This document shows positions 1-64,000 of a DNA stretch of 64,000 nucleotides, one piece after another. The notes beneath the pieces are model-generated. The model had not been told where the DNA came from. It made no database searches and saw only the letters and a program-made list of their open reading frames with translations. The stretch covers positions 82,349 through 146,348 of the forward strand of contig JAEEON010000075.1 in the NCBI GenBank assembly GCA_016284305.1, written 5' to 3'. This stretch comes from Bacteroidales bacterium (lineage in GTDB: Bacteria > Bacteroidota > Bacteroidia > Bacteroidales > F082). The translations under genes were made by a program, and so were the position numbers. Each line of letters opens with the position of its first letter. Positions within the stretch are counted from its first letter, which is position 1.

Positions 1-972
1 GACCAGTTTATAGACGTCATCAATAGAGCATCCGCGGCTGAGGTCGTTGCAAGGTTTAGCGAGGCCTTGGAGCACGGGGCCGACAGCTTCAGCACCGGCG
101 AGACGCTGAACGAGTTTATAGGCGATGTTACCCACTTCGAGGCAGGGGAACACGAGGGTGTTAGCCTTGCCGGCGACAGGGCTGTTGGGTGCTTTGCTGG
201 AACCCACAGAAGGCACGATGGCGGCATCAGCCTGCAATTCACCGTCGAGGACGAGATCGGGACGGCGTTCTTTGGCAATGCGGGTAGCCTCAATGACCTT
301 ATCGACGACCTCATGCTTGGCGCTGCCTTTGGTAGAGAAGCTCAAGATAGCGGTGACGGGGTCTATCTTGGCGATAGCCTTGGCGGTGTCGGCGGTGCAG
401 ATGGCGATCTCAGCCAGCTGTTCGGCCGTTGGCATCGGGGTGACGGCACAGTCAGCGAAGACCATGCGTCCATCCGTGCCGTAGGGGCAACCTTCTGGGA
501 GGAACATGGTGAAAGCACCACTGACGCAGCTCACGCCAGGCACCGTCTTGATGATCTGCAAGGCGGGACGAAGCATGTCGCCTGTGGTGGAACGAGCACC
601 GCTCACCAAACCGTCGGCTTCGCCAGCCTTCACCAAGAGGATACCGAGATACATGAAGTTCTCGGCGAGGTCGCTGGCCTGCTCTGGCGTCATGCCTTTA
701 GCCTTACGGATCTCATAGAGAAGGTCGGCATATTTCTGTTTCTCCGGGTTGTTCTTCGGATCGATGATACGGGCTTTGCCGATATTTTGAAGGCCGAACT
801 CGGTGGTCATCTCTTTGATTTTCTCGGCGGGGCCGATGAGGATGATGTCGGCGACACCGTCGGCGAGCAAACGGTCGGCGGCTTTCAAGGTACGGGGTTC
901 ATCCCCTTCAGGAAGCACAATGCGCTGCTTGTGAGCTTGGGCATTGGCAATAATTTCTTGCATTAAATCCAT
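1..972 (-). CDS. pta: phosphate acetyltransferase, 3' end truncated by window edge
   Basis: Minus-strand translation from ATG at 972: MDLMQEIIANAQAHKQRIVLPEGDEPRTLKAADRLLADGVADIILIGPAEKIKEM, typical Pta N-terminus. The frame runs off the window edge, so it is absent from the ORF track. Confidence 0.93.
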   Translation of the reverse strand, partial: MDLMQEIIANAQAHKQRIVLPEGDEPRTLKAADRLLADGVADIILIGPAEKIKEMTTEFGLQNIGKARIIDPKNNPEKQKYADLLYEIRKAKGMTPEQASDLAENFMYLGILLVKAGEADGLVSGARSTTGDMLRPALQIIKTVPGVSCVSGAFTMFLPEGCPYGTDGRMVFADCAVTPMPTAEQLAEIAICTADTAKAIAKIDPVTAILSFSTKGSAKHEVVDKVIEATRIAKERRPDLVLDGELQADAAIVPSVGSSKAPNSPVAGKANTLVFPCLEVGNIAYKLVQRLAGAEAVGPVLQGLAKPCNDLSRGCSIDDVYKLV

Positions 973-1062
973 GGTTGTTATTTTATTGAATTGTCTGTTT
1001 TTTTGGAATGCGCAAAGTTATGAAATATTATTATTTTTGCAAACGTTTTTCTCAAGGTTGAA

Positions 1063-1794
1063 ATGAACGAGGTAACCAACTTCATCACATCAGGATTTGA
1101 CGGGGTTATCAACCCGATAGTCAGGGTCACCCACGAAGTATTATCGGGGTGGAATCTGATTATCTTGGCGGTGGTGCTACTGTTGGTGGTCATCAACAAA
1201 CAGATCTATCCTCGCCAGTTCCGTCAGTTGCTTTCGGTTCCAGGAGGCGTGGCACACACCAACCAGCTGTTGCGCGAGTGGAGCCCACTGCGAAGCTTCA
1301 TTGGATTCTCGTTCATCATCTCTTACATCGTCGTGATTGCCTTGTTCGTCCAAAAAGCCTTTGTGGTGTTCTCGCGCGACGTGACCACTTACAATGGATT
1401 CGACACTTTCGGCGTCATCACCGGCATCGTCGCGGCATGGGTCCTCCTGCGTCTGCTAATCTTGTACTTCGTCGGATGGCTCTTCAAACAAAAAGAGGTG
1501 GTGACACGTCAAATCACCGTTCAGCTCTCCATATCAACGCTCTGTTTTCTGCTGCTCCAACCCGTGATTTGGTTGGTCCTTTATATCCCTAATTCCATCT
1601 TCGTATGGATTGGTATCGGGATACTGTTTCTAGCCGCCTTGACAAGGATGGTTCTCCAATGGAACGAGACGCGAGTTTTTTCAAAATTGCCTTCATTTTA
1701 TATTTTTTTGTATCTTTGCACGCTCGAAATTGCACCCTTAATACTCCTCTTAGTAGCTGGGATGCGGTATTTCGCACATAACCCTGTGTATTAA
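1063..1794 (+). CDS. DUF4271 domain-containing membrane protein
   Basis: Multi-TM 243-aa ORF directly upstream of uroporphyrinogen-III synthase, the usual Bacteroidales context. Confidence 0.8.
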   Translation: MNEVTNFITSGFDGVINPIVRVTHEVLSGWNLIILAVVLLLVVINKQIYPRQFRQLLSVPGGVAHTNQLLREWSPLRSFIGFSFIISYIVVIALFVQKAFVVFSRDVTTYNGFDTFGVITGIVAAWVLLRLLILYFVGWLFKQKEVVTRQITVQLSISTLCFLLLQPVIWLVLYIPNSIFVWIGIGILFLAALTRMVLQWNETRVFSKLPSFYIFLYLCTLEIAPLILLLVAGMRYFAHNPVY

Positions 1795-1804
1795 AAGTAA
1801 GCAA

Positions 1805-2566
1805 ATGAAGATCAAAAACATATTGGTATCGCAACCACAGCCCGCTGATATCTCCAAGACCCCTTATGGTGACATGATGAAGAAGTATGGGGTCAACTTC
1901 ACTTTCGAGAAGTTCATCAAACTGGAAGGCGTCACTGCTAGCGAACTTCGAAAAGAACATCTCAAACTCGCTGATTATTCTGCTATCATTCTTTCCAGCC
2001 GTAACGCTGTCGATCATTTCTTCCGCGTTGCCAAAGAGATGCGCTATGCGGTTCCTGAGACCCTCAAATACTTCTGCATCAACGAGTCCACGGCATTATA
2101 CCTGCAACGTTATGTGCAATACCGCAAGCGCAAGGTGTTCTATGGCAGCCAGACCTTCAACGACTTGATGGATATCATCAAGAAACACAAAGATGAGACC
2201 TATCTCTATTGTTGTTCCGACATCAGTTCCGAGAGCAACATCGCCCTGCTTTCCGACGCCAAGATCAACTTCAAGAAAGTGGTGATGTTCCGCACCGTGG
2301 CCGCCGACCTCAAGGACATCAAGATCGCCGACTACGACATGTTGGTTTTCTTCAGCCCTGCCGGCATCGACTCGTTGAAGAGCAACTTCCCGAAATTCAA
2401 GCAGAAAGATGTTGCCATCGGAGGCTTTGGCGACGCTACCTGCCACGCCATCGTCGAAGGAGGCTTCAACCTTGACTTCCACGCGCCTACAGAAACAGCC
2501 CCGTCGATGACTATGGCCATCGAGGAGTTCATCGCCGCGGAGATCAAGAAGAACAAGAAAAAATAA
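1805..2566 (+). CDS. hemD: uroporphyrinogen-III synthase
   Basis: MKIKNILVSQPQPADISKTPY...; HemD-like family between DUF4271 and rnpA. Confidence 0.85.
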   Translation: MKIKNILVSQPQPADISKTPYGDMMKKYGVNFTFEKFIKLEGVTASELRKEHLKLADYSAIILSSRNAVDHFFRVAKEMRYAVPETLKYFCINESTALYLQRYVQYRKRKVFYGSQTFNDLMDIIKKHKDETYLYCCSDISSESNIALLSDAKINFKKVVMFRTVAADLKDIKIADYDMLVFFSPAGIDSLKSNFPKFKQKDVAIGGFGDATCHAIVEGGFNLDFHAPTETAPSMTMAIEEFIAAEIKKNKKK

Positions 2567-2568
2567 GC

Positions 2569-2970
2569 ATGGAAGACTTCCCGAAATACGAGAGGATTTG
2601 CAAGAAAAACGATATCCAGTCTCTTTTTGACCAAGGGACTGGATTTTCTTGTTATCCCTATCGGGTTGTCTATCTGTTCCGCCCTACCGGAGAACACCCA
2701 ACGACATGCCGGCTGCTGCTCTCAGTCTCCAAAAAGCGCTTCCACCACGCCTTCAAACGCAACCGCGTGAAACGCCTCATCCGCGAGTCGTGGAGAAAGA
2801 ACAAATCCCCTCTTTATGAAATATGCGAGCAACATACGATTTCTGTCGATGTTGCGTTAATATATACTGCGACTGTCATCCACTCGTACGAAGAGATGTA
2901 CAACAAGACCGCCAAAGTAGTCACCGAACTTATCCGCCGCCATGAAAAAGAAATTCAGGCCTCTCACTAA
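2569..2970 (+). CDS. rnpA: ribonuclease P protein component
   Basis: Contains [21 protein letters not shown], the RnpA RNR-type motif. Confidence 0.92.
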
Positions 2971-3172
2971 GCTGCTCATCGGGATGATCCGACTCTACCA
3001 GATCACCCTCTCGCCATGGCTTGGCGGAGCCTGCCGTTATACCCCCACCTGCTCCAACTATGGCATCCAAGCCCTGGAAAAATATGGCGCCTTCAAAGGC
3101 GGATGGCTGACCATCAAACGCGTGATCTCGTGCAATCCCTGGGGAGGAAGTGGATATGATCCGGTTCCGTGA
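2942..3172 (+). CDS. yidD: membrane protein insertion efficiency factor YidD
   Basis: [58 protein letters not shown]; overlaps rnpA by 29 nt. Confidence 0.95.
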
Positions 3173-3175
3173 GAG

Positions 3176-3210
3176 TTTAGAATTTAGAATTTAGAATTTA
3201 GAATTTAGAG
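3176..3210 (+). repeat. 7-bp tandem repeat (TTTAGAA), about 5 copies
   Basis: tttagaa x4 plus tttagag between yidD stop and S41 peptidase start. Confidence 0.97.
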
Positions 3211-3233
3211 ATATTTAATACATAAAAAATAAG

Positions 3234-4874
3234 ATGAGATATAGGCTTTGGATTTATTTGTTGATGGGCATGATGATGTCCATCGGAGGTATGGCTCAGG
3301 AAAAGCAAAACAACTTCGAGATCTCCAAGAGTCTCGATATCTACAACAGCCTGCTTCGGGAGCTGAACCTGAACTATGTTGACGAAATCAACCCGGGAGA
3401 ACTCAACGAAACCGCCATCGACGCCATGCTCAAAGGCCTGGATCCCTACACCGTGTTCATCCCTGAATCGGAAATCGAAAACTATAAACTCATGACCACT
3501 GGCGAATACGGTGGCATAGGCGCTCTCATCCAGTTCGACGGAGAATACACCCGCATCTCCGACCCCTACGAAGGCTGGCCAGCACAGAAGGCAGGGTTGA
3601 GAGCCGGTGATGCCATCCTCTCCATCAACGGCGTTGACGCCCACAAGAAAACCACCGAAGAGGTCAGCGAACTGCTGAAAGGGCAACCTGGCACCGAAGT
3701 GAGCCTCAAGATCAAACGATATGGCGAAGACAAGCCCATCGAGAAAACCCTCAAACGCGAAAAAGTCAAAATCGACAACATCCCCTACTCCACGGTATTC
3801 GACAACGGCATCGGCTACGTGACGCTCTCCAGCTTCACCAAGGACGCTGGCAATGAGATGAAACAACGATTGCTCGACATGAAGAAAGAGCATCAACTCA
3901 AAGGCTTTATTATCGACTTGAGAGGCAACGGGGGCGGACTCCTTAATGAAGCCGTCGATATCGTCAATCTCTTCATCCCCAAAGGACAGCCCGTCGTCTC
4001 CACCAAAGGCAAAGCACAAAACTCCGGCCATATCTACAACACCAACAACCAACCTGTTGATGAGCAGATCCCCTTGGCCATCCTCGTTGACGGCGGAAGT
4101 GCATCGGCCAGTGAAATCGTTTCCGGAAGCATCCAGGACCTCGATCGCGGTGTCATCATCGGACAACGCACCTTTGGCAAAGGCCTGGTGCAGAACATCC
4201 TGCCCCTCACCTACAACACGCAGATGAAAGTCACCATCGCCAAATACTACATCCCCAGCGGCCGTTGCATCCAGGAAATTGACTATTCCCACAAGAAAGA
4301 CAGCACCGTGACCAAGACCGACACGCTTGGGAAGCCCTTCAAGACCATGGCTGGACGTACCGTTTATGAGGGACACGGCATCATGCCCGACGTCAAGATC
4401 ACACCAGAGAAATATGCCACCGTGACCGCTTTCCTCTACGCCAAGAACTACATCTTCGACTACGCCACCAAGTTTGCCCACGAGCATAAAAGCATCGCCC
4501 CTGCCAACGAGTTCAAGATCGACGATGAGACCTATCGCGACTTCATGAACTTCGTCAAAGAAAAAGAGTTCTCCTACACTACCGAAAGCGAAAAAATCCT
4601 CACCGACCTCAAGACCTCAGCCAAAGAGGAAGGGTACCTTGAAAGCATCAAAACGCAACTTGACGCTTTGGAGAAACAGCTTCAAGCCGACAAAGAAAAC
4701 GACCTCATAAAGAATCGCAAAGACATCGAAGAGCTGCTCCGACTTGAGATTGTCGGTCGCTACTACTATCAAGTCGGACGCATCGTGGCATCGCTCAAAA
4801 ACGACCCCGACTTGGAAGAGGCTTTCAAAATCCTCCTTGACAAAAACAGGTACGAATCCATCCTCAAACCGTGA
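3234..4874 (+). CDS. S41 family C-terminal processing peptidase with PDZ domain
   Basis: Signal peptide, PDZ (GGIGALIQFDGEYTRISDPYEGWPAQKAGLRAGDAILSING), catalytic region DGGSASASEIVSGSIQDLDRGVIIGQRTFGKGLVQ. Confidence 0.95.
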   Translation: MRYRLWIYLLMGMMMSIGGMAQEKQNNFEISKSLDIYNSLLRELNLNYVDEINPGELNETAIDAMLKGLDPYTVFIPESEIENYKLMTTGEYGGIGALIQFDGEYTRISDPYEGWPAQKAGLRAGDAILSINGVDAHKKTTEEVSELLKGQPGTEVSLKIKRYGEDKPIEKTLKREKVKIDNIPYSTVFDNGIGYVTLSSFTKDAGNEMKQRLLDMKKEHQLKGFIIDLRGNGGGLLNEAVDIVNLFIPKGQPVVSTKGKAQNSGHIYNTNNQPVDEQIPLAILVDGGSASASEIVSGSIQDLDRGVIIGQRTFGKGLVQNILPLTYNTQMKVTIAKYYIPSGRCIQEIDYSHKKDSTVTKTDTLGKPFKTMAGRTVYEGHGIMPDVKITPEKYATVTAFLYAKNYIFDYATKFAHEHKSIAPANEFKIDDETYRDFMNFVKEKEFSYTTESEKILTDLKTSAKEEGYLESIKTQLDALEKQLQADKENDLIKNRKDIEELLRLEIVGRYYYQVGRIVASLKNDPDLEEAFKILLDKNRYESILKP

Positions 4875-6439
4875 GTTGGCGAGAGAAGACACGGAGCATC
4901 GAGCCAGCGGCTTACTTCCTTGGTCTGGCCATGATGGCGGCAAGCCTCACCCTGTCGCCTTTCATGATGAGTGTCTCCCAGTTCTACCTCCTGGCCGTAT
5001 GGGTTTTCCTCGGTGATCCCATCAAGGACAAGCTACAACGCTTCGTCCACAATAGAATTGCCCTCGTACTCGTCTCGCTCTACGTGCTCCATCTCATCGG
5101 ATTGGCTTATACCTCCGACTTCGCCTATGCGCTCAAAGACCTTCGCGTCAAGCTTCCGCTGGTCACCTTCCCCTTGATCCTTTCCTCAACAAGACCATTA
5201 GAAAAACGCTATGCCGATTTGCTGCTATGGATCTATGTAATCTCCGTGGTCGTGGCCACAGGACACAGTTACAGCACCTATCTGAGACACGACTATAACG
5301 ACATCCGAGAAATCGCACATCATATCAGCCACATCCGCCTATGCCTCAACATCGTGTTGTGCATTGGCATCCTCTGTTATTTTCTGTTCTCGCGTGCCAC
5401 TTTATGGTGGTTGAGAGCAGCAAGCATGCCGCTCCTAGTCTGGTTTATGTACATGCTTTACATCTTTGAGTCAATCTCGGGCTACGCTGCCTTTGTGGGT
5501 GTCGTGATCATCTCGTTTTTGTATCTCTTCTTTACGAAAGTCCGAAGTCGGGGATGGAAAACAGCCATGATCCTTGTCATCATAGTCGTCCCTATCGTTG
5601 CGGGATTTCTGCTGTACCGCTTCGTCACCCCCATGATCAACGTCACCCCCGTCGATCTCAACAGCCTGGAGAAAAAGACCGCTCAAGGGAACGACTACTG
5701 GCACGACACCACCCATTTCCCTGTAGAGAACGGCCACTATGTGGGGTTGTATTTCTGCCGGCCCGAAATGCGCGAGGCATGGAATGGGCGTAGCGGCATG
5801 GATTACGATGGCCTGACCCTCAACGGAGAGAACCTCGAGGCCACTTTAGCCCGCTATCTCACCAGCAAAGGGCTGAGGAAAGACGCTGAAGGTGTTGCCG
5901 CTCTCGATGAACAGGACATCCGCAACGTGGAGCAAGGGGTGGCCAACTATGTCAACTGGACCCGTCGCGGAGTCTATGCCCGACTCTCAGAGACCTTGTT
6001 CGAATATGGTCAGTACCGGCGCGCCAACAATCCCAATGGAGGTTCCCTCTCCCAACGTCTCGAATACACCAAGGCCTCACTGTACCTTATCAAACAACAT
6101 TTACTTTTCGGTGTAGGCACTGGCGACATCCCCAACGCCTATATGACTGCTTACGACGAACTTCATTCTCCATTGCTGCCTCAATTCCGCCATAAGGCCC
6201 ACAACCAATACCTCTCCATCACGGTAGGGTTTGGCATCGTTGGCCTGATATGGTTCTTGATTGTCTTGTTCTATCCCTATCTTTCCTCGAGACAGCGGCG
6301 GACCTATCTCTATACCATCTTTTTGGTCATCCTTTTGATTTCAATGCTGCCAGAAGACACCATCGAATCACAAGCGGGCGTATCTTTTTATGCTTTTTTC
6401 AATTCTTTGTTTATCTTTGCGTTTCAAAAGAGAGGATAA
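4871..6439 (+). CDS. O-antigen ligase family protein
   Basis: Multi-TM protein with Wzy/WaaL-like HSPLLPQFRHKAHNQYLSITVGFGIVGL; 4-nt overlap with upstream gene, GTG start. Confidence 0.82.
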   Translation: MSWREKTRSIEPAAYFLGLAMMAASLTLSPFMMSVSQFYLLAVWVFLGDPIKDKLQRFVHNRIALVLVSLYVLHLIGLAYTSDFAYALKDLRVKLPLVTFPLILSSTRPLEKRYADLLLWIYVISVVVATGHSYSTYLRHDYNDIREIAHHISHIRLCLNIVLCIGILCYFLFSRATLWWLRAASMPLLVWFMYMLYIFESISGYAAFVGVVIISFLYLFFTKVRSRGWKTAMILVIIVVPIVAGFLLYRFVTPMINVTPVDLNSLEKKTAQGNDYWHDTTHFPVENGHYVGLYFCRPEMREAWNGRSGMDYDGLTLNGENLEATLARYLTSKGLRKDAEGVAALDEQDIRNVEQGVANYVNWTRRGVYARLSETLFEYGQYRRANNPNGGSLSQRLEYTKASLYLIKQHLLFGVGTGDIPNAYMTAYDELHSPLLPQFRHKAHNQYLSITVGFGIVGLIWFLIVLFYPYLSSRQRRTYLYTIFLVILLISMLPEDTIESQAGVSFYAFFNSLFIFAFQKRG

Positions 6440-6459
6440 GCACCTCAACCATTAATAAC

Positions 6460-6942
6460 ATGAAGAAACAACAATTCATCTCCGATTATGTCATTTATGA
6501 TGACGAGAAAGAGCTTGAGCTCAAGGATGCCGAGCTGTTAAGCCAGGCTCACGAGGCAGTTCAGGGTTCTTATGCCTCGTACTCCCATTTTCATGTTGGG
6601 GCAGCAGTACGGTTGTTGAACGGGGTGGTCGTCAAGGGAGCCAACATCGAAAATGCCGCCTATCCCAGCGGCTTATGTGCCGAGCGGGTGGCTTTGTTTG
6701 CGGCCCAGGCACAGTACCCCGATGTGCCTATCGAGGCCATCGCCATCACTGCAGAATCGGAGCACAACGAAATCGACGAGCCCATCGCTCCTTGTGGCGC
6801 CTGCCGCCAGGTAATGGTCGAAGCCGAACAACGCTCACAGCGCCCTTTGCGCATCATCTGCCAGGGTCATAAAGGAGCTATCATGGTTTTTGATGGCATC
6901 GAGACGCTCATGCCTTTTATCTTCTTGACTAAATTCTTATGA
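6460..6942 (+). CDS. cdd: cytidine deaminase
   Basis: VGAAVRLLNGVVVKGANIENAAYPSGLCAERVALFAA...PCGACRQVM; ATG at 6460 (the ORF track extends too far upstream). Confidence 0.95.
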   Translation: MKKQQFISDYVIYDDEKELELKDAELLSQAHEAVQGSYASYSHFHVGAAVRLLNGVVVKGANIENAAYPSGLCAERVALFAAQAQYPDVPIEAIAITAESEHNEIDEPIAPCGACRQVMVEAEQRSQRPLRIICQGHKGAIMVFDGIETLMPFIFLTKFL

Positions 6943-7346
6943 TCTCCCTATTGAGAATCGCATTCACCAAGGAATTCGTGCTGAAATTCCTGAAGTTCGG
7001 TGTCGTCGGGTTCTCCGGCGTGTTCGTCAACTTCGGAGTGACTTGGCTTTTCAAGGAGATCTTCAAGCTGAACAAGTATGTCAGCAACATTCTTGGTTTC
7101 GTCGTCGCTGCCACCACCAACTACCTGCTCAACCGATGGTGGACCTTTCAAAGCAACAACCCCGAGGTCGGTGTAGAATATGCCAAGTACTTCCTCATCT
7201 CCATCATTGGATTGGGAATCGACACCTTGACCGTCTATCTGCTCAACGGCAAGCTGAAATGGAACTTTTACCTCAGCAAAGTATTTGCCATAGGTGCTGC
7301 CACACTATGGAACTTCTTCGGGAACCTACTGTTCACCTTCTCCTAA
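6939..7346 (+). CDS. GtrA family membrane protein
   Basis: FLKFGVVGFSGVFVNFGVTWLFKEI...NYLLNRWWTFQS, typical GtrA. Confidence 0.92.
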   Translation: MISLLRIAFTKEFVLKFLKFGVVGFSGVFVNFGVTWLFKEIFKLNKYVSNILGFVVAATTNYLLNRWWTFQSNNPEVGVEYAKYFLISIIGLGIDTLTVYLLNGKLKWNFYLSKVFAIGAATLWNFFGNLLFTFS

Positions 7347-7354
7347 CTTCTTAC

Positions 7355-7374
7355 TTCTGTCTTCTAACTTCTCT
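7355..7374 (-). repeat. copy A of exact 20-bp repeat AGAGAAGTTAGAAGACAGAA
   Basis: Identical to 8671-8690; overlaps the 3' end and stop codon of the PAS gene. Confidence 0.95.
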
Positions 7375-7693
7375 CAAAATGCGGCATCTCCTCCGGAAGG
7401 ATCATCGAGAACTCCACTAAACCAGCAGGTTTGCCCTCTTCTCCCTCCTCATACCAAGGAGTCTGGAAGATCAACTTCTTCTTTCCCTTTTTCGAGATGG
7501 TATAGACATTGGAGACGTTGGCCTCAAGCATATGGCAGATCATCGCCCATGACTTGGGGTTATGGCATTGTTCGAGGTTGCGTCCACGGGCATCGCCGTT
7601 GACCTCGATGGAGCTGTCGTTTTGGTAGATCACGTTGCCGTCTTTGTCGCTGACGGTGATGGCAGGATTCACTCCTTTGAAGAAATCGATCAT
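7364..7693 (-). CDS. single PAS-domain protein
   Basis: FFKGVNPAITVSDKDGNVIYQNDSSIEVNGDARGRNLEQCHNPKSW, PAS-like; no output domain. Confidence 0.75.
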   Translation of the reverse strand: MIDFFKGVNPAITVSDKDGNVIYQNDSSIEVNGDARGRNLEQCHNPKSWAMICHMLEANVSNVYTISKKGKKKLIFQTPWYEEGEEGKPAGLVEFSMILPEEMPHFERS

Positions 7694-7703
7694 AGTTGAT
7701 AGT

Positions 7704-8669
7704 TTATTCGTTAGTAGTTAAGTCTATAGTAAGAACGATCGGCTGACTTTGTGCACAAACGACACCAATGCCGTTCTGCACATTGGAATACACCTGAACC
7801 GGTTCCATGAACATCCCAAGGACACTCCCTTGGTCGGTTTGTTGATAGGCGTTTAGAGATTTTTGATACTGAAAAAGATGCTGATCCACACGACTTACGA
7901 GCAGCGTAAAGGGCTCATAAAACTCCGCCCCGTAATGATCAACACTCATCGTGATGGAATACTCTTTCCCATCGAAATAGGCATCGCTGAAAGGATTGTA
8001 GCCTTTCCGTGCGTAATACTCCGAACCACCAAAGAGGTCATCGACGTGCACGATATTCATGAGGTCTTGAAAAACCGGGTCCTTGGTGACAAACCCATCC
8101 AATGCACCTTGAGGGTCAAGGTTATAATAGTCGGCACCGACAGGGTCCTTGATTTTCAACTGGAAAGACGCCGTATTATATGTATGGTCCTCTGAATACT
8201 GGATATGAATGGTGTCGAAACCAATCACCTCGGGGGCAAGAGGCATCGTGATTTCGGCCACTGCCACATCGTCAAACTCGCTCGAGCTCACCTCGAAACG
8301 CAGCTCGTCCCCTTCGCAAAGCAAGTAGGAACCCTCGCAATAGGTGAAGCCATACTCCAACTCCTGTGTAATCTCATCCGTGCCATACCACTCAACGTTG
8401 TAATACGTCATGGAATCCCTTACCTGAAGTGCCTCCTTGAATTCTCCATTCACAAACAGGTCCACCTCCACATCTTTCACTCGATGATCCTTTTGCGTCT
8501 CTATATAAAAAGAGCTTTTCTCCACCGAAAGGCGTGCCGGTTCACCCACCTTTTGGATGCCGTTAACCACGATCTTTATTTCCTCGTCCACATCCTCAAA
8601 AGGAATCACTTTCTCGCACGAGGCCAAGGCCAACAAAGCCATCCCGAATATAATTATGTATCTCTTCAT
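7704..8669 (-). CDS. DUF4249 domain-containing lipoprotein
   Basis: Lipobox LALASCEK; immunoglobulin-like N-terminus; directly downstream of a TonB receptor. Confidence 0.82.
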   Translation of the reverse strand: MKRYIIIFGMALLALASCEKVIPFEDVDEEIKIVVNGIQKVGEPARLSVEKSSFYIETQKDHRVKDVEVDLFVNGEFKEALQVRDSMTYYNVEWYGTDEITQELEYGFTYCEGSYLLCEGDELRFEVSSSEFDDVAVAEITMPLAPEVIGFDTIHIQYSEDHTYNTASFQLKIKDPVGADYYNLDPQGALDGFVTKDPVFQDLMNIVHVDDLFGGSEYYARKGYNPFSDAYFDGKEYSITMSVDHYGAEFYEPFTLLVSRVDQHLFQYQKSLNAYQQTDQGSVLGMFMEPVQVYSNVQNGIGVVCAQSQPIVLTIDLTTNE

Positions 8670-8670
8670 T

Positions 8671-8690
8671 TTCTGTCTTCTAACTTCTCT
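8671..8690 (-). repeat. copy B of exact 20-bp repeat AGAGAAGTTAGAAGACAGAA
   Basis: Identical to 7355-7374; lies in sense just upstream of the DUF4249 ATG. Confidence 0.95.
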
Positions 8691-8691
8691 T

Positions 8692-11148
8692 TTAAAACTT
8701 ATACTGCCAACTCACCGTTGGAATAAACGGGAAAATGCAAATTTGCGACAACACCTTTTCTGACTGATAGGTGCCATCAGGATACTGCACGTTATATTCC
8801 CTTGGAATCACTACGAAAGGATTGTTGTGCATCAAGGTATTATAGATGTTGATGCTGAAAATACGTTCGCAATGCTTTTTCTGCTTATGGAAGTTAGCCA
8901 CCAAATCGAGTCGTTGGTAACTGCTAAAGCGATAATTGTTGCGGTTCTCGATATAACCGATAGTAGGTGCATAACTACCCAATCCATGATAATGTTGGAA
9001 GGCCATGGTGGCACAGTTTCCCGTGCTATAAACCCAAGTCGCACCCACATCAATTCGTTTGTTGAACTCATACATCAGCACCACGTTGATATCGTGTCGC
9101 CGGTCATATTTTGCAGGGAACACCTTGCCAAAGTTCAGTTCCTGTCCAGGGCGGTCAAACAGTCGATCGGAATGCGACCAAGTATAGCCGACCCATCCCG
9201 TGAACTTGCCCACGGTTTTTTGGGCAAACAACTCGATGCCATACGACCAGCCATCACCCATGACCACCTTGTCTTGCCAGCCCGTCTGGTCGAGTGTGAA
9301 AAACGAGGCGCCGTCCTTGTATTCCATCACGTTGTTCATCTTCTTGAAATAGCCTTCCACCGAGAACTCGAAATCCTTCCAATTGTAGAAAGCTCCGACG
9401 GCCACCTGATGCGAGTTCATTGGAACGATCCTACCCGTCACTGGCACCCAAAGGTCCGTGGGGAGGCTGATGGCATTGCTCGAAAGCAGGTGGATGTATT
9501 GGCTCATGTATGCATATCCAGCTTTCAGCGACAAGTCCTCCGTCACCAAGGCCCTCAGACTCAAGCGAGGCTGGAGGCTATGATAAGTCTTTTTATCGAC
9601 CGAGAAGGTGGAGTAATGCAAGCCCGTGTTCAGTTTGAAGAAGTTGTTGATGTCCCAGTTGTCCTCGATATACAAATCGTTTTCCAATGCACGGATCTTT
9701 GAGTTATCCATCACAGTATCAAACACAAAGTCACTTGCTCCAGCATCGACACTCGACATATGGATTCCCGTAGCGGTAGGGTTATAGGCATGATAGGTGA
9801 TATTGGCTCCAAACTTCACATCATGATTTTCGTGAGGCTTGTAGTCGAAGTCGGCCTTGGCACTGACATCATAAATACCTGAATGCAGCCCTATCTCCAT
9901 GCTTTCCTTATAGCCATTATAGTTTTCCCCTGATATGGAGTTCTTTGTTTCAGAGGAAAAGCCTGCATTCAGTTTATGACGATATTGCGTGTAGGCACCG
10001 GTGACATTCATAAAGAGGTTGGGGTTGATGACATGGTTCCACCGTAATGCAGCGATACGATTGCCCCAGGCCCAATTGATGTTCAGGTTCTCTTCTCCGT
10101 AGGATTGGTATTCTTCATGATAAGTGTTTTCCTTATACCGCATCTTGGCATAAACCTTGTCGTCGCCCGAATACACGCTCAGGAAAAGACGGTCTTTGTC
10201 GGAGAACTTATGATTGACTTTTAGGTTGAAGTCATAGAAATAATAACCACCGAATGCCCTAGCGTTGTCACCTTCCCGTTTAGCGATATAATTCATGATG
10301 GGAGCGGTAAAGAGGTCGTAATAGGTGCGCCGGAACGAGAAGTTGAAGGAGGTTTTGCCTTTGACAATCGGTCCTTCCACGTTCACTTTGGAAGCAATGA
10401 GGCCGATGCTGAAGTTGCCGTGATAGTCATACATGTCGCCATCCTTCATGCGCACATCGACCACCGACGAGAGGCGGCCACCGAAGCGGGCAGGAAAATT
10501 GCCTTTGTAGAGGGTGACATTCTTGACGGCATCGGAGTTGAAGGCGGAGAAGAAGCCCGCGGCATGATCGACCTTGTATAGCGGGACGCCATCAAGAAGG
10601 ATGAGGTTCTCGTCGGGGCCACCGCCGCGGACGTACATTCCCGCAGAGCCTTCCGTACCCGACTGAACTCCCGGAAGAAGCTGCAAAGCCTTGATAACAT
10701 CGCTCTCGCCAAACAAAGCCGGTATCTTCTTCAGCTGCGTCACAGGCAACTCAATGGCACTCATCTGAGAACCCTTCACATGGTTATCAACAGCCCGAGC
10801 TGTCACCGTAACCTCTGCCAGTTCGTTGGACTGAACCAGCTTCACGTTGATTACCGTATCCTTGACGAGTTCAAATTCAGCCTCATAGGGTTTATAGCCC
10901 ACGAAGGAAGCCCGAAAAGCCACCTTGCCCTCGGCTAGTTTCAACGAGTAAAAGCCAAAATTGTTCGTCACCGAACCCGCCATGGTCTCAGCATTATAAA
11001 TTGAGGCTCCCAAAAGAGTCTCTTGGCTCTTGGCATCAGTCACATAACCACTGATAGTGTGAGTCTTCTTGGCATTTTGAGCGACAAGATGCCCTTGAAG
11101 AAACACAGCGAATGCCAACAACAACGTACAAAGTACAGATCGCATCAT
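8692..11148 (-). CDS. TonB-dependent receptor with N-terminal carboxypeptidase-like regulatory domain
   Basis: HTISGYVTDAKSQETLLGASIYNAETMAGSVTNNFGFYSLKL; plug LPGVQSGTEGSAGMYVRGGGPDENLILLDGVPLY; C-terminal SWQYKF. Confidence 0.95.
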   Translation of the reverse strand: MMRSVLCTLLLAFAVFLQGHLVAQNAKKTHTISGYVTDAKSQETLLGASIYNAETMAGSVTNNFGFYSLKLAEGKVAFRASFVGYKPYEAEFELVKDTVINVKLVQSNELAEVTVTARAVDNHVKGSQMSAIELPVTQLKKIPALFGESDVIKALQLLPGVQSGTEGSAGMYVRGGGPDENLILLDGVPLYKVDHAAGFFSAFNSDAVKNVTLYKGNFPARFGGRLSSVVDVRMKDGDMYDYHGNFSIGLIASKVNVEGPIVKGKTSFNFSFRRTYYDLFTAPIMNYIAKREGDNARAFGGYYFYDFNLKVNHKFSDKDRLFLSVYSGDDKVYAKMRYKENTYHEEYQSYGEENLNINWAWGNRIAALRWNHVINPNLFMNVTGAYTQYRHKLNAGFSSETKNSISGENYNGYKESMEIGLHSGIYDVSAKADFDYKPHENHDVKFGANITYHAYNPTATGIHMSSVDAGASDFVFDTVMDNSKIRALENDLYIEDNWDINNFFKLNTGLHYSTFSVDKKTYHSLQPRLSLRALVTEDLSLKAGYAYMSQYIHLLSSNAISLPTDLWVPVTGRIVPMNSHQVAVGAFYNWKDFEFSVEGYFKKMNNVMEYKDGASFFTLDQTGWQDKVVMGDGWSYGIELFAQKTVGKFTGWVGYTWSHSDRLFDRPGQELNFGKVFPAKYDRRHDINVVLMYEFNKRIDVGATWVYSTGNCATMAFQHYHGLGSYAPTIGYIENRNNYRFSSYQRLDLVANFHKQKKHCERIFSINIYNTLMHNNPFVVIPREYNVQYPDGTYQSEKVLSQICIFPFIPTVSWQYKF

Positions 11149-11221
11149 AAAAACAATTTACGAAATGAACGAACCCAAACAATAATTATTGTTAGATGAA
11201 GGTTCTTACAAAGAAAAAAAC

Positions 11222-11229
11222 TACCTTTG
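11222..11229 (+). promoter_or_regulatory. Bacteroidota -7 element TACCTTTG
   Basis: TAnnTTTG 21 nt upstream of the LptF/LptG-family TTG start. Confidence 0.5.
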
Positions 11230-11249
11230 CATTTCTTGACCATTGAATC

Positions 11250-12692
11250 TTGAAAAAACTATACCGACTCATATTACGATCTTTCTTCGGCACATTCATC
11301 TTCACGTTTTTCATCGTGATTTTTGTGCTGTTGATGCAGTTTTTGTGGGTATATGTCGATGATTTTGTCGGTAAAGGACTGTCTTTCAAGATTATAGGAG
11401 AACTTTTCTTCCACGCCTCCCTTACTTTTGTACCGATGGCTTTACCCTTGGCCATCTTGTTGGCGTCCATCATGTGTTTCGGTGACTTGGGCGAGCATTA
11501 TGAGTTGGTCGCCATGAAAGCCTCCGGGATCTCCATTTGGCAGGTCATGCGCCCTCTGGTCATCTTGTCGGTAATCCTGGCAGGACTGGCCTTTGTCTTC
11601 TCCAACAGCATCAACCCCATCGCCACCTTGAAATTCAAGACGCTGCTCTTTGACGTTCGAAAGCAGAAGATGGCTTTTGACATCAAGGAAGGAGTGTTTT
11701 ACCGTGACATTGAGAATTACGTGATTTATGTGGACCGAAAAGGCGAGGACGGCAGCACCATCTATGGCGTGAAGATCTATGACCACACCAGCCGTGAAGG
11801 CGACAACAAAATCATGGTGGCTGACTCCGGCACCATGGCATTGAGTCCTAACCAACGGACCATCATCTTCACTTTATACAACGGCTTCAACTACACTGAG
11901 GACAACTCCGACAAGCAGACTTTCAAGCAGCGCAGGCCTTTCGACAGGATGTCGTTTAAGGAAGAACAAATCAAGTTCAGCTTAGAGAGCTTTGACTTGA
12001 CTCGTTCGAGCGAAGAGATGTTCAAGTCGTACCAGGCCATGATGAACATCCATCAGCTCAGCACGGCACTCGACTCGTTGGAAGTGCGTTACGACGAACG
12101 TAAAGAGAAGTTCAGCGAGAACTTCAGTCAACGCTTGAGCAACCTCCAAAGCAGGCCCGAGACGTCCGACACCGTGTTGATGCTACAATGGCCACTCATC
12201 GAGCATCTCGACCCCTCGCGGCGTGCTGCGGTGTTGGAGGTCGCTTCTGGCATCTCGCGCAATGCCAAGGAAAACGTCTCGTTCAACAAACAGGACCTTG
12301 GTGCTCAAGACCTGAACATCAAACGTCACAAGAGAGAATGGCACAAGAAGTTCACCTTGAGTTTCGCTTGCATCATCTTCTTCTTCATCGGGGCTCCTTT
12401 GGGGGCCATTATCCGAAAAGGGGGCTTGGGACTTCCAGTGGTGATTTCAGTATTGTTCTTCGTCATTTATTACATCATCTCCACCGTGTCGGAACGCATG
12501 GCCGAGTATGGTGACTTGAATATGTTCTTAGGCGTATGGCTTTCCACCCTGATCATCTTCCCCATCGGCCTTTTCTTGACCATCAAGGCCACCACTGACT
12601 CCGCATTGATGGACAAGGAGAGCTGGGCTAAGGCTTTCCACCAAATCATTCCACGCAAAAAAAAGCATCATGAAGATACTTCTCCTCTGTAA
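11250..12692 (+). CDS. LptF/LptG family permease
   Basis: KKLYRLILRSFFGTFIFTFFIVIFVLLMQFLWVYVDDFVGKG...; TTG start. Confidence 0.93.
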   Translation: MKKLYRLILRSFFGTFIFTFFIVIFVLLMQFLWVYVDDFVGKGLSFKIIGELFFHASLTFVPMALPLAILLASIMCFGDLGEHYELVAMKASGISIWQVMRPLVILSVILAGLAFVFSNSINPIATLKFKTLLFDVRKQKMAFDIKEGVFYRDIENYVIYVDRKGEDGSTIYGVKIYDHTSREGDNKIMVADSGTMALSPNQRTIIFTLYNGFNYTEDNSDKQTFKQRRPFDRMSFKEEQIKFSLESFDLTRSSEEMFKSYQAMMNIHQLSTALDSLEVRYDERKEKFSENFSQRLSNLQSRPETSDTVLMLQWPLIEHLDPSRRAAVLEVASGISRNAKENVSFNKQDLGAQDLNIKRHKREWHKKFTLSFACIIFFFIGAPLGAIIRKGGLGLPVVISVLFFVIYYIISTVSERMAEYGDLNMFLGVWLSTLIIFPIGLFLTIKATTDSALMDKESWAKAFHQIIPRKKKHHEDTSPL

Positions 12693-13887
12693 CAAATCGC
12701 CCTATCCTGCCTTCGAAGGCGGTCCCATGGCCATGAACAGCATCGTCAACGGCCTCCTCGATGCCGGGCATCATGTCAAGATCCTTGCCGTCAACAGCAA
12801 GAAGTACAATGTCAGCATCGACGACATCCCTGAGGACTACCGGCGCAAGACAGGCATCGAGCTCATCGACGTGGACTTGCGCGTCAAACCATTCAAGGCT
12901 TTTACCAACCTGTTCACCAACAAGTCGTACCATGTAGAGCGTTTCATCTCAAAGGAATTCACCAACCGACTCATCGAGGTGCTGCAGAAGGACAATTACG
13001 ACGTGGTTCAGATGGAGACCCTTTTCATGACTCCTTACACAGAGACCATCCGCCAATATTCGAAAGCCCTGATCGTGCTGCGAGCTCACAACGTGGAACA
13101 CTTGATTTGGGAACGCATCGCCAAAGGCACACGTTTCTTCTTGAAGCGCGCCTATATCAAGCACCTGGCACGCACTCTGCGCAACTACGAGTTATCGGCT
13201 ATCGACAAGGTCGATGGCATCGCCGCCATCACCCGTAAGGATGCCGCCTATTTCCGCAAGTACTGCGCCACCACGACCATCGACATCCCATATGGCATCC
13301 ATCCCGAGGAGTTCCATCCCGAATATGAGATCCAAGGCAAGCCACAATTCTATCATATCGGTTCGATGAACTGGATTCCCAACGAAGAAGGCATCCAATG
13401 GTTCATCGAGCAGTGTCTTGACCCCATCGTTGCCAAGGTGCCTGATTTCGTTTTCCATTTGGCGGGGCGCAACATGCCTGAATGGCTCAAAGAACTGAAA
13501 AACCCGCATGTCGATGTCATTGGTGAAGTGGCCGACGCTAAGGAATTTGTCGCCAACCACGACGTAGCCATCGTGCCCTTGCTCTCCGGCAGCGGCATCC
13601 GCATCAAGATCATCGAGTCGATGGCTTTGGGCAAGACCGTCATCACCACCATGGTCGGGGCCGAAGGCATCCTTTACGATGAAGATGTCAACATCATCAT
13701 CGCCGAGAATCCCGCCAAGATGGTGGAAGCCGTGCGTCGCATCAATGAGAACCCCAACCTCGCCGTAGAGATCGGCAAGGCCGCACGCCAGCTCGTCGAA
13801 GAGGTCTATGACAACCGCAAGATCATCAAGCGGCTGTTGATGTTTTATGAGCAGATCAAACCCACCTCGAAAATCTCGTTCGTATGA
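12670..13887 (+). CDS. glycosyltransferase (GT4-like)
   Basis: MKILLLCNKSPYPAFEGGPMAMNSIVNGLLDAGH...IVPLLSGSGIRIKIIESMALGKTVITT. Confidence 0.92.
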   Translation: MKILLLCNKSPYPAFEGGPMAMNSIVNGLLDAGHHVKILAVNSKKYNVSIDDIPEDYRRKTGIELIDVDLRVKPFKAFTNLFTNKSYHVERFISKEFTNRLIEVLQKDNYDVVQMETLFMTPYTETIRQYSKALIVLRAHNVEHLIWERIAKGTRFFLKRAYIKHLARTLRNYELSAIDKVDGIAAITRKDAAYFRKYCATTTIDIPYGIHPEEFHPEYEIQGKPQFYHIGSMNWIPNEEGIQWFIEQCLDPIVAKVPDFVFHLAGRNMPEWLKELKNPHVDVIGEVADAKEFVANHDVAIVPLLSGSGIRIKIIESMALGKTVITTMVGAEGILYDEDVNIIIAENPAKMVEAVRRINENPNLAVEIGKAARQLVEEVYDNRKIIKRLLMFYEQIKPTSKISFV

Positions 13888-15056
13888 AGATCTTTGTCCT
13901 TTTACCCCGCATCCCCTACCCGCTTGAGAAAGGCGACAAGCTTCGGGCCTATAACCAAGTCAAGGAGTTGGCAAAACACAACGAGATCGTGTTATGCGCC
14001 TTAAGCGACAAAAAAGTGGACGAACAAAAGGCATTTCAGGCCCTTCAACCCTATTGCAGCTCCATCAATTTCATCAAAGTCAACAAAGCCCAAATCTTCT
14101 GGGGGTTGATTCGGGCCTTTTTCAAAGGATGGCCTATGCAATGCGGGTATTTTTACAACCGTCATGCCGCACAACGCATCAATGCCCTCATCAACAAGCA
14201 TCAACCCACCATGCTCTTTGGGCAACTGCTGCGCGTGGCCGAATACATCCGTCATAAAGACATTCCCAAAACCATCGACTATCAAGATATTTTCTCCTAC
14301 GGCATGAAACGCCGTGCCGACATCGCCTCATTCATCACGCGCCCCATCTATGCCATGGAATATCGACGACTGAAGCGCTATGAGGCTGCCATCTTCGACG
14401 ACTTTGACGTGAAGACCATCATCAGCGAACCCGACAGGGCGCTCTTCCCTCACGAACGGCGCGAGGAGATTCTCATCATCCCCAATGGTGTCGATCACGA
14501 GTTCTTTCAACCGCGCCAAGCCAAGAAACAATATGACATCGTGTTCACAGGCAATATGAGTTACGCACCCAACGTGAATGCGGTGGAATACCTTGCCAAT
14601 GAGATTCTGCCTCAAGTGTGGAAGGCTTTGCCCGAAGCCAAAATGTACATCGCAGGTGCGACGCCCGACCCGAGGGTGAAGAAATGCGCCTCGGAGCGTC
14701 TCATCGTCAGCGGATGGCTCGATGACATCCGCGATGCCTACGCCCAGAGCCGTGTCTTCATCGCGCCCATGCGCATCGGCACTGGTCTGCAGAACAAACT
14801 ACTGGAGGCCATGTCGATGGGACTTCCCGCCATCACTACCCCTTTGGCTAACGGCTCCCTCGGGGCCAAGCCCGATGAGGAAATTCTCGTCGGAAACACC
14901 GCTGAGGAATTAGCACAACATATCATCACCCTTTTGACCGACCAAGAAAAAGCCGAGCAAATCGCTCAAGCTGGTTTCGAGTTCACAAATCGGGTTTACG
15001 ACTGGGGTAAATCCACAGAAATCCTCGAAAACGCAATGAAAAAACTGATTAACTGA
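13884..15056 (+). CDS. glycosyltransferase (GT4-like, resembling the TIGR03087 group)
   Basis: MKIFVLLPRIPYPLEKGDKLRAYNQVKELAKHNE...FIAPMRIGTGLQNKLLEAMSMGLPAITT; 4-nt overlap with previous GT. Confidence 0.9.
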   Translation: MKIFVLLPRIPYPLEKGDKLRAYNQVKELAKHNEIVLCALSDKKVDEQKAFQALQPYCSSINFIKVNKAQIFWGLIRAFFKGWPMQCGYFYNRHAAQRINALINKHQPTMLFGQLLRVAEYIRHKDIPKTIDYQDIFSYGMKRRADIASFITRPIYAMEYRRLKRYEAAIFDDFDVKTIISEPDRALFPHERREEILIIPNGVDHEFFQPRQAKKQYDIVFTGNMSYAPNVNAVEYLANEILPQVWKALPEAKMYIAGATPDPRVKKCASERLIVSGWLDDIRDAYAQSRVFIAPMRIGTGLQNKLLEAMSMGLPAITTPLANGSLGAKPDEEILVGNTAEELAQHIITLLTDQEKAEQIAQAGFEFTNRVYDWGKSTEILENAMKKLIN

Positions 15057-15081
15057 ACAACTGATTAACTGAACAACTGAT
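15043..15081 (+). repeat. alternating 8-bp repeat (AACTGATT/AACTGAAC; 16-bp period)
   Basis: aactgatt aactgaac aactgatt aactgaac aactgat; first copy encodes the LIN-stop of the upstream GT. Confidence 0.97.
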
Positions 15082-16755
15082 ATGCCCGACGACAAAAAAA
15101 TCATTTTCTCGATGGTAGGCGTAAGCAAGATCATACCGCCTTCGAGACAAATCCTGAAAGACATCTACCTCTCCTTCTTCTATGGCGCCAAGATTGGCAT
15201 CATCGGCCTCAATGGAGCAGGAAAATCCACCCTGCTACGTATCATTGCAGGAAAGGAGAAATCGTATAACGGCGAAGTCGTGTTCTCACCCGGCTACTCC
15301 ATAGGCATGCTCGACCAAGAGCCACAACTCGACGACAACAAGACCGTCCGCGAGGTAGTGGAAGAAGGCGTGCAGGAGATCGTCGATATCCTCAAGGAAT
15401 ACGAGGCGGTGAACAACCAATTTGCCGAACCTGACGCTGATTTCGACAAGCTGATCGCCCGACAGGGTGAACTCACGGAGCTGATTGAACAACACGATGC
15501 CTGGGAGCTCGACAGCAAGCTGGAACGCGCCATGGATGCCCTCAATTGTCCCGAAGGCGACACCCCGGTGAAGAACCTCTCAGGAGGTGAACGACGCCGC
15601 GTGGCCCTTTGCCGATTGTTGCTCCAGGAACCCGACATCCTGCTTTTGGACGAGCCCACCAACCATCTCGATGCCGAGTCCATCCAATGGTTGGAAAGCC
15701 ACCTGCAACAATACAAAGGCACCGTCATCGCCGTCACCCACGACCGTTATTTCCTCGACCATGTGGCTGGCTGGATCCTTGAACTCGACCGCGGAGAAGG
15801 CATTCCTTGGAAAGGCAACTACTCGTCGTGGCTCGACCAAAAGACTGCCCGTCTCGCCATGGAAGAGAAGACTGAGAGCAAACGCCGCAAGACCCTTGAA
15901 CGCGAGCTGGAATGGGTTCGCATGGCCCCGAAAGCCCGTCACGCCAAGGGAAAAGCCCGTCTGGAATCGTATGAGAAGATGCTCAACGAAGACGTGAAAG
16001 AAAAGGAAGAAAAACTTGAAATCTACATCCCCAACGGTGACCGTCTCGGTGCCAAAGTCATTGAGGCACACGACGTTACCAAGGCCTATGGCGACAAACT
16101 GCTGTTTGAGAACCTCAACTTCAGCCTGCCCCAAGGCGGCATCGTGGGCGTCATCGGTCCCAATGGCGCGGGTAAAACCACGCTGTTCCGACTCATCATG
16201 GGCCTAGAGAAACCCGACTCTGGCACCTTCGAAGTCGGTGACACCGTGAAGATCGGCTATGTGGATCAGCAACACGCCGACATCGACCCGGAGAAAACCG
16301 TGTGGGAAGTCATCAGCGGCGGCAACGAACTGATTCAACTGGGCAAACGCAGCATGAACTCGCGTGCCTACGTGTCGCGCTTCAACTTTGGCGGCAATGA
16401 CCAGCAGAAGAAAGCGGGAGTGCTTTCCGGCGGTGAGCGCAACCGCATGCATTTAGCCCTGACTTTGAAACAGGAAGCCAACGTACTCCTCCTCGACGAG
16501 CCCACCAACGACATCGACGTCAACACCTTACGTGCTTTGGAAGAAGGCTTGGAAAACTTTGCAGGTTGCGCTGTCATCATCAGCCACGACCGTTGGTTCC
16601 TTGACCGTGTTGCCACCCATATCCTTGCCTTTGAAGGCAACTCGCAAGTGTATTTCTTCGAAGGAAGCTATTCAGAATACGAAGAAAACAAGATGAAACG
16701 CCTCGGCAATGTGGAACCCAAACGATTTAGATATAAGAAGCTTAAAGAAGATTGA
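15082..16755 (+). CDS. ettA: energy-dependent translational throttle protein EttA (ABC-F ATPase)
   Basis: Two ABC domains ([28 protein letters not shown]), [15 protein letters not shown], arm region. Confidence 0.94.
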   Translation: MPDDKKIIFSMVGVSKIIPPSRQILKDIYLSFFYGAKIGIIGLNGAGKSTLLRIIAGKEKSYNGEVVFSPGYSIGMLDQEPQLDDNKTVREVVEEGVQEIVDILKEYEAVNNQFAEPDADFDKLIARQGELTELIEQHDAWELDSKLERAMDALNCPEGDTPVKNLSGGERRRVALCRLLLQEPDILLLDEPTNHLDAESIQWLESHLQQYKGTVIAVTHDRYFLDHVAGWILELDRGEGIPWKGNYSSWLDQKTARLAMEEKTESKRRKTLERELEWVRMAPKARHAKGKARLESYEKMLNEDVKEKEEKLEIYIPNGDRLGAKVIEAHDVTKAYGDKLLFENLNFSLPQGGIVGVIGPNGAGKTTLFRLIMGLEKPDSGTFEVGDTVKIGYVDQQHADIDPEKTVWEVISGGNELIQLGKRSMNSRAYVSRFNFGGNDQQKKAGVLSGGERNRMHLALTLKQEANVLLLDEPTNDIDVNTLRALEEGLENFAGCAVIISHDRWFLDRVATHILAFEGNSQVYFFEGSYSEYEENKMKRLGNVEPKRFRYKKLKED

Positions 16756-16890
16756 TCTGTTTATATATTTTTTTAACAAAATCCCGCTTTTTGTAAATTT
16801 TTGTTGGATTTGTCACTTTCTTTTGTATTTTTGTGAATGGAAACAATAATAATTCACAATCAACTTAGTAATAACTTTAAAATTTAACAC

Positions 16891-17451
16891 ATGGAACTCA
16901 ACAAAATTCAGGACTGGAATCGTACAACTGATGCGATTTACAAAAACGTAATGCTTTATGTCATTGCCGGTGTTGCCGCTGCAATATTCGGAATGATTCC
17001 GTTGGTGGGCTGGTTAGCCAAGGCTTGCAACCTCGCTGTTGTTGCAGGTTATGTTGCCTTCTACATCCGTCTGAAGGATTTGCAACTTATAGCTGAACCC
17101 AACGATGCTCCTGCTATCCAAAAGCTGTGCCTCGGAGTGCTGCTCTACATCGTCGCCCTTGCCGTGAAGGAAATCCCGGTCGCCGGATGGATCATCAGCC
17201 CCATCGTCATGATTGTGAGCTTTGTGTTCATGCTTTTGGGATACAACGCCCTGAGGCAGTCTGCTACCTTCCCAGGAAAGGAAGGCATGAAGCTTCTGTT
17301 CATCGCTGCCATCCTTGGCGTGGTTGCCTCCGTATTCGCTCTTATCCCGCTCGTGGGTACGATCATCGCAGGTATCCTTGGCATCGTCAACTTCGTCCTC
17401 TTCCTCCTCGGATGGAAGAAAGTTGCCGAACCCATCACCGCAACGGAATAA
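16891..17451 (+). CDS. hypothetical four-helix membrane protein with internal duplication
   Basis: Hydrophobic ORF; GMIPLVGWLAKACNLAVVAGYVAFYI and ALIPLVGTIIAGILGIVNFVLFLL look duplicated. Confidence 0.8.
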   Translation: MELNKIQDWNRTTDAIYKNVMLYVIAGVAAAIFGMIPLVGWLAKACNLAVVAGYVAFYIRLKDLQLIAEPNDAPAIQKLCLGVLLYIVALAVKEIPVAGWIISPIVMIVSFVFMLLGYNALRQSATFPGKEGMKLLFIAAILGVVASVFALIPLVGTIIAGILGIVNFVLFLLGWKKVAEPITATE

Positions 17452-17472
17452 GCCTTACTACTCCTGTTTTTT

Positions 17473-17506
17473 AAAAAAACTCTGGCGACATCGCCAGAGT
17501 TTTTTT
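17473..17506. terminator. bidirectional intrinsic terminator
   Basis: AAAAAAACTCTGGCGA-CA-TCGCCAGAGTTTTTTT, perfect 16-bp arms between convergent genes. Confidence 0.92.
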
Positions 17507-17849
17507 ATTGTCCCTCTAAAGCCTTCACGAACCTTTGGTTCACCGAATCCATGATCCGTTCCAAGACTTCAGGATAATGGGTGTAGTAAACCATGTTCTG
17601 CTCAAGGATGCTATCATTGATGCCGTAATGCTCGAAAAGTTGATCATAATAGGCAGTTTGCAGCTTGGTCACATTCTCCCCCACCGTCTTACGTTGGTTC
17701 AAATCGGATTCTATGAGATAGGAGTCGGTCAACACCTCAATCATCTGTTGCTCCGTCAAGAATGGTTCTGGCTTTTTCACCTTATTGGAACCATCACAAG
17801 CCGACAAGAGTACCACGACAGCGAGGGCTGCCATCCATAATATTCTCAT
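17505..17849 (-). CDS. DUF4296 domain-containing lipoprotein
   Basis: MRILWMAALAVVVLLSACDG..., FLTEQQMIEVLTDSYLIESDL; lipobox favours the internal start at 17849. Confidence 0.8.
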   Translation of the reverse strand: MRILWMAALAVVVLLSACDGSNKVKKPEPFLTEQQMIEVLTDSYLIESDLNQRKTVGENVTKLQTAYYDQLFEHYGINDSILEQNMVYYTHYPEVLERIMDSVNQRFVKALEGQ

Positions 17850-17865
17850 AACCAAATTATTAGAA

Positions 17866-20070
17866 TCAATTTCCAACATCCGACATAAACTTGATTCGCA
17901 TCAAGCGGACCTCTTCCTCGCTATATTCATCTTCACCGAGTTCACGGAGTGCCTGTTGCACATCGTCCGACTCCGCTTCCTGGAAGTAGTCGAGGATATC
18001 CTCCTGATGGTAGATGTCGATATTGTCTTCAATATAATAGTTCAAGTCGAGGCGGGTGCCTGAAGATACGATGCTCTCGATTTCAGAGAGCAGTTCATCG
18101 AACGAGAGTCCTTTGCCATAAGCGATATCTTCCAGAGGGATACGTTTGTCGATATTCTGGATGATACTGATCTTGAGGGCTGATTTGTTGACCACCGATT
18201 TGACGACCATGTCGTTTGGTCGGGTGATTTCGTTTTCTTCGACGTATTCCTTGATGAGCTTAATGAAAGGCTCGCCGAACTTCTCCGCCTTGCCAGCACC
18301 CACACCGGCGATCTGAGTCATTTCCTCCTTGGTGATGGGGTATTGGATAGCCATATCTTCAAGCGAAGGATCCTGGAAGATGACGAAAGGCGGCAGGTTG
18401 TTTTGTTTGGCGATGGTCTTGCGCAGGTCTTTGAGCATGGTAAAGAGGGTACGGTCGGTACCACTATCCTTGCCCATGCCCATGGCGAGGGCTTCGGATT
18501 CTTCATCGTCACCGCCTTCGTAGTCATGGTCTTTGACGAGCATGATGGAGTAAGGCTTTTTGATGAAGTCCTTGCCTTCCTTGGTAATCTTCAGCACGCC
18601 ATAGTTCTCGATGTCCTTGCTCAAGAACTTATGCACGAGGGCTTGGCGGATGATGGCGGTCCAGTACTTCTCGTCGTGGTCGCCGCCAGCGCCAAAGAAC
18701 TCGCTGTTCTCTTGTTTGGCTGCTTTGATGTCGCCGGTCAGTTTGCCGACGAGCAGTTCAGCGATATGCTTGGTCTTGAACAGTTGTTTGGTTTCGTACA
18801 CTGACTCAAGGACCAGTTTCATGTCTTCCTTGCCGTCGAATTTCTCTTTCGGTGACCGGCAGTTATCGCATGATCCGCAGTTATCTTTGTTATATTCCTC
18901 GCCAAAATAGTGGAGCAGCAGTCGGTGGCGGCACACGGCCGACTCGGCATAGGTGACCGTCTCGTTAAGCAGCTCGCGGGCGATTTCTTGTTCAGCAACG
19001 TTTTTGCCCTTGTTGAACTTCTCCAGTTTATGGATATCCTCATAGTCATAGAAGGCGATGCAGTTGCCTTCGCCACCGTCACGACCGGCACGGCCAGTCT
19101 CCTGGTAATAACCTTCAAGGCTCTTTGGGATATCGTGATGGATGACGAAGCGCACGTCGGGTTTGTCGATGCCCATACCGAAGGCGATGGTGGCAACGAT
19201 AACGTCCACTTCTTCCATAAGGAACTTGTCTTGGTTCTCCTTACGTGTCTGACTGTCGAGGCCGGCATGATAGGGCAGTGCGCGAATGCCGTTGACCACG
19301 AGGGTCTCGGCAAGTTCTTCCACTTTTTTTCGGCTCAAGCAATACACGATGCCCGACTTGCCTTGGTTTTGCTTGATATACTTGATGATGTCCTTGATTA
19401 CATCTTTGGTTTTCGGCCGCACCTCATAATATAAGTTGGGGCGATCAAACGATGACTTGAAGACCTTGGCGTCCATGATATCCAGGTTCTTCATGATATC
19501 CTGCTGCACCTTGACTGTAGCGGTGGCCGTAAGGGCAATCACAGGCAATTCGGGTGAAATGGCGTTGATGATGGGGCGCAAACGGCGATATTCCGGGCGG
19601 AAATCATGTCCCCACTCAGAGATACAGTGAGCCTCGTCGATTGCCACGAACGAAATCTTCAACGTCCTTAAAAACTCCACGGTCTCATCTTTGGTCAATG
19701 ACTCTGGGGCCACATAGAGCATTTTCGTTTTGCCACTCTTCAGATCTTCCTTGACCTCGAGCAACTCTGCCTTCGACAAGGAGGAGTTCATCACATGAGC
19801 AATGCCCAGTTCTGCGCCAAAATTGCGGATCATGTCCACCTGGTTCTTCATCAATGCAATTAGGGGCGAGACCACAATGGCGGTACCTTCCTTCATCAAG
19901 GCAGGCAACTGGTAGCAAAGCGACTTACCACCTCCAGTAGGCATCAACACAAAAGTGTTGTTGCCCGCAAGTACGCTCTTGATGATGGCTTCTTGGTTCC
20001 CTTTGAACTGGTCGAAACCAAAAACATCCTTCAATAGCTTGTGGATCGATGTCTCTTCTTTCTTAGCCAT
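17866..20070 (-). CDS. recQ: ATP-dependent DNA helicase RecQ
   Basis: MPTGGGKSLCYQLPAL, DEAHCISEWGHDFRPEYRRL, GRAGRDG, Zn-binding CGSCDNC, C-terminal HRDC/HTH region. Confidence 0.97.
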   Translation of the reverse strand: MAKKEETSIHKLLKDVFGFDQFKGNQEAIIKSVLAGNNTFVLMPTGGGKSLCYQLPALMKEGTAIVVSPLIALMKNQVDMIRNFGAELGIAHVMNSSLSKAELLEVKEDLKSGKTKMLYVAPESLTKDETVEFLRTLKISFVAIDEAHCISEWGHDFRPEYRRLRPIINAISPELPVIALTATATVKVQQDIMKNLDIMDAKVFKSSFDRPNLYYEVRPKTKDVIKDIIKYIKQNQGKSGIVYCLSRKKVEELAETLVVNGIRALPYHAGLDSQTRKENQDKFLMEEVDVIVATIAFGMGIDKPDVRFVIHHDIPKSLEGYYQETGRAGRDGGEGNCIAFYDYEDIHKLEKFNKGKNVAEQEIARELLNETVTYAESAVCRHRLLLHYFGEEYNKDNCGSCDNCRSPKEKFDGKEDMKLVLESVYETKQLFKTKHIAELLVGKLTGDIKAAKQENSEFFGAGGDHDEKYWTAIIRQALVHKFLSKDIENYGVLKITKEGKDFIKKPYSIMLVKDHDYEGGDDEESEALAMGMGKDSGTDRTLFTMLKDLRKTIAKQNNLPPFVIFQDPSLEDMAIQYPITKEEMTQIAGVGAGKAEKFGEPFIKLIKEYVEENEITRPNDMVVKSVVNKSALKISIIQNIDKRIPLEDIAYGKGLSFDELLSEIESIVSSGTRLDLNYYIEDNIDIYHQEDILDYFQEAESDDVQQALRELGEDEYSEEEVRLMRIKFMSDVGN

Positions 20071-20103
20071 AGATTCAATTTTGGTTAATCCAAATTTTTA
20101 AAT

Positions 20104-20111
20104 TACTTTTG
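20104..20111 (+). promoter_or_regulatory. -7 element TACTTTTG (kdsD direction)
   Basis: TAnnTTTG in the recQ/kdsD divergent intergenic region. Confidence 0.4.
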
Positions 20112-20142
20112 CAATCTCGAATAAACTATTTCGTTGTACATA

Positions 20143-20150
20143 CAAAGTTA
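20143..20150 (-). promoter_or_regulatory. -7 element TAACTTTG (recQ direction)
   Basis: TAnnTTTG on the minus strand, 73 nt upstream of recQ ATG. Confidence 0.4.
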
Positions 20151-20191
20151 TAATTTTTAGTTTGGATTAGGCAAGAAAAAACAAAGAAAAA

Positions 20192-21175
20192 ATGCTTTCT
20201 TTCGAAGAAATAAATAATATTGCAATTCAAGTTATTGAAAATGAGGCTGATGCAATAAAAAACATCATTCCATCCCTCAATGACGACTTTGCTCGTGCGG
20301 TTGATTTGATGCTCAAAACCGAGGGAAACATCATTTTTTCCGGCATTGGGAAAAGTGCCATCATCGCGCAAAAAATCGTGGCGACACTGAATTCCACGGG
20401 CACCTCTTCGGTTTTCATGCACGCGGCCGATGCCATTCATGGCGATTTGGGCATCGTACGCAAGAAAGATCTCGTGGTATTGCTCTCGAAAAGCGGTGAG
20501 ACCCCAGAGATCAAGGTGCTGGTTCCGCTCATCAAACTGAGAGGCAACCCCATCATCGCCATCGTAGGCAACCGCGGAAGCTATCTTGCCCAACAAGCCG
20601 ACTTCGTCCTTGACGTGACGGTGAGCAACGAAGGCTATCCTGACAACCTGGCCCCCACTTGCAGCACCACCGCCCAGCTGGTGATGGGCGACGCCTTGGC
20701 CTTGTGCCTGATGAAATGCCGAGGCTTCTCCACCGACGACTTCGCCAAGTTCCATCCTGGTGGCGCCTTGGGCAAACAGCTCTATCTCCGCGTGAGAGAC
20801 CTCTATACCCAAAACGAAAAACCCGAAGTCGCTCCCGACGACAGCCTCGCACAAGTCATCATCGAGATGACCCAAAAACGATTGGGAGCCGCTGTGGTCA
20901 CCCTTAAAGACGAAGCACGTCAGTTCTCTTCCATCGTGGGTATCATCACCGACGGCGATTTGCGCAGGATGCTGCTCAAGCACGCCGACATCGAGCGCGT
21001 CAAGGCCAAAGAGATCATGACCCCCAACCCCAAGACCATCGACGAGAATGCCCTGGTGGCCAATGCCCTGCACAAGATGCGCCAAAACAGCATCACCCAA
21101 CTGCCCGTGCTCCATGACGGCAACTACGTCGGAGTGATTCATCTTCACGACATTTTGAAGGAGGGCGTGCTATGA
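20192..21175 (+). CDS. kdsD: KpsF/GutQ family arabinose-5-phosphate isomerase (SIS + CBS)
   Basis: SIS motif [41 protein letters not shown] plus two CBS domains. Confidence 0.95.
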
Positions 21176-21909
21176 AACTTTGGACACAACACCTAATCAA
21201 AAAATACAAGCAACGCACTGTCGTCAACGATGTCAGCGTCGAACTGGAACAGGGCGAAATCGTAGGACTCCTTGGACCTAACGGAGCAGGAAAGACCACC
21301 ACCTTTTATATGATTGTCGGACTCATCAAGCCGCTCTCTGGCAAGGTCTTCCTCGACGACCGCGAGTTGACTGGCGAGCCCATGTACAAACGAGCACAGA
21401 TGGGCATCGGATACCTTGCCCAAGAAGCCTCCGTTTTCCGCCAGATGACGGTCGAAGACAACATCTTCTCTGTGATGCAGTTCAAGAAAGGCCTCACCCG
21501 TGCTGAACGTCAAGAAAAACTGGAATCGCTGCTCGACGAATTCGGACTTCAGCATGTGCGCAAGAACAAAGGCATCCAGCTGTCGGGAGGCGAACGACGG
21601 AGAACCGAAATCGCACGTGCCCTGGCCGTCGATCCCAATTTCATCCTTCTCGACGAACCCTTTGCAGGCGTTGACCCCATCGCTGTAGAAGACATCCAAC
21701 GCATCATCTTCAAACTGAAAAAGAAGAACATCGGTGTCCTCATCACCGACCACAACGTCCACGAAACGCTCTCCATCACCGACCACGACTACCTCCTCGT
21801 CGATGGCAAAGTACTGACCTCAGGCCCACCGGAACAGCTGGCACAAGACCAACACGTCAGAGAGGTCTATCTCGGACAAAACTTCATCTTCCAGAAGAAA
21901 GAGTTTTAA
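21172..21909 (+). CDS. lptB: LPS export ABC transporter ATP-binding protein
   Basis: [55 protein letters not shown] overlap with kdsD. Confidence 0.96.
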
Positions 21910-22613
21910 CGGTGAAACAACACCGAGAGCAGGATGTAGAGCAAGATGATAAATGGCAGAGCCACAAAACGGAAGATGGCAAAGCCTGCCACCGCCACGA
22001 TCAAAAAGATCCACTGCAACTCATAGCCTTTCCAGGCAAACGACTTCATCTTGAACGAGAAGAAACGGATGTTGCTCACCATCATGAAGGCAAAGACCAG
22101 AGTGATGCCGACGCAAGCCCAGAACCTCAAGGCACCATCAGCAAGGTGTTCGACTTGGGCGAGAGCCATGGGCAGTGAGGCAACGAAGAGTGCCATCGCC
22201 GGTGCAGGCAATCCACGGAAGGAAGTGACTTGCGTGTCGTCGTTGTTGAATTTAGCCAGACGAACTGCAGCAAACACCGGAAGCAAGAAAGCCAGATAGG
22301 CCCACGAAACAGGCACCACCCAAACCATGCTAAACACAGGATAGATGGCATGGCTCATCAAATAAAACATGATGAAACCCGGGGCCACACCGAACGAGAC
22401 CACATCGGAAAGTGAGTCGAGGTCAGCCCCGATAGAGGATTGCGTGTGAAGAAGCCGTGCGGCAAAACCATCAAGAAAGTCGAAGATGCCCGCCACGAAG
22501 ATCATAATGGCCGCCTTGATGGGCATGCCCAAAGTGAGAAACAAGATGGAAAGACAACCAGAGACGAGGTTGCCGCAGGTGATGGCATTCGGGATATGTT
22601 GCTTAAATTTCAT
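21906..22613 (-). CDS. pssA: CDP-diacylglycerol--serine O-phosphatidyltransferase
   Basis: CDP-alcohol phosphatidyltransferase motif [26 protein letters not shown]. Confidence 0.93.
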
Positions 22614-22614
22614 G

Positions 22615-24195
22615 TTACTTTATGGTTTTTAAGGTGATTGTTCTTTCATTGGTAACGACTTCCATCAGATAAAGCCCCTTGCTGAGGTTGGCTGACATGT
22701 CGCCGACGAAAAGTTCAGCCATACCAGCGTCGCACCGTCCAAACGACTTTTCAGCCACAGGACGTCCCAATACGGACACCAGGCGGACGAGCACCTCGCC
22801 AGGTCTCTCCAACTGGAGGATGAGTTTGCTCTGCATGTTCATCGGGTTACCCAATAGCACTGCGGCATCTTGGACATGGGTCTCACCTACGGCTGCCGGT
22901 GAGAATTCATAGGGGCCTAGATCAATCCGGCCATTGGCCAAACGTGGCCATCCACCCAAGTCGAACGCTTCGAGGAGATCTGCTGGGGTTTGCTCATAAC
23001 CGGCATCACGGCAAGGACTGTTCTCCGTTAAATGGAAGTCGCCGTTCTCAGGATCAACGAAACCAGGATCGCTGTCGATGACATTTTCATAAACCTTGAT
23101 GTTCTGAGCTCCCGTAAACTGATTCAATCCTTCCTCGAACAAGCAGTTATAGAATTCCGGACAAAACTCATTGTACGTCCAAATCCATTGCTGGATGGTA
23201 TCGCCTGCAACGCCCAAGCCATTGGGATAGTTTCCACTGACAATACAGTTATACATCTTAGGCTGGCTTTCCATATAATAGAAAACGCCATTGCAGTTCA
23301 CTCCATCGGAGCAGTTACGGGTCACGGTGACATTATACACGTCGGGTGAGGCATCCGCGAAGGCCATGCCTCCGGCAAAATGAAACGCATGGTTGTCATG
23401 AAGCAGCAGGTTTGAAAGTCGGCATTTCTTGTCGTTGCATCGCATAAGGTAGAACCCAGCTCCATTGAGGCCTTCGTTGTAGGCAAACACCGCTCTGTCG
23501 ATCGAAACCGTGCAACTGTCGAGGCTCATGGCTCCTCCGATAGTGATTTCCCCATAGTTGTGGAGGAATTCCATATCTGTCATGACGACATCGCATTTCA
23601 GGAATCGCGCCCCCCCACCATACATAAAATAGAGGTCGTCACCTGTATATACCTTATTATTAATAATAGCACAATGGGAGAAATGCAATTTGGAATCCAC
23701 CGCATTGATGGCACCGCCATGTTCACGGGCAAAGTTGCAATTGAACGTGGTGTTGGTAATCTCGACGTCGTCCGACATGTAGATGTTCATGGCACCGCCA
23801 TGTTGGTCAAGGGTATCGGCAGCCTTACCGTATTGGAGCAGGCAATAGTCCATTCTGAACTTTCCAGCGTTCATCAACTGAAAGCCATTCCAGCCTCCCT
23901 TATAGGAATTGTAAATCCAGAATCCCGTAGTATCATTTACGGTAAAGACGATGCTGTCGTTGGGTTCTCCCAAGGCGATCAGCGAAGCCCCATCCTCGAC
24001 AGAGATGCCGTAGAAGCCATCAAACAACACGAAAGTACCTGGAGTGATCATTAAAGAGTCGGCAATCTTCACATCACCGATTACCCTAATAGTATCGGCA
24101 TCCCATACACCCGACTGGAAGCCTTCAACTTCGATTGTCTGGGCATGGGCCAATAATGCAAAAAACGCAAAAAGAAGTAAAAACAAGTGTTTCAT
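22615..24195 (-). CDS. secreted parallel beta-helix-like protein with T9SS type A sorting domain
   Basis: Signal peptide; repeated short beta segments (NNTTFNCNFAREHGGAINAV...); C-terminal LVRLVSVLGRPVAEKSF...LSKGLYLMEVVTNERTITLKTIK. Confidence 0.85.
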   Translation of the reverse strand: MKHLFLLLFAFFALLAHAQTIEVEGFQSGVWDADTIRVIGDVKIADSLMITPGTFVLFDGFYGISVEDGASLIALGEPNDSIVFTVNDTTGFWIYNSYKGGWNGFQLMNAGKFRMDYCLLQYGKAADTLDQHGGAMNIYMSDDVEITNTTFNCNFAREHGGAINAVDSKLHFSHCAIINNKVYTGDDLYFMYGGGARFLKCDVVMTDMEFLHNYGEITIGGAMSLDSCTVSIDRAVFAYNEGLNGAGFYLMRCNDKKCRLSNLLLHDNHAFHFAGGMAFADASPDVYNVTVTRNCSDGVNCNGVFYYMESQPKMYNCIVSGNYPNGLGVAGDTIQQWIWTYNEFCPEFYNCLFEEGLNQFTGAQNIKVYENVIDSDPGFVDPENGDFHLTENSPCRDAGYEQTPADLLEAFDLGGWPRLANGRIDLGPYEFSPAAVGETHVQDAAVLLGNPMNMQSKLILQLERPGEVLVRLVSVLGRPVAEKSFGRCDAGMAELFVGDMSANLSKGLYLMEVVTNERTITLKTIK

Positions 24196-24241
24196 AAGCC
24201 ATTTTCATTAATATGATTGCAAATTTAGAAAAAGTAGTTTG

Positions 24242-24249
24242 TATTTTTG
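24242..24249 (+). promoter_or_regulatory. -7 element TATTTTTG (queA)
   Basis: TAnnTTTG 15 nt upstream of queA ATG. Confidence 0.5.
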
Positions 24250-24263
24250 CAAAAAAAATCATC

Positions 24264-25472
24264 ATGACCGACATTCGCGATTTATCCATTGATGCGTACG
24301 ACTACCCCTTACCTGAGGACCGAATCGCCAAATACCCATTGGCGGAGCGAGATGCGTCGAAGTTATTGGTGTTGAGAGGCGACCAGATCGAAGAGACGCT
24401 ATTTAAGCACATCGGCGACTTTTTGCCGAAGGAGGCATTGTTGGTCTTCAACGAGACCAAGGTGATTCGTGCGCGCTTGCGTTTCCAAAAAGACACGGGT
24501 GCACCCATCGAAATCTTTTGTTTGGAGCCCGATGCTGACTATCAGGTGGCTTTCAGCTCCACCTCACCAGTCCGATGGAAGTGTCTGGTAGGCAACTCGA
24601 AACGTTGGCGCGAAGGAGTTCTTCACATGAATTTGGTTGTGGAAGGCCATGATGTAGTTCTCTCAGCGCTTCGTGTGGAGAAGAACGACCAGTATTCAGA
24701 GATTGAGTTCTCCTGGGAGCCGTCGCAGCTGTCGTTCGCATCGGTTCTAGAGGCCGCTGGCGAGATTCCTTTGCCGCCGTATCTACATCGCGACGCCGAG
24801 CCTGAGGATCGCGACCGGTACCAGACGGTTTTTGCCCGTTATGATGGATCGGTGGCAGCACCCACGGCGGGATTGCATTTCACAAAGCCATTGTTGGAGC
24901 AACTGAAGTCCCAGGGGTTCGACCTCGACGAGGTCACGCTTCATGTCGGAGCTGGCACTTTCCGTCCGGTAGCCACGGCCACCATCGGTGAACATGCCAT
25001 GCATTCCGAGACCATCGTGGTGAGGCGAAGCCTGATCCAACATCTCATCGACGCTTCGGGAAGAGCCATCATCCCCGTGGGAACCACGAGCACGCGCACC
25101 CTTGAGAGTCTCTATTGGATTGGCATGATGCTTCAAGAGCAAGGCATGGAGCTTCGCGACCTCCATGTAAGGCAATGGTATCCATACGAGGATCATCAGC
25201 CTCTGACGCGTGAAGATGCTTTACGGAACATCCTTGCCTATCTTGACCGTCATCAACTGACCCGACTTGAGGCTTCCACGGCCTTGATGATCGCCCCAAG
25301 TTACTCGATGAAAGTCATCACAGGCTTGATCACCAACTTCCATCAACCCAAAAGTACACTTCTTTTATTAGTGTCGGCACTCATCGGCGACCGCTGGAAA
25401 AGTGGCTACCAGTATGCTCTCAGCCATGGTTTCCGTTTTTTGAGCTACGGCGATAGTTGCCTTTTATTGTGA
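24264..25472 (+). CDS. queA: S-adenosylmethionine:tRNA ribosyltransferase-isomerase
   Basis: DYPLPEDRIAKYPLAERDASKLLVL..., HVGAGTFRPV, TNFHQPKSTLLLLVSALIG. Confidence 0.95.
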   Translation: MTDIRDLSIDAYDYPLPEDRIAKYPLAERDASKLLVLRGDQIEETLFKHIGDFLPKEALLVFNETKVIRARLRFQKDTGAPIEIFCLEPDADYQVAFSSTSPVRWKCLVGNSKRWREGVLHMNLVVEGHDVVLSALRVEKNDQYSEIEFSWEPSQLSFASVLEAAGEIPLPPYLHRDAEPEDRDRYQTVFARYDGSVAAPTAGLHFTKPLLEQLKSQGFDLDEVTLHVGAGTFRPVATATIGEHAMHSETIVVRRSLIQHLIDASGRAIIPVGTTSTRTLESLYWIGMMLQEQGMELRDLHVRQWYPYEDHQPLTREDALRNILAYLDRHQLTRLEASTALMIAPSYSMKVITGLITNFHQPKSTLLLLVSALIGDRWKSGYQYALSHGFRFLSYGDSCLLL

Positions 25473-25605
25473 TTAATTTCAATTTTTTTTGATTTTTTTT
25501 CTCAAAAATTAATTTTTGGTACGGTAATTGATAATTTTCACAGTGTAGTTGAAAAACAAAAAAACACAAACAAACACAAATTATTAACTTAAATACTTAA
25601 ACATC

Positions 25606-26166
25606 ATGAAAAAAGCATTAGTACTCGGAGTCATGGCCATGTTTGCCATCAACTTCATCGCCGTTCAGAACGTTAACGCTCAAGGACCAGACAAATCAGC
25701 TGCCAAACCAACCAAGACCAGCGTATCTGCACAACCCAACACCGCCAAGACTGATGGCAAGCAGGTAGATCCTAAAAGAGCTGACAGAACCAGTGTTAAC
25801 AGCCAGTCCGCTGACGACAAGACCCCCACTACCACCAAGAAAGCCAGTGGCAAGTTGACCACCACCATTAAGGAAGGCAATGCCGGTGTCCAATCCAGCC
25901 AAGCCGCCGGTTCCGTTGATGGAAAGCCAGTCAAGATTGAAAGCGACAAGACCACCACTGTCAAGCACAACACCACCCTTGGCACTCACAAAAGCAATGG
26001 CAAAGCCGACAAGGCCCCTGCTCGTACCAAAATCACCTCTGGCAAGACCACTCTGAAGACCAACCCTAACACCAACAGTCTCAAGCTGAGACCCAAAGAG
26101 ATGATTGAAGAAAAGACCGACGCAGCCAAAGCTGAAAAAGCAGCCGCTGAGAGCAACAGAAAGTAA
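25606..26166 (+). CDS. secreted low-complexity Lys/Thr/Ala-rich protein of unknown function
   Basis: Signal peptide with likely cleavage after NVNA; repetitive K/T composition; own leader and terminator. Confidence 0.75.
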   Translation: MKKALVLGVMAMFAINFIAVQNVNAQGPDKSAAKPTKTSVSAQPNTAKTDGKQVDPKRADRTSVNSQSADDKTPTTTKKASGKLTTTIKEGNAGVQSSQAAGSVDGKPVKIESDKTTTVKHNTTLGTHKSNGKADKAPARTKITSGKTTLKTNPNTNSLKLRPKEMIEEKTDAAKAEKAAAESNRK

Positions 26167-26182
26167 ACTTCAATGACAGAAT

Positions 26183-26217
26183 AAAAAATCGGGCGGGGAT
26201 TACCCGCCCGATTTTTT
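26183..26217. terminator. bidirectional intrinsic terminator
   Basis: AAAAAATCGGGCGGG-GATTA-CCCGCCCGATTTTTT, 15-bp perfect arms. Confidence 0.93.
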
Positions 26218-27187
26218 ATTTGTCTCTCCCCAACAGCTGTCGAGCATACTCTCGCAAGAGTTCCTTTCGCCCATCGGGAATCGGGACCGAATCCAACAAC
26301 AGATCAGCCTGACGGAAATATTCTCCTATCGCCTGTTCCGCAGCCTCCTTTACATGAAGCCTGTCATAGATAGCCATGACCGCCGCTATCTTCTTCGTAC
26401 GATCCATGTTCCCGGAAGAGGAAAACAAGGTATCCAAAGCATAACGATCCTCTTCACCAGCCAACTCTCGAGCTTTAAGAATCATATACGTCTTCTTGTT
26501 CTCAACAATGTCGCCCCCCGTCTTCTTGCCAAAGACCGACTCATCAGCATAACAATCCAACACATCATCTTGCAACTGGAAAGCCAAACCCATGGCGATG
26601 CCATAATCATACAACTTTTGTTGATCGGCATCGTTGGCTCCTGCAACGACAGCACCCATTTGGATACTGGTGGCGAGAAGCACAGCCGTCTTCAAACGGA
26701 TCATCTCCAAATACTCCGGAATGGTGACATCCATCCTAGTCTCAAAATTCATGTCATACTGCTGTCCCTCGCAAACCTCGCGATGTACCTTACTCAACAA
26801 ACGAGCCGTGTCGATTGACCGGGGGGTACGCATCACCAAATCGTAGGCCAAGGCCTGCATGGCATCGCCTGAGAGGATGGCCATGTTCGTATTCCATTTC
26901 TTATACACGGTCTCCAAGCCACGACGGATAGGAGCCTGGTCCATGATGTCGTCATGAATGAGCGTAGAGTTGTGAAACGTCTCCAAAGCCAAAGCAGGAT
27001 AGAGGGCATCTTCCACCTTGCCGCCAAACATCTCACAAGTCAACAGGCAGAGCATGGGACGCAAGCGTTTGCCTTTCTGATACAGGGTATAAACAATAGG
27101 TGCATACAGCTCCGATGGCTGGTAGTCGAATTGCACCGCATCCATGAATGCAGTGAATTCCGTTTTCAGTTGATTGATCTTTTCCAT
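26216..27187 (-). CDS. polyprenyl synthetase family protein
   Basis: GKRLRPMLCLLTCEMFGG, LIHDDIMDQAPIRRG, QLQDDVLDCYAD. Confidence 0.95.
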   Translation of the reverse strand: MEKINQLKTEFTAFMDAVQFDYQPSELYAPIVYTLYQKGKRLRPMLCLLTCEMFGGKVEDALYPALALETFHNSTLIHDDIMDQAPIRRGLETVYKKWNTNMAILSGDAMQALAYDLVMRTPRSIDTARLLSKVHREVCEGQQYDMNFETRMDVTIPEYLEMIRLKTAVLLATSIQMGAVVAGANDADQQKLYDYGIAMGLAFQLQDDVLDCYADESVFGKKTGGDIVENKKTYMILKARELAGEEDRYALDTLFSSSGNMDRTKKIAAVMAIYDRLHVKEAAEQAIGEYFRQADLLLDSVPIPDGRKELLREYARQLLGRDK

Positions 27188-27255
27188 GAGGCAAAATTAC
27201 AAAACAATTTGGTGCGATATTTGCACGATATCATTTTTTGTCAAACTGAAACACC

Positions 27256-28221
27256 ATGAAAAAACACCTTTTATTCGTCCTTGCCGCATGTGCCCTTCTC
27301 GTCTCATGCCAAACCACCGAAAAGACAGCCATCGCATACCACCAAGCCAACCAAGCCGACCACGAGCGCATCCTTGCCCTTAAGGCCTCGGGGCAGCCCG
27401 ATATTTGGCCAGAAGTATTTGAACGCTATTGCAGCTTGAGAGGCCGCAACGAAGAGATGTCACGCATGCCTGAAAGGGTCAAGAAGAGTGTCAATTATAC
27501 CAAACTCAACCTGGAGGAAGAATTGAACTCCGCACGCAACAAGGCCGAGGCCTATCTGGAAGCCAAGATCGCTCAAGATCTGCAGAAAGAAGGGGCGGAC
27601 ATCGACAGAACCAACCAATATATCTGGCAACTGGGGCGTGTCAACCCGAAAAACTCGAGACTTGGAGAGTTCAAGTTAGCCATGCTGATGAAGCAAGCGG
27701 ACGACATCCTGATCGGATGCACACCTCGTCGCGGCACCCATCTCCCCATGGGGGTGGAACAAGCTCTCGTGAGTTTCGATGCCAATGAATTGGCAGCCAT
27801 ACCCGCTAAGGTCCATTACCACAAGCAACGCAGCGTGAAGTACGGGGTGATCGCCGACATCGTGATCAACCATTGCGACGCTGGCTCCGACCGCGATGAA
27901 GCCGTGTCGTTCAAGGAGAGCAACGGCAACCTGACGGCCACGGTGACCGACCATACCCTCAGCAAGACCGCCACCATCAAAGGCATGCTCAACCTCTATG
28001 AACCAAAGAAAGGAGACCTGCTGGTCTCCATTCCCTTAGAAGCTAACTCTAAATTCAGTTACAACTACTCCACAATCGAAGGGTCGAGAGAAGCCTGTTC
28101 CGAACAGACCTTGGAGCGTTTGAGTCAGCAACCACTGCCCTTTCCTACCGACGCCAGCATCATCACTGACGCAGCAAAGGAATTCAATAATCTTGTTGCC
28201 AAGACGTTGAGTGGCAAATGA
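27256..28221 (+). CDS. hypothetical lipoprotein
   Basis: Lipobox ALLVSCQT; no recognised domain. Confidence 0.75.
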   Translation: MKKHLLFVLAACALLVSCQTTEKTAIAYHQANQADHERILALKASGQPDIWPEVFERYCSLRGRNEEMSRMPERVKKSVNYTKLNLEEELNSARNKAEAYLEAKIAQDLQKEGADIDRTNQYIWQLGRVNPKNSRLGEFKLAMLMKQADDILIGCTPRRGTHLPMGVEQALVSFDANELAAIPAKVHYHKQRSVKYGVIADIVINHCDAGSDRDEAVSFKESNGNLTATVTDHTLSKTATIKGMLNLYEPKKGDLLVSIPLEANSKFSYNYSTIEGSREACSEQTLERLSQQPLPFPTDASIITDAAKEFNNLVAKTLSGK

Positions 28222-29439
28222 TTACCAATGTAGGATCTTACGGAAATCGTAGTCCTCAGGATTCGGCAGGTAAGCCTTGGCAGCCTCGTAATCCTCAGGA
28301 GAGAGGTATTGCAAGCCTTCATTGAAAATCAGCTCGGCCTTGGGACCGTTGAGGTTGACCAAACGCGGCTTAATCTTTCCATTCTCATCTTCCACATCCT
28401 TCAGGTACAACGGGATAATCTCGCCCTTGGGGTTGGTGGTAACCATAGCTCCAGTGACACCCTTGTCGAAAAGCTTCTTGACACCATAACCCAACAGTGA
28501 GCAATAGGTCAGGTCGTAGCCATTGGGTTCAACGCAACGGATGCCGTAGCCGATTTCGACCGGGCGGCTCTTCACGCTGAGGCCAAGGAGATGCAGACGT
28601 TGCTGCAACAACAAGTTGAAGATATGAGCCTTGCTCACGTTGCCGAGTTCGGGATGACCATGCTCATCGTAAGTGAATGCTACACCCGACTTCTCGATTT
28701 CGGCGTCAGTCATAAAGTGGAACACACCTTCGCTGATAATGACGACACCATAGCCAACGCCCAACAGCTTGCGCTTCACGATGGAGCTGACCATCAAGTT
28801 GATGATGGCATCGAAAGTGACATCCGTCTTATTGAACATCTCGGGGATGACCACCATCGGGCAATGGCAGGCGGAGGTCATGCCGAAAGCAAGGTGACCA
28901 GCCTCGCGACCCATGGCGGAGAGCACGAACCAATTACCACTGGTACGGGCATCTTCATAGACGGTTTGAACGAGTCGCACTGCAGCGTCTTTAGCTGAAT
29001 AATAGCCAAAGGTGGGGTTGCCGTCGGGCAAAGGCAAGTCGTTGTCGATGGTCTTGGGCACGTGGATGTTTTGAATCTGTACGTTATTCTCACTCAGATA
29101 CTTGGAGATGCGGTTGGCCGTAGAAGCGGTGTCGTCGCCTCCGATGGTGACAAGCAACTTCACATTGTTTTTAACAAAGAAATCGGTGTTGAACTCCTCG
29201 TTTTTCGGTTTGTAGCGACTCATGCGCAGTGCCGATCCACCTTGTTTTTGGATCTCATCGGCATAGATGAAGTCGATTTCATCGACGGTAGGATTCTCTT
29301 TGAAGAGGTTTTTGTAGCCCTCGTTCAGGCCAAGGACCCGATAGCCAGCCTTCAAAAAGGTCTTGGCGACTGTACTGATGACGGTGTTGATACCCGGGGC
29401 GGGACCGCCACCCGCTAAGATTACGATGGATTCTTTCAT
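28222..29439 (-). CDS. 6-phosphofructokinase, PPi-dependent type predicted
   Basis: ILAGGGPAPGINTVI, IGGDDTASTANRIS, VPKTIDNDLPLPDGNPTFGYYSA. Confidence 0.92.
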   Translation of the reverse strand: MKESIVILAGGGPAPGINTVISTVAKTFLKAGYRVLGLNEGYKNLFKENPTVDEIDFIYADEIQKQGGSALRMSRYKPKNEEFNTDFFVKNNVKLLVTIGGDDTASTANRISKYLSENNVQIQNIHVPKTIDNDLPLPDGNPTFGYYSAKDAAVRLVQTVYEDARTSGNWFVLSAMGREAGHLAFGMTSACHCPMVVIPEMFNKTDVTFDAIINLMVSSIVKRKLLGVGYGVVIISEGVFHFMTDAEIEKSGVAFTYDEHGHPELGNVSKAHIFNLLLQQRLHLLGLSVKSRPVEIGYGIRCVEPNGYDLTYCSLLGYGVKKLFDKGVTGAMVTTNPKGEIIPLYLKDVEDENGKIKPRLVNLNGPKAELIFNEGLQYLSPEDYEAAKAYLPNPEDYDFRKILHW

Positions 29440-29456
29440 GAGTTTTGTTTATTTTT

Positions 29457-29476
29457 ATTGTTGAATTGTTGAATTG
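29457..29476 (-). repeat. short 9-bp-period repeat (minus strand CAATTCAACAATTCAACAAT)
   Basis: attgttgaattgttgaattg between GH92 and pfk. Confidence 0.8.
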
Positions 29477-29484
29477 GCTGATGA

Positions 29485-32424
29485 TTATTCGATGATGAAC
29501 TCGTCGCAGAAGATCCATGCCGGCTGTCCAGCACCCACATGACCTTCAGGGCATTTACCAATGTTTTTGGCTGCCATCTTGACGTAACGCGCATTGCAAC
29601 GGGGACGCACTCCAAGTTCTTGTGTTGAGGAGCCTTCGTCGTTGACTGGGATTTGGTTAATGACCTTACCCACGCTTCTGAACCGCTTGCCGTCGTCGGA
29701 GACAAAGAACTCCACTTCCTTGGGCATGAAAATCCAGGAATAGGCTTCTTGGAGGAAGCTTCCAGCAAGACGGGAGATCCATTGTTTCTCACCAAGATCA
29801 ACGGTAGCAATCAGATCGACGCCATGATAGCCTTGCCAGGTGCCCGTACGGAAGTTCTCCCCTCCGCGCTGGTGGTCGATGAGTGCCTTAGAGCCGCCTG
29901 CCTCGTACTGGTTGGAATACGGATTGACCAAAGAGACTGCGACCTTGGCATCGATGCAATGGTACTTCGCATCAACGACGCTGCTCCAACGACCGTCCTG
30001 CAAGGCGGCGGCACGGAGGTTTGACGTGGCACGCAATACAATGGGACTCTCATAACGAGCACTTTGTTCGTTGGGCTCGCTGCCATCGGTGGTATAATAG
30101 ACCGGGGTGCCCTCAACGGGATGGGACATGGTGACGACGATGCTGTCGAAGAAGGTGTTCGCCTCGGCGTTGATGGCAGGAACCATGACAATGCTCTCCG
30201 AAGGGATGCGCAACACCGGGCAGTCTGCCGGCTGGGTGGCCCAAGTGGAGTTGGAATCAGCAGTCATCGTGAACTCGAGTTCACCGCCCGCCAAGACCTC
30301 CTCGACGGTGATGTAGCTACGGCTCAATGGACGGCCATTGAGTTTCACCGACTTCACATAGCAGTTCTGTGGACTGATGTTTTTGGCAGTGATGGCGAAG
30401 GTGCTGCCGTTGCCAAGGTCGATGGCAGCATGGTTGAAACGAGGCAAGCCGAGCACATAATAGCCCGATGCGGGTGTGGCAGGATAGAAACCCAAAGCCG
30501 AGAACACGCCCCATGCCGACATCTGGCCACAGTCTTCATTGCCGCTCAGCCCGTCGCGCTCATCAGAGTAGAACTCGTCCAAGACCTGTTTTACATAATG
30601 TTGCGTCTTGACAGGCTGACCGACGAAGTTATACATATAGATGGTGTTGTGACTGGGTTCATTGCCATGGGCATACTGTCCAATCAAGCCTGTGATGTCA
30701 GGTTGCTCGCGGCCCGAGAGTTGAGAGGAGGCGGTGAAGAGTCCGTCGAGTTTCTCGGCATAGCCTTCGCGTCCACCCATCAACTCGATATGCGTGTTGA
30801 TGTCCTGGGGGACGAAGAAGTTATATTGCCAGGTGTTGGCTTCGGTAAGCGTGAAGTTGACCTGTCTGGGGTCGAAAGGCTGCATGAAGCCACCGTTACG
30901 GCGACCTTGGAAGAATTTGTTTTCTGGGTTGTAGAGGTTTTTGTAGGCTTGGGCTCTCTTATAGAACTCCTCGGCGATGTCGGCGTGGCCCATATCCTCG
31001 GCCATGCGGGCGACACACCAATCGTCATAGGCATATTCGAGCGTTTTGGAGGTAGCCTCACCCTCGAGGTCGATGGGGATGAAACCATATTTCATGTATG
31101 CGCCCATGCCACGGCGATCCTGGCGAGAAGAGGCCACCATGGCTTCGAGGGCCTTCTCCGTGTCGAAGTCGCGAATGCCGCAAAAATAGGCATCAGCGAT
31201 GACGGGGATGGCATGGTTGCCGATCATGCAATGGGTCTCGTTGGCCGCCAGCTCCCAGATGGGCAGCATGTGTTCCTCATCGGTTTCGTAATTATTAATA
31301 AAGGTGTTAATGAAGTCGATGGTCCGATCACGTTGGATGAGACTGAACAGAGGGTGGAGGCTCCGGAAGGTATCCCACAGCGAGAACACCGTATAAACGG
31401 GGCGGTCTGACTGATAGACTTGCAGGTCATGGGCACGATAGCGGCCATCGGCATCCGAATAGAGGTTAGGGGCGATCATGGAATGATAGAGGTTGGTATA
31501 GAAAACCTTCATATCAGCGGTGTCGTTACCTTGGACGTCGATCCGTTTCAGTTCAGTATTCCATTTTTCGTGAGCTCTTTGAGCAAGTGCGTCAAAGTCG
31601 AAGTCAGCTTCGGCGAGTTCTGCCATCAGGTTGTTTTTGGCGCCATCCACATCAACTGCCGACAGGGCGATACGCATCACGATGGTCTCGCCTTCTTTGG
31701 TGTCGAAGTCGAAACAGGCTTTCAGGTGATTGCTGTTGACATAGGAATCCTGGGTGGGTTTCCCATGGTCATAGAGGGTATAGCTCTTGAAGGGTTTGGA
31801 GAACTCGGCAAAGAAATAGAGGTATTGTTCTTGAGCCCAGTCGCGGGTACGGCGGAAACCGGCTATGGAACGGTCTGAGCCAACGTTGAGGAAGGACTCA
31901 TAGACGAATTCGTCGTTGACGCCTTCGACCATATCGAGGAAGAGGTGAGATTGCTGGCTTTCGGGGAAAGTGCATCGCATCATGCCCACACGGTCACCGG
32001 TGGTGAGTTCCACTTTGACTTTGCTATCATCGAGGAGGACCGAATAATAACCCGGAGTAGCTGATTCGTTCTCATGATGGAAGCCGGAACGATAGTCGGT
32101 GACGTCGCCCACCAGGGGCAAGAAGCGAAAATCGCCGTAGTCACTGCAGCCCGTGCCACTGAGGTGGGTGGTGCTGAAGCCAAGGATGGTATCGTCGGAG
32201 GTGTGATAGCCCGAGCAACCATCCCAATCGTTCATACGAGTATCGGGACTAAACTGAACCATCCCAAAGGGGGCAGTCGCACCTGGGAAAGTATGTCCAT
32301 GACCTCCGGTACCGATGAATGGATCGACGAGGGAGGCTGGATCAGGGTTGGGAGTTAATGGATTGTCATGTTGGCAAGCAGCGAAGCAGCACAACAAGAG
32401 GAGAGGTAGGAGTAGTTTTTTCAT
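29485..32424 (-). CDS. GH92 family glycoside hydrolase (alpha-mannosidase-like) lipoprotein with C-terminal F5/8-type C domain
   Basis: VDPFIGTGGHGHTFPGATAPFGMVQFSPDTR, GNEDCGQMSAWGVFSALGFYPATPASGYYVLG; lipobox FAACQH at the internal start; C-terminal discoidin-like region. Confidence 0.95.
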   Translation of the reverse strand: MKKLLLPLLLLCCFAACQHDNPLTPNPDPASLVDPFIGTGGHGHTFPGATAPFGMVQFSPDTRMNDWDGCSGYHTSDDTILGFSTTHLSGTGCSDYGDFRFLPLVGDVTDYRSGFHHENESATPGYYSVLLDDSKVKVELTTGDRVGMMRCTFPESQQSHLFLDMVEGVNDEFVYESFLNVGSDRSIAGFRRTRDWAQEQYLYFFAEFSKPFKSYTLYDHGKPTQDSYVNSNHLKACFDFDTKEGETIVMRIALSAVDVDGAKNNLMAELAEADFDFDALAQRAHEKWNTELKRIDVQGNDTADMKVFYTNLYHSMIAPNLYSDADGRYRAHDLQVYQSDRPVYTVFSLWDTFRSLHPLFSLIQRDRTIDFINTFINNYETDEEHMLPIWELAANETHCMIGNHAIPVIADAYFCGIRDFDTEKALEAMVASSRQDRRGMGAYMKYGFIPIDLEGEATSKTLEYAYDDWCVARMAEDMGHADIAEEFYKRAQAYKNLYNPENKFFQGRRNGGFMQPFDPRQVNFTLTEANTWQYNFFVPQDINTHIELMGGREGYAEKLDGLFTASSQLSGREQPDITGLIGQYAHGNEPSHNTIYMYNFVGQPVKTQHYVKQVLDEFYSDERDGLSGNEDCGQMSAWGVFSALGFYPATPASGYYVLGLPRFNHAAIDLGNGSTFAITAKNISPQNCYVKSVKLNGRPLSRSYITVEEVLAGGELEFTMTADSNSTWATQPADCPVLRIPSESIVMVPAINAEANTFFDSIVVTMSHPVEGTPVYYTTDGSEPNEQSARYESPIVLRATSNLRAAALQDGRWSSVVDAKYHCIDAKVAVSLVNPYSNQYEAGGSKALIDHQRGGENFRTGTWQGYHGVDLIATVDLGEKQWISRLAGSFLQEAYSWIFMPKEVEFFVSDDGKRFRSVGKVINQIPVNDEGSSTQELGVRPRCNARYVKMAAKNIGKCPEGHVGAGQPAWIFCDEFIIE

Positions 32425-32553
32425 TATGAAACGTTTTATTTGCAAAATAAGTTCAAAATTACAAAGAAAAACACACACCTAACATTTTCATGAAAAAAAA
32501 CCGAAATAAAAAAGATTTTTCAAAAACCCGCTTGCGAAAAAAAAATATATGCG

Positions 32554-32561
32554 TATATTTG
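32554..32561 (+). promoter_or_regulatory. -7 element TATATTTG within inverted repeat GCGTA-N6-TACGC
   Basis: TAnnTTTG upstream of the 32628 T9SS gene. Confidence 0.4.
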
Positions 32562-32627
32562 TACGCTCTAAGAAAAGGACACAATTAGAAATAACTAACA
32601 CTATTATTAATTCAAAATCATCAAAAA

Positions 32628-34592
32628 ATGAAAAAACTGTTTACCTTACTGATGATCTTGGCTGTTGCCTCCGTTGGCTACTCCCAAGTAATGAAAGTCT
32701 CTAAGAACATTGCCAAGCCGAAGGCTGAGCAAATGAGAAAAGCCTCTCGTATGGAGAGCAATCAAGTCATGCAGAACGTTCAGAACGCTCCCGCAATGAC
32801 AAGATACGAAGGTACTGAAATTGATTTTACTTGGTACGACTGGCAGAGCAACGACGGTGCTCGTACTTGGACCCATGTTTGGGACAATGGCAAAGTTGAT
32901 TTCGCTTTCACTCAGTCAACCGATGACAGCCCGTTCAGCTCTCGTGGTACTGGTATTGTGACCTACGACTCCAACACTGGCGAATGGTCAGGTATGGGTG
33001 GCCGTGTTGAGAACGAAAAGACCGGTTTCGGTTCCATCGCCCAATACGGACAAAACGGCCTCGTGGTTGCAGCTCACACCGCTAGCGACTGCCGTGTCTA
33101 TGTCACTGACGACAGAGACGCTGTCACTGCCGGTTCAATGTCTGTCACCAGCGTCCTCGACAACACCTACGAGCCCTGCTGGCCCAACGTCATGACCACT
33201 GGTGCCAACCGTGACATCATCCACGTCATCGCTACCGCTTCTTCCACCAGCAACATCATCATGGAAGGTGTCACCGATCCTTTGATCTACTTCCGTTCAC
33301 TCGATGGTGGCCAAACTTGGGACAAGCAGAATGTCATTCTTCCTTACATGGGCAAGGAATATTCCGTTGACTGGACTTCAAACTGCGCTCACTGGATGGA
33401 AACCACTGATGACAACCGCCTCACCCTCGTGGTCAACAACGCTTGGTCTGATGGTTTCGTCCTCTACAGCGACGACAACGGTGAGACCTGGGAAAGAAAA
33501 GTGTTCTACTCACACCCGAGCATTCTCGGTGTTGACACCTCTGGTTGGTTCTTCTATCCCCGTTGGGTCTCCGCTGTGTGGGCTGGTGACCAACTGAAGC
33601 TTGCTTACGAGTGGAATGGTAGCACTGGTGAAGCCGGTTCTGGTTCCTACTATCCTGGCGTTGGTGGTGTTGCTTTCTGGGGCGAAAACTTGGTTTACGG
33701 TGAAGACGGTGCTGGCCACAGCGCTATCGAAGGCAACCTCGTTCCTGGCGAACACTTCATCATGGACACTGCTTACCTCTATGAAGACCTCTACGCTTCC
33801 ATGTGGTGGTGGAGCGATGCCAACCACCCGATGTGGCCAGAATACATGGGTTATCTGACCACCCTCACCGACGAAGGTCACGTTGAACCTTACTGGGAAG
33901 CCACTGAGATGAACTTTACTGTTGGCGAAGGCTCCAACCTGGGCGAACATGGCCACTACAACCAAGGTATCTGCGCTATGCCTGTGCTGTGCAAGGTTCC
34001 TGGAAGCGATGACTTAGTTGCTGTTTGGACTGCTCTTGACGAGAACTGCACCGACGGTGCTGGCCTCTTCTACTATCACCTCTTCGCTAACTATTCACCC
34101 GATGGCGGTCTCACCTGGGGTACCGATACCGAAGACTTCATGGTTGCCCTCTGCGGTGGCGATGATTACTGGGAGTATGAAAACAGCGAGATGGTTTATC
34201 CTCAAGCTGCTATCGTTGGCGATCAACTCATCGTTGTTGCACAAGTTGACGAAGGCACTGGTACCTATGTCCAAAGCGACGATACCAATGGCCAAGACAA
34301 TGCCTATGTTGGTTACACCTACACTCTGAGCGACCTCTGGCCTCAGGTTGGTGTCAGCGTCCCTGAAGTTTCTCACAACACCAAGATGACGGTCAGCCCC
34401 AACCCGGCTACCACTCAGCTGAATGTTAGCCTGAACCAAAATTCAGAGATTGTTATCTACACCATCACTGGTCAAGTCGTCAGCTCACAGAAGGGTCATG
34501 CTGGTCTCAACACCATCAACATCTCCTCACTGAGCAGCGGTGTTTACTTCATCAACGCTGGTTCTGACACCCAGAAGTTCGTTGTGAAATAA
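32628..34592 (+). CDS. secreted T9SS type A sorting-domain protein with sialidase/BNR-like repeats
   Basis: Signal peptide; FRSLDGGQTWDKQ, YSDDNGETWERK, YSPDGGLTWGT Asp-box repeats; C-terminal MTVSPNPATTQLNVSLNQNSEIVIYTITGQVV...GVYFINAGSDTQKFVVK. Confidence 0.9.
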   Translation: MKKLFTLLMILAVASVGYSQVMKVSKNIAKPKAEQMRKASRMESNQVMQNVQNAPAMTRYEGTEIDFTWYDWQSNDGARTWTHVWDNGKVDFAFTQSTDDSPFSSRGTGIVTYDSNTGEWSGMGGRVENEKTGFGSIAQYGQNGLVVAAHTASDCRVYVTDDRDAVTAGSMSVTSVLDNTYEPCWPNVMTTGANRDIIHVIATASSTSNIIMEGVTDPLIYFRSLDGGQTWDKQNVILPYMGKEYSVDWTSNCAHWMETTDDNRLTLVVNNAWSDGFVLYSDDNGETWERKVFYSHPSILGVDTSGWFFYPRWVSAVWAGDQLKLAYEWNGSTGEAGSGSYYPGVGGVAFWGENLVYGEDGAGHSAIEGNLVPGEHFIMDTAYLYEDLYASMWWWSDANHPMWPEYMGYLTTLTDEGHVEPYWEATEMNFTVGEGSNLGEHGHYNQGICAMPVLCKVPGSDDLVAVWTALDENCTDGAGLFYYHLFANYSPDGGLTWGTDTEDFMVALCGGDDYWEYENSEMVYPQAAIVGDQLIVVAQVDEGTGTYVQSDDTNGQDNAYVGYTYTLSDLWPQVGVSVPEVSHNTKMTVSPNPATTQLNVSLNQNSEIVIYTITGQVVSSQKGHAGLNTINISSLSSGVYFINAGSDTQKFVVK

Positions 34593-34613
34593 TCAACCAC
34601 GACACATGAAATG

Positions 34614-34648
34614 AAGAAGGAGGCCTTAGGGTCTCCTTCTTTTTTTGT
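34614..34648 (+). terminator. intrinsic terminator
   Basis: GAAGGAGGCCTTAGGGTCTCCTTCTTTTTTT hairpin plus T-tract. Confidence 0.8.
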
Positions 34649-34651
34649 TCC

Positions 34652-35665
34652 TTATTGTTGCGAGTTCAAGATATCCAATGCCAGGAACATCGCCTGGCGC
34701 ATCGCATCGGGCAAGGCCTCGTTTTTATTTGCGATGTCGTAAGCCGGCCCATGGAATGGCGTGGTTCGCACCACAGGCAAGCCAGCAGTGTAAATGGCCC
34801 CGCCATTGATAGAGATCATCTTGAAGGGCAGAGCGGCTTGATCATGATACATGGCCAACACGGCATCGTATTTACGCCACAATCCCGAGGCAAAGAAACG
34901 ATCGGCCGGGAATGGACCAAAGGCGTAAAGACCGTTTTTCTGGGCCATGGAAATCACTGGAGCGATGATGTCCTGTTCTTCCATCCCCGCAAGTCCAGAG
35001 TCGCCAGCGTGAGGATTTAGGCCTAAAACGGCAATCTTCGGCGAAGCAATGTCGAAGCCTTTCTTCAAGGCATTAGCCAAGATGATCAGCTTATGCATCA
35101 CCATTTCCTTGTTGATGACCGAAACGGCATCCCTAACCGGGATGTCAGAAGTTACCATGCCGATGCGCAGATAGTCGCTAACCAGCATCTCCACATAGTC
35201 ACGGCTATCGAAAAGCGAAGCCAGGTAGTCCGATTGGCCGTTGAAGCGGAAGGCATCCGACTTCAACAACGAAGGATTCAGTGGAGCCGTCACCATCGCG
35301 TCGATATAACCCTTCACAAGGTCGTCGGTGGCACGTTTCAAAGAGAGGATGGCCATCCGACCGGCCTGCTCCGTCATGGAACCCGGTTCAATCTTCAACT
35401 CATCGTCCGTGATGTTCACAATATTGAACTTATGCTGCCATGCCTGACGCACATCGCGGGTGAGAGAATAGTTGAATTCTTCCACACCGAGGCTCTTTTT
35501 GTAATAAGAAAGCACCTTGGATTGTCCATATAAGATGGGGGTTGCCATTTGCAACATCCGTGAATCCGCAAAGGTTTTCAAGATAATCTCATACGAGATG
35601 CCATTGAAATCACCATGGGTAATGCCAATCTTGAAGGGCTTATTAGGCGGGTTAGAATTCTGCAT
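34652..35665 (-). CDS. pdxA: 4-hydroxythreonine-4-phosphate dehydrogenase
   Basis: IGITHGDFNGISYEIILKTF, VLGLNPHAGDSGLAGMEEQDIIAPVI, MYHDQAALPFKMIS; start uncertain (35665 or 35704). Confidence 0.94.
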   Translation of the reverse strand: MQNSNPPNKPFKIGITHGDFNGISYEIILKTFADSRMLQMATPILYGQSKVLSYYKKSLGVEEFNYSLTRDVRQAWQHKFNIVNITDDELKIEPGSMTEQAGRMAILSLKRATDDLVKGYIDAMVTAPLNPSLLKSDAFRFNGQSDYLASLFDSRDYVEMLVSDYLRIGMVTSDIPVRDAVSVINKEMVMHKLIILANALKKGFDIASPKIAVLGLNPHAGDSGLAGMEEQDIIAPVISMAQKNGLYAFGPFPADRFFASGLWRKYDAVLAMYHDQAALPFKMISINGGAIYTAGLPVVRTTPFHGPAYDIANKNEALPDAMRQAMFLALDILNSQQ

Positions 35666-35737
35666 AATCCTGAATTTTAAAGGGTTATAATAATCGACCT
35701 TCAAAATTAGGATTTTATTTCTTTAAAAGCAAATAAA

Positions 35738-38206
35738 TTAATACATTTCCTCTTCGCCGCTGCCGGCATCGTCATCGCCACCCTCATCGCCACGACGATC
35801 ACGTTTGGCCATTTGTTGGTTGATGCGGTAGTTGAAATTCAGCGAGAAGGAGGTCCGATTCCAAGTGCTGTTGCTGTATTGCCAGAAGTTGTCGCCCCAC
35901 GACTCACCGCCCCTGCCACGGGTGCCGAATACGTCGCGCACATTGAAAGTCAGGGTGCCGTTACCATGAAGCACCTCCTTGCTCACAGCCATGTCGATCC
36001 ACCACTCGCCATCATGTTTGCCCAAAGGTTCCAGATGGGGACCCATCACATGGGCAGTCAATTGGAAATCAAACCAATTTTGGATCTTGAACTTGGAGAC
36101 CATTCGGCCAAAGAGCATCCAGGTATGGGTTTCGTAAAACTGATCCTCAATATAGCCTTGGGAGTGAGAACGGAAGAAGTTGACATTGCCATTCAGATTG
36201 AGCCATTGGGTCATCTGGCCCTGGGCCACGATTTCCACGCCAAAGTCATCGGCCTTGCCAAAGTTCACCGGCATGCTGTAATACACACCGTCCAATTCGT
36301 AGGTATAATGGCGGATCATGTCGGTACCATGCCTATAATAGGTGGTGAAGTTGAACGAGGAGCGATCCCACATGTGGATATAGCCCAACTCGTAGCTATC
36401 CATATAGGTAGGTCTCAAGGATGGATTACCCATGCGGATGTTACGGTTGTCGTTATAGGAACGGAAGGGGCTCATCATCCAGAATCCCGGGCGGCGGATA
36501 CGGCGGGTATAGCTCACCTGGAACTGGTCGTTCTCGGTGACGGAATAGTTGAGGTGTGCACTCGGGAAGATGCCAATGTAGGGTTTGCCGTCGTTGATGG
36601 AATCGTTGCCATCGTGGGCATAGCCTTTCAGGTTAGTGTAGATGCTGGTCATCTCAGCACGCACACCGACTTGGCCCGACCAACGGCCCCAATCGTTACC
36701 CAAGCTGGTATAGAGAGCAGCCACCTGCTCGTTGTATTCGAAGTCATAGCAATAGTCAGGCAATGGGAGGAATTGGCCGGTGCTGTCTTTCTCGAGCACT
36801 GCAGAAAGGCTGTTGATAAACCTATTGGTGTATTTGCCACCGATTTCCCATTGGGCTTTGAGAGCGAAAGGATGGACATAGTCGATGCTAGCTTGCAGGT
36901 TCTTCATTCCTTGATCTTGTTTGGTTTGCTGATACAAGGCAGAGAGCACCTCGTTGCTATGGTCGTTGGGGTAAATCATTTCATTAATGTCGGAACCGGA
37001 GTCTTCTGCATTCTGGAAGAAACGCACATTGGCTTTAAGGCTTCTACCCTCACGCTCGAATTTCTTGTCATAGTCGAGGGTGATCTCGTACATCGGGTCA
37101 GTTTCGTGCCAATGTTCTTCACGGACATCATACGAGGAAGTGCCCAACTGTGGATATTCATCATAATAACTGACGACAGGATGGGTACGGTTGGTTCCGT
37201 AACGGAACACAAAGGCGGCGCTGAGGATATCGTTATCCGTGATATAATAGTCGGCACCTAGACGAACATGGTGTCCCATACGGCGCATGGTGCGTTCGGT
37301 AGTCTGGTCAGTGATTTGGTGATAAATGGTGTCGTTGCCGATAACCTCGAAACGCTTGGTTTGATTGATGCCTCCACCTACGTTGGAACGGCTGTTGAAG
37401 CCATAGCTGGCGAAAAGGTTCCAGCGTTTCAGTCGATAGCTCAACGAGAGGCTGCCGCCATACAGCCAAGGATAGCCCGTACGAAGGTTGACTGCCCCGT
37501 TAAAGCCTTGTCGTTTGTCTTTCTTGAGGATGATGTTGATGATTCCCGCTGAGCCTTCGGCATCGTAGCGGACCGAGGGGTTGGTGATGACCTCAACACG
37601 TTCAATCATGTCACCCTGAAGGGTGCGCAAGGCATCTTGGGTGCTCATTCCCGAGAGACCCGATTCTTTGCCATCGATGAGGATACGCACTCCCTCATCG
37701 CCACGGAGGCTGACATTACCTTCAACATCAACTGCCACAGCAGGGATGTTCTCCAGGACCTCGATGGCGTTGCCAGCGGTGTTACCCACATCTTTTCCCA
37801 CGTTGAAAACCCGTTTGTCGAGCGTCATCTCGTAGGTGCTCACCTCAGCGACGACCTCCACTTCTTCCAGCAAAGCCTCATCCGGGGCAAGCAGAATACG
37901 TCCCAAGTCAACATTGCTCTTCTCCCCTGTCAATGTGATGTTCTTGCTTAAGGGGATGAAACCCATGTACTGGAATTGCAACACATACCGGCCTTTTTCC
38001 AATTGCAAGGCAAAATGCCCTGTAGGTTCGGTGATGACACCGGTCACCAAGGTCGAATCCGGCAAAGAGAACACCGACACAGTGGCATACTCCATAGGCT
38101 CATGGGTATTTTTATTTAACACTCGACCCTTAACGGTAATGGAAGCCGACATGGCATGATGCGTCAGGCATAGCAAAGCCAGCAAAACTAAAAAACGGAA
38201 TTTCAT
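35738..38206 (-). CDS. TonB-dependent receptor / outer membrane beta-barrel family protein
   Basis: Carboxypeptidase-like N-terminal domain, plug LENIPAVAVDVEGNVSLRGDEGVRILIDGKESGL, beta-barrel. Confidence 0.92.
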   Translation of the reverse strand: MKFRFLVLLALLCLTHHAMSASITVKGRVLNKNTHEPMEYATVSVFSLPDSTLVTGVITEPTGHFALQLEKGRYVLQFQYMGFIPLSKNITLTGEKSNVDLGRILLAPDEALLEEVEVVAEVSTYEMTLDKRVFNVGKDVGNTAGNAIEVLENIPAVAVDVEGNVSLRGDEGVRILIDGKESGLSGMSTQDALRTLQGDMIERVEVITNPSVRYDAEGSAGIINIILKKDKRQGFNGAVNLRTGYPWLYGGSLSLSYRLKRWNLFASYGFNSRSNVGGGINQTKRFEVIGNDTIYHQITDQTTERTMRRMGHHVRLGADYYITDNDILSAAFVFRYGTNRTHPVVSYYDEYPQLGTSSYDVREEHWHETDPMYEITLDYDKKFEREGRSLKANVRFFQNAEDSGSDINEMIYPNDHSNEVLSALYQQTKQDQGMKNLQASIDYVHPFALKAQWEIGGKYTNRFINSLSAVLEKDSTGQFLPLPDYCYDFEYNEQVAALYTSLGNDWGRWSGQVGVRAEMTSIYTNLKGYAHDGNDSINDGKPYIGIFPSAHLNYSVTENDQFQVSYTRRIRRPGFWMMSPFRSYNDNRNIRMGNPSLRPTYMDSYELGYIHMWDRSSFNFTTYYRHGTDMIRHYTYELDGVYYSMPVNFGKADDFGVEIVAQGQMTQWLNLNGNVNFFRSHSQGYIEDQFYETHTWMLFGRMVSKFKIQNWFDFQLTAHVMGPHLEPLGKHDGEWWIDMAVSKEVLHGNGTLTFNVRDVFGTRGRGGESWGDNFWQYSNSTWNRTSFSLNFNYRINQQMAKRDRRGDEGGDDDAGSGEEEMY

Positions 38207-38232
38207 ACGATTCTACTCAGTTTTCGAAGCTG

Positions 38233-38240
38233 CAAAAATA
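38233..38240 (-). promoter_or_regulatory. -7 element TATTTTTG
   Basis: TAnnTTTG on the minus strand 27 nt upstream of the 38206 start. Confidence 0.5.
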
Positions 38241-38310
38241 AGGTATTTACTGCATTGAAGAGCAAAAAAAGAAGCGAAACGGCAAAATCACTTGTTGAAG
38301 CAGAGGCTCA

Positions 38311-40803
38311 TCACATAGGATCCACGTCGAGTTGCACTTGGACTGACTTGAAATCGGGATTCAACTGAAAAAGATGGACTTGTTTGAGGATGATGTCCTT
38401 GACCTGTTGGGCACTATGCTCACGGTTGAATTTGACAAGCATCTGCTTAATATACAGATTCTTAACTCGAGAAACCATAGGGTATTCAGGACCCAATAGA
38501 TCTTGTTTGAAGATCGGTCTCAACATGCTTGCCAAGGAGGATGCTGCAGGGTTCAGTTTTTGGAAATCCTTATGTTTGAGACGGATCATCACAATGCGAT
38601 AGAAAGGCGGGTAGCCAAATTGCCTACGGGTGATCATTTGTTTCTGGTAGAGGCCCAAGAAGTCGTTGCGAAGCACGTCTTGAAGCACAGGATGGCTTGG
38701 TTCGTATGTCTGGATGATGACTTTACCTTGGCCCCCTTTTCTTCCGGCTCGGCCGGCCACTTGCGACATCAGCTGGAAGCTCCGTTCATGGGCTCTGAAA
38801 TCGGGGAACGAGAGCATGTTATCGGCATTGAGGATGCCCACCACCTTGACGGAATCGAAATCGAGGCCCTTGGTGACCATCTGGGTCCCGACGAGAATAT
38901 CGGTTTCCTTGTCCTGAAAGGCTTCCAAGATGCGCTGGTAATCGTTTCTTGACCGAGTGGTGTCGAGGTCGAGTCGAGCCACTTTGGCTTCAGGGAGCAA
39001 GGTTTTCAGGTCTTCCTCCACCTTCTCCGTGCCAAAGCCATGCATCTTGATGTTGGTGCTATGACACTGAGGGCACTCGGAGGGAACGGAAGTGGTATAG
39101 CCACAATAATGGCAGCGCATGACGTTTTGTGCCTTATGATAGATCAGGCTCACGTCGCAGTTGATGCATTGGGGCACATGGTGGCAGTCATCACACTCAA
39201 TACGCAGGGAAAACCCACGTCGGTTTTGGAACAGGATGGCCTGATGATCCGCTTCAAGAGTGTCTTTTACTGCATCGAGCAACACGCTACCGAAATCGGC
39301 TTTGAGGGTCTTGCGTTTGCGTTCCACCCGCATATCGCTAAGGATGATCTCAGGCATCTCTACGCCTCCGTAACGCTCAGTGAGTTCCACCAGACGATAG
39401 CGTCCATTTTGGGCATTGAAATAGCTCTCGTAGGAGGGTGTGGCGGAGCCAAGTAGGATTTTGGCATGATGGAGGGTGGCCAGCACGATGGCAGCGTCTC
39501 GGGCATGGTAGCGTGGAGCCGGATCCATCTGTTTGAAACTGCTGTCGTGTTCCTCATCAACGATGATAAGCCCGATGTCGGAATACGGAAGGAACACTGC
39601 CGACCGCGAGCCGATGATGATTTGCCGTTGCGAGCCTTTATTGTGTGCGAAGTCGCGAACCTGTTGCCACACCTCCACCCTTTCGTTGGTGCCGTAACGG
39701 GAATGGTACACCCCCAACTTGTCGCCGAAGAAACGCTTGAGTCGATTGATGATCTGTGCAGTAAGGGCAATCTCGGGCAAGAGATACAGCACCTGCTTGC
39801 CTTCATCGAGAGTCTCCTGGATGAGTTTGATGTAGAGTTCCGTCTTTCCGCTTGAGGTCACGCCATGAAGCAGCACCGGTCTTGGGGCATCGAAGCCCTC
39901 TTTTATCTGTTCGTAGGCCCGCTGTTGGGCTGGAGTCAACTGGATGGAATTCACATCGGCTTGGGCCTTGAAATCCTTCAGACGGCTCACCTGTTGCTCA
40001 TAAACCTCAAAGACCCCCTTGTCAACGAGCGCCTTGAGGATGGTAGAGGTGGCATTGGCTTTCTTAAGCACATCGGCCAGTTTCAGGTCGTTGTCACAAG
40101 AGCCGCCCAGAGCCAAGTATGCCAACAGCACTTCCAGTTGCTTGTAAGCTTTTTTCGACAGGGCATCCATGAGCTCCTGAAGGGCTGTCTCTTCGCGATA
40201 GATGTTCGACAGCCGGACAAAACGCTCATATTTGGCTTTGTATTTCTCGTTCAGCTCCTCCTCCATCACCAGGATGCCTTTCTCCATCATGGTATGGATC
40301 AAGGGCATCACCTTTTTGAAACCGATAATCTTGCTCACCTCACTGATGGCGATTTTGGGTTGGGTTTGAAGTGCCTCCACGATGAGATATTCATAGTCGT
40401 TGAGGGCCATGCTATCGAGCACAAAGTCGTTGGAGAGGGCTACCATCGATTCGCTACTCAGCTTCAGTGCCGAGGGCAGGGCGGCCTGCATCACTTCGCC
40501 GAGATGGCAGAGATAATAGGTCTTAATCCAGTTCCAGAACTGCAGCTGGAGGTCGTTGACCAAGGGCTGTTCATCGAGAATGTCGATGAGGAATTTCACT
40601 TCGTTTTGGGGAACCTTGTCGGTGAGGGAGACCACCAATCCCGAAAGGATCTTGGTCTTTCCAAATTGCACCACCACTCGCTGTCCGATTCTGATGGCCT
40701 CGTTGAGGGCATAGGGGACGCGATAGGTGAAGGTTCCTGGTACAGGGATAGGCAGGAGGACTTCGGCAAAGAGGGTGATTCTATCTTTGGAGGATGTGGG
40801 CAA
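38311..40803 (-). CDS. priA: primosomal protein N' (replication restart helicase)
   Basis: LLHGVTSSGKTELYIKLI, VDEEHDSSFKQMDPAPRYHARDAAI, zinc region CDDCHHVPQCINCDVSLIYH...CHYCGY. Confidence 0.97.
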   Translation of the reverse strand: MPTSSKDRITLFAEVLLPIPVPGTFTYRVPYALNEAIRIGQRVVVQFGKTKILSGLVVSLTDKVPQNEVKFLIDILDEQPLVNDLQLQFWNWIKTYYLCHLGEVMQAALPSALKLSSESMVALSNDFVLDSMALNDYEYLIVEALQTQPKIAISEVSKIIGFKKVMPLIHTMMEKGILVMEEELNEKYKAKYERFVRLSNIYREETALQELMDALSKKAYKQLEVLLAYLALGGSCDNDLKLADVLKKANATSTILKALVDKGVFEVYEQQVSRLKDFKAQADVNSIQLTPAQQRAYEQIKEGFDAPRPVLLHGVTSSGKTELYIKLIQETLDEGKQVLYLLPEIALTAQIINRLKRFFGDKLGVYHSRYGTNERVEVWQQVRDFAHNKGSQRQIIIGSRSAVFLPYSDIGLIIVDEEHDSSFKQMDPAPRYHARDAAIVLATLHHAKILLGSATPSYESYFNAQNGRYRLVELTERYGGVEMPEIILSDMRVERKRKTLKADFGSVLLDAVKDTLEADHQAILFQNRRGFSLRIECDDCHHVPQCINCDVSLIYHKAQNVMRCHYCGYTTSVPSECPQCHSTNIKMHGFGTEKVEEDLKTLLPEAKVARLDLDTTRSRNDYQRILEAFQDKETDILVGTQMVTKGLDFDSVKVVGILNADNMLSFPDFRAHERSFQLMSQVAGRAGRKGGQGKVIIQTYEPSHPVLQDVLRNDFLGLYQKQMITRRQFGYPPFYRIVMIRLKHKDFQKLNPAASSLASMLRPIFKQDLLGPEYPMVSRVKNLYIKQMLVKFNREHSAQQVKDIILKQVHLFQLNPDFKSVQVQLDVDPM

Positions 40804-40812
40804 GGCGCAAGG

Positions 40813-42090
40813 TTAATGGGAAGTGATGGTGGTATAGCCGATAAGTTCGTCGTAGCCTTTGTTGGCATTATAATAGTAAAAATAGAGGCGATACAAGTTA
40901 AAGGTGTCCCAGTGGTTACCTGCAGTAAGGTCGGTGGAAACCACACCGGTGTCACGGTCTGCAGTGACAAACATGAAATTGTAATAGCCTTGTTTGAGCA
41001 GGAGTTGACAGAGGTAGCCACCGAGTTGGTAGTCGTAATGCATGAGGTTGCGCTCGTCGAAATTCCAATCGTTGATGGCACCCATCACATAGAGGTCCTC
41101 GTGTGTCAGAGGGGTCGGCCAACGCAGGAAGATGTTTACCCAGGCATAGTCGGCCTCGGTATCGGTCTCACGACCTTCGTTGGCGATGTAAATGTATTTC
41201 TCACCATAGATGTCCTCATAAGTGATATAAGGTTTTCGGGCTCGCGGTTCACAGATGGCGTAGTCAACGACATAATAGTCATCCGTTTGATAGATGCGGG
41301 CAATGTTTTCCGATTGGAAATAGAAGTTGCTGAAGTTGAGGCGACGGTATTGGTTGGCTCCTTCAAAGACCGTTTGAGGCTGATGTTCGTAAGAGATGTA
41401 GTCGGGATAGACAAAAGAGGGTTTCAGGCCTATGGTGGCATTGTCCCACCGACCGTTTTGCCGTATGGTCATATTTCCAAATTGTTGGATATTGCCCGTC
41501 ATGATGCTAGGCATGGTCACTTTCACGTTGAGTTGTTGGTGGGTATCGCTGAGGCTCAAGTCGTCGCAATAGCGAGGCACCGAAACCTCGATGGAGGCTT
41601 TCTCGTCGAAAACCATGTAACGGCGAGTGAAGAAGATGTTTTCTTCTTTAAGGTCATCGGCATAAACGATGAGCAGGTAATTTCCTGAGACCACGGGCAT
41701 CATATCCTCTTCAGGGAAGGTGAGTTTATAATGGGCATAGTCGATGAGGGTATTTCTCGAGAATTGGATGTCGTCAATACGGCCATAGTCGAAACCGGTA
41801 GCATAGTTGATTCGTTGGATGTCGGTGGGATACCAATCATTGGTGCAGTGGATAAAAGTATAGTTGAGCACATCGGCTTCATTACCGAAGAGGTCGAAAG
41901 CGAGGGTAAGGCGGTATGCAGGGTTATCCAAGGGGATAAGCGGTTCTTTGGTCTGGTCGCCATCGGCATAAAGCAACACCGTTTTCACATTATCCTTGTA
42001 GTCGAGGTTATGGCAAGGAAGGTCGAAAGCTTGAGGATAAGTGTTCAAGGCCATGCCAAGGAAAAGGACAAGGAAGAAGATTTTTTTCAT
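40813..42090 (-). CDS. DUF5103 domain-containing protein
   Basis: MKKIFFLVLFLGMALNTYPQ signal; FIHCTNDWYPTDIQRINYATGFDYGRIDDIQFSRNTLIDYAHYKLTFP. Confidence 0.85.
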   Translation of the reverse strand: MKKIFFLVLFLGMALNTYPQAFDLPCHNLDYKDNVKTVLLYADGDQTKEPLIPLDNPAYRLTLAFDLFGNEADVLNYTFIHCTNDWYPTDIQRINYATGFDYGRIDDIQFSRNTLIDYAHYKLTFPEEDMMPVVSGNYLLIVYADDLKEENIFFTRRYMVFDEKASIEVSVPRYCDDLSLSDTHQQLNVKVTMPSIMTGNIQQFGNMTIRQNGRWDNATIGLKPSFVYPDYISYEHQPQTVFEGANQYRRLNFSNFYFQSENIARIYQTDDYYVVDYAICEPRARKPYITYEDIYGEKYIYIANEGRETDTEADYAWVNIFLRWPTPLTHEDLYVMGAINDWNFDERNLMHYDYQLGGYLCQLLLKQGYYNFMFVTADRDTGVVSTDLTAGNHWDTFNLYRLYFYYYNANKGYDELIGYTTITSH

Positions 42091-42120
42091 CGTTTTTTCG
42101 GCTTTACTAGTTAAGCATTG

Positions 42121-42128
42121 CAAAATTA
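42121..42128 (-). promoter_or_regulatory. -7 element TAATTTTG (DUF5103 gene)
   Basis: TAnnTTTG, divergent with 42142. Confidence 0.5.
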
Positions 42129-42141
42129 CGAAAAAAGATGC

Positions 42142-42149
42142 TATCTTTG
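42142..42149 (+). promoter_or_regulatory. -7 element TATCTTTG
   Basis: TAnnTTTG 32 nt upstream of the 42181 ATG. Confidence 0.5.
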
Positions 42150-42180
42150 CAGGTCAATAAAGCATGATAAATCATTTGCA

Positions 42181-42966
42181 ATGAAAAAGTCCATCCAATT
42201 TCTGGTCGTAGCGGTGTTGCTGTTCGCCAGTTTTCCCTTGAAGGCTCAGACCATCGGCTTTGAGAGTCCGATTCGAGAAAAGAACCTTTTCATCGGTTTC
42301 AAGGTCGGGGTTTCTGCCATGGACGCGGCCTACACCAGGACCATCAACAATAAGACGAAAGATCAATTTGTCAACCATTCGATTCTCTACCAGCATCCTG
42401 ATTCCTTACAGATAATGAATTGTTTAGCAGCTGGAATCACCTTGGAACACACCCTCCCATATTTCTCTTATGGTTTGGACTTGATGGTCACGGGTATCAA
42501 TGCACAACAGAATAATTCTGACACCACGTTCCGGTTTGCTACACAGGACTCGGCTTTCTTTCTTCACGCAAGAGTTCCCGTCAGGTTCTATCTCTTGAAA
42601 GAAAAGACCGTGATGCCGTATTTGATGTTGGCACCTGACTTCAGCACCTACGTTCACTACGGCAATGAGTCGTTTGCCATCAACGGCTATTCGGAATGGA
42701 ATGAATACGATATCAAATGGGGATCCCGTAACGCCAGGGCGTTTCATCTCAATTTGGTTGCCGGGGCTGGCATGGTGGTCAAGATCAACGTGGGCGACTA
42801 TCAGATGTGGGGGCGTTTTGAGGCTGCATACAATCTCGGGTTGCTCAACACAGTTAAAGGCTTTGCTGAAGGCATTGAGATTACCAGGAAGATGCGTGGG
42901 TGGGAAGCCACGATTGGCCTATCGTTCCCATTGTTCAAGAATCCCAGCTATTCATGGATGATGTAA
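42181..42966 (+). CDS. hypothetical outer membrane beta-barrel-like protein
   Basis: Signal peptide MKKSIQFLVVAVLLFASFPLKAQ; alternating amphipathic segments. Confidence 0.75.
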   Translation: MKKSIQFLVVAVLLFASFPLKAQTIGFESPIREKNLFIGFKVGVSAMDAAYTRTINNKTKDQFVNHSILYQHPDSLQIMNCLAAGITLEHTLPYFSYGLDLMVTGINAQQNNSDTTFRFATQDSAFFLHARVPVRFYLLKEKTVMPYLMLAPDFSTYVHYGNESFAINGYSEWNEYDIKWGSRNARAFHLNLVAGAGMVVKINVGDYQMWGRFEAAYNLGLLNTVKGFAEGIEITRKMRGWEATIGLSFPLFKNPSYSWMM

Positions 42967-42986
42967 TGGCCTAGCGAGGATTGGTA

Positions 42987-43028
42987 AAAAAATAACCGCC
43001 TTAGTTCAAACTAAGGCGGTTATTTTTT
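42987..43028. terminator. bidirectional intrinsic terminator overlapping the 3' end of the HIT gene
   Basis: AAAAAATAACCGCCTTAGTT-CA-AACTAAGGCGGTTATTTTTT, about 20-bp arms. Confidence 0.95.
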
Positions 43029-43398
43029 GTTGGATCTCTTGGAACTCCTCGGGAGTAAGTTTCAGATGTTCCTTTTTGAAGTCGAGGTCACCCTCATTGG
43101 TGATAGGCACCAGATGAATATGGGCGTGAGGCACCTCAAGACCGATGACGGCGACGGCGATGCGTTTGCAGGGCATGGCTTTCTCGACGGCTTGGGCGAC
43201 TTTTTTCGCAAAGACCATCATTTGTCCGAGTTCTTCGTCTTCGATATTGAAGATGTAGTCGGTTTCGTGTTTTGGCACGACCAAGGTATGGCCTTTAGAG
43301 AGCGGATTGATGTCGAGGAAGGCGAAAAAACGCTCATTCTCGGCTATTTTATAGCAAGGGATCTCACCTTGTATGATTCTTGAGAAAATGGTTGCCAT
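43006..43398 (-). CDS. HIT family protein
   Basis: FSRIIQGEIPCYKIAENERFFAFLDINPLSKGHTLVVPKHETDYIF...PHAHIHLVPI. Confidence 0.94.
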   Translation of the reverse strand: MATIFSRIIQGEIPCYKIAENERFFAFLDINPLSKGHTLVVPKHETDYIFNIEDEELGQMMVFAKKVAQAVEKAMPCKRIAVAVIGLEVPHAHIHLVPITNEGDLDFKKEHLKLTPEEFQEIQQKITALV

Positions 43399-43406
43399 AG
43401 CTCAAA

Positions 43407-43880
43407 TTATCGGGTTATTTCGAGGATTTCAAAATACATCTTGCCAGCGGGCACGGTGATTTCGGCGACTTCGCCCACTTTCTTACCCAGGAGACCTTGA
43501 CCTATAGGTGAGTTGATGGAGATTTTACCGGCTTTGAAGTCGGCTTCTTTTTCCGGCACGATGGAATAGGTCATGACCATATTGGTTTTGGTGTTCTTTA
43601 TTTTGGCTGTGGAATAGAGGAGCACCTTGGAAGTGTCGATTTTAGATTCGTCGAGGATACGGGCATTGAAGATCAGGTCTTGCAGGTCGGCAATTTTAGC
43701 TTCGAGGAGGCCTTGGGCTTCTTTAGCTGCATCGTATTCGGCATTTTCTGAAAGGTCGCCTTTGTCGCGTGCTTCGGCGATGGCTTGGACGATCCGTGGG
43801 CGTTCACGGAGGATCAAATCGTCGAGTTCGTCTTTCAGTCTTTGTAACCCTTCGGGGGTAAAATATTTGATTTCTGACAT
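43407..43880 (-). CDS. greA: transcription elongation factor GreA
   Basis: YFTPEGLQRLKDELDDLILRERPRIVQAIAEARDKGDLSENAEYDAAKEAQG. Confidence 0.97.
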   Translation of the reverse strand: MSEIKYFTPEGLQRLKDELDDLILRERPRIVQAIAEARDKGDLSENAEYDAAKEAQGLLEAKIADLQDLIFNARILDESKIDTSKVLLYSTAKIKNTKTNMVMTYSIVPEKEADFKAGKISINSPIGQGLLGKKVGEVAEITVPAGKMYFEILEITR

Positions 43881-43904
43881 GATGATAGTATTTTATAAAA
43901 AGTG

Positions 43905-43935
43905 AAAAAAGAGACCCTTATCGAAATAAGGGTCT
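43905..43935 (-). terminator. hairpin AGACCCTTAT-TTCG-ATAAGGGTCT followed by T-tract, in the greA leader or porV 3' region
   Basis: 10-bp perfect stem, UUCG loop and CTCTTTTTTC on the minus strand, downstream of a TATCTTTG box and upstream of greA. Confidence 0.85.
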
Positions 43936-43952
43936 TCTTTTTTTTGGATGTG

Positions 43953-43960
43953 CAAAGATA
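43953..43960 (-). promoter_or_regulatory. -7 element TATCTTTG upstream of greA
   Basis: TAnnTTTG on the minus strand in the porV-like/greA gap. Confidence 0.5.
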
Positions 43961-43990
43961 CGAAAATTAATTCAAATGTCGCAAGACATT

Positions 43991-45061
43991 TTAGAAATTA
44001 AGTCTCGCACCCACGCTGTGCGTACCACCATAGCTGGCAGTGGTGCGGTAAGAGTAGTCAACAGCGAACATAGGGGCGTTCTCATTCTTCGAGATCGGGA
44101 CCTGGACAGAGACGCCAGCGCTGAAGCCGTTGTTGAGGTTCATGCAAGCATCATCCAAGATTCCACTGAAGAGGCCACTTTCATAGGTGTAACCAGTACG
44201 AACGAGGAAGTATTCTTTCCATCCGTACTCGAGACCCAGGACGTATTGGTCTTTCGTGAAGGAGTTGGAGATGAAGTTACCGGCCACGGTCAGGCGAGAG
44301 GTCTCACCCAGATGGAAGTCGTAGGCGGCAGCAATGCTCAACTGCGTAGGCAACTCAAACTGGTCGGCACGTTGGATAACGGTGTGTTGCAGAGAGGAGT
44401 TGGGGAGCAGGAAAGCCTTGATTGACAAACCGTCGCCAGAGAAGGTCATGGTAGGTCCAATGTTCTTCAAGGTGATGCCGAAGTGGATGTTGTCGAAAGG
44501 ACCGGTCACATATTGGATACCAGCGTCGAGGGCGACACCCATGGCACTCATGTTAGCAATGGACTCGTTGATGATCTTCAAGTTGAAACCACCACTGATA
44601 CTGTTGGAGAAAGTCTTGGCAAAAGCCAGGTTGATGTTAATCAGGTTAGGCTTATAGGTACCGATACCACCTTCGGGGCTCTCGACTGTGGTTTGAGGCA
44701 CGGTGCCGAGGTTGAACGACATGAAGCCGAGACCCAGCACGCTTGACTCACCCACGCGGACGGCCAAACCGAACGACGAGACTTTGATACCGCTGCCTGA
44801 CAGCCAATCGGTATGAGAGAAGTTGACGTCCATGCTACGGACGTTGCTGATACCAGCAACGTTACCATAGATGGCTTCAACACCTTTGACGAAGGACATG
44901 CCTGCGTTGCCGAAGCCAGCAGAAGCAGCCCAAGGATTGATTAACAATTCTGATGCACCAGCTTGACCTGAACGGTCCTCATTACCTGCAAATGCCTTAG
45001 GAGCGTTGAATCCCAAAAGGATCACAAGGCTCAAAACGATATATTTAAATGATTTCTTCAT
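43991..45061 (-). CDS. PorV/PorQ family protein (T9SS-associated outer membrane beta-barrel)
   Basis: GASELLINPWAASAGFGNAGMSFVKGVEAIYGNVAGISNVRSMDVNFSHTDWLSGSGI. Confidence 0.85.
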   Translation of the reverse strand: MKKSFKYIVLSLVILLGFNAPKAFAGNEDRSGQAGASELLINPWAASAGFGNAGMSFVKGVEAIYGNVAGISNVRSMDVNFSHTDWLSGSGIKVSSFGLAVRVGESSVLGLGFMSFNLGTVPQTTVESPEGGIGTYKPNLININLAFAKTFSNSISGGFNLKIINESIANMSAMGVALDAGIQYVTGPFDNIHFGITLKNIGPTMTFSGDGLSIKAFLLPNSSLQHTVIQRADQFELPTQLSIAAAYDFHLGETSRLTVAGNFISNSFTKDQYVLGLEYGWKEYFLVRTGYTYESGLFSGILDDACMNLNNGFSAGVSVQVPISKNENAPMFAVDYSYRTTASYGGTHSVGARLNF

Positions 45062-45097
45062 GATTCTGAAATTTTTAATGTTAGCATTTTACGATAA

Positions 45098-48000
45098 TTA
45101 GAAGGTATTCAAGTCGATTTGACGCATTGCACCGAAGAACTTGATGGTACGTTCGCCGCCACTAGCATTGTCCTTAACGTGGATCAGGTAGAAGCCAGAT
45201 GCCACAGGAGTGTTGGCGAAGTTCGTGAGATCCCATTCGATGGACGGCTCCTCATTATCCTTCTTGAACTGTCTGATCTTCGTACCACTGATGTTATAGA
45301 TGGTGACGACGCAGTTGTTGGGAAGGTTGGTGATCTTCACCTTGTTGACCAAGGCGTTGGCCTCGTAGGAGCTGTAAGCATAGTATGGGTTAGGCACCAC
45401 AGAGATCAGATCCAAGTCACTTTCAATCTTTTCAGGATCGTTCATGACAGGATCGAGACCCTCGATCGAGAACTCGAACTTAGGATATTGATTGTTCACA
45501 TCCAAGCCTGGATAGACTGAGTCAAGGTCAACGTAGGAGTAACCGCGATCATAAGGTTTAGCGATACGGATGCGGATCTTAGCATCGTTACCTTCAGGCA
45601 CCCAATTATTGTTTTCTTTATCCCATTCAAAACCTTCAACACGCATAGGCATACCGACCCAGAGGCATTGACGCCACAATCTCTTGCCATACTGAGTAAC
45701 GAGGTTATTCGAAGCTGCAGTCTGGATGGCATTCAACACGGTGAACAGATACTTACCACCATCGTAGGCCGGGCTGTTGAAGTCCTTGTATGGGAAGTTC
45801 GGGGTAGTAGGCACGTCAGTTGGACGATCTAAGCCCCAGATATAAACGAAGTGCTTACCACCGAGGACAGGTTCAAGGTCAACTTGACGGAACAAGGCGG
45901 GATCCAACTCAGGTTCAGAGGTACCTTCGACAGTTCCCTTCTTCAGCGCAGGAGGATTGAACATCAAGTCGCGGCCATTCAGATCCTCGAGATAGGAATC
46001 CTCACCATAGAGCAGGTTCAGACGCATACCAGATTCAACGTCGATGACATAACCTGGGAACCAACCCATACCTTGGGCGGCAATGTAGTTAGGATCGTCA
46101 GGATTGTCTGAGGCCTTGATCAGCGAATCCGGATTCTGTGTGTAGTCCCAAACACCATCATAAGGTTTACCATCCTTGTCGATAGAAGGAGCGCGACGAA
46201 TGTCGAAACGCTTCACACCATTTTGTGACAGGTTCTCATCCATACACATCTCAACCACAGGGCAACGGGTCCACTTGGAACGGTCGGAAGTAAAGACAAT
46301 ATCGATACTGGAGAGGCGTGAGAAATAAGAATCATCACGGAAGATGTCTCTTGGCAGCGGGCCAGGATTGTTCTTAGCAGTGTTGCTCACCGTAGTAAGG
46401 ATATAAGGAGCCCAAGTGCGGTTTGCAATCTTCTCGTAATTCTCATGCGGATCCCAAGCCGTACTGATACCACCAGTGGAACTGGTCATGTTATAGTCGT
46501 GGTTATAAGTATCGTCTTGGTCAACGTACGTACCAGAACGGATCCAGTTCAACACTGAGGAAGCGACGTCAACGTCACGAATACCGTCAAGCCAGTGTTG
46601 CGTACTGTCTTGGAAGATCAGTGAGGAGGTAATCATGCCATTGTTGGGGGCGACCACTTCCTTTTGAGGCCTGTTACCGTAGGTAGCGTCATGCGTTGAT
46701 CCCACAAGGATGGCACCAATCTGGAAGGGTTGGTTAATCGACACGGAGATACCGCGATCGAGGAACAATTTCTCATCGGAATAGACCGTGATTGTATCGC
46801 TTTCAAACACCTCATCCGTATCGAGGTCCTTCAGGAACCAGTGGGAGGCCATACGGAGAGCGGAGTCACCGATGACTGACTGGTTGGAGCTGACGCCATG
46901 AGTGTAGTGCGGGAACAAGGTGTCAAACCACAGCTCGTAGTGGTGAGTCTTCACATTCAACGGGTCGATGATCTTCACAGCCAAAGGTCCTTTACCAATA
47001 GTATAACTCGGATGATAGACAATCGGGTAATCGGGGTGACCGAAGACCACTTTTTCGAGCGTATCGGCATTCGGATTACCAAAGGTGATGTGATCATATT
47101 CTCCACCATCTTTGTTGACGATGACGGTGTTAGCCATCTTCTTGGCGAAGAGTTCATCGATAGACTCTTGGCTAAGTTCAATCTCGTTACCACCGTTACC
47201 TTGACCAACGATACGCTTAATGGCCGGGGTGTCACCGTATTGGGCAACAACCTTGGTACCATTCAGGACCTTGTGAGGAACAGCGGTGTAGCAAGAGATG
47301 TTCTTACGTCCTTCGAGGTAAGGTTTCATCTGGCCATAGAGACCATTAATGTCAGCAGGTTCTTGTGAATACGGGAAGTAATTGTTGTAAGCATAAGCCA
47401 CTGCCATGAAGTAATAGGTCTTATGGTTAACCAAAGCGGAACTTTCACCTGTTGAGAACAAGTCTTCAGTAACGACGAAGCTATGGGTGATACCACCATC
47501 AGCACCATTGACCTTCAGTGCAGGAACATTGCCACCGATGTAATTATCCCATTCATAGTTGACGAGGGTAGAAACGTTGTTCTTGATATCGGCTTGGAAG
47601 ACCAGACGAGCTTTGCTGTTGTCGCTAAGTTCATCGGCACCGACTTCGGCGTTAGCCAACTGATACACTTTATAACCTTCGAAACGATAGTACTTATCGG
47701 CGAGAGTACCAAGGGTATCGCCAGGAACGATTTCGGGGATCTGAGGATCGGGCTCAGCATAGCCTTCACGATAGTTGTTGGAGATCGGGCTATTGGAGAG
47801 GTAGATGATCAGTTTCTGGTCGAGCTCACGGATGGTGAGGTCAGGAGCATTAGGACCATCGATGACTTTGAAGCAGTTGTCGAACAGAGCTTGGCACTTA
47901 TCGTCAGTGACGCGCAGCAATTCGACGGAAGCCCAAGCGCCGCCAGAAGTAGCACGGGCCCACGGCACACCGAAAGTAATGTAGTTGACTGCACCAGGTT

Positions 48001-49642
48001 TCAGGGTGAAAGGACCAGCGGACTGCATGAAACGACGGTCATCAGGAGCATTGCCTTCATTCTTTTCGTTCCAGTACTTACCATTGACATTGTAGCCACC
48101 ATTGGGCATCACGCCACCAGTACCCCAGTTGCACGGGTCAGTGTCGCCAGGGAACATGAAGTCGCAAGCAGGACCGACAGCGGCGTTACCACCGGTAGGA
48201 TAACCAGTACCACCGAATTGCATCTTGTTACCATCGCGCCAGAAGGAACGGAGCAGCAGGTAAGTTTCGGCAGCGTTGTCAGGGTCACCCAAAGCGGTAC
48301 TGGAGTTGTTGTGATACAAGAAACGGCGCATACCGAAACGTTCATCATCGACGATGCCATTACCGAAGTTCACACCGTTGATAGAAGCGTCGCAAATCTG
48401 CTCTTTGGAGATGGTATCGCTAATGATAATGGTGTCGCCATCAACAACGTTCGTAGTGGTGTTGATCACATATTTATACTTGGGGTTATCCAAACCGTCG
48501 GCATCCATATAAGGGCCTTGGAAGAAGTCAACACCGACCGCCGGAGGCTGGTTGCCGTAGGCTTCAGGTTCACCGCTACCGTCAGTATCGAGACCATTGT
48601 AACCATAACCCAGACCACGGGCGACGTCGCAACCGACGTAGTCATCTTTGGCATAACCAAGGTCAACGTCAGTCCAGGGGCAGAAGAAGGTACCCGTCAA
48701 CTCATAAGTTGAACGGTTAATGATTTCGTAACTGCAGAACGACATGTTGTTGATTTCGTCGTTGGTCGAGAAGGCGAAAGCTTGGGCACGGACTTCGAGA
48801 CCGATAGCAGCACCATTGGATTCGGTATGGGAGTTACCCTTATCATTGAACACCCACCAGAGGGTTTGGTCACCTTTCAGAACTTGGTCAGCAAGGATGG
48901 AGCCATGCACGGTACCGCCATGTTCTTCTTCCATGGTCGGGATCTTGGTGTGGCAGAGTTCGTTTTCGATGTCGTAGTACGGGTAGTCACCTTGAGTATA
49001 GTCATATAAACCATCACCATCTCTATCAAAGAAAGGAGCCATGTAGTGGCTGACACCAGAGATGTTACCACCGACAGTTTCCGGATGGGCAGGCCATTCG
49101 GCGATAGACTTAGGCGGGGCGGGGTAATCCTCAGTAGGTTGGAACACACCGCTAACGGGGTCGCAGTGGCTAAGGAACTCGTCAACTTCGGCACGGGTAA
49201 TCTTAAAGAGTTGGTCCCAACGAGCGCAGGTGATGTCGTCGATGGAAGCACCTTCGAGGTTCAGAGGGCCAGTCCAGAAGTCGTTACCATCTTGACGGAA
49301 ACGCACGGCGGCGCACTTCAGCTGGTTGTTGATATCGACACCAGCGATCCAGAGGGAGCCAGCGTAGAGTGAGGTGGCGGATCCGTTGGCGGGGATATAA
49401 TACTGTGAGCCGACTCCACCAGGGAGGTCCCACCACATATCACCACCAGCATTGATACGCGTTCTGACGTTGTTGATGTTCAACCACTCAAAAGCTGAGG
49501 AAGGAGTACATCCGGCTGTAGTCTGCTTCAGGTCGCGGGTACCTTTGTTACCACGGTCACCTTTAAACATCTCAGCCTTTCCGGGATTTGTCACCCCTAC
49601 TATGAGGAGCGCAACAAACAATAGACGTAATATATTTTTCAT
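45098..49642 (-). CDS. 1514-aa secreted/surface protein with atypical T9SS-like C-terminal domain
   Basis: Signal peptide; C-terminus VVPNPYYAYSSYEANALVNKVKITNLPNNCVVTIYNISGTKIRQFKKDNEEPSIEWDLTNFANTPVASGFYLIHVKDNASGGERTIKFFGAMRQIDLNTF. Confidence 0.88.
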   Translation of the reverse strand: MKNILRLLFVALLIVGVTNPGKAEMFKGDRGNKGTRDLKQTTAGCTPSSAFEWLNINNVRTRINAGGDMWWDLPGGVGSQYYIPANGSATSLYAGSLWIAGVDINNQLKCAAVRFRQDGNDFWTGPLNLEGASIDDITCARWDQLFKITRAEVDEFLSHCDPVSGVFQPTEDYPAPPKSIAEWPAHPETVGGNISGVSHYMAPFFDRDGDGLYDYTQGDYPYYDIENELCHTKIPTMEEEHGGTVHGSILADQVLKGDQTLWWVFNDKGNSHTESNGAAIGLEVRAQAFAFSTNDEINNMSFCSYEIINRSTYELTGTFFCPWTDVDLGYAKDDYVGCDVARGLGYGYNGLDTDGSGEPEAYGNQPPAVGVDFFQGPYMDADGLDNPKYKYVINTTTNVVDGDTIIISDTISKEQICDASINGVNFGNGIVDDERFGMRRFLYHNNSSTALGDPDNAAETYLLLRSFWRDGNKMQFGGTGYPTGGNAAVGPACDFMFPGDTDPCNWGTGGVMPNGGYNVNGKYWNEKNEGNAPDDRRFMQSAGPFTLKPGAVNYITFGVPWARATSGGAWASVELLRVTDDKCQALFDNCFKVIDGPNAPDLTIRELDQKLIIYLSNSPISNNYREGYAEPDPQIPEIVPGDTLGTLADKYYRFEGYKVYQLANAEVGADELSDNSKARLVFQADIKNNVSTLVNYEWDNYIGGNVPALKVNGADGGITHSFVVTEDLFSTGESSALVNHKTYYFMAVAYAYNNYFPYSQEPADINGLYGQMKPYLEGRKNISCYTAVPHKVLNGTKVVAQYGDTPAIKRIVGQGNGGNEIELSQESIDELFAKKMANTVIVNKDGGEYDHITFGNPNADTLEKVVFGHPDYPIVYHPSYTIGKGPLAVKIIDPLNVKTHHYELWFDTLFPHYTHGVSSNQSVIGDSALRMASHWFLKDLDTDEVFESDTITVYSDEKLFLDRGISVSINQPFQIGAILVGSTHDATYGNRPQKEVVAPNNGMITSSLIFQDSTQHWLDGIRDVDVASSVLNWIRSGTYVDQDDTYNHDYNMTSSTGGISTAWDPHENYEKIANRTWAPYILTTVSNTAKNNPGPLPRDIFRDDSYFSRLSSIDIVFTSDRSKWTRCPVVEMCMDENLSQNGVKRFDIRRAPSIDKDGKPYDGVWDYTQNPDSLIKASDNPDDPNYIAAQGMGWFPGYVIDVESGMRLNLLYGEDSYLEDLNGRDLMFNPPALKKGTVEGTSEPELDPALFRQVDLEPVLGGKHFVYIWGLDRPTDVPTTPNFPYKDFNSPAYDGGKYLFTVLNAIQTAASNNLVTQYGKRLWRQCLWVGMPMRVEGFEWDKENNNWVPEGNDAKIRIRIAKPYDRGYSYVDLDSVYPGLDVNNQYPKFEFSIEGLDPVMNDPEKIESDLDLISVVPNPYYAYSSYEANALVNKVKITNLPNNCVVTIYNISGTKIRQFKKDNEEPSIEWDLTNFANTPVASGFYLIHVKDNASGGERTIKFFGAMRQIDLNTF

Positions 49643-49680
49643 AGTATCTGTGATTATTCGTTTAAGTTACACCTCATGGA

Positions 49681-52600
49681 TTAGAAGTTAAAGCTTGCGC
49701 CAATTTTAATTTGACGAGGAGTAGAGTAGTTGCCACCTCTGTTCACGTAGATCTGATACATCTCGATGAAGGCTTGAGGATCGACTTGGGTACGAATTTG
49801 GCTTTGATACTTGGGTGAGGTAAGGTAGCCGTCATCGTCCGGGTCACCGGTAGCGTTGTAAACCGAGAGGATATTCTTGGCGTTCAAGAGGTTGGTGAAG
49901 TTGACATAGACGTTCACGAAAGCTTCATGTCCGGTCTTGCCTTCTTTTCTTCCACCGAGGGTGAAATAGAAGTCCTTGTCGATACGAAGGTCGATCTTGA
50001 AGGAAGCAGGCATTCTGGAGCCGAAGTAGGTACCAGCGAGGAGGTAGTTACCGCCAGAGATGGGGGAAACGACCGTACGGGAAGCGGTATATGGGGTACC
50101 AGAACCACCAGTGATGGTCATAGAAGCACCAGCGTTAGCAAGGATCTGCAATGGGGTCTTGCCTGACTTCTCACGGTTGATGACGGGGCCGTCATACTTC
50201 TTACCCGAGCCGAAACGGTAGTCGAGGTTAAGGGAGAAGTTGTGACGACGGTCAACACTGGTCGGGAAGGTTGATCTCAGGTTAGGAACACCTGCGTTGA
50301 TCAAGGCGGCAGCCGTAGAGGTGGAAGCACCGGTCATGTTGGCATACTGCAAGGTATAGCTGGCACGGACGCGGACGTTCTTGGTACGGCGGAGGTCATA
50401 TTCAGCGGTAAGACCCTTGACGGTACCGAAGTCGAGGTTGCTGAAGGAGGTGTAGTCCTTAGGATAAGCACCCGTGAGGCGGTACATCTGGATCATGTTA
50501 CGAATCTCATTATAGTAGGCCGTGATGGTCAATGAAGAGGTGTTGGTCAGTTTCTGGGTGAAACCGAGTTCGTAGTCGATGGTCTGCATCGGCTTCAGGT
50601 TCGGGTTGGCAATGGTGCTGGAGACGTCGTTGAAGTAGTAATAGGTCAGCGGGCTAACGAAGTAGGAGCTGGTAGGACGTTGGGTCAGCACATCATAGTG
50701 AGCAAAGAACAAAGCCTCATCCGAAATCGGGAAGGAGAAGGAGATACGAGGCATGAAGTTCCAAGCGGGTTTGTAGTCCTCGAAGGAATTCATATCGACT
50801 CTTTGTTGTTCAGCGTTACGGACCCATGGGGAGATACCTGAACCCTTGTCGAGAGCGGTCGGTGAGGAGATCTCGGCACCATTGGCATTGTACCAAGTGT
50901 TGCCATTACGATAACCGACGATTTCATTGATGTCGGTAATTTTGTTGACATAGATAGCGTAGTCGTCACCGATGTTGCCAGGGATGGTGAATTGCGGCAA
51001 GTTGGAAGCGCCGTCGATGCCACCTCTTCTGTAGTCGCCAGCGGTATAGTGGTCGTAGAGGATGAACGGATCTTTCAGGACGTACTGGTTAGCGTCGAAG
51101 CGGTCAGCACGGAGACCGATTTGGAAGATCAGGTCTTTGAAAGCGAACTTATCCTGGATATAGCCAGCGATATAGATAGGTTGGCTAGAGCCAACGGGAC
51201 GGGTGTAATAGGTTCTGTTTCTGAGGTCGGTAGCGGTCTCGGTGAAGAAGTCCTCCAAGGTAGGACGTTCGCCCCAGGAGTGTTTCTTGCCGTCGTAGGT
51301 GTAGCCATAGTAGGACACATAGAAGCTACCGTCGCGGGTGAGTTCATCGGGAGCGAACATGCTGATGTCGAAGCCGCCGTTGAGGTGACCTTTCTGCAGG
51401 TTGCCGTTCTCATCATAGTACATGATGGATTGGTCGTTGAAGTCGTAGGAGTCAACGAGGATATATTCCGTACCTTCGAGCGGGAGGCCCATGGCATTAC
51501 GGAGGTTGATGTCGAAGACATACTGAGCGTCGCCGTCATAGAGTCTGTGGAACCAAACGGTGTCAACATAGCCATCGTTGCTGGAGGCGTATGGGTTAGC
51601 CACATCGAGCTGAGAGATATGGAAGTTGGCAAGGTTACGCATGAGCAGCCAGTAGTTGGTGCTATAGCCGATAGCGCTGGAGTTACGTTGCTCATATTGG
51701 AAACCGAGTTTGATTTCGTGGGAGCTTTCACCCTTGCCGATGGTCATGGAGGCGTTGACGTTGAGTGCGATCTGGTCGCTGAGGCTCTTGCCATAGCCTG
51801 ACATGAGGGTACCAGGGGCAGCGTAGAGGCCGTAGATGGCATCTGGGGAGTCACCATTAAGCAGGGCTTTACCGATCATCATGTTATCGAAGTTGTCGAA
51901 GTAGCCCAGAGCGCCGTATGGTTTATAGAGGTCCAGATAGTTCTCGGTATATTTGGCCAGCAGCGGGTTGAACTGTGAGGGATAGAAATCGACGAGGGTG
52001 TCATAGTCCCAGGAGTTCAGCACATTGACGTTGGTGAAGTTCATGTAGTTGGAGCCATCCACTAAGACGGAGTCCACGTTCGCAACTTGGAAGGTCGGGG
52101 TTTTGTGGACGATATACTTACCCAGGTTACCATAGGCGAAGATGTTGTCCCAGAGGTCAGGGTCGCCATATTCGTTGGTAGAACGGGTGTAGTCGGCCTG
52201 GATGCTATAGTAGAAGTTACGGATCAGCGAGGTGCTTTCAGGAGCCGTGGGGAAGCGTTGGGTAAACTTGACGTAACCACGGGTGGTACCTGACTCGTCG
52301 ATCGAGTTCTTGGCCGTATTGAAGTAGGAGTATGAGCTAGCGAAGTCATGGCCTCTATATCTGTAGAACGAACCGCCGAAGGTGAGGTTGATGGTTTCGG
52401 TGGTACGGACGTTGATATTACCAGAGAGGTTGATGGAGTAGTTGCTCGAGTTGGTGGAGAATCTCGAATAGACGAGGTCATCCTTTCTGGTGTAGGAGGC
52501 GTGTTGATAGGTACCGGAGCCGAGGCCGGAGAGGACCAGCGGGGTTTCTTCGATGGTCTTCTGCCAATCTTCTGTGGCGGTGTAGAAACCGGTAGCTGAG

Positions 52601-53442
52601 AGGGCGCCCACTTTGTTGTAGGCAAGGTCACCAGCGAGGAAGAAGCCGAGGAGAGCGGTCTCCGCGTTCTTACCCTTGATGAGTGGTCCTTGGACGCTGA
52701 AGCCCAAACGGTTTCTGCCATAGCCTTCGACGGAGGTCTCGAGTTCCAGTCCGAAGCCGAAGGTACGGCTTGGGCCCTTGGTGGTCAAGTTGATGATACC
52801 GCCCATGGCGTCACCGTACATGGCCGGGGTACCACCAAGGATGACGTCCACCTGGTCGATGGCGCTTTGGGGCACGCTGGCACTACCGATGACCTTCACA
52901 CCATCGATGTAATAGACCGCGCTTTCACGAGAACCACGGACACTACCGACTTCACCGTCAACGGACACAACGCCACCGACGGTAGAAGCGACACCGGAAG
53001 CAGAACGGTTAGGCAACTTAGCAATTTCCTCTGCCGTGATGGACGCACCTGAGGTGGTGTTATCCTTCGAGATCAGAGGCACTTCATAATCGATGACGGT
53101 GACCTCAGTCAAGCTGATGGCGCCACTGGTCATCTTAATGTTCCAATCGGTGATCTTGTTGGCTGGAATAATGATGCCGTTCAAGACATAATTGTTGTAG
53201 CCGACGAAGGTCGCCTTCAAATCATACGTTCCCGGAGGGATCGGGTTGATGTCGTAGTTACCATCGAAATCCGATGTGGCGCCACCAATCATCGTACCAC
53301 CTTTCTCGAGGACGATGTTTGCAAATGACACGGGCTCACCAGTTTCATCAGTAACCTTTCCTTTGAGTCGCCCTGTTTGCGCGAAGGCCAGCGAACAAGC
53401 GGCCAACACAATCGCAAGGGTCATTAGTAAATTTCTAAACAT
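49681..53442 (-). CDS. TonB-dependent receptor, 1253 aa
   Basis: GRLKGKVTDETGEPVSFANIVLEKGGTMIGGATSDFDGNYDI; plug VDVILGGTPAMYGDAMGGIINLTTKGPSR; long barrel ending IKIGASFNF. Confidence 0.95.
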   Translation of the reverse strand: MFRNLLMTLAIVLAACSLAFAQTGRLKGKVTDETGEPVSFANIVLEKGGTMIGGATSDFDGNYDINPIPPGTYDLKATFVGYNNYVLNGIIIPANKITDWNIKMTSGAISLTEVTVIDYEVPLISKDNTTSGASITAEEIAKLPNRSASGVASTVGGVVSVDGEVGSVRGSRESAVYYIDGVKVIGSASVPQSAIDQVDVILGGTPAMYGDAMGGIINLTTKGPSRTFGFGLELETSVEGYGRNRLGFSVQGPLIKGKNAETALLGFFLAGDLAYNKVGALSATGFYTATEDWQKTIEETPLVLSGLGSGTYQHASYTRKDDLVYSRFSTNSSNYSINLSGNINVRTTETINLTFGGSFYRYRGHDFASSYSYFNTAKNSIDESGTTRGYVKFTQRFPTAPESTSLIRNFYYSIQADYTRSTNEYGDPDLWDNIFAYGNLGKYIVHKTPTFQVANVDSVLVDGSNYMNFTNVNVLNSWDYDTLVDFYPSQFNPLLAKYTENYLDLYKPYGALGYFDNFDNMMIGKALLNGDSPDAIYGLYAAPGTLMSGYGKSLSDQIALNVNASMTIGKGESSHEIKLGFQYEQRNSSAIGYSTNYWLLMRNLANFHISQLDVANPYASSNDGYVDTVWFHRLYDGDAQYVFDINLRNAMGLPLEGTEYILVDSYDFNDQSIMYYDENGNLQKGHLNGGFDISMFAPDELTRDGSFYVSYYGYTYDGKKHSWGERPTLEDFFTETATDLRNRTYYTRPVGSSQPIYIAGYIQDKFAFKDLIFQIGLRADRFDANQYVLKDPFILYDHYTAGDYRRGGIDGASNLPQFTIPGNIGDDYAIYVNKITDINEIVGYRNGNTWYNANGAEISSPTALDKGSGISPWVRNAEQQRVDMNSFEDYKPAWNFMPRISFSFPISDEALFFAHYDVLTQRPTSSYFVSPLTYYYFNDVSSTIANPNLKPMQTIDYELGFTQKLTNTSSLTITAYYNEIRNMIQMYRLTGAYPKDYTSFSNLDFGTVKGLTAEYDLRRTKNVRVRASYTLQYANMTGASTSTAAALINAGVPNLRSTFPTSVDRRHNFSLNLDYRFGSGKKYDGPVINREKSGKTPLQILANAGASMTITGGSGTPYTASRTVVSPISGGNYLLAGTYFGSRMPASFKIDLRIDKDFYFTLGGRKEGKTGHEAFVNVYVNFTNLLNAKNILSVYNATGDPDDDGYLTSPKYQSQIRTQVDPQAFIEMYQIYVNRGGNYSTPRQIKIGASFNF

Positions 53443-53596
53443 ACCTTATAATTTTATGTTATACTGCTTTTAGTGCATTAAAAAGACTCCAAAATTATAA
53501 ACTTTTTACAAAGCTCACAAGAAAAATCTACTTTTAGTATCATTTTTTTGTTTATAAAATTTTTAACATTTCATGAAGACAATGAAAATTAGGTGG

Positions 53597-53845
53597 TTAT
53601 CCACGTTCCAGATGACGATTCAATTCACGCGCACGCTTACGATCCTCCTTCATCATTTTCTTTGTTTTGGGAGCCTGCTGTTCATAATGCCTTGTTTTCG
53701 CACGCTCGTACTCTTTTCGGGCTTCCGCCTCCTGTTTTTCCATCATCCTTTCCGCCTTGCGCATCGCGCGACTGGAGCGATGGCCAGCACATGAAGAAAG
53801 CGCCAACAAGATGACACCTATTAATATATAAGACCATTTTTTCAT
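53597..53845 (-). CDS. small charged lipoprotein of unknown function
   Basis: MKKWSYILIGVILLALSSCAGHRSSRAMRKAERMMEKQEAEARKEYERAK; lipobox plus coiled-coil-like R/E/K region. Confidence 0.7.
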   Translation of the reverse strand: MKKWSYILIGVILLALSSCAGHRSSRAMRKAERMMEKQEAEARKEYERAKTRHYEQQAPKTKKMMKEDRKRARELNRHLERG

Positions 53846-53887
53846 GACACAAAACCTAAAAACGCATACAAATATAAAAAAAACAAA

Positions 53888-53895
53888 TAACTTTG
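53888..53895 (+). promoter_or_regulatory. -7 element TAACTTTG, 4 nt before the ATG
   Basis: taactttgcatcATG; implies a near-leaderless mRNA. Confidence 0.5.
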
Positions 53896-53899
53896 CATC

Positions 53900-54352
53900 A
53901 TGAAAAAGTGTTTGACCATATTATTTCTCCTGGCTTCGGCCTTCATCATGAACGGCTGCAAGGAAACCATGGTGAACCCCAACTACCCTACCGGCATCAT
54001 CAACTTCACCATCTATCCCAACACTCTTCATTACGCTGACCTCAATATCATTAGCGGGTGGATGTATCTCACCTCCGACCCGGAAAGCACCAGTAGAGGC
54101 ATCATCGTTTACCGTCTTTACCAAGATGAGTTCAGGGCCTACGACCGTTTACCCCCCAACGAGCCCAACGCTTGCTGCGACAACGAAGGCAACTGCACCC
54201 GATTGGTGGTGGATTTCCCCTTTGTCGTTGACAACTGCAACAGGATCAAGTACAACATCATCGACGGAAGCATCGTTCAAGGAGATGGTATTTTTCCGCT
54301 GATTCAATACCACACGACCTACGACGGTAACGAGCTGCACATCTACAATTAA
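53900..54352 (+). CDS. lipoprotein with degenerate Rieske-like domain
   Basis: Lipobox FIMNGCKE; LVVDFPFVVDNCNRIKYNIIDGSIVQGDGIFPLIQYHTTYDGNELHIYN resembles Rieske-fold C-terminal half without the His ligands. Confidence 0.7.
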   Translation: MKKCLTILFLLASAFIMNGCKETMVNPNYPTGIINFTIYPNTLHYADLNIISGWMYLTSDPESTSRGIIVYRLYQDEFRAYDRLPPNEPNACCDNEGNCTRLVVDFPFVVDNCNRIKYNIIDGSIVQGDGIFPLIQYHTTYDGNELHIYN

Positions 54353-54508
54353 AAAGATAACAAATTGATAACGAGTGTATTATACTCGATTTGTTGATTT
54401 TTATCGCAATAGTGGAAACGTTTTTTTCGCCTTAAATCAAATCCTAGAACTATTTTTGCTCTCGGATTTCAGACGACTGAATGGTTTTACAACATACTGC
54501 TTTTTTCT

Positions 54509-55570
54509 TCACTCGTCCATGATCTCTGATTGACTGCGTATAGAGGCTTGGTGGATCGCCTCGAAAACCTCCTCAATCAGGTCAGGTGACAAACCCAGAT
54601 CCTCTCCGACGGCTCTATAGTTGGAGAGGATTTTTTTCCATCGGTCCATTTGGACGACAGTGACATTATTGGTTTTCTTATAACGGCCAATTTGCTGGCT
54701 GACTTTCATCCGGCGGGCGAGCAGCTGCAGCAACTCACTATCGATATCGTCGATTTCGCCACGAAGTGCGGTGAGGTCATGTTCGATGCCTTCGGCATTG
54801 CGGGAGCGGAAATGCAATTGAGCCAGCATCTCCTTGAGTGCATCAGGGGTGATTTGCTGTTGGGCATCGGTCAAGGCATGGTCAGGATCAATATGGCATT
54901 CAACCATCAAACCGTCGGTAGCCAGATTGATTGCTTTTTGGGCGGTGGAGAGGAGCAATTCGCGGTTACCGCAGATGTGGCTGACATCGGTTATCACGGG
55001 AATGCTCATCTTCTGAGTCAGCTCGATGGGAATCTCCCACATCGGGAAGTTGCGGTAAGGGGTCTCCTTATAATAAGAGAACCCGCGGTGGATGGCTGCG
55101 ATTTGATGAAGACCGGCCTTAAGGAAACGTTCAATGGCCCCCATCCAAAGTTTCAGGTCGGGAGACACTGGGTTTTTGACAAATACGGGGATGTCATGCC
55201 CTCGCAGTGCATCAGCCAGCTGCTGCACCGAGAAGGGGTTCACCACGGTACGGGCGCCAATCCATAGTGCATCGACCTCATAGCGCAAGGCCAGCTCCAC
55301 ATGTTCAGGAGTAGCCACCTCGGTAGCTATGGGCAATCCTGTTTCCTGTTTTGCCTTGAGAAGCCATTCCAAGCCTTGTTCTCCCCTACCCTCAAAACCA
55401 TCGGGGCGGGTGCGCGGCTTCCAAACGCCGCCACGCAGCAATTTCACCTCAGGAACCGCAGCCAAGGCTCGAGCCGTGGAAATCATCTGTTGTTCGGACT
55501 CCACGCTACATGGGCCGCAAATCAAGAGGGGAAAGTCGGGATGGGCAAACCAAGATTGAAGTGTCGTCAT
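54509..55570 (-). CDS. bifunctional 3-deoxy-7-phosphoheptulonate synthase / chorismate mutase
   Basis: [48 protein letters not shown]-terminal chorismate mutase [25 protein letters not shown]. Confidence 0.95.
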
Positions 55571-55682
55571 AGAAAAACTCTATCATCGTCGCATGACAAT
55601 GCAAATATACACGATTTTTTCGAACCAATATTGCGTTTTTTTTCGTTTCTTTGCACATCTAATTAATAAAAGCATCGAAATC

Positions 55683-57122
<1,440 letters not shown>

Positions 57123-57154
57123 GAAATTAGAAGACAGAAGACAGGAGACAGAAG
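57123..57154 (+). repeat. purine-rich repeat GAAATTAGAAGACAGAAGACAGGAGACAGAAG
   Basis: Shares TTAGAAGACAGAA with the 7355 and 8671 repeats; occupies the asnS-rpoN gap. Confidence 0.85.
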
Positions 57155-57156
57155 AG

Positions 57157-58677
57157 ATGAACGACCAAAGATTGACTCAGATACAGCGCCAGGAGCTGAA
57201 GCTGTCGCCTCAGCAGATCCAGCTGATGAAGCTCCTGCAACTTCCCCTTATCGAACTCGAACAACGCATCAAGGAGGAGATCGAATCCAATCCCGCCCTC
57301 GACGACAACGAGGGGAACGAAGACAATGAGCCAATCAACGAGGACGATGGCATGGGGGGAGAAAACAATCTCAACGATGACAACGGGGAGAACGACGATT
57401 ACAACGACGATGAGATCAACATCAACAAAGATGAAGAGTTCGATTTGACCGACTACATCCCCGACGATGACGAGTACGACTATTCCTATAAATTGCAGGC
57501 CAACAACCGAAGCCGCGACGATGAGGATTACCAAGCGCCCATCACCCATGAGGAATCGTTCCAGGATTATCTCATCCAACAACTTGGTTATCATAATCTT
57601 ACAGAAAAGGAAGAGATTATCGGCGAGATGATCATCGGCAATTTGGACGACAATGGCTATCTGAGTCGTCCCATCATCAACATCGTTGACGACCTGTTAT
57701 TTACGATGAACATCGAGACCACCGAGGAGGAGGTGAAGAAGGTGCTCCACGTCGTTCAACAGCTCGACCCACCCGGCATTGCTGCCACCGACCTCCAGGA
57801 GTGTCTGATCATTCAGCTGCAACGCTTGCAGGAGGAGAATCCTTACAATGACTATTCATTGAGCATCACCGTGCTGAAAGAGTATTTTGAGGAGTTCACC
57901 AAGAAGCATTACGACAAGATTGCCAAGCGCACTGGGGCCAGCAATCGTCAGCTGAAGGCTGCCCTCGACGAGATCCTGAAGTTGAATCCCAAGCCGGGCG
58001 ACTCATCAACTTCAGGGGCGAGAATCAGTCATTACATCACTCCTGACTTCTTCATCTTTATCAAAGACGGCAACCTTGAACTCTCTTTGGATGGGCGCAA
58101 CAACCCCGACTTGAAGGTCAACAAGCAGTATGTTCGCATGCTCGATGACTTCTCGAAGAGCAAGGAGTCGAGAAGCAAGCAGGAGGCGGTGCAGTTTGTC
58201 AAGCAGAAGATTGACAGTGCAAAATGGTTCATCGATGCCATCAAGCAGCGTCAGCACACCTTATACATCACCATGAAGGCCATCATGGACATTCAGCAGG
58301 AGTATTTCCTGACGGGCGACGACACCAAGTTGAAGCCCATGATTCTGAAAGACATTGCTGAGCGTGTTGGCTTAGACATCTCCACGGTGTCGCGTGTGGC
58401 CAACAGCAAGTATGTGCAGACCCCATATGGGACCTTCTTGTTAAAGACCTTCTTCAGCGAAGGAATCACCAACGAAGAGGGCGAAGAAGTCTCGACGCGC
58501 GAAATCAAGAAGATCTTGCAAGACTGCGTCAATGACGAGAACAAGGCCAAGCCGTTGACCGACGAGGAGTTGATGAACGTCTTGAAGGAGAAGGGGTATC
58601 CCATTGCCCGCCGCACTGTAGCCAAATACCGTGAACAGCTAGGCATCCCGGTGGCTCGGTTGAGGAAAGAGCTTTAA
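57157..58677 (+). CDS. rpoN: RNA polymerase sigma-54 factor
   Basis: [38 protein letters not shown]-terminal RpoN box-like [16 protein letters not shown]. Confidence 0.97.
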
Positions 58678-59705
58678 TTAAAGAGATCCAGTTCGCCGGT
58701 TTTGGAGAAGCGGACTTTTCCTAAATGTTTGTAAGCCAAATCGGTGCACTCACGGCCACGGGGGGTGCGCATGAGGTATCCTTCTTGGATCAGGAAGGGT
58801 TCATAAACCTCTTCGATGGTGCCAGCGTCCTCGCCCACGGCGGTAGCGATGGTGTTGACTCCTACCGGTCCTCCCTTGAACTTTTCGATGATGGTGTTAA
58901 GGATCTTGTTATCCATGTCGTCGAGTCCATGTTCATCGACATTGAGGGCTGAGAGGCCGACTCGGGCAATATCGACATTGATTCGGCCGTCGCCTTGTAT
59001 TTGGGCGAAGTCGCGCACTCGCCTGAGCAAGAGGTTGGCGATACGCGGAGTGCCTCGGCTACGGCGAGCAATCTCGAAGGCTGCATTGTCGTCGATAGGC
59101 ACCCTCAGGATTCCCGCTGAGCGTTTCACGATGCCTGAGAGGGTTTTGGCATCGTAATATTCAAGGCGGAGATTGATTCCAAAACGCGAACGCAAGGGTG
59201 CTGTAAGCAGTCCCGACCGGGTGGTGGCACCGATGAGGGTGAAGGGGTTCAGGGCTATTTGGATGCTACGGGCATTGGGGCCCGACTCGATCATGATATC
59301 GATACGGTAGTCTTCCATGGCCGAATACAAGTATTCTTCGACCACGGGACTGAGTCTGTGGATCTCGTCGATGAAAAGGACGTCGTTGGGTTCGAGGCTG
59401 GTGAGCAGTCCAGCGAGGTTGCCAGGTTTGTCGAGCACAGGGCCAGAGGTCATCTTCATGTTCACGCCCAGCTCGTTGGCAATGATATGCGAGAGTGTGG
59501 TCTTTCCCAGACCCGGAGGTCCATGCAGCAAGGTGTGGTCCAAGGCCTCGCCCCGTTGGGCGGCTGCCTTGACGAAAACCCGGAGGTTGTCAACCACCTT
59601 TTTTTGACCAGCGAAGCTGCTGAACGCATCGGGACGCAACACGTTCTCAAGGTCTTTCTCAGCCTTGGAGAGGTGTGAACCGGTAGCATCGAGATTCGTA
59701 TTCAT
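58674..59705 (-). CDS. ruvB: Holliday junction branch migration DNA helicase RuvB
   Basis: [71 protein letters not shown]. Confidence 0.98.
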
Positions 59706-59725
59706 CGGTTTTTACAAATAGGCTA

Positions 59726-59733
59726 CAAAAATA
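59726..59733 (-). promoter_or_regulatory. -7 element TATTTTTG (ruvB)
   Basis: TAnnTTTG 20 nt upstream of ruvB. Confidence 0.45.
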
Positions 59734-59779
59734 AAAAAAAGATTCGTAATTTAGCCGCCTGAAAACAGACTTGAGAAAA

Positions 59780-60256
59780 ATGAGAAGATTTTTGTTCCTC
59801 GTCCTGCTTGTCGCCTTGGCCACGAGCGGTTATTCGCAGAAGAAGAAAGGCTCGCTCCATGTAAATCAGGACAGCCGGGTAGAGCGACTCATGAAGAAGC
59901 AACGCGACGTGTATGCCGCCAACAACACGATGAGCGGTTACCGCGTGCAGATCTTCATGGAGATTGGCAACGAGGCGATTCGTCATGCTGAGGCAATGAA
60001 GAAGTCGTTCAGCGATGCCTTTCCGGAGCTTCCGATCTACCTCACCTACGACCAGCCTTATTATCGTTTGAGGGTGGGTGATTTCCGCAATCGCGTGGAG
60101 GCCGAGAAGTATCTCCGACTCATCAAGCCCAAGTTTTCGCTAGCCTTCGTCACCACCGACATCATCAATCCTCCCCAAAAGCTCTCGCCAGTTGATCTTG
60201 AAGAGCTGATGGATTCGGATGAAGAAGAGACCTGGGATGGTTACACTGAGGAATAA
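59780..60256 (+). CDS. SPOR domain-containing protein
   Basis: Signal peptide; GYRVQIFMEIGNEAIRHAEAMKKSFSDAFPELPIYLTYDQPYYRLRVGDFRNRVEAEKYLRLIK. Confidence 0.88.
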   Translation: MRRFLFLVLLVALATSGYSQKKKGSLHVNQDSRVERLMKKQRDVYAANNTMSGYRVQIFMEIGNEAIRHAEAMKKSFSDAFPELPIYLTYDQPYYRLRVGDFRNRVEAEKYLRLIKPKFSLAFVTTDIINPPQKLSPVDLEELMDSDEEETWDGYTEE

Positions 60257-60264
60257 CCGCAGTA

Positions 60265-61104
60265 TTATCGGATAAGATCAAGGATGAGGTTGGCCAGGCG
60301 GCTAGTACCCACACGGAACAAGTTGGGGTTGAGCCATTCGTCACCGAGGATGTTTTTCACCAGATAGTAATACGCAAGTGCATCGTCAGGGGTCTTCATG
60401 CCCCCAGCAGGTTTGAAGCCGACCTTCTTTCCTGTAGCCTGATAGTATTCTTTAATGGTGTCGATCATGATAATGGCGGCAAGTGGTGTAGCTGCCACGG
60501 GTACCTTGCCTGTAGAGGTCTTGATAAAGTCAGCGCCGGCGAGGATGGCGAGTTCGCTAGCCTTGCGGATGTTTTCCACGGTTTTCAGTTCACCTGTCTC
60601 GAGAATCACTTTGAGATGCGCTTTGTCGCCACAAGTCTCTTTGATGGTTTTGATTTCGTTAAAAACCTCGTCGTAGCGACCAGCGAGGAAGGTTCCGCGA
60701 GAGATGACCATATCGACCTCATCGGCGCCTTCGTTGACACAGTACTCCACCTCTTTGACTTTCAGGTTGAAGGGCATCTGTCCAGAAGGGAAACAGCAGG
60801 CCACGGTAGCCACGCGAATGCCGCTGCCGTTGAGCAGTTGTTTTGCCTGTCGGATAAAAGGGCTGTAGATGCAAACAGCCGGCACTGAGAGATGTGGTTC
60901 TTCTTTGGGAAATGCCAAAGCCTTGGCGCAGAAGCTGTCGATTTTGGCTTCATTGTCGAAAGCCTCCAAAGTGGTGAAGTCAATGCTCTGGAAGATGGTT
61001 TTCAGGGCTTCTTTCTCGTTGCCTTTTTGTTTCTCCTCATTTAGGATACGTGTGATGCGCTCATTGAGTGCTTCTTCGGTATAAGTGTATGGAATGAAAG
61101 TCAT
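60265..61104 (-). CDS. deoC: deoxyribose-phosphate aldolase
   Basis: VEYCVNEGADEVDMVISRGTFLAGRYDEVFNEI, LKVILETGEL, GADFIKTSTGKVPVAATPLA. Confidence 0.96.
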   Translation of the reverse strand: MTFIPYTYTEEALNERITRILNEEKQKGNEKEALKTIFQSIDFTTLEAFDNEAKIDSFCAKALAFPKEEPHLSVPAVCIYSPFIRQAKQLLNGSGIRVATVACCFPSGQMPFNLKVKEVEYCVNEGADEVDMVISRGTFLAGRYDEVFNEIKTIKETCGDKAHLKVILETGELKTVENIRKASELAILAGADFIKTSTGKVPVAATPLAAIIMIDTIKEYYQATGKKVGFKPAGGMKTPDDALAYYYLVKNILGDEWLNPNLFRVGTSRLANLILDLIR

Positions 61105-61127
61105 GGTGGTTTTGTTTGATTATGCTG

Positions 61128-61135
61128 CAAAAATA
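61128..61135 (-). promoter_or_regulatory. -7 element TATTTTTG (deoC)
   Basis: TAnnTTTG 23 nt upstream of deoC. Confidence 0.5.
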
Positions 61136-61168
61136 GTCAAAATATGTGGAAAGTATGAATAATAGCTG

Positions 61169-61176
61169 TATTTTTG
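61169..61176 (+). promoter_or_regulatory. -7 element TATTTTTG (acyltransferase)
   Basis: TAnnTTTG 11 nt upstream of ATG. Confidence 0.5.
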
Positions 61177-61187
61177 CTTTTCAATAA

Positions 61188-61871
61188 ATGATTGCCATGA
61201 CTTCCTTTGATTTTTGGAATATTGTCCGTTCTATCCCGAAGAGCATCCGTTTCAATTTCCATTACTTTCCTTTCAAGACGGCGCTGAAGATGCCCGTAGT
61301 GGTATCGCATCGCACCTATCTAAGGGAGTTGCATGGCAAGGTAACCATCCCTGAAGATGCCGAGACGGGGAGCATCCGCATTGGGTTTGGTGATGTTGGG
61401 CATTACGATCGGAAACGTTCATGGACGATATGGCAAGTAAGCGGAGAGGTTGATTTCAAGGGCCGAGCATCTATCGGCCACGGGTCGAAGATCTCGGTTC
61501 GGGGCAGGTTGGAATTAGGCGACAAATTCAACATCACCGCGGAGAGCACCATAGTATGTGCCAAGGAGATTCGCTTTGGCAACGACTGTTTGGTAAGTTG
61601 GGATGTGTTGGTGATGGACACCGATGAGCACCCGATCTATACAAAAGAGGGTGAGCGCATCAACGAAGATCGTCCTATTGTGGTAGGCGACCATGTTTGG
61701 ATTGGCTGCAAGTGCATGTTGTTGAAAGGAGCCGAGCTACCCGACCATACAATTCTCGCTGCCGGCACGGCTTTGCGGTCGGCTTTCCGAGGTGAGGAAC
61801 AGATTATTGGTGGCAATCCACCGTCGATCCTAAAACGGGACGTCAGTTGGGAGTCAGGGGTCAGGAGTTAG
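61188..61871 (+). CDS. left-handed beta-helix acyltransferase
   Basis: Hexapeptide repeats; DTDEHPIYTKEGERINEDRPIVVGDHVWIGCKCMLLKGAELPDHTILAAGTALRSAF. Confidence 0.88.
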   Translation: MIAMTSFDFWNIVRSIPKSIRFNFHYFPFKTALKMPVVVSHRTYLRELHGKVTIPEDAETGSIRIGFGDVGHYDRKRSWTIWQVSGEVDFKGRASIGHGSKISVRGRLELGDKFNITAESTIVCAKEIRFGNDCLVSWDVLVMDTDEHPIYTKEGERINEDRPIVVGDHVWIGCKCMLLKGAELPDHTILAAGTALRSAFRGEEQIIGGNPPSILKRDVSWESGVRS

Positions 61872-61880
61872 ATTTGCTTT

Positions 61881-62453
61881 TCACTTCAGTCCATCAATTA
61901 CTCCGCATAGGTTCTTGAAGATCTCAGGGATTTCCCCCACTCCATTCACTGGATGCAAGTTGCCTTTTTTCTCATAGAAAGCCAGCACCGGTTTAGTCTT
62001 AGCCTCATATTCCACGAAGCGATGCTTGATGGAATCGATGTTGTCGTCGGCGCGGCCGCTCACCTTACCACGTTCAAGCATACGTTGGATGAGCAATTCC
62101 TCTGGAACTTCGAGGCTCAGCACTCCAGTAAGGTTGATGTCGTATTTCCGCATCATCTCGTCGAGGATCTCGGCCTGACGCACTGTTCGCGGATAGCCAT
62201 CAAACAGGAATCCAGGTGAACTGAGGTTCTCTGTCAGTTTCTTTTCGATGATTGCGGCAACGATCTCATCGGAGACAAGACCGCCTTGGCTGATGATGCC
62301 TTTCACTTGGAGACCCAGTTCGGTCTCGGCGGCGATTTCCTCACGCAGGATCTCTCCCGTGGAGATATACGTCAGATGATATTGTTCGCGAAGGAACTGC
62401 GATTGGGTTCCTTTGCCGGCACCTGGAGGGCCAAATAGAATAAGGTTTAGCAT
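61881..62453 (-). CDS. adk: adenylate kinase
   Basis: MLNLILFGPPGAGKGTQSQFLREQYHLTYISTGEILREEI, FLFDGYPRTVRQAEIL. Confidence 0.97.
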   Translation of the reverse strand: MLNLILFGPPGAGKGTQSQFLREQYHLTYISTGEILREEIAAETELGLQVKGIISQGGLVSDEIVAAIIEKKLTENLSSPGFLFDGYPRTVRQAEILDEMMRKYDINLTGVLSLEVPEELLIQRMLERGKVSGRADDNIDSIKHRFVEYEAKTKPVLAFYEKKGNLHPVNGVGEIPEIFKNLCGVIDGLK

Positions 62454-62471
62454 GAGTTGAAAATTGAATGG

Positions 62472-63005
62472 TTAAATCACTTTATAGATATCGGGGAGGT
62501 TACGGCCTTGTTGGTTGTAGTCGAGGCCATAGCCTACGATGAACTCATTACTGATGTCCATGCCTTTATAGTTGATGGGATAGTTATATTGGAAGGATTC
62601 GGGTTTGAAGAAGAGGGTTGCGATACGGGCATCAACGGCACGAAGCTGGCGGAGTTTCTCGAGGGTGTATTTCATGGTATGACCAGTATCAACGATATCC
62701 TCCACCAGTACCACATGACGGCCTTCCAAAGAATGGTCGAGGCCAATAAGTTCACGCACCACGTTGGTCGTCTCGGTTCCCGAGTATGATGAAAGTTTCA
62801 CGAAAGAGATCTCGCAAGGGATGGTGAGTCGTTTAAAAAGCTCCGAGGCGAACATAAACGCTCCATTGAGCACCACGAGGAAGAGTGGGTTTTGGCCATT
62901 CAGGTCGTGGTTGATCTGATCTGCCACATGTTGAATGGCATTTTCGATTTTCTCTTGGGGGATATAGAGGCTGAACTCCTTGTCTAAGACTTTTACTGTT
63001 TTCAT
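62472..63005 (-). CDS. hpt: hypoxanthine phosphoribosyltransferase
   Basis: LFLVVLNGAFMFASELFKRL, HVVLVEDIVDTGHTMKYTLEKLR. Confidence 0.95.
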   Translation of the reverse strand: MKTVKVLDKEFSLYIPQEKIENAIQHVADQINHDLNGQNPLFLVVLNGAFMFASELFKRLTIPCEISFVKLSSYSGTETTNVVRELIGLDHSLEGRHVVLVEDIVDTGHTMKYTLEKLRQLRAVDARIATLFFKPESFQYNYPINYKGMDISNEFIVGYGLDYNQQGRNLPDIYKVI

Positions 63006-63067
63006 GTCATCATGATTTGGACACACAAAATTAGAAAAACTTTGGCTAGAGAAACAAAATAAATCAC

Positions 63068-63075
63068 TAATTTTG
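63068..63075 (+). promoter_or_regulatory. -7 element TAATTTTG (purE)
   Basis: TAnnTTTG upstream of the repeat and purE. Confidence 0.4.
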
Positions 63076-63102
63076 CCCCAGAGTCAGCCCGCTCACAGCG
63101 GC

Positions 63103-63142
63103 AACTGATTAACTGACCAACTGATTAACTGACCAACTGAAT
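63103..63142 (+). repeat. alternating 8-bp repeat (AACTGATT/AACTGACC; 16-bp period)
   Basis: aactgatt aactgacc aactgatt aactgacc aactgaat directly abutting purE ATG; nearly identical to 15043-15081. Confidence 0.97.
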
Positions 63143-63649
63143 ATGTTTCCACTCGTAAGTATTATCATGGGGAGCACCTCTGACCTCCCCGTTCTTGAGA
63201 AAGCCGCTCAGTTTTTCGATGAGATGGAGATTCCTTTTGAAATGAACGCTTTAAGTGCGCATCGGACGCCTCAGGAGGTGGAGGTTTTTGCGCGAGAGGC
63301 GAAAGGTCGTGGCGTGAAGGTGATCATTGCTGCTGCTGGCATGGCTGCCGCCTTGCCTGGGGTCATTGCGGCCAACACCACGCTGCCGGTCATCGGAGTC
63401 CCTATCAAAGGGATGCTTGACGGTTTGGACGCCCTTTTGTCCATCATCCAGATGCCCCCTGGAATACCCGTGGCCACCGTAGGTGTCAACGGAGCACTGA
63501 ACGCTGCTATCCTTGCCGCAGAGATGCTTGCCCTTGGCGATGAAGTCATTGCTGGTAAAGTCGCCGACTACAAGGAGAACCTGAAAAACAAGATCCGCAA
63601 GGCCAATGCAGAGCTGAAAGAGGTCCAGTACAAGTTCAAGACCAACTGA
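63143..63649 (+). CDS. purE: 5-(carboxyamino)imidazole ribonucleotide mutase
   Basis: SIIMGSTSDLPVLEKAAQFFDEMEIPFEMNALSAHRTPQ, AAAGMAAALPGVIAANTTLPVIGVPI. Confidence 0.97.
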   Translation: MFPLVSIIMGSTSDLPVLEKAAQFFDEMEIPFEMNALSAHRTPQEVEVFAREAKGRGVKVIIAAAGMAAALPGVIAANTTLPVIGVPIKGMLDGLDALLSIIQMPPGIPVATVGVNGALNAAILAAEMLALGDEVIAGKVADYKENLKNKIRKANAELKEVQYKFKTN

Positions 63650-63769
63650 AGATTGTAACCGTCATCATTTGGATACTGGGCGGCGCCATGCCGGCCAGGG
63701 CTTTCCCTTACGCCCGCAAATCAGCATAACATTCCGCCTGAAAAACTTGCATGGTCGCAAAAGAATGTG

Positions 63770-63777
63770 TACCTTTG
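63770..63777 (+). promoter_or_regulatory. -7 element TACCTTTG
   Basis: TAnnTTTG 23 nt upstream of the 63801 ATG. Confidence 0.5.
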
Positions 63778-63800
63778 CGAAATAAAATACCACGAACGCC

Positions 63801-64000
63801 ATGCAACAACGAAGATACCCCGTAGGAATACAGACCTTTGAGAGGCTGAGGAAAAAGCATTACGTCTATATCGACAAGACCGACTTGATTTGGGAGATGA
63901 CCCATGAGAGCCCATTCGTCTTCCTGAGCCGTCCCCGAAGGTTTGGCAAGTCGCTGCTCACCACCACGCTCGACTCCTACTTCAAAGGCCAGAAGGAACT
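63801..64000 (+). CDS. AAA-ATPase-like / PD-(D/E)XK nuclease family protein (truncated by window edge)
   Basis: MQQRRYPVGIQTFERLRKKHYVYIDKTDLIWEMTHESPFVFLSRPRRFGKSLLTTTLDSYFKGQKE, typical N-terminus of the AAA-ATPase_like/DUF1703 family. Confidence 0.9.
   Translation, partial: MQQRRYPVGIQTFERLRKKHYVYIDKTDLIWEMTHESPFVFLSRPRRFGKSLLTTTLDSYFKGQKE

What the first reader, a model, noticed from the sequence alone, without database searches (positions are those of the whole stretch)
43991..53442. Three-gene surface operon: giant TonB receptor, 1514-aa surface protein and PorV/PorQ-like protein
Three consecutive minus-strand genes are separated by only 38 and 36 nt, with no evident promoter or terminator between them and a hairpin/T-tract after the last. 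They encode a 1253-aa TonB-dependent receptor, a 1514-aa exported protein with a sorting-like C-terminus, and a PorV/PorQ-like barrel. PorV is established as the T9SS shuttle that takes cargo from the translocon to the attachment complex. A PorV paralogue encoded with one cargo and one TonB receptor suggests a dedicated export and assembly cassette, possibly with the large protein as a non-SusD surface partner of the receptor. No SusD homologue is present. The functional model is inference.
Basis: partly seen in the sequence, partly recalled or inferred. Interest (0 to 1): 0.72.

Follow-up and report, generated by a model that had tools for sequence, protein, structure and literature searches.

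The report
Surface protein with its own anchor
Three neighbouring genes encode an energised nutrient receptor, a very large exported surface protein and a small membrane barrel that probably exports or holds that protein, and the same trio in the same order recurs across a whole bacterial phylum, which suggests a widespread surface machine that nobody seems to have described.

Summary
Window 43991-53442 (minus strand) encodes a TonB-dependent receptor, a 1514-aa exported protein ('BIG') and a PorV/PorQ-family barrel, with gaps of 38 and 36 nt. In every Bacteroidales locus examined that was not cut by a contig end, BIG lies between these two genes (58/58 and 74/74, overlapping sets); in the phylum-wide sample it was 33/36. 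In reverse, 16 of 17 relatives of the barrel sit in the same trio. The barrel is not PorV or PorQ: both occur elsewhere in this genome, and the trio barrels form a third clade. BIG ends in an unusual type A sorting domain. Its closest kin are the domains of PorZ and PorU, two proteins that are not cleaved and stay bound to PorQ and PorV. Among 116 type A domains in this genome only BIG scores strongly, with PorZ a distant second. Best explanation: a dedicated barrel/cargo pair, like PorQ-PorZ or SprF-SprB, that fixes a large ectodomain beside its own TonB receptor. Linkage, clade and domain kinship are shown; binding, retention and uptake are inferred. No description of the trio was found in the open literature searched.

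The parts
49681..53442 (-). Gene 1: TonB-dependent receptor, 1253 aa: signal peptide, CarboxypepD_reg domain, plug, C-terminal beta-barrel; no SusC-family match
   Evidence: homologue directly upstream of BIG in 33/36 phylum-wide loci
45098..49642 (-). Gene 2 (BIG): 1514-aa exported protein, Sec signal, no lipobox, no known domain except the C-terminal sorting domain
   Evidence: 122 of 295 genomes of the order; 184 of 396 genomes of the phylum
47093..49513 (-). BIG N-terminal region, residues 44-850, the most conserved part of the ectodomain; predicted beta-rich
   Evidence: AlphaFold2 pLDDT 78.6, pTM 0.73; no convincing solved fold (best TM 0.23)
45101..45430 (-). BIG residues 1405-1514: PorZ/PorU-like type A sorting domain (CTD)
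45101..45139 (-). Conserved tail of the CTD after the terminal Lys strand (residues 1502-1514, ending MRQIDLNTF)
   Evidence: 144 of 165 BIG homologues end in Phe; alignment
43991..45061 (-). Gene 3: PorV/PorQ-family outer-membrane barrel, 356 aa, member of a third clade beside PorV and PorQ
43912..43935 (-). Rho-independent terminator-like hairpin after gene 3, before greA
53490..53497 (-). Bacteroidota-type -7 promoter motif TAATTTTG (TAnnTTTG) 55 nt before gene 1; motif enriched upstream of gene 1 (54/129 vs 17.5 expected) and not upstream of genes 2 and 3 (11/132 and 2/132)

Best explanation
The three genes form one conserved unit. BIG is made with a Sec signal, crosses the outer membrane through the type IX translocon (SprA) by means of its C-terminal sorting domain, and is taken up there, or just outside, by its own PorV-family barrel. 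Because the sorting domain is of the uncleaved PorZ/PorU kind and carries an extra conserved tail, BIG is probably not handed to the PorU sortase but stays bound to the barrel, which anchors it in the outer membrane as PorQ anchors PorZ and SprF anchors SprB. The large ectodomain then works together with the co-encoded TonB receptor, most simply as a ligand-capturing or gating partner for energised uptake that does not involve a SusD-type lipoprotein. Shown here: conserved linkage and order, a distinct barrel clade, a distinct sorting-domain subfamily of PorZ kinship, correlated divergence of the three proteins. Inferred: SprA passage, binding of the sorting domain to this barrel, retention, partnership with the receptor. 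The ligand is unknown.
For: Forward linkage: loci fetched only because they matched BIG carry receptor-BIG-barrel in the same order and strand in 58/58 (order), 74/74 (named genomes, overlapping set) and 33/36 (phylum) cases not cut by contig ends. Reverse linkage: of 20 PorV-family genes other than the top PorV hits, taken from the phylum search, 17 belong to the trio clade and 16 of these lie in the trio. In eight genomes of other classes 30 of 33 strong BIG-type sorting domains have a PorV-family gene directly downstream; 31 of 36 strong barrels have such a gene directly upstream and the other 5 have one within about 8 kb. Clade: trio barrels 57 rows, SH-aLRT 96, apart from PorV (30/30, 100) and PorQ (100); true PorV and PorQ exist elsewhere in this genome. 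Sorting domain: a profile of the trio CTDs, searched against the home genome with its 116 type A CTDs, finds BIG (142 bits), then PorZ (26 bits), one more at 20 bits and nothing else of note; best solved relatives are PorZ 5m11 and PorU 6za2. PorU is anchored by PorV and PorZ by PorQ, with CTDs retained (PMC5562754, PMC11285876); type B cargos have dedicated barrel anchors, usually encoded directly downstream (PMC9143113, PMC12618676). In three of the genomes sampled a PorU-sized CTD gene also lies directly upstream of the likely porV, the same cargo-barrel gene order. BIG occurs in 120 of 277 SprA-positive but 2 of 18 SprA-negative genomes of the order (p 0.005). Mantel r 0.93-0.94 between whole proteins, 0.84 with the CTD alone. 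The greA-HIT neighbours are kept essentially only in Bacteroidales while the trio stays together elsewhere. A CTD+barrel chain read through the two in-frame stops folds with pLDDT 80.7 and pTM 0.79, and its best solved match is PorV of the type IX translocon.
Against: No experiment. Physical contact between CTD and barrel is not shown: the fold gave no coordinates or PAE, and pTM 0.79 is only suggestive. BIG's match to the type A model is borderline (23.8 vs 23 bits). General PorV is the known carrier for type A substrates (PMC12635249) and could export BIG as well. Some relatives in other classes have canonical CTD ends without the tail (L291) and a few strong CTDs lack an adjacent barrel (3 of 33). 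Correlated distances partly reflect shared descent. Nothing but linkage and correlated divergence ties the receptor to BIG.
Confidence: 0.62

Rival explanations
1. Anchor only: general PorV extracts BIG from the translocon like any type A cargo, and the third-gene barrel merely receives and holds it at the surface, without ever docking to SprA.
For: PorV is the general type A carrier (PMC12635249, PMC10994853) and is present in this genome. PorQ, the nearest functional model, is known as an anchor of PorZ and not as a translocon docker (PMC5562754).
Against: Type B systems use one barrel for export and, it is thought, anchoring (PMC12618676, PMC9143113); the BIG CTD subfamily differs from the generic cargo CTDs that PorV handles.
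Confidence: 0.18
2. The barrel is a FadL-type channel for a hydrophobic nutrient, and receptor, BIG and barrel are simply co-regulated uptake proteins; the PorV resemblance does not mean secretion.
For: PorV-family proteins belong to the FadL superfamily; FadL and TodX-type channels are the next best fold matches.
Against: Best fold and profile matches are PorV of the type IX translocon; the clade sits with PorV and PorQ; it is tied to genes with sorting domains in both directions.
Confidence: 0.1
3. Ordinary operon of outer-membrane proteins kept together by slow rearrangement, without physical partnership.
For: greA and a HIT-family gene also stay downstream of the trio in about 132-135 of 165 loci, so local synteny is conserved in Bacteroidales.
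Against: The trio persists in other classes without greA next to it, in several copies per genome; the barrel stays linked even where the order changes (L291).
Confidence: 0.08
4. The module acts in envelope building, for example a PorQ-PorZ-like device that presents a glycan or lipid at the surface, and the TonB receptor supplies energy or material rather than importing a nutrient.
For: CTD kinship to PorZ, which delivers A-LPS to PorU (PMC8545088); mostly a single locus per genome conserved over many Bacteroidales families looks more like a housekeeping than a niche-specific function.
Against: No sequence or fold similarity of the BIG ectodomain to PorZ outside the CTD; many copies in other classes fit ligand diversity better.
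Confidence: 0.15

Closest known systems
PorQ-PorZ (and PorV-PorU) pairs of the type IX attachment complex
   Same: PorV-family barrel with a CTD protein whose sorting domain is the nearest kin of BIG's; a PorU-sized CTD gene lies upstream of the likely porV as BIG lies upstream of its barrel
   Different: BIG has no PorZ or PorU ectodomain; the barrel is neither PorQ nor PorV by curated cut-off or by tree; a TonB receptor is part of the unit
Type B cargo with dedicated PorP/SprF carrier (SprB-SprF, PG1035-PorP)
   Same: One cargo, one cognate FadL-superfamily barrel, usually encoded directly downstream; cargo stays on the barrel in the known systems
   Different: CTD is type A/PorZ-like, not type B; barrel belongs to the PorV family; no C-x-C tail as in SprF (0 of 165); TonB receptor included
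General type A carrier PorV with its cargos (gingipains, RemA)
   Same: Barrel fold and family; found in SprA-bearing genomes
   Different: Here one barrel appears to serve one cargo with a distinct CTD, whereas PorV serves all type A cargos
SusC-SusD uptake complexes
   Same: TonB receptor plus large co-encoded surface protein
   Different: Receptor is not SusC family by NCBIfam; BIG is not a lipoprotein and not SusD; an extra barrel is present

Membership tests
PorV/PorQ family (NF033709) | Score above curated cut-off of 90 bits | tested here: met
   144.1 bits; all 40 trio members tested match the family
PorV equivalog (NF033710) | Score above 250 bits and grouping with PorV | tested here: not met
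   67.7 bits; outside the PorV clade
PorQ equivalog (NF033711) | Score above 220 bits and grouping with PorQ | tested here: not met
   64.9 bits; outside the PorQ clade; true PorQ is G000:C4 with 299 bits
PorV2 (NF052325) | Score above 325 bits | tested here: not met
   54.1 bits
PorP/SprF family (TIGR03519) | Score above 90.55 bits; C-x-C periplasmic tail in SprF | tested here: not met
   24.8 bits; 0 of 165 barrels have C-x-C in the last 40 residues
Type A sorting domain (TIGR04183) | Score above 23 bits at the C-terminus | tested here: met
   23.8 bits, marginal; 28 of 40 relatives match at E<0.01
Type A sorting domain (PF18962) | Score above gathering cut-off of 27 bits | tested here: not met
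   17.5 bits
Uncleaved PorZ/PorU-type CTD | Sequence kinship to PorZ and PorU CTDs rather than to cleaved cargo CTDs | tested here: met
Uncleaved PorZ/PorU-type CTD | CTD present on the mature surface protein | not testable with these tools
   needs mass spectrometry
Type IX carrier | Docks at the SprA lateral opening and binds the CTD with extracellular loops | tested here: inconclusive
   CTD+barrel chain pTM 0.79 without coordinates; docking not tested
TonB-dependent receptor | Plug and beta-barrel domains | tested here: met
   PF07715 and PF00593 above cut-off
SusC/SusD pair | SusC-family receptor with SusD lipoprotein | tested here: not met
   no SusC or SusD family among matches; 1 of 165 BIG homologues has a lipobox-like string

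The most novel reading that the evidence does not exclude
Receptor, BIG and barrel form a stable three-part surface uptake machine found throughout the phylum: a type IX-exported ectodomain, held uncleaved by its own PorV-family barrel, sits over a TonB channel and does the job SusD lipoproteins do elsewhere. PorV-PorU and PorQ-PorZ would then be two specialised members of a larger class of barrel/CTD-protein pairs, and type A-like export would not depend on one general carrier.
Probability: 0.35. Interest if true: 0.85.

Novelty: new variant of a known kind. Interest (0 to 1): 0.7.

Why it matters
The accepted rule is that type A cargos share one carrier, PorV, and only type B cargos have private barrels (PMC12618676, PMC12635249). 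A third PorV-family clade, tied one-to-one to a PorZ-like cargo and to a TonB receptor across the phylum, would break that rule, give a likely role to many barrels now annotated only as 'PorV/PorQ family protein', and point to a type IX-based alternative to SusCD for arranging uptake machinery at the surface. It also makes a testable prediction about what tells a cleaved from a retained sorting domain.

Tried and rejected
Filing the barrel as PorV, PorQ, PorV2 or PorP/SprF: rejected by cut-offs, and by the tree for PorV and PorQ. SusCD reading: no SusC or SusD match. SprF-like disulfide link to GldK (PMC12635249): no C-x-C tail. Ectodomain function of BIG: Pfam, NCBIfam, PDB sequence search and Foldseek gave nothing usable (best TM 0.23); weak glycosidase-like hits not trusted. 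Direct proof of a CTD-barrel interface: BIG and barrel happen to be in the same frame, so a stop-readthrough chain was folded, but no coordinates are returned, so contacts could not be read. Rfam scan of the window: nothing. Literature: searches for PorV paralogues with TonB receptors or dedicated type A carriers found no description of the trio; only open-licence PMC papers are held, so a subscription paper could have been missed. One region request failed on length and was repeated.

Full report
WHAT IS THERE. On the minus strand, 53442 to 43991, lie a TonB-dependent receptor of 1253 aa, a 1514-aa protein (BIG) and a 356-aa PorV/PorQ-family barrel. The gaps are 38 and 36 nt, without promoter or terminator signals. 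A strong hairpin with a T run follows the last gene, before greA. A Bacteroidota -7 motif lies 55 nt before the receptor; over 129 Bacteroidales loci such a motif occurs within 150 bp upstream of the receptor in 54 (17.5 expected from shuffles), but upstream of BIG and the barrel in only 11 and 2 of 132. This supports one transcript; it does not prove it.

THE HOME GENOME. The window belongs to a 2.6-Mb fragmented assembly whose close named relatives are herbivore-gut Bacteroidales MAGs. It has a type IX apparatus as far as tested: SprA, PorV (362 bits, with a type A CTD gene, probably PorU, just upstream), PorQ (299 bits), PorZ (609 bits), the Plug protein inside this window, and 116 type A sorting domains. 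The trio barrel is thus an additional member of the PorV family, not the genome's PorV or PorQ.

LINKAGE. BIG was found in 122 of 295 genomes of the order and, as a profile, in 184 of 396 genomes of the phylum. Loci were fetched on the BIG match alone. Where the contig was long enough, receptor-BIG-barrel stood in the same order and strand in 58 of 58 fetched loci of the order sample besides the window itself, in 74 of 74 named loci (these overlap the first set) and in 33 of 36 loci of the phylum sample. The reverse test started from PorV-family genes: of 20 fetched, two proved to be PorQ and one scores nearest to PorV; 17 fell into the trio clade and 16 of them were in the trio. In eight genomes of other classes, 30 of 33 BIG-type sorting domains of at least 75 bits have a PorV-family gene directly downstream, and 31 of 36 strong barrels have such a gene directly upstream; the other five have one within about 8 kb upstream, a variant order seen in full at L291. 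Outside the window's class the barrel family is multi-copy, often ten or more per genome. In Bacteroidales greA and a HIT-family gene follow the trio in about 132-135 of 165 loci, so part of the local order is plain synteny, but the trio holds together in other classes where those genes are not the neighbours.

THE BARREL. In a tree of 119 PorV-family proteins the trio barrels, with the related ones of the reverse test, form one side of a branch (57 rows, SH-aLRT 96), PorV another (30 of 30, 100) and PorQ a third (100) (quick method). The best fold match of the model is PorV in the type IX translocon (8gl6, 6h3i), which is also the best profile match in the PDB. There is no C-x-C tail of the SprF kind.

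THE CARGO. BIG has a Sec-type signal (by eye), no lipobox, and no recognised domain except at the C-terminus. That sorting domain only just passes the type A model. Its relatives match the CTD parts of the PorZ (35 of 40) and PorU (12 of 40) models. A profile of trio CTDs, searched in the home genome with its 116 type A CTDs, finds BIG at 142 bits, PorZ at 26 bits, one protein at 20 bits, and nothing else of note. In the PDB its best matches are PorZ and PorU. These two are type A-like CTD proteins known to keep their CTD; PorU is held by PorV and PorZ by PorQ (PMC5562754, PMC11285876). The trio CTDs also carry a tail after the terminal lysine strand, ending in Phe in 144 of 165. The ectodomain is well conserved in Bacteroidales but gave no fold match worth using.

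CO-VARIATION AND DEPENDENCE. Across 48 modules of the phylum and reverse-test samples the distance matrices of the three whole proteins correlate at 0.93-0.94, and those of the CTD with the barrel and with the receptor at 0.84; shared descent contributes to this. BIG occurs in 120 of 277 SprA-positive and 2 of 18 SprA-negative genomes of the order (p 0.005); one of the two exceptions is an incomplete assembly and the other had unscored SprA candidates.

MECHANISM. The simplest reading is a cargo with an uncleaved, PorZ-type sorting domain paired with a private PorV-family barrel that takes it from SprA and keeps it, next to a TonB receptor encoded in the same operon. Established for relatives: the barrel-CTD principle (PMC10994853, PMC5562754, PMC9143113, PMC12618676). 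Shown here: linkage, clade, CTD subfamily, co-variation. Inferred: docking to SprA, binding, retention, partnership with the receptor, uptake. A CTD+barrel chain, obtained by reading through the two in-frame stops between the genes, folded with pLDDT 80.7 and pTM 0.79; without coordinates or PAE this is suggestive only.

WHAT IS NEW. 'PorV/PorQ family protein' is an existing annotation, and dedicated barrels are known for type B cargos. I found no account of a PorV-family clade bound to PorZ-like cargos and TonB receptors, in either the papers or the family libraries available here. I rate it a new variant of a known kind, with high interest because the current rule gives all type A cargos one carrier. 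The main risk is that the barrel is only an anchor, or that the receptor is a bystander; both can be tested by deletion and pull-down in a cultured relative.

Noticed in passing
L005:8996-10417 and 7384-8967 (G000:C72, about 47-50 kb): A 473-aa paralogue of the BIG N-terminal region without any sorting domain, followed 28 nt later by a 527-aa protein that has one; no TonB receptor or PorV-family gene beside them. Possibly a split version in which another protein supplies the sorting domain.
   Followed up: partly
window 40813-42123 (-): The type IX secretion Plug protein (NF052315, 316 bits) lies a few genes downstream of the trio, close to the 282-aa predicted exported protein at 42118-42966 (+), which matched no family.
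   Followed up: no
L291:418-10841: Variant module in another class: CTD protein (715 aa, canonical CTD end) - 835-aa type A CTD-like protein - 611-aa exported gene - TonB receptor - PorV-family barrel. Five other barrels show a similar spacing of 7-8 kb.
   Followed up: partly
window 43006-43880 (-): greA and a HIT-family gene follow the trio in about 132-135 of 165 loci, essentially only Bacteroidales, despite the terminator between.
   Followed up: partly
L161:13576-14659: The barrel gene is split into two ORFs (173 and 186 aa); frameshift or assembly error.
   Followed up: no
L206:1-5478: Short contig with the end of BIG, a barrel gene, and about 900 bp later the start of another BIG copy without a receptor between; possibly a tandem or chimeric assembly.
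   Followed up: no
G000:C17:17480-17638: A 676-aa protein whose sorting domain is the third and last notable match (19.8 bits) to the BIG CTD profile in the home genome; a possible further retained cargo.
   Followed up: no
window 53597-53845 (-): An 82-aa lipoprotein-like ORF lies on the same strand 154 nt upstream of the receptor gene; it gave no curated family match. Its conservation was not tested (ORFs under 90 aa were left out of the neighbour scan).
   Followed up: no
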